33,381 nucleotides of DNA from a virus: the IMG/VR virus record IMGVR_UViG_3300032083_001659, positions 1 to 33,381 of that record; one strand, written 5' to 3'. This document shows positions 1 to 33,381 of the stretch, one piece after another; position 1 is the stretch's first letter, and each line of letters starts with the position of its first letter. A program made the position numbers and the translations under genes. The notes beneath the pieces were generated by a model, which did no database searches, was not told the DNA's origin, and saw nothing but the letters and a program-made list of their open reading frames with translations.

Positions 1-110
1 ACACTATCAGGTGGAGCAAGCGACAACATAACTCTGTGTGCTTACAAGAACAGCGACGGCACACGGATGGTAATTGAGCCTACCGAAGCCTCACTTATCG
101 CAGACATTTC
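1..110. repeat. Left copy of 110-bp terminal direct repeat (assembly overlap)
   Basis: Bases 1-110 match 33272-33381 with two differences (T at 91 versus A; G at 100 versus C). A coding frame continues through the joint, so this is best read as the overlap of a circular assembly rather than a short physical terminal repeat. The two differences may be population variants or end-of-contig errors. Confidence 0.9.
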
Positions 111-246
111 TGGTGGTAAGTTCTCGGCTATTTTTCTTGTTGATGCTGTGTGGGTGGCGGAGGACGATAGTTTATTTTTCTTTATCAAAACACAGAACCA
201 TACCTTTACTCTAAATGAAATAGAAATAACTTGGAGGCAGTCGTAA
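1..246 (+). CDS. 3' part of junction-spanning 136-aa virion/fibre-associated protein
   Basis: The reading frame is open from base 1 and ends at the TAA at 244-246. It is the continuation of the ORF that starts with ATG at 33107; joined across the overlap (33107-33271 plus 1-246) it encodes 136 residues. The product is beta-rich with no cysteine cluster, signal peptide or membrane segment, and I do not recognise a family. It lies between the lysine-rich small genes and the small fibre-module gene, and its stop overlaps the next ATG (TAATG), so the two are translationally coupled. A structural or fibre-associated role is inferred from position only. Confidence 0.75.
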   Translation, partial: TLSGGASDNITLCAYKNSDGTRMVIEPTEASLIADISGGKFSAIFLVDAVWVAEDDSLFFFIKTQNHTFTLNEIEITWRQS

Positions 247-500
247 TGCCGAGAATAAATTACTCAAAAGTGTTCCAAGCACCAAATTTAAAACAGGAAG
301 ATCTTACCTCGCAGGTAAATGGAAGCGAAACTATTTTCACTACTGCGGGGTCTTTCCTTCCAGAGCAAGTATTTATTTATGTGAATGGAGTGTTGCAACG
401 ACTGGGTGTGGAAGCATCCGTGAGTAGTAGCAATTCATTTACTTTGGTAGATGCACCACAGACAGGCTCCGTGCTCTATGTGGTTTATCAACCTTCTTAA
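246..500 (+). CDS. Small stand-alone fibre module, 84 aa
   Basis: The start is taken at ATG 246, which overlaps the upstream TAA and has GGAGG at 233-237 eight bases before it; an in-frame TTG at 231 is not needed. The 84-residue product has the pattern NGSETIFTT, then FLPEQVFIYVNGVLQRLG, ending in a short beta strand (VLYVVYQPS). This is the common phage-fibre module in which a T/F-rich strand is followed by 'VFVNGV-Q'. The same pattern closes the next gene (NGTATVFTMTG, then GLLVFRNGLLMEI), so this looks like a free copy of that C-terminal module. It probably sits on or caps a tail fibre; function is inferred. Confidence 0.8.
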   Translation: MPRINYSKVFQAPNLKQEDLTSQVNGSETIFTTAGSFLPEQVFIYVNGVLQRLGVEASVSSSNSFTLVDAPQTGSVLYVVYQPS

Positions 501-524
501 CAACCATAAATGGAGGATATTATT

Positions 525-1421
525 ATGGCTATTAAAATTAGATCAAGTCAGTTGGAACTCGCCGATACTTTTGACTTTGCTTCTTCGGGAGAGATCTTGG
601 TGGCAACACCAACACAGGCAAACGAGGCTGCCAATAAGTCTTATGTTGATGCACAATTACCTGATGCCTTTTCGGGCGGTAATGGTATCGCTATTGATGA
701 TAGTGGAGATCCGGATGTAATTTCCGTTGACTTTGCTACTGATGGAGCACTTGCTTTCATCGGCACCGATAGTGATAAACTTGCCGTAAAGATCAAGACT
801 GAAAGTGGTGGGTCTCTCACCAGAGATGCTGACGGTCTTTACATCGCTGATAATGCTATTGGTAATGCGAAGTTGGCTGGGTCAATTGCTAATGCTAAAT
901 TAGCAAACAGCACTATCTCTGGTGTTGCTCTTGGTTCTAACCTCGCAGCACTAACAGCAGGGAACGGTGTGTCTATGACCTCGTTTAACGGATCTGCTGC
1001 TGTCGGCGACCTTACTATTGACCTTGACGGTTCTACTCTCGCAGTAGGAGCGAGCGGTTTAAAGATCGCAGACGACGGTGTTGGGGCGACCCAGATCGCT
1101 GACGGTGCTATTGATGCCAGTGCTAAATTGGCTGATGCAGTTGTCTCTGGTCCTAAACTTGCGGTTCAGCCGGCAAGACAAAACTTTACTGCGAACGGTA
1201 CTGCTACTGTTTTTACTATGACTGGTAAGAATATGTATACCGGTGGTGAAGAAGGATTGCTTGTGTTTAGAAACGGTTTGCTTATGGAGATCGTAGCGAG
1301 TTCACCTTCGGGTCAAGATCAATACACCGCTGCTAATAACGGTAGTGATATTGATGTCACCTTTGGTGCGGCACCTACTTCTAACGACAAAATTTTGATC
1401 GTTGGAGTTCTGCTGGTTTAA
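525..1421 (+). CDS. Tail fibre-like structural protein, 298 aa
   Basis: The start is ATG 525 (MAIKIRSSQ), with GGAGG at 512-516 at ideal spacing; an in-frame ATG at 510 contains that ribosome site and is rejected. The protein opens with the phage-fibre signature 'ATPTQANEAANKSYVDAQL' around residues 30-50. It continues with low-complexity repeats rich in Ala/Gly/Asp (IADNAIGNAKLAGSIANAKL and IADDGVGATQIADGAIDASA), typical of trimeric fibre shafts. It ends in a beta module shared with the preceding 84-aa gene. Length and composition fit a short tail fibre or a fibre subunit for host recognition. No enzymatic motif is visible. It is followed by a hairpin terminator. Confidence 0.8.
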   Translation: MAIKIRSSQLELADTFDFASSGEILVATPTQANEAANKSYVDAQLPDAFSGGNGIAIDDSGDPDVISVDFATDGALAFIGTDSDKLAVKIKTESGGSLTRDADGLYIADNAIGNAKLAGSIANAKLANSTISGVALGSNLAALTAGNGVSMTSFNGSAAVGDLTIDLDGSTLAVGASGLKIADDGVGATQIADGAIDASAKLADAVVSGPKLAVQPARQNFTANGTATVFTMTGKNMYTGGEEGLLVFRNGLLMEIVASSPSGQDQYTAANNGSDIDVTFGAAPTSNDKILIVGVLLV

Positions 1422-1454
1422 TTTTCCTCTCCGTTGGAGGACAGTTTTTAATGT

Positions 1455-1483
1455 AGGTTTCTGTAAAAAACCTCTTTCTTTTT
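1455..1483 (+). terminator. Hairpin terminator after fibre gene
   Basis: AGGTTT (1455-1460) pairs with AAACCT (1468-1473) around a 7-base loop and is followed by the T-rich run CTTTCTTTTT. A smaller hairpin (TCCTC/GAGGA, about 1425-1441) lies just upstream. The stem is AT-rich, so termination is probably partial. Confidence 0.5.
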
Positions 1484-1507
1484 ACATAACTTACGGAGAA
1501 GGAGACT

Positions 1508-1798
1508 ATGAATTATGAAGAATTACTCGCCCTCATTATGGGTCCGTTCGGTGCACTTGTTGTATTATCCGCTGTTCTTATCGGCATTTACAATTTGGTG
1601 GTTAAACACTTACTACCTCTTGTTAGAGGTGGGCTTGATAAGCACCTGTCTCAAATAGACACTATGTTAGAACAACATAAACAAGACAGAGAACTTTACC
1701 GTGAAAGCATAATGCTAATTACACAGCGGCTTGACAAGGTGGAGGACGATGTCTCTTACATCAAGGGGAAATTAGATGGCCAAGAAAAAGAAGAGTAG
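1508..1798 (+). CDS. Small membrane protein with coiled coil (holin candidate), 96 aa
   Basis: ATG 1508 is preceded by GGAGAAGGAG. Residues about 8-32 (ALIMGPFGALVVLSAVLIGI and following) form one strong hydrophobic segment. A charged amphipathic helix follows (about 38-92, heptad-like, ending in QEKEE). One N-terminal membrane helix plus a cytoplasmic coiled coil is the build of several phage holins and of the 'haemolysin XhlA-like' small lysis proteins. Its place at the end of the late region fits a lysis role, although no endolysin is recognisable nearby. It could instead be another membrane-anchored accessory protein. Its 3' end overlaps the next gene by 23 bases. Confidence 0.7.
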   Translation: MNYEELLALIMGPFGALVVLSAVLIGIYNLVVKHLLPLVRGGLDKHLSQIDTMLEQHKQDRELYRESIMLITQRLDKVEDDVSYIKGKLDGQEKEE

Positions 1799-2090
1799 TG
1801 GTGCTCTAAATAAACCACGAAGAATAAAGAAAGGTGAGGCTGGCTACGGTAAAAAGAAATTTACTGTGAAGGTCAAAAGCAAAAAGGGAAACACCAAGAC
1901 TGTAAAGTTCGGTGATCCCAAGAGCGAAATAAAGCGAGACGATCCCAAAAGAAGAAAGGCTTTCAGGGACAGGCACGGCTGTGATAAGGCTGGGGCGAAA
2001 GACAAGACGAAAGCGAAGTACTGGTCGTGCAAGTTTTGGCAGAAGGGAAAGAAAAATAAAGTTTCTCGTCTAACAAAACGGAAGAAGTAG
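1776..2090 (+). CDS. Very basic conserved phage protein, 104 aa
   Basis: ATG 1776 lies inside the end of the membrane-protein gene. The product is about one-third Lys/Arg and opens MAKKKKSSG. A central block, KFGDPKSEIKRDDPKRRKAF, is followed by RHGCD and YWSCKFW, so two cysteines sit among aromatic residues and may bind a metal. I recall this block from marine phages as a conserved small protein of unknown function; that is memory, not a search. It is the last gene of the rightward unit and meets the leftward unit head-on 35 bases later. It resembles the Lys-rich cluster at 32.4-33.1 kb in composition. DNA binding is likely from charge alone. Confidence 0.85.
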   Translation: MAKKKKSSGALNKPRRIKKGEAGYGKKKFTVKVKSKKGNTKTVKFGDPKSEIKRDDPKRRKAFRDRHGCDKAGAKDKTKAKYWSCKFWQKGKKNKVSRLTKRKK

Positions 2091-2124
2091 AGGGCCTTAT
2101 GTCTATGTCAAACGATCCCTTTAC
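2087..2124. terminator. Weak hairpin between convergent units
   Basis: GTAGAGGG (2087-2094) can pair with CCCTTTAC (2117-2124), including one G-T pair, around a 22-base loop. It occupies the whole gap between the convergent genes ending at 2090 and 2126. There is no clear T-run on either side. Confidence 0.3.
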
Positions 2125-2125
2125 C

Positions 2126-2755
2126 TCAAACAAGGTTGGGTAATCCTTCACAGGTTTTATGGACTGGGACTTTGTTTGTTTGTGCTTGTACTTTCTCGCA
2201 CCTTTCTTTGATCTCTTCATAGCAATTTCTCCTAACATAATGGAACATTTGTTTTACATCTGCGACGAACCGGAAACCAAAGTCAAGGTCAGTCGTTCTA
2301 AATAAAAGACCTTCGGCTGTTCCAAACCGGTTGGTCTTACAAGAGTGTCGCCGCTTCTTTACACGGTCAACGAACTCTGCTCCATCGTACCAATAGAGTT
2401 TCTTTCCTACCAGATCCACATAGACTATGTGTCTTGGTTTATCTACGAGGTAATGAGAGTACCCATTAGATCCAAGGGACCTGAACTCTGCATAGAAGGT
2501 GTCCCAATAGGGTTGCTTGTTGGCTGCCTTCACCTCGCATTTGGCCGAGGTCAAAACATTATCCTCTTCACAAATTACTTGATCCAAATGTAGATCACCT
2601 GTGTCTGTTTCAGGATCAGTCCAATAGATATCAAGACACTCTACCACACCGAGTTGATCTGCAACCCAATCCAAGTTTGTTTCCAAGAACAACTTGGTTA
2701 TGAACTCTGCTTCTATTCCCTCCAATAGATCTTTACTAAATTCGTTTGTAGACAT
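2126..2755 (-). CDS. Candidate PD-(D/E)XK-type nuclease, 209 aa
   Basis: The start at 2755 has AGGAGGAACGATGAA just before ATG. The N-terminal helix (GIEAEFITKLFLE, residues 13-25) followed by D58, D65 and then E74-V-K76 in 'SAKCEVKAAN' matches the usual PD-(D/E)XK order: helix with Glu, Asp, then E-x-K strand. Residues downstream (YWDTFYAEF) fit the next helix. Possible roles are a phage endonuclease, a Holliday junction resolvase or a restriction-like nuclease. The family assignment rests on spacing of charged residues only. It is the last gene of the leftward unit, 13 bases after the preceding gene, and a DNA methyltransferase lies in the same unit, so a restriction-modification-like pairing is conceivable but unproven. 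Confidence 0.75.
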   Translation of the reverse strand: MSTNEFSKDLLEGIEAEFITKLFLETNLDWVADQLGVVECLDIYWTDPETDTGDLHLDQVICEEDNVLTSAKCEVKAANKQPYWDTFYAEFRSLGSNGYSHYLVDKPRHIVYVDLVGKKLYWYDGAEFVDRVKKRRHSCKTNRFGTAEGLLFRTTDLDFGFRFVADVKQMFHYVRRNCYEEIKERCEKVQAQTNKVPVHKTCEGLPNLV

Positions 2756-2768
2756 TTCATCGTTCCTC

Positions 2769-3419
2769 CTATTGGTCTAACTGGGCTTCTACCCACCAAG
2801 CAACTTTCTCTTTGGTCTTGCTTACAAGGTTGTAAAAGGTTTGTTTAGACACAGTCCTACCGCTGGGTAATGAAATTGACTTACGGTCATTTGTTTTCTT
2901 CCCACCCCAGTAGACTGACTTGGTTTTATTATCCATCATAACATAATCCATAATGAAGTGTTCGTCCTCTGTGGCTTTCTCTTTGAGAAACTTTACTACC
3001 ATTTCCATCCTGTCTGTAAGCATCATAACCTCCTTTTCTTCTTGGTGTGCTTTATGTGAAGCAACTGAAATTGCTTCTAAATGTTTCTTACTCTGTGTGT
3101 CAAGAGACTGAAAAGTCTTTTGTCTTCTTCTAATGTTTCTATTACAGTAGTTCTTAAACCAGAAGTCAAATTCAGTAAACATCAATTTCTTAAACTGATC
3201 CATAGGTTTGCTACTGTGTCTCAAAATTCTTTCACTACTATCACAGAAGAACTGACTGGATAATTCATAGAAACCATCAAAGTGTTTATTAGCAATTTGC
3301 TCTACCATAAATGCTTTACTATGCTTACCAAATAGTTTCTGTGTGTTGTAGAAATAGAAACTGAAACCAAGATCTTTATGACCCTGTAATAATAAATTGT
3401 AATGATCTTTATTTAACAT
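2769..3419 (-). CDS. Unknown 216-aa basic protein; faint sigma-factor-like pattern
   Basis: The start at 3419 has AAAGGAGAAAATAAA before ATG. The protein is helical and rich in Lys/Phe. A central stretch (FKKLMFTEFDFWFKNYCNRN, then RRRQKTFQSLD, about residues 77-107) recalls region 2 of small sigma factors, where an amphipathic helix is followed by a basic run and 'SLD'. The C-terminus (SGRTVSKQTFYNLVSKTKEK) could be a helix-turn-helix like region 4. This is weak pattern matching, not a family hit. It follows a 480-base structured leader, and the late genes have no sigma-70 promoter, so a late transcription factor is an attractive but speculative role. Otherwise unknown. Confidence 0.8.
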   Translation of the reverse strand: MLNKDHYNLLLQGHKDLGFSFYFYNTQKLFGKHSKAFMVEQIANKHFDGFYELSSQFFCDSSERILRHSSKPMDQFKKLMFTEFDFWFKNYCNRNIRRRQKTFQSLDTQSKKHLEAISVASHKAHQEEKEVMMLTDRMEMVVKFLKEKATEDEHFIMDYVMMDNKTKSVYWGGKKTNDRKSISLPSGRTVSKQTFYNLVSKTKEKVAWWVEAQLDQ

Positions 3420-3570
3420 TTTATTTTCTCCTTTATGTTATTTATTACTGAAAGAGAATTACTCTCTCATAATAAATAGTTAGTTGTTATTCTTTTTACT
3501 TGTTTATTTATTATTTATTTTATTATTATCTTTATTACTTACAGTATAATTAAAACACAAAAACAAAATA

Positions 3571-3606
3571 GTCATAAATAAAAATAAAATAAATTATTTT
3601 TATGAC
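3571..3606. repeat. AT-rich palindrome in leader
   Basis: GTCATAAA (3571-3578) is the reverse complement of TTTATGAC (3599-3606). The A/T-only interior can extend the stem in several registers. Confidence 0.55.
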
Positions 3607-3677
3607 TTTTCTTTCTTTCTGTTTTTATATAAGTAAGAACAAATTATTATTATCTTATTATTATTTTTATTTGACAT
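3600..3677 (-). CDS. Possible 25-aa leader peptide
   Basis: On the minus strand, GGAG at 3690-3687 precedes an ATG at 3677 by 9 bases. The frame runs 25 codons (MSNKNNNKIIIICSYLYKN, then a Lys-rich tail) to a TAA at 3600. The ribosome site is good, but composition simply follows the AT-rich DNA. It may be a real micro-protein, a leader that loads ribosomes, or chance. Confidence 0.3.
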   Translation of the reverse strand: MSNKNNNKIIIICSYLYKNRKKEKS

Positions 3678-3731
3678 TGTTATTATCTCCAAAATGTTAT
3701 GTTTTGTTATGTACCTGAAAGGGTAAACTAT

Positions 3732-3755
3732 TTAAATTGATAGGTTCGTAGACAT
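3732..3755 (-). CDS. Seven-codon leader ORF in hairpin loop
   Basis: On the minus strand, AAGGAG (3771-3766) is followed ten bases later by ATG at 3755 and the frame MSTNLSI-stop. The start codon lies in the loop of the TTGATAGGT/ACCTATCAA hairpin. The first four residues equal those of the nuclease candidate at 2755 (MSTN). A regulatory leader peptide is possible; coding is not demonstrated. Confidence 0.25.
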   Translation of the reverse strand: MSTNLSI

Positions 3756-3771
3756 TACCTATCAACTCCTT
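3737..3771 (-). promoter_or_regulatory. Shine-Dalgarno plus TTGATA hairpin, module 2
   Basis: On the minus strand AAGGAG (3771-3766) directly abuts TTGATAGGT (3765-3757), which pairs perfectly with ACCTATCAA (3745-3737) around an 11-base loop containing an ATG. Confidence 0.55.
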
Positions 3772-3832
3772 AAAATTATCGTTATTCTTTTTTATCCTTT
3801 CAGGTACATAACTCTTTTTATTTCCTATTTAA

Positions 3833-3860
3833 AATTGATAAGCCAATTATCAATTCCTCC
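3833..3860 (-). promoter_or_regulatory. Shine-Dalgarno plus AATTGATAA hairpin, module 1
   Basis: On the minus strand GGAGG (3860-3856) directly abuts AATTGATAA (3855-3847), which pairs with TTATCAATT (3841-3833) around a five-base loop. The layout repeats that of module 2 at 3737-3771. Confidence 0.55.
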
Positions 3861-3867
3861 AACGGAA

Positions 3868-3885
3868 GGGGAAAGAAATTTCCCC
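3868..3885. terminator. GGGGAAA/TTTCCCC hairpin after methyltransferase gene
   Basis: GGGGAAA (3868-3874) and TTTCCCC (3879-3885) form a 7-bp stem with a four-base loop, 16 bases past the stop of the leftward methyltransferase gene. No T-run follows on the minus strand, so it may stabilise the transcript's 3' end rather than terminate it. Confidence 0.4.
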
Positions 3886-3900
3886 TCCCACCTTTGGAGT

Positions 3901-4764
3901 TCAGCTGACAGAGATAGAATTTATCTGTGTAGAAGCAGCAAGATCAAACAGATCAAACACTTCACTCCTTCCTAAACTCCTTTGACCTGTGGTTCTATCA
4001 GCAGCATAAGAGTTCCAATCCACAGCAGCAAAGACAGATAAGACATAAGGTTTATCCACACCGTCTTTGACCTTGATAAGTCTTCTGCTTGTGCTACTCT
4101 CATCACTTACCTGTGGTGTAGTAATGTCTCCACAGCGAGAACCGTGAGTGGTAAAAGTAAAGTCAGCCTCGGTGTGATCCTTGACAAACTCAAAGGAACT
4201 ACTGGTCTTCGTTGGCTTCCAGTCAGGTCTATCATAGTCCCGTCTCTCCCACACTTGCAGAACCGTCTTGACTTTACAACCATCAGGTCCCTCAAACTTT
4301 ACATCACCAAAGAACCACTCCTCTATCAGGTGTAATTTCTTTTCTACATCTGTGATAAGTGAAGGCTTCCGCATTCCAGCACCAACCAAGAAAACTATGT
4401 AGTCTCCTTCCTTGGCTGCTTTGTTTAGGAACTGCTTGGTTAGTCGTTGTCTCTTGCCCCAAGGTGGGTTGCCTATGAAGACACGACCTCTCTTGTAGCC
4501 AAGGTTTAGTTTGAGGTAGTCTTGTTTCTTTACCGAGCGGTGCTTTGGTTGTAAGTCGTAGGCTCTAACCGGAGTGTGAGGAGACTGCTTCATCAGTTCA
4601 TCAACGAAGACACCTGCTCCTGCTGATGGCTCAACAAATTCAGTAGCCGATCTAAACCAAGGCTTATTACGGATGCGAGACAAGACCAAGTCGGTCATAG
4701 TTTTTGTTGTGTAGAATTGTTCCAGCCCTACACTACGGCTGTTTGTGCTTTTTGTTTTAGTCAT
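3901..4764 (-). CDS. N6-adenine DNA methyltransferase, 287 aa
   Basis: Motif I (FVEPSAGAGVF, residues 43-53) forms the S-adenosylmethionine loop, D70 in RAYDLQ is the motif II acidic residue, and NPPW (99-102) is the catalytic motif IV. This order, I before IV, is that of gamma-type (Eco57I/N6_Mtase-like) enzymes that methylate adenine N6. The N-terminus (LEQFYTT) matches the 'E-Q-Y/F-x-T' motif X. About 120 C-terminal residues show no known domain and may recognise the target. Start at 4764, weak GGAT ribosome site. It probably protects phage DNA or blocks host restriction; the target is unknown. It lies in the early leftward unit after a hairpin terminator, so expression may need read-through. 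Confidence 0.9.
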   Translation of the reverse strand: MTKTKSTNSRSVGLEQFYTTKTMTDLVLSRIRNKPWFRSATEFVEPSAGAGVFVDELMKQSPHTPVRAYDLQPKHRSVKKQDYLKLNLGYKRGRVFIGNPPWGKRQRLTKQFLNKAAKEGDYIVFLVGAGMRKPSLITDVEKKLHLIEEWFFGDVKFEGPDGCKVKTVLQVWERRDYDRPDWKPTKTSSSFEFVKDHTEADFTFTTHGSRCGDITTPQVSDESSTSRRLIKVKDGVDKPYVLSVFAAVDWNSYAADRTTGQRSLGRSEVFDLFDLAASTQINSISVS

Positions 4765-4778
4765 TTTTTTTATCCTTT

Positions 4779-4813
4779 AAAAAATTATTAGGTGGGGTTT
4801 TGTTGAGACCCCA
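4779..4813 (-). terminator. Hairpin terminator after 486-aa gene
   Basis: On the minus strand TGGGGT (4813-4808) pairs with ACCCCA (4798-4793) around a 9-base loop. The next 14 bases end in TTTTTT (4784-4779). It lies between the stop at 4827 and the methyltransferase start at 4764. Confidence 0.5.
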
Positions 4814-4826
4814 AACTCAATTTGTT

Positions 4827-6287
4827 TTAATCCCAGTCCAACTCGTTGATAGTTGGGTAGGTTCTTTTTCTGCTGTGATAGTCTTCTCGTCTTACGAATG
4901 AAGAACCATAACTGCGGCTCGCAGCATAGTCGGCTGCTTCATAATAGAAGAACACACTACCACAGTCCTTTACATTCTGCTCCGTAGAGGGGTCCCAGAT
5001 CAAAGACAAGGCTTCCTGCGGAGACGGTAGGGTAAGGACAGCGGCACGGAGTTCCCCGCTCATCAATAGCCTGTGAAGGAGACGAGAGAAGATCTGTGGA
5101 GAGTTGCGGTAATTCCCATAGTTCTCACTATCGCAACACAAGTAGCCGGAGATCCAACCAGAGTTAAAACCTTTGGTTGAGAGTTCATCAACACAGTTGT
5201 GTACCCACTCAATTGTCTCGTCTATTAGATCACTATTCATAGGATCCTTCCAGTTTATTCTTCTCTCTGCTGTGTCAAGGCCCGTCCTCAAAACAAGTCC
5301 TCTCATCACATCTTCATTAGCAGCCATAACCTTCGCAACCTCTATGAAGATAGGCCACAGGTTATTGCGGTGCTCCTCCATAGTAGATCCGTCAAAGAAT
5401 TTCTGCCATAGAAAGAATGCATTATTGGTAGGACACTTGTAGCCGTTCATTAGATCCAGTCGCTCTTCCTCAAACAATAGGTTCTCCATTACCCATTCCT
5501 TACAGTCGTGTTGCCAAGCCTCCAAGCGATAGGCCGGAGGAACCACAGCCTCAAAGCCACGGTCATTACCAACTTCCTTATCCATCTCACGGAGGCGAGA
5601 ACGGATCAACTGTAAGTCATTCAGCAACTTATTGTTCTTTTGGTTCAGGTAAACATCACTATCCTGAATTGATCCAATTGTCTCTTGGTAGGTCTGTGCA
5701 ACCACATAAGTAAAAGGGAATGGGAATTGTTTGTGATCCATCTCACAACGGAAACCTACTGGTAGGTTAAGCTTCTCTCCTACCAACTTGGTGTAGAGAG
5801 GTAAGAGGTTGAGACTACTACGGATTAGCCAAAGCAATTGTTCGTTGTGTTCTACCACCTCTGCCTTGTTGGAACCCATAGGTAAGAGACCACACTTACC
5901 AATTGCTCGTTCCAATCCAACGGTGTTGTGATAAACGATAGTGTGTTTGCTTGACCCACCGTCGTGTAAAGAGTGGAGGACACAAACCTGATAGATAGGG
6001 TTAGGCTTATCCTCACTCTTGGTAGAGACAATAGGCATAGCACTTGACTTATGGCTATGACGATCACGGGCATAGTCTCCGCAAAGGAAGATCCAATCCG
6101 CTTTACCATCCCAAGCATCCCACTCTTTACCACCGTTCTGGTTCTTGTAGAATGTTTTGAGTTTCCTTACGGTAAGATCCTTATGGATCTCCGTTAGAAT
6201 TACTGTGTTCGCATCCTTAAGCTGACGGATGACAGCGGACTTGACGGGTGTTAGAAGGGCACCCACCTTATAATTATTAACAGACAT
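4827..6287 (-). CDS. Unknown protein, 486 aa
   Basis: Start ATG 6287 (MSVNNYKVG) is chosen because TTGGAGAAAAATT precedes it, the same leader as the gene starting at 6800; an ATG at 6344 lacks one. I do not recognise a family. The N-terminal third is alpha/beta and Lys/His-rich (WDAWDGKADWIFLCGDYARD at about residues 58-77). The middle is helical with many Glu/Asn, and the C-terminus is acidic (TINELDWD). No Walker A, polymerase, helicase or metal-finger motif is visible. It is the largest gene in the early leftward unit, where phages usually keep replication or host-takeover functions, and no replication protein is recognisable elsewhere. A novel replication or takeover protein is therefore possible, but this is positional inference. 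Confidence 0.85.
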   Translation of the reverse strand: MSVNNYKVGALLTPVKSAVIRQLKDANTVILTEIHKDLTVRKLKTFYKNQNGGKEWDAWDGKADWIFLCGDYARDRHSHKSSAMPIVSTKSEDKPNPIYQVCVLHSLHDGGSSKHTIVYHNTVGLERAIGKCGLLPMGSNKAEVVEHNEQLLWLIRSSLNLLPLYTKLVGEKLNLPVGFRCEMDHKQFPFPFTYVVAQTYQETIGSIQDSDVYLNQKNNKLLNDLQLIRSRLREMDKEVGNDRGFEAVVPPAYRLEAWQHDCKEWVMENLLFEEERLDLMNGYKCPTNNAFFLWQKFFDGSTMEEHRNNLWPIFIEVAKVMAANEDVMRGLVLRTGLDTAERRINWKDPMNSDLIDETIEWVHNCVDELSTKGFNSGWISGYLCCDSENYGNYRNSPQIFSRLLHRLLMSGELRAAVLTLPSPQEALSLIWDPSTEQNVKDCGSVFFYYEAADYAASRSYGSSFVRREDYHSRKRTYPTINELDWD

Positions 6288-6336
6288 AATTTTTCTCCAA
6301 GGGATTATCGCACCCAGTTGCGGCCTGTTAGGACAC

Positions 6337-6356
6337 GGTCTCATTATGCCGAGACC
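6337..6356. repeat. GGTCTC/GAGACC hairpin between leftward genes
   Basis: GGTCTC (6337-6342) and GAGACC (6351-6356) are a perfect 6-bp inverted repeat with an 8-base spacer, 16 bases past the stop of the 142-aa gene. There is no T-run on the minus strand, so an RNA-processing or partial-termination role is as likely as true termination. Confidence 0.4.
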
Positions 6357-6371
6357 AAAGCAATAAAAAAT

Positions 6372-6800
6372 TTATTCGTTTAGAGCATTAGCAAGAGGTT
6401 CATTAGGAATGAAGCCTATGTAATCCAGAACAGGAACACCCTGACTGAAAGCAGAGTTGACTATTTCTCTTGGAATAGCAATCCATAGTGAGAACCACTC
6501 ACCATAGCAACCGTCAAAGTAGGTTCCTTCCCCGTTGATAGGATCACCGTTCTTCTCATTCCCAACAGTGGCAAATGCTCTCATAGTGTTAGTCGCCCAG
6601 TTGATCGCACCCTTCCACTTGTCTTGTGTGGTAGGATCAGCAGCCTCGCTGAATTCTATGCGGAACTCAACACTATCGCCGTGCTCGTCAACCTCGCAGC
6701 ACCAAGGGATCTCCATAGCATCCAAGGTAGAACCACAGACAGTAGCCCAAGTGTTAAGCAACTCTATGTTGTGCTCGTAGTGTGTAGATAATGTAGACAT
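6372..6800 (-). CDS. Unknown acidic protein, 142 aa
   Basis: Start ATG 6800 follows AGGAGAAAAATT, almost the same ribosome-site sequence as the next leftward gene. The protein is acidic with three cysteines (CGST, CCE), two tryptophan-rich stretches (WKGAINWATNTMRAF and YGEWFSLWIAIP) and no membrane segment. I recognise no family. It is the first gene behind the tandem consensus promoters at 6858-6886 and 7004-7032, so it should be among the first and most strongly expressed genes after infection. That is the usual place for host-takeover or anti-defence proteins; this is inference from position. Confidence 0.85.
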   Translation of the reverse strand: MSTLSTHYEHNIELLNTWATVCGSTLDAMEIPWCCEVDEHGDSVEFRIEFSEAADPTTQDKWKGAINWATNTMRAFATVGNEKNGDPINGEGTYFDGCYGEWFSLWIAIPREIVNSAFSQGVPVLDYIGFIPNEPLANALNE

Positions 6801-6857
6801 AATTTTTCTCCTGTAATTTATTATCGTTTTGTAGTTTTTGTTTTACCCTACTCTATT

Positions 6858-6886
6858 ATTATAACATAATTATTGTAGGTTGTCAA
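6858..6886 (-). promoter_or_regulatory. Consensus sigma-70 promoter, leftward, proximal
   Basis: On the minus strand TTGACA (6886-6881), a 17-bp spacer and TATAAT (6863-6858), with the extended TGT just before the -10 box. It lies 58 bases upstream of the start at 6800. Sequence around both boxes (CACTTGACAACCT and TGTTATAATAATAG) is identical to the rightward promoter at 7079-7107. Confidence 0.9.
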
Positions 6887-6955
6887 GTGTAAAGTGAAAA
6901 AAGTTTCATTTATTTTCATTCGCTTACATAGTAAATAGTCTCTTGTAAAAGAAAA

Positions 6956-7021
6956 AGCCTAACTAATGTAAAGTTTCTTGTAAAAAGTTTTCCTTACCTG
7001 TATAATATAACCCGTTAGGCT
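6956..7021. repeat. 8-bp inverted repeat, possible operator
   Basis: AGCCTAAC (6956-6963) and GTTAGGCT (7014-7021) are perfect reverse complements 50 bases apart. The right arm sits inside the spacer of the distal leftward promoter and the left arm downstream of it. TCTTGTAAAA occurs twice between the promoters. A repressor bridging the arms is possible. Confidence 0.4.
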
Positions 7022-7032
7022 ATGCTTGTCAA
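7004..7032 (-). promoter_or_regulatory. Sigma-70 promoter, leftward, distal
   Basis: On the minus strand TTGACA (7032-7027), a 17-bp spacer and TATATT (7009-7004). It shares the CACTTGACAA upstream box with the other early promoters but lacks the extended TG. Confidence 0.8.
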
Positions 7033-7078
7033 GTGTTTGAGACCAAATAAATAAAGAAAAATAATTTACAGAAACCAC

Positions 7079-7107
7079 TTGACAACCTCAAAGAAATGTG
7101 TTATAAT
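7079..7107 (+). promoter_or_regulatory. Consensus sigma-70 promoter, rightward
   Basis: TTGACA (7079-7084), a 17-bp spacer and TATAAT (7102-7107), with TGT before the -10 box. It is followed by AAAGGAG and the start at 7131. The -35 of this promoter and that of the distal leftward promoter lie back to back 46 bases apart. Confidence 0.92.
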
Positions 7108-7130
7108 AATAGTAAAGGAGTAATGAAGTT

Positions 7131-7334
7131 ATGGAACAAACACCAAGCGAAAAGATCAAAGCCAGACACCAAGAGTGGCTACGAAAAACCAATAAGAAAT
7201 GTGCCGAGTTTATGTGGAAGATCTATCAAGATCCAGCCCGCAGGGCTGGCTTATGGGACACCGATAAGGAACTAACCCGTGTGCTAAACTACATAAAATT
7301 ACACTATCCAGAGGCTTTTAGTTCTCTATCGTAA
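7131..7334 (+). CDS. Small unknown early protein, 67 aa
   Basis: ATG 7131 is preceded by AAAGGAG at 7114-7120 and stands 23 bases beyond a perfect promoter. The product is helical and basic (KIKARHQEWLRKTNKKCAEF, one cysteine) with no recognised family. Size and promoter strength suggest an early regulator or host-interaction protein. The gap after it carries a small GCGGG/CCCGC hairpin (7348-7362) without a T-run. Confidence 0.8.
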   Translation: MEQTPSEKIKARHQEWLRKTNKKCAEFMWKIYQDPARRAGLWDTDKELTRVLNYIKLHYPEAFSSLS

Positions 7335-7389
7335 TAGTTAGATAAGAGCGGGTTAGGCCCGCATTACTATCAAATAAAGGAGAATAGTT

Positions 7390-7665
7390 ATGGCTCGTCC
7401 TATTTCTTACAAGGGTCAAGTTCGCAAAATTGCCCGTGCTTACCGCAATAGAGACCACGGTGAAGTGCTGTGGGAATTGGTTGGATTACTTATCAGGGAT
7501 CTGGAAGAAGACCCAAGCAAGATCCGCAGTTCAGGCATAAGCGACATCATTACCCTATCCAGACTTATCAAAGATCTGGAAGAGTACCGAGACAAGAACC
7601 GAGAGGTCAAGGAAGATCAGGACTTTGCAGAAAGACTGAAAGAACTAACCAAGAAAGCCTCGTAG
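7390..7665 (+). CDS. Small helical basic protein, 91 aa (small terminase or regulator candidate)
   Basis: ATG 7390 follows AAAGGAGAATAGTT. The N-terminus is basic (MARPISYKGQVRKIARAYRN), then come two charged helices (LGELL-like VGLLIRDLEED; IITLSRLIKDLEEYRDKN). Its length (91 aa), strong helicity and position upstream of the large terminase recall small terminase subunits of podoviruses, but I see no clear helix-turn-helix or family signature, and an intervening leftward gene separates it from the large terminase. It could equally be an early regulator. It shares the rightward early promoter with the 67-aa gene. Confidence 0.8.
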   Translation: MARPISYKGQVRKIARAYRNRDHGEVLWELVGLLIRDLEEDPSKIRSSGISDIITLSRLIKDLEEYRDKNREVKEDQDFAERLKELTKKAS

Positions 7666-7692
7666 TGTTGTCCCGCTGTCTTACCCCTATCA

Positions 7693-7727
7693 GCACAAGA
7701 GAAGCCCCTTACGGGGCAACCTCGTGC
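7693..7727. terminator. Bidirectional hairpin between convergent genes
   Basis: An inner GCCCC-TTAC-GGGGC stem is continued outward by GCACAAG/CTCGTGC (one mismatch). The hairpin sits between the stop at 7665 (rightward) and the stop at 7738 (leftward). T-runs are poor, so efficiency is uncertain. Confidence 0.5.
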
Positions 7728-7737
7728 GACTATGGGG

Positions 7738-8031
7738 TTATTCTGCGGTGTACCAGACACGAGGCCAACGGTCATTCCCAGACACTTGGCTTAAGCTGAC
7801 AGTGTAGCCGAAGCATTCCACAATTGCTCGCAGTTTCTCTATCTCTTTCACAGTCCAGCAGCGGACACGATAATTATTCTGTGCTGTCTTGCTGGGACAA
7901 TAGAAGATCCCATCACCCAAGCCCGAGATCCCGTTGTCCCGAAAGTGTTGTGTCTTGACTGGGAAGGCAAGATCTATTAGGCACCATAGTTGTTCCACCG
8001 TAAGGCGGGTGTTGTTGTTTGTAGTAGACAT
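7738..8031 (-). CDS. Unknown small protein, 97 aa
   Basis: Start ATG 8031 follows AAGGAGTTAAGTT and its own consensus promoter at 8066-8094. The product has three cysteines and several Trp/Tyr residues (QLWCLIDLAF, CPSKTAQNNYRVRCWTV, RWPRVWYTAE) and no recognised family. It is a single-gene leftward unit ending in a bidirectional hairpin. A dedicated strong promoter for one 97-aa gene suggests an early regulator or host-takeover peptide; this is inference. Confidence 0.8.
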   Translation of the reverse strand: MSTTNNNTRLTVEQLWCLIDLAFPVKTQHFRDNGISGLGDGIFYCPSKTAQNNYRVRCWTVKEIEKLRAIVECFGYTVSLSQVSGNDRWPRVWYTAE

Positions 8032-8065
8032 AACTTAACTCCTTTTGTTTGTTCGTTATGTATAT

Positions 8066-8094
8066 ATTATAACACATTATCGGGGGATTGTCAA
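8066..8094 (-). promoter_or_regulatory. Consensus sigma-70 promoter for 97-aa gene
   Basis: On the minus strand TTGACA (8094-8089), a 17-bp spacer and TATAAT (8071-8066) with TGT before it. The -10 is 35 bases from the start codon at 8031. Confidence 0.9.
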
Positions 8095-8276
8095 GTCTTT
8101 TGTGTAAGTTTTTTTACTTTTTTTTATGACTGTTTTGTGGTGGTGTTTTGATAGTAGTGATGCACTACCCCCCACCCCCCAAAGTGTTCTGGATAGTGCT
8201 ATGGTTGTAATAGAGTGGTACAAAATTCGGCCACTATTTTTTGACTTTACTATTTACCATAATAAGAAAGGAACCT
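8095..8276. other. Non-coding region before terminase; possible packaging/regulatory site
   Basis: It contains a T-rich tract (8109-8125), a perfect palindrome GTAGTG-ATG-CACTAC (8154-8168) and, directly attached, six C, A, six C (8168-8180), which gives a G6-T-G6 tract on the other strand. ATAGAGTGG and CCACTAT (about 8211-8235) form a further imperfect inverted repeat. No sigma-70 promoter is visible for the late genes here. Location directly before the large terminase gene suits a packaging start or a phage-specific late promoter; neither is shown. Confidence 0.4.
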
Positions 8277-9788
8277 ATGCAAGCAGATAAATTTATTCCT
8301 ATGCTGACGATCTACAACAAGGCAAAGTCAAGACTAACTTACTTTGACCTAAATGGCTCCCAGCAAGATCTATTAGAAACACTACAACAGCACGATAGAA
8401 TTATTATTCTAAAAGCAAGACAGTTAGGGATAAGCACACTTGTTAGAGGCTGGATGTTTTACCAAGCCTATATGGATGTAGAACCGAGAACCTATGCTTG
8501 TATCGCACATAACCACCAAGCCGCTATGAACCTACACAAGATGGATAAGACCTTCTACAATAATTTACCAAAGAACTTACAGAAACCAACCTCAAAAGCC
8601 AACACAGAACAAATGGAATTCCAACAGTCTGGGGCTACAATTAGAACCTTTACTGCTGGTGCAAGAACAGGGACCCGTTCCTTCCAGTTGGATTGTATCC
8701 ATTTGAGTGAGTTTGCTTTCTATGAAGATCAAGAAGAAACTCTTGCTACTATCCTTGCTTCTGCTGGTGAAGGTCAAGTTATTATTGAGAGCACACCCAA
8801 CGAAATGGGTGATAAGTTCCACCAACTCATTATGGAAACAATTGAGACAAACGAAGAGAACGGCTGGAAACTATGCTTCTATCCTTGGACGGAACATAAG
8901 GACTACACAACAGAACCTCCACCACATTTTAAGATAAGAGACAACGAAGCAGTTGTTATGGAACAACTGAACCTTACCAGAGGCCAACTCTATTGGAGAC
9001 GAAAGCAACTTGCTTCATTAGGTAAAGAAAAATTTTACCGTGAATATCCGGGAACCGTAAGTGAAGCCTTTCGCTTTACAGGAAAGAATTATTTTAACGG
9101 TGTTGCCCTTGATAGGATCCAACCCATAAAGGAACCTCTGGGTAATTACAAGACCATAGGAGACCCTCTCAACGGTGTGGATTACATTATCGGTGTTGAT
9201 GTTGGGGCTGGGTTAGGACAAGACTATTCTGTTGCTTGTATCGTTTCTCTTGCTTCCCGACAACCTGTTGCCTTCTGGTGGTCCAACGAGGTCTCACCTT
9301 CCAAGTTTGCAGAACAACTATTTGATCTTGGTTGTCTATGGAACATGGCAGAGATAATTGTTGAGAGCAATAACACAGGACAGGTGGTCTTACATAAACT
9401 AAATGAAATGGGCTACTCTCGTTGGCTGTGGAGAAATGAGAAAGGCAAACCTTTCCTAACCACCAAGAAGACAAGACCTTTATTGTTTGAGGGCTTACGA
9501 GACTTGATAGACGATACTATTATCCATAGTCTATTTACAAGTGTAATTGATGAGTTAAGAAGTATCATTTACGAAAACAAAAAACCAAAGCACCCTCGTT
9601 CGGGACACGACGATAAGGTAATGGCTATGGCCCTTGCCTATTATGCTTGTAAGGACATACCCATAAATGTTATTCACAACCAGCAAGAACACTTCTTTAA
9701 CCAACTCAAACGACAGAGAAGAGCCGAACAAGCAACAAAGAAACTTCCTTGGACCGTCAAGGGTGGCGACAGTAAAGGATCTTATTAG
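8277..9788 (+). CDS. terL: Terminase large subunit, 503 aa
   Basis: Start ATG 8277 follows AAGAAAGGAACCT; in-frame TTG at 8241 is rejected. The ATPase part has a Walker A-type loop (KARQLGIST, residues 46-54), Walker B (LDCIHLSEFAF, about 138-148; acidic E145) and the coupling motif ESTPN (171-175). The C-terminal RNase H-like nuclease shows VDVGAG with D308, VESNN with E363 and HDDKVMAMALAY with D446, the expected metal-binding triad. It cuts and translocates phage DNA into the prohead through the portal, which is the next gene (9 bases away). Length is normal for the family. Confidence 0.97.
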   Translation: MQADKFIPMLTIYNKAKSRLTYFDLNGSQQDLLETLQQHDRIIILKARQLGISTLVRGWMFYQAYMDVEPRTYACIAHNHQAAMNLHKMDKTFYNNLPKNLQKPTSKANTEQMEFQQSGATIRTFTAGARTGTRSFQLDCIHLSEFAFYEDQEETLATILASAGEGQVIIESTPNEMGDKFHQLIMETIETNEENGWKLCFYPWTEHKDYTTEPPPHFKIRDNEAVVMEQLNLTRGQLYWRRKQLASLGKEKFYREYPGTVSEAFRFTGKNYFNGVALDRIQPIKEPLGNYKTIGDPLNGVDYIIGVDVGAGLGQDYSVACIVSLASRQPVAFWWSNEVSPSKFAEQLFDLGCLWNMAEIIVESNNTGQVVLHKLNEMGYSRWLWRNEKGKPFLTTKKTRPLLFEGLRDLIDDTIIHSLFTSVIDELRSIIYENKKPKHPRSGHDDKVMAMALAYYACKDIPINVIHNQQEHFFNQLKRQRRAEQATKKLPWTVKGGDSKGSY

Positions 9789-9797
9789 GAGAAATAA

Positions 9798-11426
9798 ATG
9801 AAAGCAAGTAAAGTAGCAGAGATCTATGATGCACATAAAGAGTACTGGGAGCATCAAAGACAAGAATTACAAAGGTACAAAGCAGCCTACGAGTGTGAGT
9901 TCTGGGACAACCGAGGAGCCAACTTTCTTCTTCACGGAGAACAAATGCTTAACATACAAACAAGTGATGCCTATGGCTACATAGAAAGTTTTATTGCTTC
10001 TCTATTTGCCAAGAACCCTTCGGTTGTTTTAAAGAAAGGACTTCGCAACCAAGGACACCACGAGAAAGCACAAGCAATTGCTAATGACTTCTTGGTAAGA
10101 GCAAGACAAGAAATAGAAAATGCTGCGAGGATGTCTTTGATCTATCCTATGGCTTTCTTTAAGCTGGTGCCTAATGATGACGAAGACGAACTCTACGACA
10201 AGATCTATCCCATAGCAGTTCCTTGCTGGGACATTATCGTTGATCGTAATGCTTCTCGTTGGGACAAGTCCAAGTTTGTAGGGCACCGCTACTACATTAC
10301 AATAGACGAAGCCAAAGCCAAGTTTGGAAATAAACAATTCCACGGAGTTCACAAAGAAGACTTCTTCCACCCTGACTATCAGTACAGCCCAGACGAACCA
10401 GCACAGTATCAAGAGTATGTTGAGATCGTTGAGATGTTTGATATGGAGTTAGACGAATTGATCTTCTACTCTCCACAACACGGACAAGGCAATAACATTT
10501 TAGAACGAGCAAACTTTATTCCTTTTCGCACAGTCAATAACAAACCAGTTGTTCCTGTCGTGCCTCTTTACTTTAACCGTATCCCTGATCGTCCTCTTGA
10601 CGGTTATTCTTCTATGAAGAGGATCTACGATCAACTCTATGAAATAAATGTAATTAGATCATTTCAGGCTAATGCTGTCCGTAAAGCCTCTCGTCAGTAT
10701 CTTGTAAAAGCAGGAGCATTAGACGAAGAGGATATGGCTAAACTTACAGCAGGGATAGACGGATTGTTTATTGAGGTTGATGACGAAGACTTGGCTGGTG
10801 TTATGCGAGCGGTTCCACAAAACCCAACACCACCAGAGTTAGAACAATACTATCAAAATGTAAATGCTGATAAAGACAAAGGATCTCTCCTCGCACCGTT
10901 TACCCGTGGTGAAGCACTCAAAGCAACCGCAAGTGAAATTGTAGCCTTGGCAAGTTATTCTGCTACTGAACTTGGTAGAATGGCTCGTGAACGAGATGCT
11001 GCTATTGAGTTGCTGGCTTTTACTTATCTGTCTATGCTTGCTACATTTATGGACGATGGAGGCGACAACATTATCTTTCTTGATAATAAATTACAAAATG
11101 TAAGACCTGCCGACATCAAAGGAGACTTTGAGATCTTCGCACAAGATCAAGCAGCAACACCTTTAAGCGAGCAAGTAAAGAACCAACAACTTCTCGCAAA
11201 CATACCGACATTAGTTCAGTTAGGTGTACCTCAACGAAAGATCTTGGAACAAGTGGTTAGACAATTAGGACTACCCGAAGACTTCCTTGACACACCACCG
11301 CAACAAGCACAGGTAGGTCAGCCACAGTCAGGCATAGAAGAAGGGCCACCTTCTTCACCAGAGGAAGCAATAGCAGCCACAGCACCACAAAACATTAAAC
11401 CATTTATTCCCGGAGGCAACCAATAA
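9798..11426 (+). CDS. Portal protein, 542 aa
   Basis: ATG 9798 follows AGGAGAAATAA. It sits directly after the large terminase and is of normal portal length. The N-terminal helical part (KVAEIYDAHKEYWEHQRQEL), central beta region (YPIAVPCWDIIVDRNASRWD), a conserved 'VPVVPLYFNRIPDRPLDGYS' segment and 'GEALKATASEIVALASYSAT' in the helical stem are typical of podoviral portals. The tail of the protein is Pro/Gln-rich (from about residue 500). The dodecameric ring forms the DNA entry vertex and binds terminase and the tail adaptor. Its stop overlaps the methyltransferase ATG by one base. Confidence 0.9.
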   Translation: MKASKVAEIYDAHKEYWEHQRQELQRYKAAYECEFWDNRGANFLLHGEQMLNIQTSDAYGYIESFIASLFAKNPSVVLKKGLRNQGHHEKAQAIANDFLVRARQEIENAARMSLIYPMAFFKLVPNDDEDELYDKIYPIAVPCWDIIVDRNASRWDKSKFVGHRYYITIDEAKAKFGNKQFHGVHKEDFFHPDYQYSPDEPAQYQEYVEIVEMFDMELDELIFYSPQHGQGNNILERANFIPFRTVNNKPVVPVVPLYFNRIPDRPLDGYSSMKRIYDQLYEINVIRSFQANAVRKASRQYLVKAGALDEEDMAKLTAGIDGLFIEVDDEDLAGVMRAVPQNPTPPELEQYYQNVNADKDKGSLLAPFTRGEALKATASEIVALASYSATELGRMARERDAAIELLAFTYLSMLATFMDDGGDNIIFLDNKLQNVRPADIKGDFEIFAQDQAATPLSEQVKNQQLLANIPTLVQLGVPQRKILEQVVRQLGLPEDFLDTPPQQAQVGQPQSGIEEGPPSSPEEAIAATAPQNIKPFIPGGNQ

Positions 11427-12898
11427 TGGATACATTACTTACTGGAAACTCATTTGACCGGTTAAAAGAATTACCGGATAATAGTGTGGGGGCACTTGTC
11501 ACAGATCCTCCTTACCTCAGAAATTTTATGGGGAACGACTGGGACAAACAAAGTAGCCCTGCTGCTGATCCAGAGTTCTGGAAGTTGGTGCTACAAAAGT
11601 TAAAGCCGGGAGCACACGGTTTAGTGTTCGGTCATAGCAGACAACACCATAGAGTTATGGTTGCTTTGGAAGATGCTGGCTTTGAGATAAGAGACTGTAT
11701 GATGTGGATGTACGGTCAAGGCTTTCCCAAGAACCATAATGTAGGTAAGGCTGTTGATAAATTACAAGGCAACAAGAGAACTGTTGTTGGAACAAAAGCA
11801 GACTTCTCACTTGACGGTGCCAAGAGAAAAGCAGAGAACCACCAGACCCATCAGGAAACTGATAATGCGGGTCATAAACCCGGCTACAAGAAAGGCTGGG
11901 ACACAGAGGTAAGTGTAGGTAGTTCTACTTGGGAAGGGTGGGGCACAGCACTCAAACCTGCCTATGAGCCAATTATTATGGTTCGCAAACCATTAGGTAA
12001 AAAACTAACCGTAGCAAAGAATTGTTTAGAGCACGGTGTAGGTGCGATCAACATAGATGATAGTAGAATTGGTTGCACGGATAAAAATAAATTTCCTGTG
12101 GGAGACTACACCACAGACACAACGGTAGGTAAGATCCGCCCAACCACAAGAACAACAGACCCTAACCCAACCGGTAGGTATCCTGCTAATGTTATTCTAT
12201 CACACCACGAAGACTGTGTCAAGGTAGGAACAGTAGAAGAAACCTACAACATAAATAAAACTGACGGTGCTTCTTTCTTCGGTCAAGAGAAATGCCCTGA
12301 CTATGAAAGTGTAGAACAGAAAGTCAGTCAAGATGTTTATGAGTGTAGTGATGACTGCCCTATCAAAACTCTTAACGAGCAAGCACCACAAGTCGGTTCG
12401 TTGTTTAAAGCGACCAGAAAGAAAGACACATCAGGGGGCTCTGGTGATAGTTGGACCAACTCGGGCAAACAAGCAGGTGAGGACAACGGCTTACACGACG
12501 GTCTTGGGGGTGCTTCTCGTTTCTTTTATTGTGCGAAAATAAACAAGAAAGAAAGAAACTGGGGCTGTGATGGATTACCTACAAGACAGTCTATTGGTGG
12601 TGGAGGAACTAACCACACCAAGGCTGATGCTTATGGTAGTGTCAAGGCACCAGCAAAGAACCACCACCCAACGGTCAAGCCTGTAAGTCTTATGTACTAT
12701 CTTACAAAACTAATAGCACCGAAAGGTGAGACCGTGCTTGACCCTTTTATGGGTTCAGGTTCTACGGGGATGGCTTGTGTCCTCAACGACAATAACTTTA
12801 TTGGAATTGATATGGACCCCGACTATGTTGAGATCAGCAAGCACAGAATAAATTATGTTCGTTTTAATAAGGAGAAAATAAAAAATGGGCTTTCATAA
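11426..12898 (+). CDS. Beta-class DNA methyltransferase (N6-A or N4-C), 490 aa
   Basis: Motif IV TDPPY (26-30) comes near the N-terminus and motif I DPFMGSGSTG (439-448) near the C-terminus, the order of beta-class amino-methyltransferases; HHPTVKPVSLM just before it is motif X/XI-like, and GIDMDPDY is motif II. A long middle region (about 100-400) with WGTALKPAYEPIIMVRKP, GRYPAN and SRFFYCAKINKKERNWG matches phage/prophage 'site-specific methyltransferases' and includes a Cys-rich stretch. GGAGG precedes ATG 11426, and the portal stop overlaps by one base. It is embedded in the head operon and so expressed late, when it could modify DNA before packaging. Whether it makes 6mA or 4mC cannot be read from DPPY with confidence. 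Confidence 0.93.
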   Translation: MDTLLTGNSFDRLKELPDNSVGALVTDPPYLRNFMGNDWDKQSSPAADPEFWKLVLQKLKPGAHGLVFGHSRQHHRVMVALEDAGFEIRDCMMWMYGQGFPKNHNVGKAVDKLQGNKRTVVGTKADFSLDGAKRKAENHQTHQETDNAGHKPGYKKGWDTEVSVGSSTWEGWGTALKPAYEPIIMVRKPLGKKLTVAKNCLEHGVGAINIDDSRIGCTDKNKFPVGDYTTDTTVGKIRPTTRTTDPNPTGRYPANVILSHHEDCVKVGTVEETYNINKTDGASFFGQEKCPDYESVEQKVSQDVYECSDDCPIKTLNEQAPQVGSLFKATRKKDTSGGSGDSWTNSGKQAGEDNGLHDGLGGASRFFYCAKINKKERNWGCDGLPTRQSIGGGGTNHTKADAYGSVKAPAKNHHPTVKPVSLMYYLTKLIAPKGETVLDPFMGSGSTGMACVLNDNNFIGIDMDPDYVEISKHRINYVRFNKEKIKNGLS

Positions 12899-13418
12899 AC
12901 TAAAATGTAGAGACTGCAACCAAACCTTTGAGGTGTGGCAGAGAGACAAGTGGGATAGTGTAAACAAAACCACTTACAAAAACTTTGAGTTAGACGAGAT
13001 CTGGTGCGGACACGAAGAGTGTTTTAACACAGACAACCTTGACGAAGACTATGTAGGGTGTGGATCACAAGACACTTACAAAGTTCTTACAGGAGCAAGT
13101 TTCTCAATTAGCAGCAAAGGACTTAACGGAGACCACCAAGGTTTCTATTCGGCTGATCTTGGCCGTAGGTTTAACAATAAGTACGAAGCCTATGAGTATG
13201 CGGAACAAAATGGTTTTAAGCCTATCTCACAGGTAAACGAAGACGATGTTTTACAACGAGGCTATGACTTGGAGAAACAAGATGCAGCCGATATGAAAAA
13301 AATAAAAGAACTAACAGCCGCAGGTAAATCCAAAGAGGAAGCCTATGGCGAAACCTTCTCTGTAAACACTCTCAAAGAACGAGGGATGTTAGACAGCAGC
13401 ATTAAAAGTGGAGACTAA
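12885..13418 (+). CDS. Unknown protein with N-terminal zinc-ribbon pattern, 177 aa
   Basis: ATG 12885 lies 14 bases inside the methyltransferase gene, with GGAGAAAATAAAAA before it. The N-terminus (LKCRDCNQTFEV, then WCGHEECF and VGCGSQ) has CxxC and later cysteines/histidine like FmdB-type zinc ribbons. The middle (SFSISSKGLNGDHQGFYSADLGRRF) resembles small phage zinc-ribbon proteins; the C-terminus is a charged helix. Function is unknown; with its position after portal and methyltransferase it may be a head-assembly or DNA-contact factor. Confidence 0.85.
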   Translation: MGFHKLKCRDCNQTFEVWQRDKWDSVNKTTYKNFELDEIWCGHEECFNTDNLDEDYVGCGSQDTYKVLTGASFSISSKGLNGDHQGFYSADLGRRFNNKYEAYEYAEQNGFKPISQVNEDDVLQRGYDLEKQDAADMKKIKELTAAGKSKEEAYGETFSVNTLKERGMLDSSIKSGD

Positions 13419-13421
13419 ATT

Positions 13422-13979
13422 ATGGCTATTAGAGAAATGAAAAACGAACCTATGGTGGTTGATATGCCCCAAGGTCCAGCGATAGGAAGTGATCCTATGG
13501 TTGCTGAAAAAGAAATGGAATACAACGATGCTTTTGACGGGATGATGGCGGCAGCAGCACCACAAGGAAACTTTGGTGAAACAGCCTACAACAGACTGGG
13601 TGAAAGCCTCAACCGTGTGTTAGAACTGTTTGGTCCAGAAGCAAAAGACATCAACCCCGTTGACGGAGACCAAACAAGACTATCAGCACAAATTACTGCC
13701 GCCCTTGCTATGATCGCACAGGCAGCAAAAGAAGCAGGACTGGATCGCTTTGTAGTTGATCTTGATGCTATTACTGATGACCGCTCGTTAGAGATGGCTG
13801 CTGGTAAATTAGATGCTCTTGCTGAAAATGAGAACTTTAACACTTTCCTCCGCTCTACTCCTCGTGAAGTAGAAGTAGAGGTAGACACCGGCGAACTCGC
13901 AGAAATGGGAGCACCGGTGGAAATAGAAGAAGAGGAAGAAATTGATATTGACAACCTCTTCGCTTCCAGACTTTCATAG
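13422..13979 (+). CDS. Unknown acidic head-region protein, 185 aa
   Basis: ATG 13422 follows GGAGACTAAATT. The protein is strongly acidic, opens with Met/Pro-rich sequence (MAIREMKNEPMVVDMPQGPA), has helical central segments and ends in EEEEEIDIDNLFASRLS. No family is recognised. Position between portal and scaffold/capsid genes, acidity and helicity fit an assembly chaperone or minor head protein. It is followed by AGGAG for the scaffold gene. Confidence 0.85.
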   Translation: MAIREMKNEPMVVDMPQGPAIGSDPMVAEKEMEYNDAFDGMMAAAAPQGNFGETAYNRLGESLNRVLELFGPEAKDINPVDGDQTRLSAQITAALAMIAQAAKEAGLDRFVVDLDAITDDRSLEMAAGKLDALAENENFNTFLRSTPREVEVEVDTGELAEMGAPVEIEEEEEIDIDNLFASRLS

Positions 13980-13989
13980 GAGAAACTAA

Positions 13990-14898
13990 ATGGAAACCAA
14001 TACAACTGCGACTGGTACCGCAACGGATAGTACCACCACCAACGATGTAGGGCCTAATGTAAAGGACCCACAAGACACAAGGACACACAGATATGAAGCA
14101 CTTACACAAGCCAAAGCCGCACAAAATTCCCAGACCGGGAACACCGAAGGATCAACCCAAGAAAGCACCGCAGGATCCCAAACACCCCGATCAACAGAAA
14201 CCGAAGCCGGTGAGAATAACACCGACTTTTGGTCTGCAAAGGTGGAAGGAGATGCTTTTGACGGGACACATAAAGGTGTTAATTGGAACGACACCGTTTC
14301 CGGATTGCCTGATGATGCTCAAAAATTATTAGCAAACCTACGGGCTGACTACACAAAGAAGACACAAGATCTTGCCCGTCAGCGAAAAGCATTAGAGAGC
14401 GAACGGAAGGCTTTACTAAACGAAGACTACCTTGCGAACATTAACGAGAAAGCAAACCAAGAGATCCAATTTGATCCGTTTGATAATGATAGTGTAAATG
14501 CTCGCATAGAACAAGAAGTCGCAAAGCGAATGCAACAAATGATCCAGCCATTACAACAAGAGTATGAACTACAACAACGACAAATGGCTCTGGATAATTT
14601 TAAGTCAGCACACCCAGACCTCCAAGACTACAAGACTGAAATAGCAAAACTGCTTATGACAGATCAGTCCCTCAACTTGGAGCGAGCCTACTACATAGTA
14701 AAGGGTAAAGCCAACACAGACAAAGCAGCGGCTTACGAAAAAGAATTACAAACTTACAAACAAGCAGCCAGAGAGTACGGCCTAAAAGTTGGCGGCGGTC
14801 GCATAAACAATCCGTCCAACAACATACCAGAACAGGTAAAAAAAGGCGGTCCTTATGAAATTTACAAGTGGTTGCAAGGACAGAAAAGAAATGGATAA
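13990..14898 (+). CDS. Scaffolding-like protein, 302 aa
   Basis: ATG 13990 follows TAGGAGAAACTAA. The first 75 residues are Thr/Ser/Gln-rich and disordered. They are followed by FWSAKVEGDAFDGTHKGVNW and a long coiled-coil region (about 105-230: YTKKTQDLARQRKALESERK, then VAKRMQQMIQPLQQEYELQQ), and a basic C-terminus (GGPYEIYKWLQGQKRN). Disordered N-terminus, coiled coil and basic tail just before the major capsid gene is the standard scaffold arrangement: it directs capsid assembly and then leaves. There is no sequence motif for enzymatic activity. Confidence 0.8.
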   Translation: METNTTATGTATDSTTTNDVGPNVKDPQDTRTHRYEALTQAKAAQNSQTGNTEGSTQESTAGSQTPRSTETEAGENNTDFWSAKVEGDAFDGTHKGVNWNDTVSGLPDDAQKLLANLRADYTKKTQDLARQRKALESERKALLNEDYLANINEKANQEIQFDPFDNDSVNARIEQEVAKRMQQMIQPLQQEYELQQRQMALDNFKSAHPDLQDYKTEIAKLLMTDQSLNLERAYYIVKGKANTDKAAAYEKELQTYKQAAREYGLKVGGGRINNPSNNIPEQVKKGGPYEIYKWLQGQKRNG

Positions 14899-15034
14899 AC
14901 TATTTATGATAGAAAACAACACCCCCCGTTTTAGGTCAAATGGGACACGGTGTCTTACGAACTCCTACGGGAGCACTCTTACAGACCACAAGCCTACTTT
15001 AAACAAAAAGGAGAAGAATTATGGCTATTTCTAA
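14891..15034 (+). CDS. Possible 47-aa ORF bridging scaffold and capsid genes
   Basis: The only gene-like frame in the 122-base gap before the capsid gene starts at ATG 14891 (AAGGA ten bases upstream), overlaps the scaffold stop and ends at a TAA 14 bases inside the capsid gene. The product (MDKLFMIENNTPRFRSNGTR and onward, ending KKEKNYGYF) resembles nothing I know. It contains the capsid ribosome site, so its translation could couple to capsid expression. Chance is a fair alternative. Confidence 0.3.
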   Translation: MDKLFMIENNTPRFRSNGTRCLTNSYGSTLTDHKPTLNKKEKNYGYF

Positions 15035-16043
15035 TGATATTCTTTCTTCTACATTACGGATCCTAAAAGACCAAGAGGTAGACAACCTTTACAAGGCTGT
15101 CCCACTTTTGGATAATATCCGTGCTATGGGTGGTGTAGAAGAATATGATGGAGGGCAAAAGGTAAATGTACCTATGATCCTCGCCGAACACTCAACAATT
15201 ACTCAACTCTCTACCGGTTATGAGCCCGTTTCGCTTTCAGCGGCCGATGCTCTACGACAGGCAGAGTTTAACTGGTGCGACTATGTTGCTCCAATTATTA
15301 TCACCAAGAAGGAAGAACTTTCCAACAAAGGTGATAAGGCAATTATTTCTATTGCCGATGCTCGTATGAAATCCGTTATGGGTCTTATCAAGCGAGAAAC
15401 TGAAAAGCAAATCCTTCGTGGGGACAGTTCTATTTTGAGTGAGTTGCTCTCTCTTAATGGTACCTCTACCTCTGGTCTTGCTGCTGGTTTCTTGGAAGAT
15501 CTTGCTTTTGGATCACAGATAAATTCTGTGGGTGGTCTATCAAAGGCTACTTTCTCAAACGACTTGCAGAACCAATTTGATAATGGTGTCGTCTTTACAC
15601 CGGGTAGTGAAAACATCGTAGCACCCCTTACGGATGTCTATATTGATGCACAAACTCGCACACCAGACGGATCAGCACCTAACCTTATTATGTGTTCTCC
15701 ACAGTTCTACAAAGCCTACAAGCAAGAACTCTTTAACCAAGAACGGTTTATTGACGAACAAACACTTGACGGTGGTAAATTAGCACTTGCCTTTAATGGA
15801 GCAAAAATGTATGTTTCTCCATTTATGGATAGTACACTTTCAGCCACAGCCAACGACATTAATGCTTATGTTCTTAACACCAAGTTTATGAAGTTGATGT
15901 TTGATCGTGATGCGAACTTTGCTATGACTGACTTTGTTGATGCAACTGGTTATGCTTCTCGCTATGCTTACATTTGTGTAAGAGCACAGATGGCATTTAG
16001 CCACCTTGCTTCCCAAGCAATTCTAACAGGAGGGTCAAACTAA
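15021..16043 (+). CDS. Major capsid protein, 340 aa
   Basis: ATG 15021 follows AAAAAGGAGAAGAATT, one of the strongest ribosome sites in the window. The sequence pattern 'QAEFNWCDYVAPIIITKKEE' followed by 'NKGDKAIISIADARMKSVMG' is typical of a group of HK97-fold capsid proteins in marine podoviruses, and the C-terminal half (PNLIMCSPQFYKAYKQELFN, MYVSPFMDS, MKLMFDRDANFAM) fits the same family. Position after a scaffold-like gene and before a decoration-like gene supports the call. Length is normal for a capsid protein without a fused scaffold or protease domain; no separate protease gene is visible. Stop overlaps the next ATG. Confidence 0.9.
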   Translation: MAISNDILSSTLRILKDQEVDNLYKAVPLLDNIRAMGGVEEYDGGQKVNVPMILAEHSTITQLSTGYEPVSLSAADALRQAEFNWCDYVAPIIITKKEELSNKGDKAIISIADARMKSVMGLIKRETEKQILRGDSSILSELLSLNGTSTSGLAAGFLEDLAFGSQINSVGGLSKATFSNDLQNQFDNGVVFTPGSENIVAPLTDVYIDAQTRTPDGSAPNLIMCSPQFYKAYKQELFNQERFIDEQTLDGGKLALAFNGAKMYVSPFMDSTLSATANDINAYVLNTKFMKLMFDRDANFAMTDFVDATGYASRYAYICVRAQMAFSHLASQAILTGGSN

Positions 16044-16594
16044 TGAGTACCACAAGTTATATTAACCGCATTTTTGGACGAGATGAAAGCGGAGTAAACG
16101 AGGCAACTGTAAGTGCTTCGGCTCGTCGTAAGGTAGAAACCTTTGTCGCTGGTGAGGCTATTGCTGTGGGAGACTTTGTCGCCCTCAACTTTGCTGAAAC
16201 CGCTGACGGTGAAAAAGGTTTGGTTGTCAAGAAAGCAGACAGCAGCAACACAGATATTATTTGTGTTGTAGGTGTAGCAATTGAGGCAGCAACTACCGAT
16301 GAAACTTCCAGCGATAGTGGATCTACCAACGACCGAACTAAACTTATTAAAGTTGTAGTTGCTGGTTTGGTAGATCAGGCTAATGTTGATGGTTCAGTTG
16401 TAAAGGGTGATCGTTTGGTTGCTTCTTCTACTGCTGGGCGAGCAGCAACAGCACCTTCGTTCCGCACCGACCTTGGTGATGGAACTGGGACTACTACTGG
16501 AACCGTAGAACAAGCACCACAAATTATTGGGATCGCCTGCGAAGACGATGCTACTAATAAGGCACTTGTTTATCTGTTTCCACAAGTTCCATAA
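16043..16594 (+). CDS. Capsid decoration/head-fibre-like protein, 183 aa
   Basis: ATG 16043 overlaps the capsid stop (TAATG), with GGAGGG upstream. The product is beta-rich (VETFVAGEAIAVGDFVALNF, then CVVGVAIEAA and KVVVAGLVDQANVDGSVVKG). Repeated 'G-x-V/A-x-x-G' strands resemble the DUF2190/decoration-type proteins often encoded right after the major capsid protein. It likely binds the capsid surface or stabilises it. A strong hairpin terminator follows, grouping it with the capsid gene as a highly expressed pair. Confidence 0.7.
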   Translation: MSTTSYINRIFGRDESGVNEATVSASARRKVETFVAGEAIAVGDFVALNFAETADGEKGLVVKKADSSNTDIICVVGVAIEAATTDETSSDSGSTNDRTKLIKVVVAGLVDQANVDGSVVKGDRLVASSTAGRAATAPSFRTDLGDGTGTTTGTVEQAPQIIGIACEDDATNKALVYLFPQVP

Positions 16595-16627
16595 TTCGCA
16601 CGGATTTGGCTAATTTTTAGCCTTAAT

Positions 16628-16662
16628 GGGTTGGGGTAGGCAACTACCCCACCCTCTTATTA
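16628..16662 (+). terminator. Strong terminator after capsid/decoration genes
   Basis: TGGGGTAG (16632-16639) and CTACCCCA (16644-16651) pair around a GCAA tetraloop (GNRA type). Flanking GGG/CCC extend the stem past one bulged T, followed by TCTTATTA. A smaller GGCTA/TAGCC hairpin (about 16608-16624) precedes it. It probably terminates part of the transcripts, giving higher capsid than tail mRNA. Confidence 0.8.
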
Positions 16663-16677
16663 CAAGGAGAAGAAACT

Positions 16678-18069
16678 ATGAATTTAGGCGAATTACGAAC
16701 ATTTGTGAATAACATTTTAGACTACTCACCATCGGTGCAAGCCTACACAAATGAAGTTAATAACATTATCAACGAAATTTATTTATCCCATTTTACTGAT
16801 AGACTGTGGGAGTACTCACAGAAGGAAGTAAGACTATCCGTCTATGCTGATAATGAAGCCAGTTTCACAGCACAAGCAGACGGATCACTTATCACCGCAG
16901 GTGGTAATGGGGCAGCAGACTGGGTGTCATGGGGACACACAGCAGAAATTTTATCTGCCTCAAACCCAGTAGGAAATGTAGAGGTAGGTAAAGAGTACCA
17001 CATTTCTTACAGAGAAGACATAGCCGGAGACACGAGGGTCTTTTTAGAAGAGAAAGGAAAACAAGGTTATTCCTCGCAGTATGGTGCAAAAGACAGGGCA
17101 CTTACAACAACAGCCGGCGACACATTTAAAATAAAATTTAAGCAAAGAGAGATCACACTACCAGAGGATTGTGTTGAGTTGGTAGGATTAGGCTTACGAG
17201 AAAGAGGATCAGGTATCCGTTCTCCCTTTGAGGTTTTACCTCGTTGGACTGACGAGAACTTGGCTTTGGATCTTGACCTTGTTGCTTTACCCACAGATGT
17301 AATTATGGAACAACCTTTCTCTATGATGCCTCCTGTAAATGATCCACAGTTGGCTACAAGAGCAGCAGCCACAAACACGGTAGACATAGCAGGAAACTAT
17401 GAGGTTGCTTACACCATTATCCACAGATCAAGAACAGCGGACACTATTGTAGAATTAGAGAGTGCCCCGTTCTTCTCAACAGGATCATTTGCTTTTGCTG
17501 TTGGTGACACGATCAAAGCAACTAATTTAGAAATAACAGATGACAATCCACGAACAGCCTACCAAGAGTATCTCAAAAGAGTTTATGTAAAGGGTCCAAA
17601 CTCTTCACACTTTTATCGTGCTGCTGACGGACCTAATGCTGAATTTGATAATGAAGACGACAACAACGGTGATGGCTTATTTGCTTTTCAGTTTGCACAC
17701 AAGACAGAAGCAAGACTACCAGAACACGGTGGAACTTATCAACGGTGTAGGCTCTACCCACGACAAGACAAGAACTACGAAGCAACATTTAGATATCAGT
17801 ATCGTCCTATCATTTTGAGAGACGACACAGACACACCACAAATGCCGGCAGACAGCCACCGTTATTTAGCCTATCGTGCTTGTCAAGAGTTATTTATGAA
17901 ACACGGTAATGTAATCCAAAGTCAGGCTTATCAACAAAAGGCGGACAAAGAATTGCTGAAAATAGAAAACCGTTATTTGCGGACCAAAGGAGCCACTCAC
18001 ATCAAAGGACCTTACAGAACAAACGGACAATTGTTTGGTCGCCCACAAATAAAAATAACGAGGAACTAA
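16678..18069 (+). CDS. Tail adaptor (head-tail connector) protein, 463 aa
   Basis: ATG 16678 follows ACAAGGAGAAGAAACT. The N-terminal helical segment (LGELRTFVNNILDYSPSVQA, NEIYLSHFTDRLWEY) and the C-terminal helical pattern (SHRYLAYRACQELFMKHGN, then YQQKADKELLKIENRYLRTK) match podoviral adaptor/tail-tubular-A-like proteins. A large central beta insertion, including TVDIAGNYEVAYTIIHRS and PRTAYQEYLKRVYV, makes it longer than the usual 200 or so residues. It should bind the portal and the nozzle protein encoded next. Confidence 0.7.
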   Translation: MNLGELRTFVNNILDYSPSVQAYTNEVNNIINEIYLSHFTDRLWEYSQKEVRLSVYADNEASFTAQADGSLITAGGNGAADWVSWGHTAEILSASNPVGNVEVGKEYHISYREDIAGDTRVFLEEKGKQGYSSQYGAKDRALTTTAGDTFKIKFKQREITLPEDCVELVGLGLRERGSGIRSPFEVLPRWTDENLALDLDLVALPTDVIMEQPFSMMPPVNDPQLATRAAATNTVDIAGNYEVAYTIIHRSRTADTIVELESAPFFSTGSFAFAVGDTIKATNLEITDDNPRTAYQEYLKRVYVKGPNSSHFYRAADGPNAEFDNEDDNNGDGLFAFQFAHKTEARLPEHGGTYQRCRLYPRQDKNYEATFRYQYRPIILRDDTDTPQMPADSHRYLAYRACQELFMKHGNVIQSQAYQQKADKELLKIENRYLRTKGATHIKGPYRTNGQLFGRPQIKITRN

Positions 18070-18071
18070 TA

Positions 18072-20333
18072 ATGGATGCAAAAAATAAATTGGCCGTTAT
18101 GGACCTCAAAGGGATTGACGAGCGACTACCGCAAGACGGTAATGCTGCGACTACAATTGAGAATTTTACCACAGACAGGCAAACACTTGGCTGGGATAAT
18201 AGGTTAGGCTATGAGCCTTACTGTTCTAACATTATTGGTAATAGCAACTGGGGCTTGTTTAGAAACCTGAAAGAACCTACATCAGTTTTTTATTGGCCCA
18301 CACACGGAGGTGCTAAAAGTTATATGCTCTACGAAGGAGACTATCAAGGTTTCTTTACAGCAGATAGAGTTAAGCTTCGCTATGTCGTTGGTAATGACGG
18401 AACGGGAAACCCGACTTATGAGACGATAGACGACAGCAGAACAAGACCAGCAAAGAACGAATTAGGTTCTTACTTTGAGCCATTTGGAAAAGAACTTGTA
18501 ATTATCAACGGAACAGATCAACCTATCTTGTTTAACGGAGATAGAGCCAGAACACTTGGGTTTAGAACAAAGCCAAACCCACCAACGGTTTGGTCTCCCC
18601 TATCTTCTTCTGGTGGAGCAGGAACAAGGATCCAAGACTTTAATGGTACAATTGCTTACAATCCTATTCAGTCCAGCCCTGATAAGGATACAAGTTTCTT
18701 GGAACCTGTGTCTCAAAGACTTGATCTTTATTATGGTTTAGGCACACGAACAGATGCTAAACCAAACCAGTATCGCTACAAAGTTTCGTTCATTATGGAG
18801 AACGGTAGTGAAAGTCCTATCTCTCCTCGTAGTGCTCCTGCTCGTTGGAGCACAGTTGAGACTGACGGACGACTGGCTTTATGGTTGGAGAACCTACCAT
18901 TAGGTCCAGACGGAACTGTTGCTCGTAGAATTTACAGAACAAAAAACCTTGGTGATAATCCAACTGCGGTTGGAACTGACACAAGCACAGAGGACGAGGT
19001 TTATTTTTTCTTGGACCAGATAAATGATAATGAGTGCACACACTATTTTGATATAGCACCCGATAGTCAGTTAGGTTTTCTCGCACCAAGAGACGACCAC
19101 TCTGTTCCTTTCCCTGCCGCTGCTGGTAATGTAGCAGCAACATTTAAGAATTGTTTATTCATCAACGGAGGAGCCGGAAATGGCTATTCACTTTTTTATT
19201 CTAACCCTCTTAAACCAGATCAGTTTTCTGCCCTTGACTTCTTCCAAGCAGGGAACCAAACAGGTGGAGAGATCAAAGCCCTCAAAGGTTATTACAACTC
19301 GCTTATTGTGTTTAGAGAGAGAGCAATAGACATAGTAATTGGTGATCCTGTTAATGGCTTTAAGTATGTGCCTTACATCAAGGAGGTTGGGTGTAGAAGC
19401 CGCTTTGGAGTTGTTGAGGTACCAAACCAAGGGGTAATGTTTTTAAGCGACGACGGGGTCTATTTGCTCTCCGGTGGCTTTGATGGTGGTAGTAAATTAC
19501 AGATCAAAAAAATGACCCCAGCATTACCACAGTTGTTTGAGAGAATAAACAAAACTAACTTACCAAAGTCTTGTGCTGCTTACTCGTCTTTCTTTAACGA
19601 GGTTCATTTTTATTTTACAATTGACGGAGCCTTGGAGAACAACATAGGTTTAGTCTATCACATAGAGAAACAAGACTGGACTATTCGTAAAGACTTTCCA
19701 GTAAAGTGTATCACAAATGATCTGGATGGCAACTTGATCTTCGGTCATCAGGATGGCTTTCCTTCATTTAACAACGATGCGGGCACACCTAACTGTGGAC
19801 TTTATTTTATCTCCAAATGTAAAAATGCCGGCACAAGAATAGTTGGCTCTGGTGAAAGTCCTATTATTGCAAGAGCAGACACAGGGCTTACAAGAAAGTA
19901 TCACTCGGCTACACACGACTTTGGTTATGGACCACAGAAAAAGTTTATCAAGTATGTCTATCTTTATGTAAAGGCAGCAGCCTCACAGGGCTACAACATA
20001 ACCTATTACCTTGATAGAGCAACTGATAATCCTTATGTAATTGATAGTAAGGATCTGTTCTTCCAGAGACCAGAGCAAACAGCACAGCCCGTTTATGGTG
20101 GTGGTGCTTACAACGACCCAAGTGCTTTGGAACTCGGTAAGTCTAAATGGCCCCAGACAGATCTTATCCAAGTTAGGTTTCCTGTCGCACAGAAAGCAGC
20201 AAGTTATTTTTCTTTTGAGGTAGAGACAACAGGGACAGATCTTTACAGCGGCGACTTTGTGATCGTTGGCTATTCGTTAGAGTTCCAGACTAACAACCTT
20301 AAAACACGGAGCGGAAGAACAAATGCCCTTTAA
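18072..20333 (+). CDS. Tail nozzle/stabilisation protein, 753 aa
   Basis: ATG 18072 follows GAGGAACTAATA. The opening (KGIDERLPQDGNAATTIENF, then DRQTLGWDNRLGYEPY) and 'FGKELVIINGTDQPILFNGD' followed by 'PNPPT' are characteristic of podoviral tail nozzle/DNA-stabilisation proteins (P22 gp10-like, T7 gp12-like role). The long beta-rich middle shows FFYSN-like repeats (YNSLIVFRERAIDIVIGDPV; VMFLSDDGVYLLSGG), suggesting a beta-propeller. It forms the tail tube tip that holds DNA in the head and opens on adsorption. The 3' end overlaps the next gene by 11 bases. Confidence 0.75.
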   Translation: MDAKNKLAVMDLKGIDERLPQDGNAATTIENFTTDRQTLGWDNRLGYEPYCSNIIGNSNWGLFRNLKEPTSVFYWPTHGGAKSYMLYEGDYQGFFTADRVKLRYVVGNDGTGNPTYETIDDSRTRPAKNELGSYFEPFGKELVIINGTDQPILFNGDRARTLGFRTKPNPPTVWSPLSSSGGAGTRIQDFNGTIAYNPIQSSPDKDTSFLEPVSQRLDLYYGLGTRTDAKPNQYRYKVSFIMENGSESPISPRSAPARWSTVETDGRLALWLENLPLGPDGTVARRIYRTKNLGDNPTAVGTDTSTEDEVYFFLDQINDNECTHYFDIAPDSQLGFLAPRDDHSVPFPAAAGNVAATFKNCLFINGGAGNGYSLFYSNPLKPDQFSALDFFQAGNQTGGEIKALKGYYNSLIVFRERAIDIVIGDPVNGFKYVPYIKEVGCRSRFGVVEVPNQGVMFLSDDGVYLLSGGFDGGSKLQIKKMTPALPQLFERINKTNLPKSCAAYSSFFNEVHFYFTIDGALENNIGLVYHIEKQDWTIRKDFPVKCITNDLDGNLIFGHQDGFPSFNNDAGTPNCGLYFISKCKNAGTRIVGSGESPIIARADTGLTRKYHSATHDFGYGPQKKFIKYVYLYVKAAASQGYNITYYLDRATDNPYVIDSKDLFFQRPEQTAQPVYGGGAYNDPSALELGKSKWPQTDLIQVRFPVAQKAASYFSFEVETTGTDLYSGDFVIVGYSLEFQTNNLKTRSGRTNAL

Positions 20334-20997
20334 ACCAAAACATTTTAAACCTATTCAGGGAGACATAGCAGAACCGAAAGACTTTGACAAGACTTACGAC
20401 GGCTACAAAGAATTAGTAAATGGTGGCCTTGATCGTGAGAACCTACCAGAGGAAGGCTTTGATAAAGAACAGTTTAACAATTATTCTTTTGGTCGCTACT
20501 ACCAGACCTACTGTAAATTAGAAGAGCAGTATGTTGAGACTACTATGCCTTCTGGCTATTCACCGGGAGACACTATCCTTACAACACCCGGAACCAAGTA
20601 CGGTTCTTATGCTGGTGGTTGGATTGAGACAACAGATAGTTCTATGAAATTAGAGTTTGATGCAAAGGAAGGGATGTGTTTGTTAGAGTTTAACTGCTGG
20701 GCTTTCATTAGCAAACTAAATGCTGGTGGCTACTACAATTCAGGATCACCTGACGACTATGGTTGGTATCAATTCCAACTTGTCTTTAATGGTTCGGTTG
20801 TAGCAGAGACAGATAGGATCTTCCAGAACTACCAGACAATCCACCTAAATGCTGCTGTCCCTTGCTCGGCAGGACCAAGTGAGGTCAAGGTAAGGTGGAG
20901 ACATAACGGGCGACCCAACAGTAGTTTCTTTGAGTTGCAAGCCCCGCTATTATATTGGAGTGGTGGAAACCTCTTCGCATTTAACAGGTACAGATAA
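20323..20997 (+). CDS. Fibre/collar-like protein 1, 224 aa
   Basis: ATG 20323 overlaps the nozzle gene by 11 bases (GGAAG upstream). The N-terminal 'FDKTYDGYKELVNGGLDREN' matches the 'N-G-G-L/I-D-x-x-N' element of phage fibre/collar proteins, and the C-terminal 150 residues are a beta-sandwich (LEFDAKEGMCLLEFNCWAFI; VRWRHNGR). It shares layout with the next two genes and belongs to the tail complex. No catalytic motif is visible. Confidence 0.75.
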   Translation: MPFKPKHFKPIQGDIAEPKDFDKTYDGYKELVNGGLDRENLPEEGFDKEQFNNYSFGRYYQTYCKLEEQYVETTMPSGYSPGDTILTTPGTKYGSYAGGWIETTDSSMKLEFDAKEGMCLLEFNCWAFISKLNAGGYYNSGSPDDYGWYQFQLVFNGSVVAETDRIFQNYQTIHLNAAVPCSAGPSEVKVRWRHNGRPNSSFFELQAPLLYWSGGNLFAFNRYR

Positions 20998-20999
20998 TT

Positions 21000-21920
21000 A
21001 TGAGTAAAGTAGAAAACGATAGTTTCCAAACAAAATACAACCAGACCATTACGGCTGCTGATGTAAACGGTAAATTCACAGACATACAAACTGCTACTAA
21101 CGACGGCTCACCCCAGATAGACAGCACTAATGTAAGAGCAGAAGGAATTGATCGCAGGAATTTAGGTGGCACACCACAACTACAATCCATAGCCGTAGCA
21201 ATAAACAACAAGGTAGACACCACAACAGCCTACACAATAGACAGTATCGCTGGGTCAGGTGATCCGGCAATTGTTCGTTTGACTGGTGCCGGAACAAATG
21301 GTTCAGCCATCCTTGACTTTGGTGAAACCATTACCATAACAGGATCAGCAAGCAACCCGTCAATCCTTCGCTTACATTATTCTATCAATTTAGAAGACAG
21401 CGATGGTGCGAGTGATAGTCTTGATGCTTCCTCCCCCAGAGGACAAAGAGCCTGTATGGTTTATTTCCCTGCTTATTCCACAGACGGAGTAAATTGGAAC
21501 ACATTTCCAAACAGAACAAATTGGTTTGCTTTTGATGGTGGGGCTGGTGTTGATCCAGCAAGCGACGGACCTAAACGAGACAACACATCAGGTGCGGTAG
21601 ATAAGTACGAACTACCAAGAAACGACGGCAACACTGTCACCGACATAGGTGCGAACTTTGATGATGGGATCTGTGTTATTACACTTGATAGTTTTAACGG
21701 CACAGGATATCGTAATGCTAAACCACACGGCTGTCTAAACTTTGCTCCTGTTTCTAACTTACAACTCCGCTACATAGGTTTCTTTATGGTAGGCCCACTA
21801 ATGTTGAGCCTTGCTTCTATTTATGGTACAGGCAGGAGTTTTGCTGCGGCAGGTTTAGGAATAGATCCTATCAGGATAGAACGAGCCAACTACACCGCTA
21901 TGGTGTTTAACCCCAAATAG
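21000..21920 (+). CDS. Fibre/collar-like protein 2, 306 aa
   Basis: ATG 21000 stands two bases after the preceding stop; its ribosome site (AGG within AACAGGTACAG) is weaker than most. The N-terminus (QTITAADVNGKFTDIQTATN, then GIDRRNLGG) repeats the fibre/collar element; the rest is beta-rich and Asp/Gly-rich, ending IRIERANYTAMVFNPK. It is the longest of the three tandem fibre-like genes and probably the host-contacting or collar component. Confidence 0.75.
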   Translation: MSKVENDSFQTKYNQTITAADVNGKFTDIQTATNDGSPQIDSTNVRAEGIDRRNLGGTPQLQSIAVAINNKVDTTTAYTIDSIAGSGDPAIVRLTGAGTNGSAILDFGETITITGSASNPSILRLHYSINLEDSDGASDSLDASSPRGQRACMVYFPAYSTDGVNWNTFPNRTNWFAFDGGAGVDPASDGPKRDNTSGAVDKYELPRNDGNTVTDIGANFDDGICVITLDSFNGTGYRNAKPHGCLNFAPVSNLQLRYIGFFMVGPLMLSLASIYGTGRSFAAAGLGIDPIRIERANYTAMVFNPK

Positions 21921-21929
21921 GAGACAATT

Positions 21930-22655
21930 ATGCCGATAGTAATTCCAAACACATTTGCCGACGGAAGCACAATCCAAGCCAACCAATTGGACGAGAACAT
22001 AAACACGACACAAGAGTACATAAATGGTGGGATAAGTACAGCAGACATCGCAGATCAGTTTGAGACACAGGATCTTGCGAAGCCAGACTACAACCCACAG
22101 AATAATTTATTAAACCTTATCACAGGTCCCGTAGCAGGTCAGTCCTTTTCCACAGCACAAGCAAGTTTTACTGGGATCTGTTCCCAACCTTCTGGTGAGT
22201 GGGACGGAACAGGAACAGTTGACGGAAACATCTTGGATGCTGAAACAGTAATAGGTCTCAACAAAACAGGGATCACATTTTACCTTGCACAACCCGCTGA
22301 TGTTTTCTTTCAGTTCCAAGGTTCACCACACACAACCGCAATAAGCAACCTGAAAGATAGTGTGAAGGGTGGGTATAGACATAGCCGCTTTTACATTTTC
22401 ATAGACGGTAAGAAGATGACCTCAACCAAGATGGTGACATGGGACGAGAGCAGCAAGCCTTACCAGACCAGACAACAATTATCTGGTTTCTATCTTCGTC
22501 CTTCTTTGCCCGCAGGATACCACACGATAGATATAAAAGGTTTCACAGACACAAACTACACTTTGTTATTTACTTGGTCCGTGTCTATGGAAGCCTACTA
22601 TCAGTTTCCCACAGGAACACAAGTTCCAATAGAACCGCCAGACGAACCACAATAG
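21930..22655 (+). CDS. Fibre/collar-like protein 3, 241 aa
   Basis: ATG 21930 follows TAGGAGACAATT. Residues 15-40 (QANQLDENINTTQEYINGGI) are the clearest copy of the element common in phage fibre/collar N-termini ('N-x-x-x-D-x-N-x-x-x-x-x-x-N-G-G-I'). The C-terminal half is beta-rich (PADVFFQFQGSPHTTAI; FYIFIDGKKM; LPAGYHTIDIKGF) like a jelly-roll. With the two upstream genes it forms a tandem family. Confidence 0.75.
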   Translation: MPIVIPNTFADGSTIQANQLDENINTTQEYINGGISTADIADQFETQDLAKPDYNPQNNLLNLITGPVAGQSFSTAQASFTGICSQPSGEWDGTGTVDGNILDAETVIGLNKTGITFYLAQPADVFFQFQGSPHTTAISNLKDSVKGGYRHSRFYIFIDGKKMTSTKMVTWDESSKPYQTRQQLSGFYLRPSLPAGYHTIDIKGFTDTNYTLLFTWSVSMEAYYQFPTGTQVPIEPPDEPQ

Positions 22656-22666
22656 GAGAATAAATT

Positions 22667-23410
22667 ATGGCTAATGAATTACAACAAAAACAAAACTATG
22701 ATCTACTTGGATCTGCCGCACAAATGGGAACCGCAGGAGCGGGGATCGGGTTTGCTGTTGGTGGTCCTGTCGGTGCTGCCGTAGGAGCAGGGATCGGTGG
22801 TGTAGGTGGTTTGATCTACGAAGGCTTACAAGGCCCCAGCGACTACGAACAACAAAGACAAGAAGACATAGAAGAACTAAAACGAAGACAAGATCTTGGT
22901 GCTCTTGGTTTGACTGACGAAGAACGATCAGTCTTGCAAGCACAATTGGTAGATCCAATTAGAGCACAACAGAGAGGTGCTGCCCTACAACAAGCAGGAA
23001 CTATGGCTGCTATTGGTGGTGGTCCAGCAACCGCAGCAAGGATGGCTATTGGAGAACAGCAGAGAATAGCAGAACAACTACAACCTTCTATGATAGAAAT
23101 TCAGCGGGCTGACTTGGCAAAGGCAAGAGCCGAAGAAGAACTGTTGAGAGCATTACAGAAAGAACAGATGGAAGATGTAGAACGAGCCAAGCAACAAGCC
23201 TATGGTGCTATGCTAAATGCAGCTGCTTCCGGTATGGGAATAAGATCAGCCGCACAGAAAGAACTTGTTGTTGCCGGTCAAGCAAAAGCAGCGGAAGAGT
23301 TTAACAAAGCATTTAGCGAATATGCTATGTCTCCTGATGCTGACCCTGCTATGACTATGCTACTGATGGGCAACTATGGTTTCCCTCCACCGGTTCAGGA
23401 AAAAAAGTAA
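22667..23410 (+). CDS. Glycine-zipper internal virion protein, 247 aa
   Basis: ATG 22667 follows AATAGGAGAATAAATT. Residues about 17-52 (GTAGAGIGFAVGGPVGAAVG and onward) are a long glycine zipper, able to insert into membranes. A Gln/Arg-rich helical part follows (QRQEDIEELKRRQDLG; AIGEQQRIAEQLQPSMIEIQ; AAEEFNKAFSEYAM). This composition fits short internal or ejection proteins that pass out of the capsid and line the DNA channel in the host envelope. The last codons are GAA-AAA-AAG-TAA, forming an A-AAA-AAG slippery site in the correct frame, so a -1 fusion to the next gene is possible (see findings). Confidence 0.8.
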   Translation: MANELQQKQNYDLLGSAAQMGTAGAGIGFAVGGPVGAAVGAGIGGVGGLIYEGLQGPSDYEQQRQEDIEELKRRQDLGALGLTDEERSVLQAQLVDPIRAQQRGAALQQAGTMAAIGGGPATAARMAIGEQQRIAEQLQPSMIEIQRADLAKARAEEELLRALQKEQMEDVERAKQQAYGAMLNAAASGMGIRSAAQKELVVAGQAKAAEEFNKAFSEYAMSPDADPAMTMLLMGNYGFPPPVQEKK

Positions 23411-23436
23411 TAGGGCAGCCGACTAATGTGGTGCCC
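23401..23436 (+). promoter_or_regulatory. Putative -1 ribosomal frameshift signal
   Basis: A-AAA-AAG (23401-23407) lies in the reading frame of the 247-aa gene one codon before its TAA. A hairpin of GGGCA (23413-23417) and TGCCC (23432-23436) starts five bases after it, with a 14-base loop. A -1 shift continues into the 299-aa gene's frame, giving about 553 residues. No upstream Shine-Dalgarno-like stimulator is obvious. Confidence 0.5.
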
Positions 23437-24327
23437 GTAGAAAGAACGGAGCCGACTGTCCCACAAGCACCTTCACCAAACCAAACTGACGGATTGTTTC
23501 CGGAAGGCGGAGTTATGCCTATACAAACAGTAGCACCAAAACCACCGTTGGGTACACCTTTGGAAAGAACAGCAACACCAAACTTCCAACAGTTTCTACA
23601 AGTGCCGGGACAACCAGCAGGACAGGGTCAGGCTACACCATTAGGATCTATGGGGATAGACAGCAAGGGCAGAGACTACTTCTTCCAGAACTATCCTGAT
23701 AGTAAAGCAGGAACCTTTGGTAGGATCAGCGGTGTAAGCACGGTGACAAAGAAAGAGCAAGAAAGAATTTTAACAAAGATGAGAACTGTTGAGGAACTTG
23801 CCTTCCGGTACCCAGAAGAGTTTGGTGGGCTGGATAGAAAGAGACAATTGTTTAACCAAAGTCAAGCGGTTCTTGACGACATCGTAATCCAAAAGTCTAT
23901 GACTAAAATGGAACCCAGACTTGTTTATGAAACAAGACCAGACGGATCACAGGGCCAACAGATGAAACTGGTAGAAGTGGAAGTTCCCAACCCAGACTGG
24001 AAAGTTGAGAAGTCTATTTTCCAAAGAGACGAGAACGGACAAATTGTCCCCGAACAAAGACAAGACTATTTTTACCTATCACTTGCATCGCAAGGAAAAG
24101 ATAGGGAGGCAGAACTCTATGAGAAACTATTTACCATAGACGAAGCCATAGGTGAAATAGAGACTGCTATGGAAGAAGGCTTCCCAGTCAACACCGACTT
24201 TATTATCAAAGAGAAAAAAGAAATGATACAACAATTACTTACACTTGGCTACGACCAAACACAGATCAACCAGATCTTACAGCAGTTTAGCACAAGACCA
24301 GAACTTTACCAAGGAGCGAACGAATGA
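23428..24327 (+). CDS. Helical virion protein, 299 aa; start uncertain
   Basis: The frame can start at GTG 23428, but there is no AGGAG-type site before it, unlike nearly every other gene here. ATG 23515 has GGAAGG seven bases upstream and is an alternative (270 aa). The frame is also open backward to the slippery site at 23401-23407, so it may be made only as the C-terminal part of a -1 fusion. The first 50 or so residues are Pro/Gln-rich, like a linker; the rest is helical and charged (FGRISGVSTVTKKEQERILT; IDEAIGEIETAMEEGFPVNT). It is probably an internal or ejection protein by position; no family is recognised. Its stop overlaps the next ATG (ATGA). Confidence 0.75.
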   Translation: MVPVERTEPTVPQAPSPNQTDGLFPEGGVMPIQTVAPKPPLGTPLERTATPNFQQFLQVPGQPAGQGQATPLGSMGIDSKGRDYFFQNYPDSKAGTFGRISGVSTVTKKEQERILTKMRTVEELAFRYPEEFGGLDRKRQLFNQSQAVLDDIVIQKSMTKMEPRLVYETRPDGSQGQQMKLVEVEVPNPDWKVEKSIFQRDENGQIVPEQRQDYFYLSLASQGKDREAELYEKLFTIDEAIGEIETAMEEGFPVNTDFIIKEKKEMIQQLLTLGYDQTQINQILQQFSTRPELYQGANE

Positions 24328-26315
24328 ATGTAATAGAAAGATATTTAGCAGGGATGGAAGTTGATCCTAACGACCCTGTCTTGCAGACCTACCTGATGCA
24401 GCAAAGAATTTACGGAGGAGGCACACCTTCACAACAGGAGTTCCGCAACACCGTAATTCCAAGAGACCCAGTCCCATCAATTCCAAACCAAGGACCTATC
24501 GCACCACCGGATATGTTTACACCAGTAGAAGGTGTGCCCCAAGAAGTTATGGACCCACGAGGACAAGCAAGACGGAGAAGACAAACAGAACGGTTGCCTG
24601 ATGTTCCTATGGGAGCACAACCCAACATAGACACACCACAAACAACTGTGTTCCGTAGGAGTAATGCTTACCTTGCTGCTTACAACCAAGCCAAGACAAG
24701 TCAGTACTTCCAAATGCTTGACCTGTTGTTAAAGCAACAAACGGTAGAGCAAGGTAATTTAGACATTATCCGTAAGGCTATTGCCGATATTGATGATAGA
24801 ATTGCTGACTATGAAAAGGCTGCTGCTGAATTTGAGACACCCAAAAGTTCTGGTGGTCGTGGATCAAGCACGGTAAAGAACTTTCGTTTAGAAGCAGAGG
24901 CAGAGATCAACAGACTTGCTCTCAAAAGTTTAGAACAACAGACAAGACTAACGGAACAAGTTGGTAGAGACACACAAGCACCCACCTCTACACTATCATT
25001 CTTTACAGGTGATAGTAGCAACCGTGTAAATTCTATTAATGCTAATCCAAGTGATATGTCTGCTCTTATCAGTCAGGTGCGACAGCCTACTTATGTGAAC
25101 CAGTTTGCTTCTATCACTAACACGACAGCAAGAAACGAAGCGACAGGAGAACTAATCCGTCAGGTGATGAGAGAAATGGTTGCCGCTGGTGTTCCATCAA
25201 CAGAGCAAGAGAAAGTCTTTGACCTAATTGCTGCGAACTATGGTGGGCTTGCAAGTTCTACACCAGCCAGTCGCTCTTCTCAATTCTCTAATGCTGCTGT
25301 TGCTTCACAGCGAGAAGCAGAGATGCAGAGAAAACTGGGAGATGTTTATGATCTCAAAGATGCTTCCACAGTTCAGGTGCCTGCTTCACAGATGAGAGAT
25401 GGTGTGCCTACACTCAACCCCAACCAGTATGTTAAGACAACATTTAGCGATGGTACAATAGACTACTATCTTACCAACGAGATGGCTATTCGCCAGAAGG
25501 CAGAGGAAGCACAAGCCTTTGGCGGCGGTGGTAGAACCAGACCAACAATTACACAGTCCGCTGCTGAAAAAGAATTAGACAATTTTATTATTGGGAACAT
25601 TAGAGACGACGGTAAGTTTGTGTTAAATGAAAACACAGGAGGCGGTGCTGATCTTGTAGCCAAGGCTGCCGGTAAGGATCTGGGAGAACTTACACAAGAA
25701 GACATAGACAGAGTTTTACGAGATAGAATTGGAGCAAGTGTTAGAGTTCAGCAAGCACAAGCCGTAGGAGAACTAACACAACAACGATCTGCTTACAGCG
25801 ATAGACTTGCTGCTGGTCTCCGTGGGATGTCTCCCGAAGAGTACTTGGGTAGGGCAGCACAAATGCGAGACAAACCTTTCGCTGCTGGAACTACACCAGA
25901 AGAAGCAAGAAGACAAATGACACAGAGCCCGTCAAGGATGGATGCCGAGAAGTTCTATGCTGATCTTACACCACAGCAAAGACTACAAGCAGACTATATG
26001 TCGCAGGCAACAGCGATGGCAAAGAGAGGGGATAGACAAACACTTGATAAAGACGAGCAAATGCTTTACTCAACTATGATAGAGAAGTTAGAGAAGGGAG
26101 AACTTACCCGACCTGAACTCTACGATGCTATGATGAAACAAGCCTATGATCTTTACGGAGCAAGTGACATAGAGAAAGCACAGAAGAAAACAAAGTCAGC
26201 CTTGACCTCAATTTACTTGGACGACATAGCCCAGTTCCAATTGACCTCTGGTGCTACAAGTATAGATGCCCCAAAGATAGAAAACCGAAACCAACCAATA
26301 GAACCAACGGAGTAA
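24324..26315 (+). CDS. Large helical internal virion protein, 663 aa
   Basis: ATG 24324 overlaps the upstream stop (ATGA), with AAGGAG at 24310-24315. The protein is dominated by charged helices and Gln/Arg-rich linkers (MLDLLLKQQTVEQGNLDIIR; IADIDDRIADYEKAAAEF; KNFRLEAEAEINRLALKSL), with heptad-like coiled coils about residues 135-230. No catalytic motif is visible. Position before the giant internal protein and composition fit an ejection protein of the T7 gp15/P22 gp16 kind. It is not similar enough for me to name the family. Confidence 0.8.
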   Translation: MNVIERYLAGMEVDPNDPVLQTYLMQQRIYGGGTPSQQEFRNTVIPRDPVPSIPNQGPIAPPDMFTPVEGVPQEVMDPRGQARRRRQTERLPDVPMGAQPNIDTPQTTVFRRSNAYLAAYNQAKTSQYFQMLDLLLKQQTVEQGNLDIIRKAIADIDDRIADYEKAAAEFETPKSSGGRGSSTVKNFRLEAEAEINRLALKSLEQQTRLTEQVGRDTQAPTSTLSFFTGDSSNRVNSINANPSDMSALISQVRQPTYVNQFASITNTTARNEATGELIRQVMREMVAAGVPSTEQEKVFDLIAANYGGLASSTPASRSSQFSNAAVASQREAEMQRKLGDVYDLKDASTVQVPASQMRDGVPTLNPNQYVKTTFSDGTIDYYLTNEMAIRQKAEEAQAFGGGGRTRPTITQSAAEKELDNFIIGNIRDDGKFVLNENTGGGADLVAKAAGKDLGELTQEDIDRVLRDRIGASVRVQQAQAVGELTQQRSAYSDRLAAGLRGMSPEEYLGRAAQMRDKPFAAGTTPEEARRQMTQSPSRMDAEKFYADLTPQQRLQADYMSQATAMAKRGDRQTLDKDEQMLYSTMIEKLEKGELTRPELYDAMMKQAYDLYGASDIEKAQKKTKSALTSIYLDDIAQFQLTSGATSIDAPKIENRNQPIEPTE

Positions 26316-26319
26316 ATAA

Positions 26320-29300
26320 ATGGATCCAATCCCACAAGAAATAATTGATGCTGGTTTGAGCGAACAATACCAGATCGCATTAGACGGTGAAATGTTTGAT
26401 GTAATAGAAATGCTGAAACAACAAGCAGGAGTTCAGCCACCACAAGAATTAGAAGTTCAGGAAGTTATTAGTAATGAGGACGAAGGTACTTTGGCTGGTA
26501 AGCGAGATCCTTTTGCAAGACCAGACTTCGGGGAACCAACACCAAAGCCTTACCGCACACCAGTAGAAAGAGAAGAGTTTCCTATGGGGAGACCACAACA
26601 AACCGGTTTAGAAGGTGGTGCTTTGGAAGCAGAGGAAGAAGCATTAGAGGCTGGCTACTATTATTCTCCTCGTTTTAAAACACAGCAGAAATTATTAGAA
26701 GAAGGTTTGGGAGCAGAAGAGGTTGATGCTTTCCGCAGGCTGAAAGACTTTTACATTAGTGAAGGCAACGATGTTATTACCGCTATGCAAAAAGCAAATG
26801 CTTCTATCTCTATTATCACAGGTGGCTACTACACACCCGCACGAGATAGAATAGACACAAGTGATAAAGAAGGTGTAGTCAGCGACATTACAGAAGACAT
26901 AGGTAAAGCACCATTAGCCCCAGAGTTCGGCAGAGAAACAGAGCGAGGAGCCTTTGAGAGACAATTGGTAGAGAGCCCCAAGCAGGTGGCAGAAAAAAAA
27001 GCAAGACGATCTGCTGGTGCGAAGGTAGGACAAAAACTAAACACCTCGTTTGGATTACAAGCCTACGATATCTTCTTTGACGAGAACGATAATGAAAGAC
27101 CACTCGCAGAGAAACAAAAATTATTAGACGAAGAAAAGATCAAAGGTCTGCCCGGCACATTCATTACACCAACTACAACGAAGGACGACTTACAAACAAT
27201 TATCAAAGATCGGTTCCTCCAAGCGGAGAGTGGTGATCTCGTAAGAGAAATGCTGGTTGCTTCTATGAGAGCAGAAGGTAAAGAAGTTCCAAAGCCCGGC
27301 GATGAGAACTACCAAGACTTTATTGATGCACAACTAATTTTAGAAGAAGACTTTCTCAACACCGTGTTTGACTATTCACCCGTAAGAGGAGACATAGACC
27401 CAGCAAAACGAACCACAGGTGAGCGGTTCATAGAAGAAGTCTTTACCACAGAAGAAGGTGGTGGTATTGTTGAGAGCCAAACAGCAAGAGGGCTTCGTGT
27501 TCTTGGTGGGCTTATCCGTCCGGTGACAAATGCAATTGTTGACGGGATAGGATACCAAGTCCAGATAGTAGATGGTAAGGCTGTGCCTGTTGATCCTAAC
27601 GACATAAATTATCTTGCTGCTACTTCTGCGGAAGGAACTGCTATGGACTACCTTGGCTACTTGATCCCAGAAGTAAAGCAAGTCGTACAAGAAGGGCCAA
27701 GACAAACTGGCTACTTGACACACGACACTTTCATCGGTGCTACATTACACGACATAAAGGTTGGTCGTTTCTTGGGAGACGACTTTGTAGAAATGCCTTA
27801 TCTTGTTGAGGGTCTCGGTGCTATGGGGATGGACGGAGAAGCAGCCGCTATGTCCCTTGGTCTTATCACAGAGATCGCTATGCCTCTTACCCCAGCAGGA
27901 GTGCCGGGGATGGCTACGAAAGGTTTGGGTGGCTCAACAAAATTAGCAGGTGGGACACTCAAAGCAGTAAGCCGTGGTAAGGTAGGACAGAAACTTGTAG
28001 ACACAGGAACAAAAATTAGCAAGGCTGGTGATGCTATGTTGCCGGAGAATGTTATTGGAACCTCGGCTCGTTATTACAGACTGGCCCAAGAAGAGCGAGC
28101 ACTCAAAGATGCTGGACTACGAGGCACACTATCAATTGACGAAGCAGCAGCACCAAGAGCAGCACGAGACTTTATTGCTACTACAACTGACGATGCTGGT
28201 AAGACTGCTGACGATCTTATCCCACAAGCAAGAACCCCTGACGGCGAAAGAATTTTGAGTGAAGCAACCACAGGAGCAAAACAAATTGACAACTTCGCAG
28301 AGGAAGTTTTGTATGCTGATGACTTCTTTTCTCTACCAGAAGAAACACAAGTGGCTATGAATACTTGGGTGAGGTCTAACAAAGAAGCAGCAAAAATTTT
28401 AGATATCCAAACCGGTGATGACTTGCTTAATGCTTTGAGAACCAGTAATGGAATACAAGAAGTTAAAGAAGCAACCCTTATCCCAACGATGAGAACTTAC
28501 CTCGCAAACAAAGTGCCTAACGACTGGTTGTTTATCACACCTACTATGATCGGTAAGGCAGACAAGTGGAAAGAAATTGCTGGTGAGGTAAATGAGAAGA
28601 TGGCTTTTTGGAGCAAGAGTTTCATAGAAGAATTGCCCGGCGGTAAGTTCCGCTACTTGGAAGAACCGTTTGATAGTAAAGTAAATTCAGTCTTGGGCTT
28701 TGATCCAACTGAACCTATGACCCCTATTCAGTACAGTAAGTTTCACGATGCTGTGAAGGAAGGTTTCGTAGCAGAGACATTAGGGACAAAGGGCAGCGAC
28801 TTTGGATCTATTGGTTATGTAGGTGATAAGGCTTATGAGACTATGAAGATCCCACTATCAAGACGAACCCGTGGGTCTATTAGTCTATCTCCGTCAGTCA
28901 AGACTGGTGCTTTGCTTACTCCTATTTTCGGTCCTGTTGTTGGTGGAGCAGTAGCCATCGGTGGTCTAACGGCAGAAGGGATCCTAAATGTTTTCGGTAA
29001 GACCAAAGGTCTTGCTCCCAAACTCGGTCAGGCTTTATCAAAACCATTACAATTTGGCGGAGACTTATTGGCTACAAGGCTTTTAAAAGCAAAGCCTACA
29101 CCTACACAGCCCTTACTTATCAAACAAACTTTTGAGGCCGCAAAGTCGCAAATTAGAAACCTACCAAGAGAGTTTGCTTTGGAGGTCCAGAAAAGAATTG
29201 TTGACGGTGAAGATCCTGTTGCTGTGTTTAATGATGTGTTCTCTCAAAGTGTTAGAGGCTCTGGTAAGTACCAAGTAAATGGAGCCTTTGATCCTATCCA

Positions 29301-32300
29301 AGGAGCAGAACAATTCTTTGTGGATTATGTAAAAGGTTTCTTCGGTCAAGACATAAAGTTCCTAAAACCACAAGAGATCCTTGACACAGTTGGGCCACAA
29401 TATCTTGACGATCTTGTAGCTGACATTACAAGAGGACAAGACACCGCAGCCAAACTAATAGAAGGCATAGAGAAACTACGAGGTAGGTACCAGATGCTAC
29501 AAGACAAAGGCTTTGGTGGTAAGTTGAGTGGAGATCAATTCACTACCTACAACACAACCTACATTATTAGACAACGAGCACGAGCAATAGCAGAGCAAGT
29601 GATAGAAGAAAAAATTATCAACTCACCAGAGGGACAACGATATCTTATGTCCTCCTATGACTTTGCAGACATAGCAAGACGAGCGGAAGACATAGTTAGA
29701 GAAGGAGACTTGGGAGCCACAGGACAGGCAGAACTTCGTAGATCCTTGCGAGGTTTTGGTGCTGACGAAGGACTGGAACCCTTCCGTGCCCCTCAACAGA
29801 TCAAGTCGTATACTTTGGAAAAGATCACAGAATTACAGCAGCAATTAGATGAGTTGGCCCCACTACTGGAAGAGGGAGTACAACTATCAGCAGAACAAAC
29901 AAAGACACTACGACAACTAAAAGGTTTGAGGTTAGGTTTAGATAATTACTTTGCACAAGTAGGTAGAGCCCTACGAGAAAATGCTGATGTGTTATTGTCT
30001 GGCTACACCACAGATAAAGTTGCTTCGTTGAGAAACCAAATTGTTTATGATCTTATTGAGGTCGCAACAGAAGGACAACCTGCTGGTAGATCTTTCATAG
30101 AAGCAGCCAAGTTAAAGATAGGTGAGACGGTTGTAAGCAATTCTGTAAGTAGAGACTTTAAGAATTTTGCGAGAAGACTTGGCATAGAAACAGACGAAAG
30201 ACAAGCAGCCTTGTGGGATCTAACACAGAGACTAAACGGTGAGTTTGTCCCAGCACGAGTAAACACACAGTCCTACACAGAGTTCTTCCGTGAGGCTTTG
30301 TTCCAACGAGCAGTAGAAAACATTATGCCCGAAGCAAAGATCATACAATTACGAGATGGGTTGGAGACTATGGGTGTTGTGTTTAGAAAAGAAGGTGCTG
30401 CTAAATTAGACTACAAACAAATGGAGCCAGCCCTACTACAATTAGACGAAGGAACATTTATGTTTGGTAATGTGGAGACCAGAAGAATTTATGACGAACT
30501 TGTAAATTCATTTAACTCTGGTTTCTTTAAGGCTGGACTTGACAACATAAACACCAGATCACTTACACTTGGAGACTATGTCCTCAACAGAGCAACAGCC
30601 TTTATTGACGGGACATCACGATCTATGAGAAATGGTTTGCTCGCAGGTAAGTACATTTTTAATGGTCGCTACTTGGGTCTCAACAACATTAGTCAGCCGT
30701 TTATCCAAGCAACAACAACCCCCGGTTATTTAGCCAAGTCTGTGCTACGATCTATGATCGGTCTTGCTACATTAGGGATTGACCCCTCTGGTTTTGCGAG
30801 AGCATTACAGCGAGCAGGAACGGCTCTGCCGGCAGGTGGAGGAGCAGTAGGGGGAACCATAGGGATGGTTGCTGCGGGACCAGTAGGAGCCGGTGTAGGG
30901 CTTGCTACGGGCTACATAGGAACTGCTCTGGCGAGAAACCAAATTGCTAAACTTGGTTTTGGATTAGAAGAGTTTTTGATAAAGGTTGCAGAAGGAGCAG
31001 ACAGACTACCGAAAGCAAACTTGGGAACCTTCTATGGTGTGAGAAAGATAGACGATGTTTATTTCACAGCAGTAGACGGAAAGAGATGGACAGGTAGGAT
31101 GATAGACGATGCGATCAAGAGAAATGATATCTATGCTACACAGGTTTCATTTGAGTTTGGTGAGGATGCGATAGAGGATATGGTAAAGGCTACACAACTT
31201 ACAGGTAAAGGTAAAGAAACAGCCTTCTATGGTAGAGAGGCAGCACAATTTCTTTTACCTCACAAGAAGTCTTTGGCAAACATTATCGCAGAAGAAACTG
31301 ACTTGGCTTTCCGTCAGCAGGTTTTTGTTTCTGCTTTGGCTGGTGGTCTTACAGAAGAACAGGCTGCGATCCTTGCGAGAAACACACTACTGGATTATGG
31401 AGGCATTACAAATAAAGCAGAGCGAGCAGTTGCCCGTCGTTTGTTTTTGTTCTATGCTTTCGCAAGACAGTCAAGTGCGGAAACTATGAGAGCATTTCTG
31501 TTTGATCCAGCAAGAGCAAGTGTAATTGGAAAGCAAGCGAGGTTTGCACAGAACCAGAAGAAGACAGCGGAGTTAGATATCCTGCTCCAAACAAGCCCCT
31601 TCCCAAGCCTCCGTAGAAAGAACCTTACCTCTGCCTATGCTCGTGTCACAGAAGCCTACGAACAGCACCTCACGGTCCTCTATGGACCTTCTTTTCCTAT
31701 GGTGGAAAGTGCTGCTATGTTATGGGATGTAGGCAACCACCTTGGTCCGCTTTATCTAAATGCTTTGACTGGTGATCCAATTCCGGCTATGGCGGAGACA
31801 ACAAAGTTATTATCTAAACAAGCAGTCTCACGAAACCCTTTGATACAACAAGCATCAAGAGTTTATGTTGATGAATTTACAAACAGAAGTTCTACTACTG
31901 CTACTGGCTACTTGCCGGACAGCGACTTTATTTATCTTACACAGTCAGGACTGATAGACGATCTTGGGCTTATGACCTTCTTTGATCTCCAACCTGCTGA
32001 ACCTGTAAGAGGTAAAGCAAGAGTAGCAGCAGACCCCTCTATGGATCCACAGTTTAGAGAGAGAGGTTATGCTTACAAGTTTGGCTCACAGAAAGGTGAA
32101 GATAATTACCGAGTGTTTAAGGCTTTCTCTGCCTTGCTCGCTATTGATAGGTCGTTGAGCGACTGGACGAGAAGCGAAATAAAAGAGGGACTAATCCTCA
32201 ACAACTATGAGGAAGGTAAGTTTGACTACCGTAAAGGTAAAGCCGGAACTTACGAATTGTTTATCTCTGGATTGGAAACACCAATAGTAGTTCCAACCTA

Positions 32301-32385
32301 CTTACAGATGGAGGTAGACCTCTACAAACAATTACAGAAAGACTTGGAAGGTGCGAACCGATCCAAGCGAGCACCACGGAAATAA
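26320..32385 (+). CDS. Giant internal/ejection protein, 2021 aa
   Basis: ATG 26320 stands five bases after the upstream stop (ACGGAGTAAATAA before it). It is 18% of the genome. Segments seen: acidic N-terminus (about 1-110); mixed helices; a small hydrophobic stretch (GALLTPIFGPVVGGAVAIGG, about 867-886); long coiled-coil region (about 1000-1250); a second Gly-rich hydrophobic stretch (about 1503-1540, AVGGTIGMVAAGPVGAGVG); and near residue 1690 'LLDYGGITNKAERAVARRL' then 'FLFYAFARQ', which recalls the 'DYG-T-E-x-x-x-R-x-x-PFYxF-R' segment of large phage polyvalent/ejection proteins. The C-terminus is basic (SKRAPRK). It is likely ejected with DNA and may include envelope-degrading activity, but I see no lysozyme or transglycosylase active site. 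Confidence 0.85.
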   Translation: MDPIPQEIIDAGLSEQYQIALDGEMFDVIEMLKQQAGVQPPQELEVQEVISNEDEGTLAGKRDPFARPDFGEPTPKPYRTPVEREEFPMGRPQQTGLEGGALEAEEEALEAGYYYSPRFKTQQKLLEEGLGAEEVDAFRRLKDFYISEGNDVITAMQKANASISIITGGYYTPARDRIDTSDKEGVVSDITEDIGKAPLAPEFGRETERGAFERQLVESPKQVAEKKARRSAGAKVGQKLNTSFGLQAYDIFFDENDNERPLAEKQKLLDEEKIKGLPGTFITPTTTKDDLQTIIKDRFLQAESGDLVREMLVASMRAEGKEVPKPGDENYQDFIDAQLILEEDFLNTVFDYSPVRGDIDPAKRTTGERFIEEVFTTEEGGGIVESQTARGLRVLGGLIRPVTNAIVDGIGYQVQIVDGKAVPVDPNDINYLAATSAEGTAMDYLGYLIPEVKQVVQEGPRQTGYLTHDTFIGATLHDIKVGRFLGDDFVEMPYLVEGLGAMGMDGEAAAMSLGLITEIAMPLTPAGVPGMATKGLGGSTKLAGGTLKAVSRGKVGQKLVDTGTKISKAGDAMLPENVIGTSARYYRLAQEERALKDAGLRGTLSIDEAAAPRAARDFIATTTDDAGKTADDLIPQARTPDGERILSEATTGAKQIDNFAEEVLYADDFFSLPEETQVAMNTWVRSNKEAAKILDIQTGDDLLNALRTSNGIQEVKEATLIPTMRTYLANKVPNDWLFITPTMIGKADKWKEIAGEVNEKMAFWSKSFIEELPGGKFRYLEEPFDSKVNSVLGFDPTEPMTPIQYSKFHDAVKEGFVAETLGTKGSDFGSIGYVGDKAYETMKIPLSRRTRGSISLSPSVKTGALLTPIFGPVVGGAVAIGGLTAEGILNVFGKTKGLAPKLGQALSKPLQFGGDLLATRLLKAKPTPTQPLLIKQTFEAAKSQIRNLPREFALEVQKRIVDGEDPVAVFNDVFSQSVRGSGKYQVNGAFDPIQGAEQFFVDYVKGFFGQDIKFLKPQEILDTVGPQYLDDLVADITRGQDTAAKLIEGIEKLRGRYQMLQDKGFGGKLSGDQFTTYNTTYIIRQRARAIAEQVIEEKIINSPEGQRYLMSSYDFADIARRAEDIVREGDLGATGQAELRRSLRGFGADEGLEPFRAPQQIKSYTLEKITELQQQLDELAPLLEEGVQLSAEQTKTLRQLKGLRLGLDNYFAQVGRALRENADVLLSGYTTDKVASLRNQIVYDLIEVATEGQPAGRSFIEAAKLKIGETVVSNSVSRDFKNFARRLGIETDERQAALWDLTQRLNGEFVPARVNTQSYTEFFREALFQRAVENIMPEAKIIQLRDGLETMGVVFRKEGAAKLDYKQMEPALLQLDEGTFMFGNVETRRIYDELVNSFNSGFFKAGLDNINTRSLTLGDYVLNRATAFIDGTSRSMRNGLLAGKYIFNGRYLGLNNISQPFIQATTTPGYLAKSVLRSMIGLATLGIDPSGFARALQRAGTALPAGGGAVGGTIGMVAAGPVGAGVGLATGYIGTALARNQIAKLGFGLEEFLIKVAEGADRLPKANLGTFYGVRKIDDVYFTAVDGKRWTGRMIDDAIKRNDIYATQVSFEFGEDAIEDMVKATQLTGKGKETAFYGREAAQFLLPHKKSLANIIAEETDLAFRQQVFVSALAGGLTEEQAAILARNTLLDYGGITNKAERAVARRLFLFYAFARQSSAETMRAFLFDPARASVIGKQARFAQNQKKTAELDILLQTSPFPSLRRKNLTSAYARVTEAYEQHLTVLYGPSFPMVESAAMLWDVGNHLGPLYLNALTGDPIPAMAETTKLLSKQAVSRNPLIQQASRVYVDEFTNRSSTTATGYLPDSDFIYLTQSGLIDDLGLMTFFDLQPAEPVRGKARVAADPSMDPQFRERGYAYKFGSQKGEDNYRVFKAFSALLAIDRSLSDWTRSEIKEGLILNNYEEGKFDYRKGKAGTYELFISGLETPIVVPTYLQMEVDLYKQLQKDLEGANRSKRAPRK

Positions 32386-32396
32386 AGGAGAACATT

Positions 32397-32531
32397 ATGC
32401 CGTACAAAAAGTATAGTGCTAAACAGAAAAAACTTGCTGCGGTTGCAAACCCTCGTAAGAAAATTACAGCAGCAGATCTCAAAGCACTCAAAAAGAAAAA
32501 AAAGAAAACAACTAAAAGGAAGAAAAAATGA
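32397..32531 (+). CDS. Lysine-rich micro-protein, 44 aa
   Basis: ATG 32397 follows AAAGGAGAACATT at 32384-32396. The 44 residues include about 19 Lys/Arg (MPYKKYSAKQKKLAAVANPR; ITAADLKALKKKKKKTTKRK). The stop overlaps the next ATG (ATGA). A DNA- or nucleic-acid-binding or virion-packaged basic peptide is inferred from charge alone. Confidence 0.75.
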   Translation: MPYKKYSAKQKKLAAVANPRKKITAADLKALKKKKKKTTKRKKK

Positions 32532-32665
32532 AATACAGTAAAGCACCAAAGTCCCTGAAACCAAAGAAGGGCAAGAAGAAGCCAGCACCAAAACGGAAGC
32601 CGGCAAAGAAGGGACCAGCCAAGAAGAAGTCTCGGCGGGTAAAGAACAATATGGGAAGCAAATGA
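32528..32665 (+). CDS. Protamine-like Lys/Pro/Arg-rich micro-protein, 45 aa
   Basis: ATG 32528 overlaps the upstream TGA. The 45 residues are almost all Lys, Arg, Pro, Ala and Gly (KSLKPKKGKKKPAPKRKPAK and so on), like the tail of histone H1 or a protamine. No fold is expected. Its coupling to the 44-aa gene and late position suggest a DNA-condensing or capsid-interior role; unproven. Confidence 0.75.
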   Translation: MKYSKAPKSLKPKKGKKKPAPKRKPAKKGPAKKKSRRVKNNMGSK

Positions 32666-32686
32666 CCCATAAGGAGACCATAGGTT

Positions 32687-32863
32687 ATGGCAAGTAAGAA
32701 CGAACCCACCAACAAAAAGTTGTATAACAAAGTCAAGCAGGAAGCCAAACGAAAGTTTAAAGTGTACCCTTCTGCTTATGCTAATGCTTGGCTTGTAAGA
32801 ACTTACAAGAAACGAGGTGGTGGATACACAACGAGGAAGTCAAATGGCAAAAAGAAAAAGTAA
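32687..32863 (+). CDS. Small basic conserved protein, 58 aa
   Basis: ATG 32687 follows AAGGAGACCATAGGTT. The motif KLYNKVKQEAKRKFKVYPSA, then YANAWLVRTYKKRGGGY, is one I recall from many phage and large-virus small proteins of unknown function (DUF5872-like; memory, not a search). The tail is RKSNGKKKK. It overlaps the next gene by 20 bases. Confidence 0.8.
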   Translation: MASKNEPTNKKLYNKVKQEAKRKFKVYPSAYANAWLVRTYKKRGGGYTTRKSNGKKKK

Positions 32864-33110
32864 ACCTCGTGGCGGATTGGGTCGCTGGTTCGCAGAGAAA
32901 TGGGTTGATGTAAAGACAGGTAAGGAGTGCGGTAGATCTGGTAAAGATAAACAAGGCAGACCTTATCCTGCTTGTCGTCCATCCAAACGGGTTTCTTCCA
33001 AGACACCAAAGACCACAAAGGAAATGTCGTCAGCAGAAAAAAAGAAATTTAAGTCTGCGAAGACAGGACCCAAGAGGATCCCCTATCAACACAGGAGAAA
33101 GAAGAAATGA
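32844..33110 (+). CDS. Basic Cys-containing conserved small protein, 88 aa
   Basis: ATG 32844 has GAGGAAG eight bases upstream; an in-frame GTG at 32817 is not needed. The order RGGLGRWFAEKWVDVKTGKE, then CGRSG, YPACRPSKRVSSKTPKT, and KRIPYQHRRKKK matches a conserved small marine-phage protein of unknown function that I recall from memory. Two cysteines could bind zinc. It is strongly basic, ends in KKK, and its stop overlaps the following ATG (ATGA). Confidence 0.85.
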   Translation: MAKRKSKPRGGLGRWFAEKWVDVKTGKECGRSGKDKQGRPYPACRPSKRVSSKTPKTTKEMSSAEKKKFKSAKTGPKRIPYQHRRKKK

Positions 33111-33381
33111 GTATTGTAAGAAACAGACTTTATGCGAAAGAGAAGTTAGGTTTGTCCCAAGCCTTTACCACAACTTACAGCACAGATAGGAAAGTAGAAT
33201 TTAATTTATTACCAACCTATCACCAAGGTGAAGAGTTCTACGGCAACCTACAATTGATCCGCATTACAGGCACACTATCAGGTGGAGCAAGCGACAACAT
33301 AACTCTGTGTGCTTACAAGAACAGCGACGGCACACGGATGGTAATTGAGCCTACCGAAGCCACACTTATCCCAGACATTTC
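33107..33381 (+). CDS. 5' part of junction-spanning 136-aa protein
   Basis: ATG 33107 overlaps the upstream TGA; AGGAGAAAGAAGAA precedes it. The frame continues past the unit end at 33271 into the overlap and corresponds to bases 1-246 at the left end. See the entry at 1-246 for the description of the joined 136-residue product (MSIVRNRLYAKEKLGLSQAF at the N-terminus). Confidence 0.8.
   Translation, partial: MSIVRNRLYAKEKLGLSQAFTTTYSTDRKVEFNLLPTYHQGEEFYGNLQLIRITGTLSGGASDNITLCAYKNSDGTRMVIEPTEATLIPDI
33272..33381. repeat. Right copy of 110-bp terminal direct repeat
   Basis: Matches 1-110 with two mismatches; see the left copy. It marks the end of the 33,271-bp unit. Confidence 0.9.

Follow-up and report, generated by a model that had tools for sequence, protein, structure and literature searches.

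The window analysed here spans a complete IMG/VR record (33,381 bases) and comes from an uncultured, probably short-tailed phage. Its plus strand carries a tailed-phage structural module (Table 1), in which several proteins without assigned function separate the 753-aa virion protein from a late group of four reading frames that we call A, B, C and D. Isolate-phage matches of the major capsid protein are distant and fall among Mx8-type and other phages; Mx8 has been grouped with podoviruses (PMC10386132). The start of C overlaps the stop of B (ATGA), and C has a strong Shine-Dalgarno sequence of its own (AAGGAG). The order A(-B)-C-D is shared by the window and a second contig, L004, while relatives show A, C and a large gene.

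Other features of the record lie outside the A-B junction. The DNA methyltransferase gene sits between the portal and the next structural gene and looks like a recent insertion; in the same place, contigs L003-L005 show no methyltransferase match, and a gene of the 177-aa type directly follows the portal. Within the structural module, true gaps reach a sizeable length only at 14899-15020 (122 nt) and 16595-16677 (83 nt), flanking the capsid gene and its neighbour. Their counterparts in L004 measure 141 and 83 nt, and these gaps may hold promoters or terminators. C begins with a Pro- and Gln-rich extension of about 97 residues (24324-24614) that is missing from the C of L004, the match to which starts only at residue 98. 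On the minus strand, a pair of genes at 3901-4764 and 4827-6344 precedes the structural module, one with methyltransferase-like and phrog_5172 matches and the other, of 505 aa, without relatives in PHROGs.

Table 1. Features of the window and, in the last two rows, of contig L004
Feature	Position	Strand	Remarks
Large terminase	8241	+	
Portal	9798	+	
DNA methyltransferase	11426-12898	+	phrog_67 match
Major capsid protein	15021	+	
SU10-adaptor-like protein	16678	+	
Virion protein, 753 aa	18072	+	
Gene A, 247 aa	22667-23410	+	Gly-rich N-terminus, long helices; probable gp14-like ejection protein
Slippery heptamer A_AAA_AAG	23401-23407	+	zero frame, 0 nt from stop
ORF B, 306 codons from shift point	23407-24327	+	-1 frame; homologue in L004
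Zero-frame stop TAA, then second in-frame stop TAG (23411)	23408-23413	+	
Pro/Thr/Gln-rich linker	23408-23514	+	coding-like in -1 frame only
Stimulatory-type hairpin GGGCA...TGCCC	23413-23436	+	5-nt spacer; -12.5 kcal/mol (24 nt)
Candidate internal B start GGAAGGCGGAG-TT-ATG (ATG 23515)	23502-23517	+	start-like Shine-Dalgarno
Gene C, 663 aa	24324-26315	+	probable gp15-like ejection protein
Gene D, 2021 aa	26320-32385	+	probable gp16-like ejection protein, on position and size
L004: ORF B homologue	13272-14183		303 open -1 codons; 38% identical
L004: hairpin	13279-13311		10-bp stem CCCCTGTTGC/GCGACAGGGG, 6 nt after heptamer

The A-B junction in two genomes

The junction between A and B has the layout of a -1 frameshift site. 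A ends in GAA AAA AAG TAA (GAA at 23399, TAA at 23408), with seven consecutive A's at 23400-23406. An earlier note on this DNA had read this ending as a slippery heptamer, in frame against the stop, that together with a GGGCA/TGCCC hairpin five bases on and an open -1 frame would yield a fusion of about 553 aa by programmed frameshifting. Each of these elements is present as described. Past A, the -1 frame continues as GTA ATA GGG CAG... and is free of stops to 24327, so that the 247 codons of A and the 306 of B add up to a fusion of 553 aa.

Both heptamer and spacing agree with established rules. Stimulatory structures typically lie about 5-8 nt past the heptamer, and the top three of 64 heptamers tested with stimulators in E. 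coli are C_CC.A_AA.G, G_GG.A_AA.G and A_AA.A_AA.G (PMC4066793). The heptamers of the window and L004 both belong to these three, in a ranking that may not be that of the phage host, and the spacers in the two genomes are 5 and 6 nt. The window hairpin has a z-score of -2.7 when folded as 28 nt but only -1.1 in a 53-nt context; compared with other stretches of the genome and its module, its strength puts it in the top 0.4% at a window length of 30 nt but only in the top 2.5% at 40 nt. Given this moderate rank and the z-score in context, the hairpin is only suggestive from this genome alone. The junction matched no Rfam family.

A second, diverged genome repeats the arrangement from different sequences. 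Scanning viral contigs with the capsid protein gave 35 loci, among which a single contig outside the window's own species, L004, spans the junction with B. Its A is 70% identical to that of the window and its B 38%. L004 A is longer by 14 codons and ends in GCG-GGA-AAG-TAA, which sets G_GGA_AAG directly against TAA. The L004 hairpin is stable, at -17.1 kcal/mol alone and -18.2 kcal/mol in context (z = -4.9), was equalled by none of 200 shuffles and ranks among the strongest 0.3% of 40-nt windows. In the B frame the first ATG, GTG or TTG comes only at 13389, 116 nt past the A stop.

Because heptamer letters and hairpin sequence both differ between the two genomes, the signal is conserved in kind and rebuilt in sequence, and this recurrence in a diverged genome makes it very likely real. 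Heptamer, hairpin, open -1 frame and the coding signature of the linker are all present in the window, and all four recur in L004; in both independent genomes that have the two ORFs, the site is kept. The frameshift proposed in the earlier note is thus supported. The pair is a clean illustration of selection acting on mechanism rather than letters.

From the A stop up to the first ATG of B, the DNA resembles coding sequence. Scored by codon statistics that we derived from the genes of the respective genome, this linker reaches, per codon in the -1 frame, +0.15 in the window (36 codons) and +0.29 in L004 (39 codons), set against averages of +0.33 and +0.38 for genuine coding stretches. Out-of-frame stretches reach the score of the linker in 0.4% of cases in the window and 0% in L004. 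The probability that the linker is open by accident is 7.5% in the window and 4.5% in L004. Richness in Pro, Thr and Gln is common to both genomes, and the linker ahead of ATG 23515 encodes all or part of the predicted tryptic peptides VIGQPTNVVPVER and TEPTVPQAPSPNQTDGLFPEGGVMPIQTVAPKPPLGTPLER.

The combination of signals is specific to the A-B junctions. We examined 605 distinct ORFs of at least 100 aa from all family contigs. An X_XXY_YYZ heptamer abuts the stop in eight of them and a top-three heptamer in three, two of which are the A-B junctions; in 226, the -1 frame beyond the stop stays open for 80 codons or more. Requiring, besides this open -1 frame, a heptamer close to the stop, a hairpin at least as strong as -12 kcal/mol and no start (ATG) overlapping the stop left only the two A-B junctions (2/605). 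One candidate, GGGAAAG against a TAG before the portal ATG in L021 (1133-1142), was rejected as a frameshift site, the portal being in the same frame. In L023 (4990-5030) and L017 (2030-2045), AAAGGGN heptamers abut stops ahead of long open -1 frames, with an ATG overlapping the stop; these are more likely Shine-Dalgarno-like or coincidental.

Relatives that lack B also lack the slip site. A broader A profile recovered 46 A-family loci (35 distinct members), in which A genes nearly always lie directly upstream of C. In A-family relatives other than L004, B is absent and C comes directly after A, often through TAATG, usually with its own ATG at or just past the A stop; none of these B-less relatives has a slippery heptamer against the A stop. 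Neither single-protein scans of viral contigs with A, B and L004 B nor viral profile scans with A+A', B+B' and C+C' recovered a third B-bearing genome, so that L004 supplies the only B relative found. Scans of bacterial and archaeal genomes gave no match, and the isolate-phage collection held no relatives of A, B or the portal.

Other routes to B

The alternative that survives best dispenses with the frameshift altogether, but we consider it unlikely. A and B would then be separate proteins, with B translated from an internal ATG (23515 in the window, 13389 in L004) after about 110 untranslated nucleotides. In both genomes, the first in-frame ATG of B does lie about 110 nt into the frame behind a good Shine-Dalgarno, reading AAGGAG-CCA-ATG in L004. 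By duplex energy, the pairing ranks in the top 1-6% of internal ATGs at 23515 and in the top 1% at L004 13389, a strength comparable to that of real starts, and B alone would measure 270 aa in the window and 264 aa in L004. The aligned spacing is short in both genomes, however, at 4 and 2 nt, whereas nearly all real starts have 5-11 nt, and an untranslated gap of this size contrasts with intergenic gaps that elsewhere in these modules are mostly ≤11 nt. Nor does separate translation explain two different top-class heptamers set against the stop, two different hairpins at 5-6 nt spacing, or the openness and -1-frame coding statistics of a stretch that would be untranslated.

These observations change the standing of the internal start rather than that of the frameshift. 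The earlier note had named a separate B start with a ribosome site as evidence against a fusion and had rated ATG 23515 too low; a start-like site is in fact partly present, at 23515 and at L004 13389, so that B could be translated without any frameshift and is probably also made on its own from ATG 23515. Since heptamers, hairpins and the coding linker upstream are left unaccounted for by such a start, it would supply an extra product and not a replacement for A-B.

Stop-coupled re-initiation offers a far less probable route. Ribosomes terminating on A would restart at GTG 23428/23431 or at a non-standard AUA overlapping the stop, a remnant of TAATG. The TAATG at the A-C junction of many relatives does produce a -1 frame relation, and the window has TAATA at its stop with a GTG 20 nt further. 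Yet that GTG lacks a Shine-Dalgarno, as the earlier note had already said: pairing at 23428 is -3.3 kcal/mol, which equals the mean of internal ATGs. L004 has ACA in place of the ATG and offers no GTG or TTG before ATG 13389.

Two explanations built on the homopolymer are more remote still and are rejected because the L004 junction has none. The A7 run of the window could invite transcriptional slippage, with a subset of mRNAs gaining an extra A that brings B into frame, but the GGGAAAG of L004 contains no run long enough for the polymerase to slip, and yet the frames of A and B are related as in the window and the hairpin downstream is stronger still. The same run, in records that are both metagenome assemblies, could likewise reflect an assembly or sequencing indel that split one continuous A-B gene, but the frame change recurs in two independent records, and an indel predicts neither a stop directly behind a top-class heptamer nor a hairpin, both of which are present in each genome.

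Proposed products and comparison with known systems

A programmed -1 frameshift at A_AAA_AAG that would fuse A to B is the reading we favour, and judging from the sequences of the two genomes we put its probability at about 0.85. When A is read to its UAA, the product would be the abundant, main 247-aa protein. The hairpin 5 nt downstream would pause the ribosome, and in a fraction of ribosomes two lysyl-tRNAs would leave A_AAA_AAG and pair again one base back, on AAA_AAA, a tandem slippage. The slipped ribosome would then read the -1 frame through the Pro/Thr-rich linker into B to yield a minor 553-aa A-B protein, and the efficiency of the shift would set the ratio of A to A-B. With B probably also started at 23515, three proteins may arise from the two ORFs: A, A-B and B.

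Gene order and size, together with the hydrophobic Gly-rich N-terminus of A and its all-helical model, suggest an ejection (internal core) role for A, C and D in a short-tailed phage. A is probably the small, gp14-like member: its gene lies late in the structural module and is small, with a medium-sized and then a very large one behind it. Its Gly-rich N-terminal region is hydrophobic with GxxxG repeats and gives way to long helices, and its structure model is of moderate confidence (pLDDT 73). Against the PDB this model gave generic helical-bundle matches only, and its best match in BFVD is without a name in the tables. The AlphaFold model of B is poor (pLDDT 42), and at the B C-terminus a UBA-like match stays below threshold. 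None of the four proteins gave a credible hit in PDB profile searches, and D had no Pfam or PDB match. Sequence and fold searches thus neither confirm nor exclude the ejection role. If A, C and D do act in ejection, a minority of the small ejection protein would carry a C-terminal extension in the form of A-B, which may be packaged in the virion.

The history of the junction can be sketched from the relatives. There, an ATG that overlaps the stop of A often opens the next gene, in the -1 frame; the same position in the B-bearing lineage reads ATA (window) or ACA (L004), as though the start had been lost and the slip site now bridged the frame relation instead. We tentatively propose, at somewhat less than even odds, that the DNA-ejection apparatus includes a recoding module with three products (A, A-B, B), in which a minority of pore-type subunits would carry a frameshift-added arm of 300 aa. 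In one lineage, B would have been inserted between A and C, and heptamer and hairpin would have replaced the TAATG start. Were the site confirmed in an ejection module, phages would use recoding also to control how much of each form of an ejectosome subunit is made. Mutating the heptamer would provide a simple handle on the function of the extension. Gene callers, for their part, would split A-B in two and give B the wrong start.

The gene group resembles known ejection modules, and its signal resembles known frameshift sites. T7 gp14/gp15/gp16 and P22 gp7/gp20/gp16 follow a small-medium-large order like the 247, 663 and 2021 aa found here, and the small T7 and P22 ejection proteins, of about 180-240 aa, contain a hydrophobic Gly-rich segment as A does; D exceeds the gp16-like proteins listed, which span 609-1337 aa (PMC8954989). 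That review of ejection proteins does not mention frameshifting, and a full-text literature search for 'ribosomal frameshift' with 'ejection proteins' returned no paper. Known -1 frameshifts in phages occur in capsid genes (T7/T3, A2, kuraviruses) and in tail chaperones (PMC5009743, PMC9965538). From this literature we take the mechanism to be a known one in a gene context, that of an ejection-type module, which appears to be undescribed.

Among long-tailed phages, the tail assembly chaperone pair precedes the tape measure gene, and the window module has no such pair: A and B follow the adaptor and tail-type genes and precede C and D, and neither matched a chaperone family in PHROGs or Pfam, which bears out the view of the earlier note that this is not the usual tail-chaperone frameshift. 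The lambda G/GT pair also uses a -1 frameshift, and its heptamer is G_GGA_AAG, as in L004. A heptamer of the X_XXY_YYZ type with a hairpin 5-8 nt downstream also serves IS911/IS3 OrfA-OrfAB and E. coli dnaX, and the IS elements, like A-B, fuse two overlapping ORFs (PMC4066793, PMC5009743); these are transposase or DNA polymerase genes, with proteins unrelated to A-B.

Closest in outcome are virion proteins with a minor extended form. In T7/T3 gene 10A/10B and the capsid gene of Lactobacillus phage A2, both cited in PMC5009743, a -1 shift near the stop likewise produces a minor, C-terminally extended virion protein; the T7 slip site differs (G_GU..), and the extension is added to the major capsid protein or to some other major protein of the virion, whereas here the site lies in an A-C-D ejection-type module. 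Kuravirus-like phages (the YF01 group) share with L004 a GGGAAAG near the stop of a virion gene, leading into the -1 frame, and their extension, from 353 to 892 aa, is long, as is that of A-B; they extend the major capsid protein, and the window and L004 an A-like protein upstream of C and D (PMC9965538).
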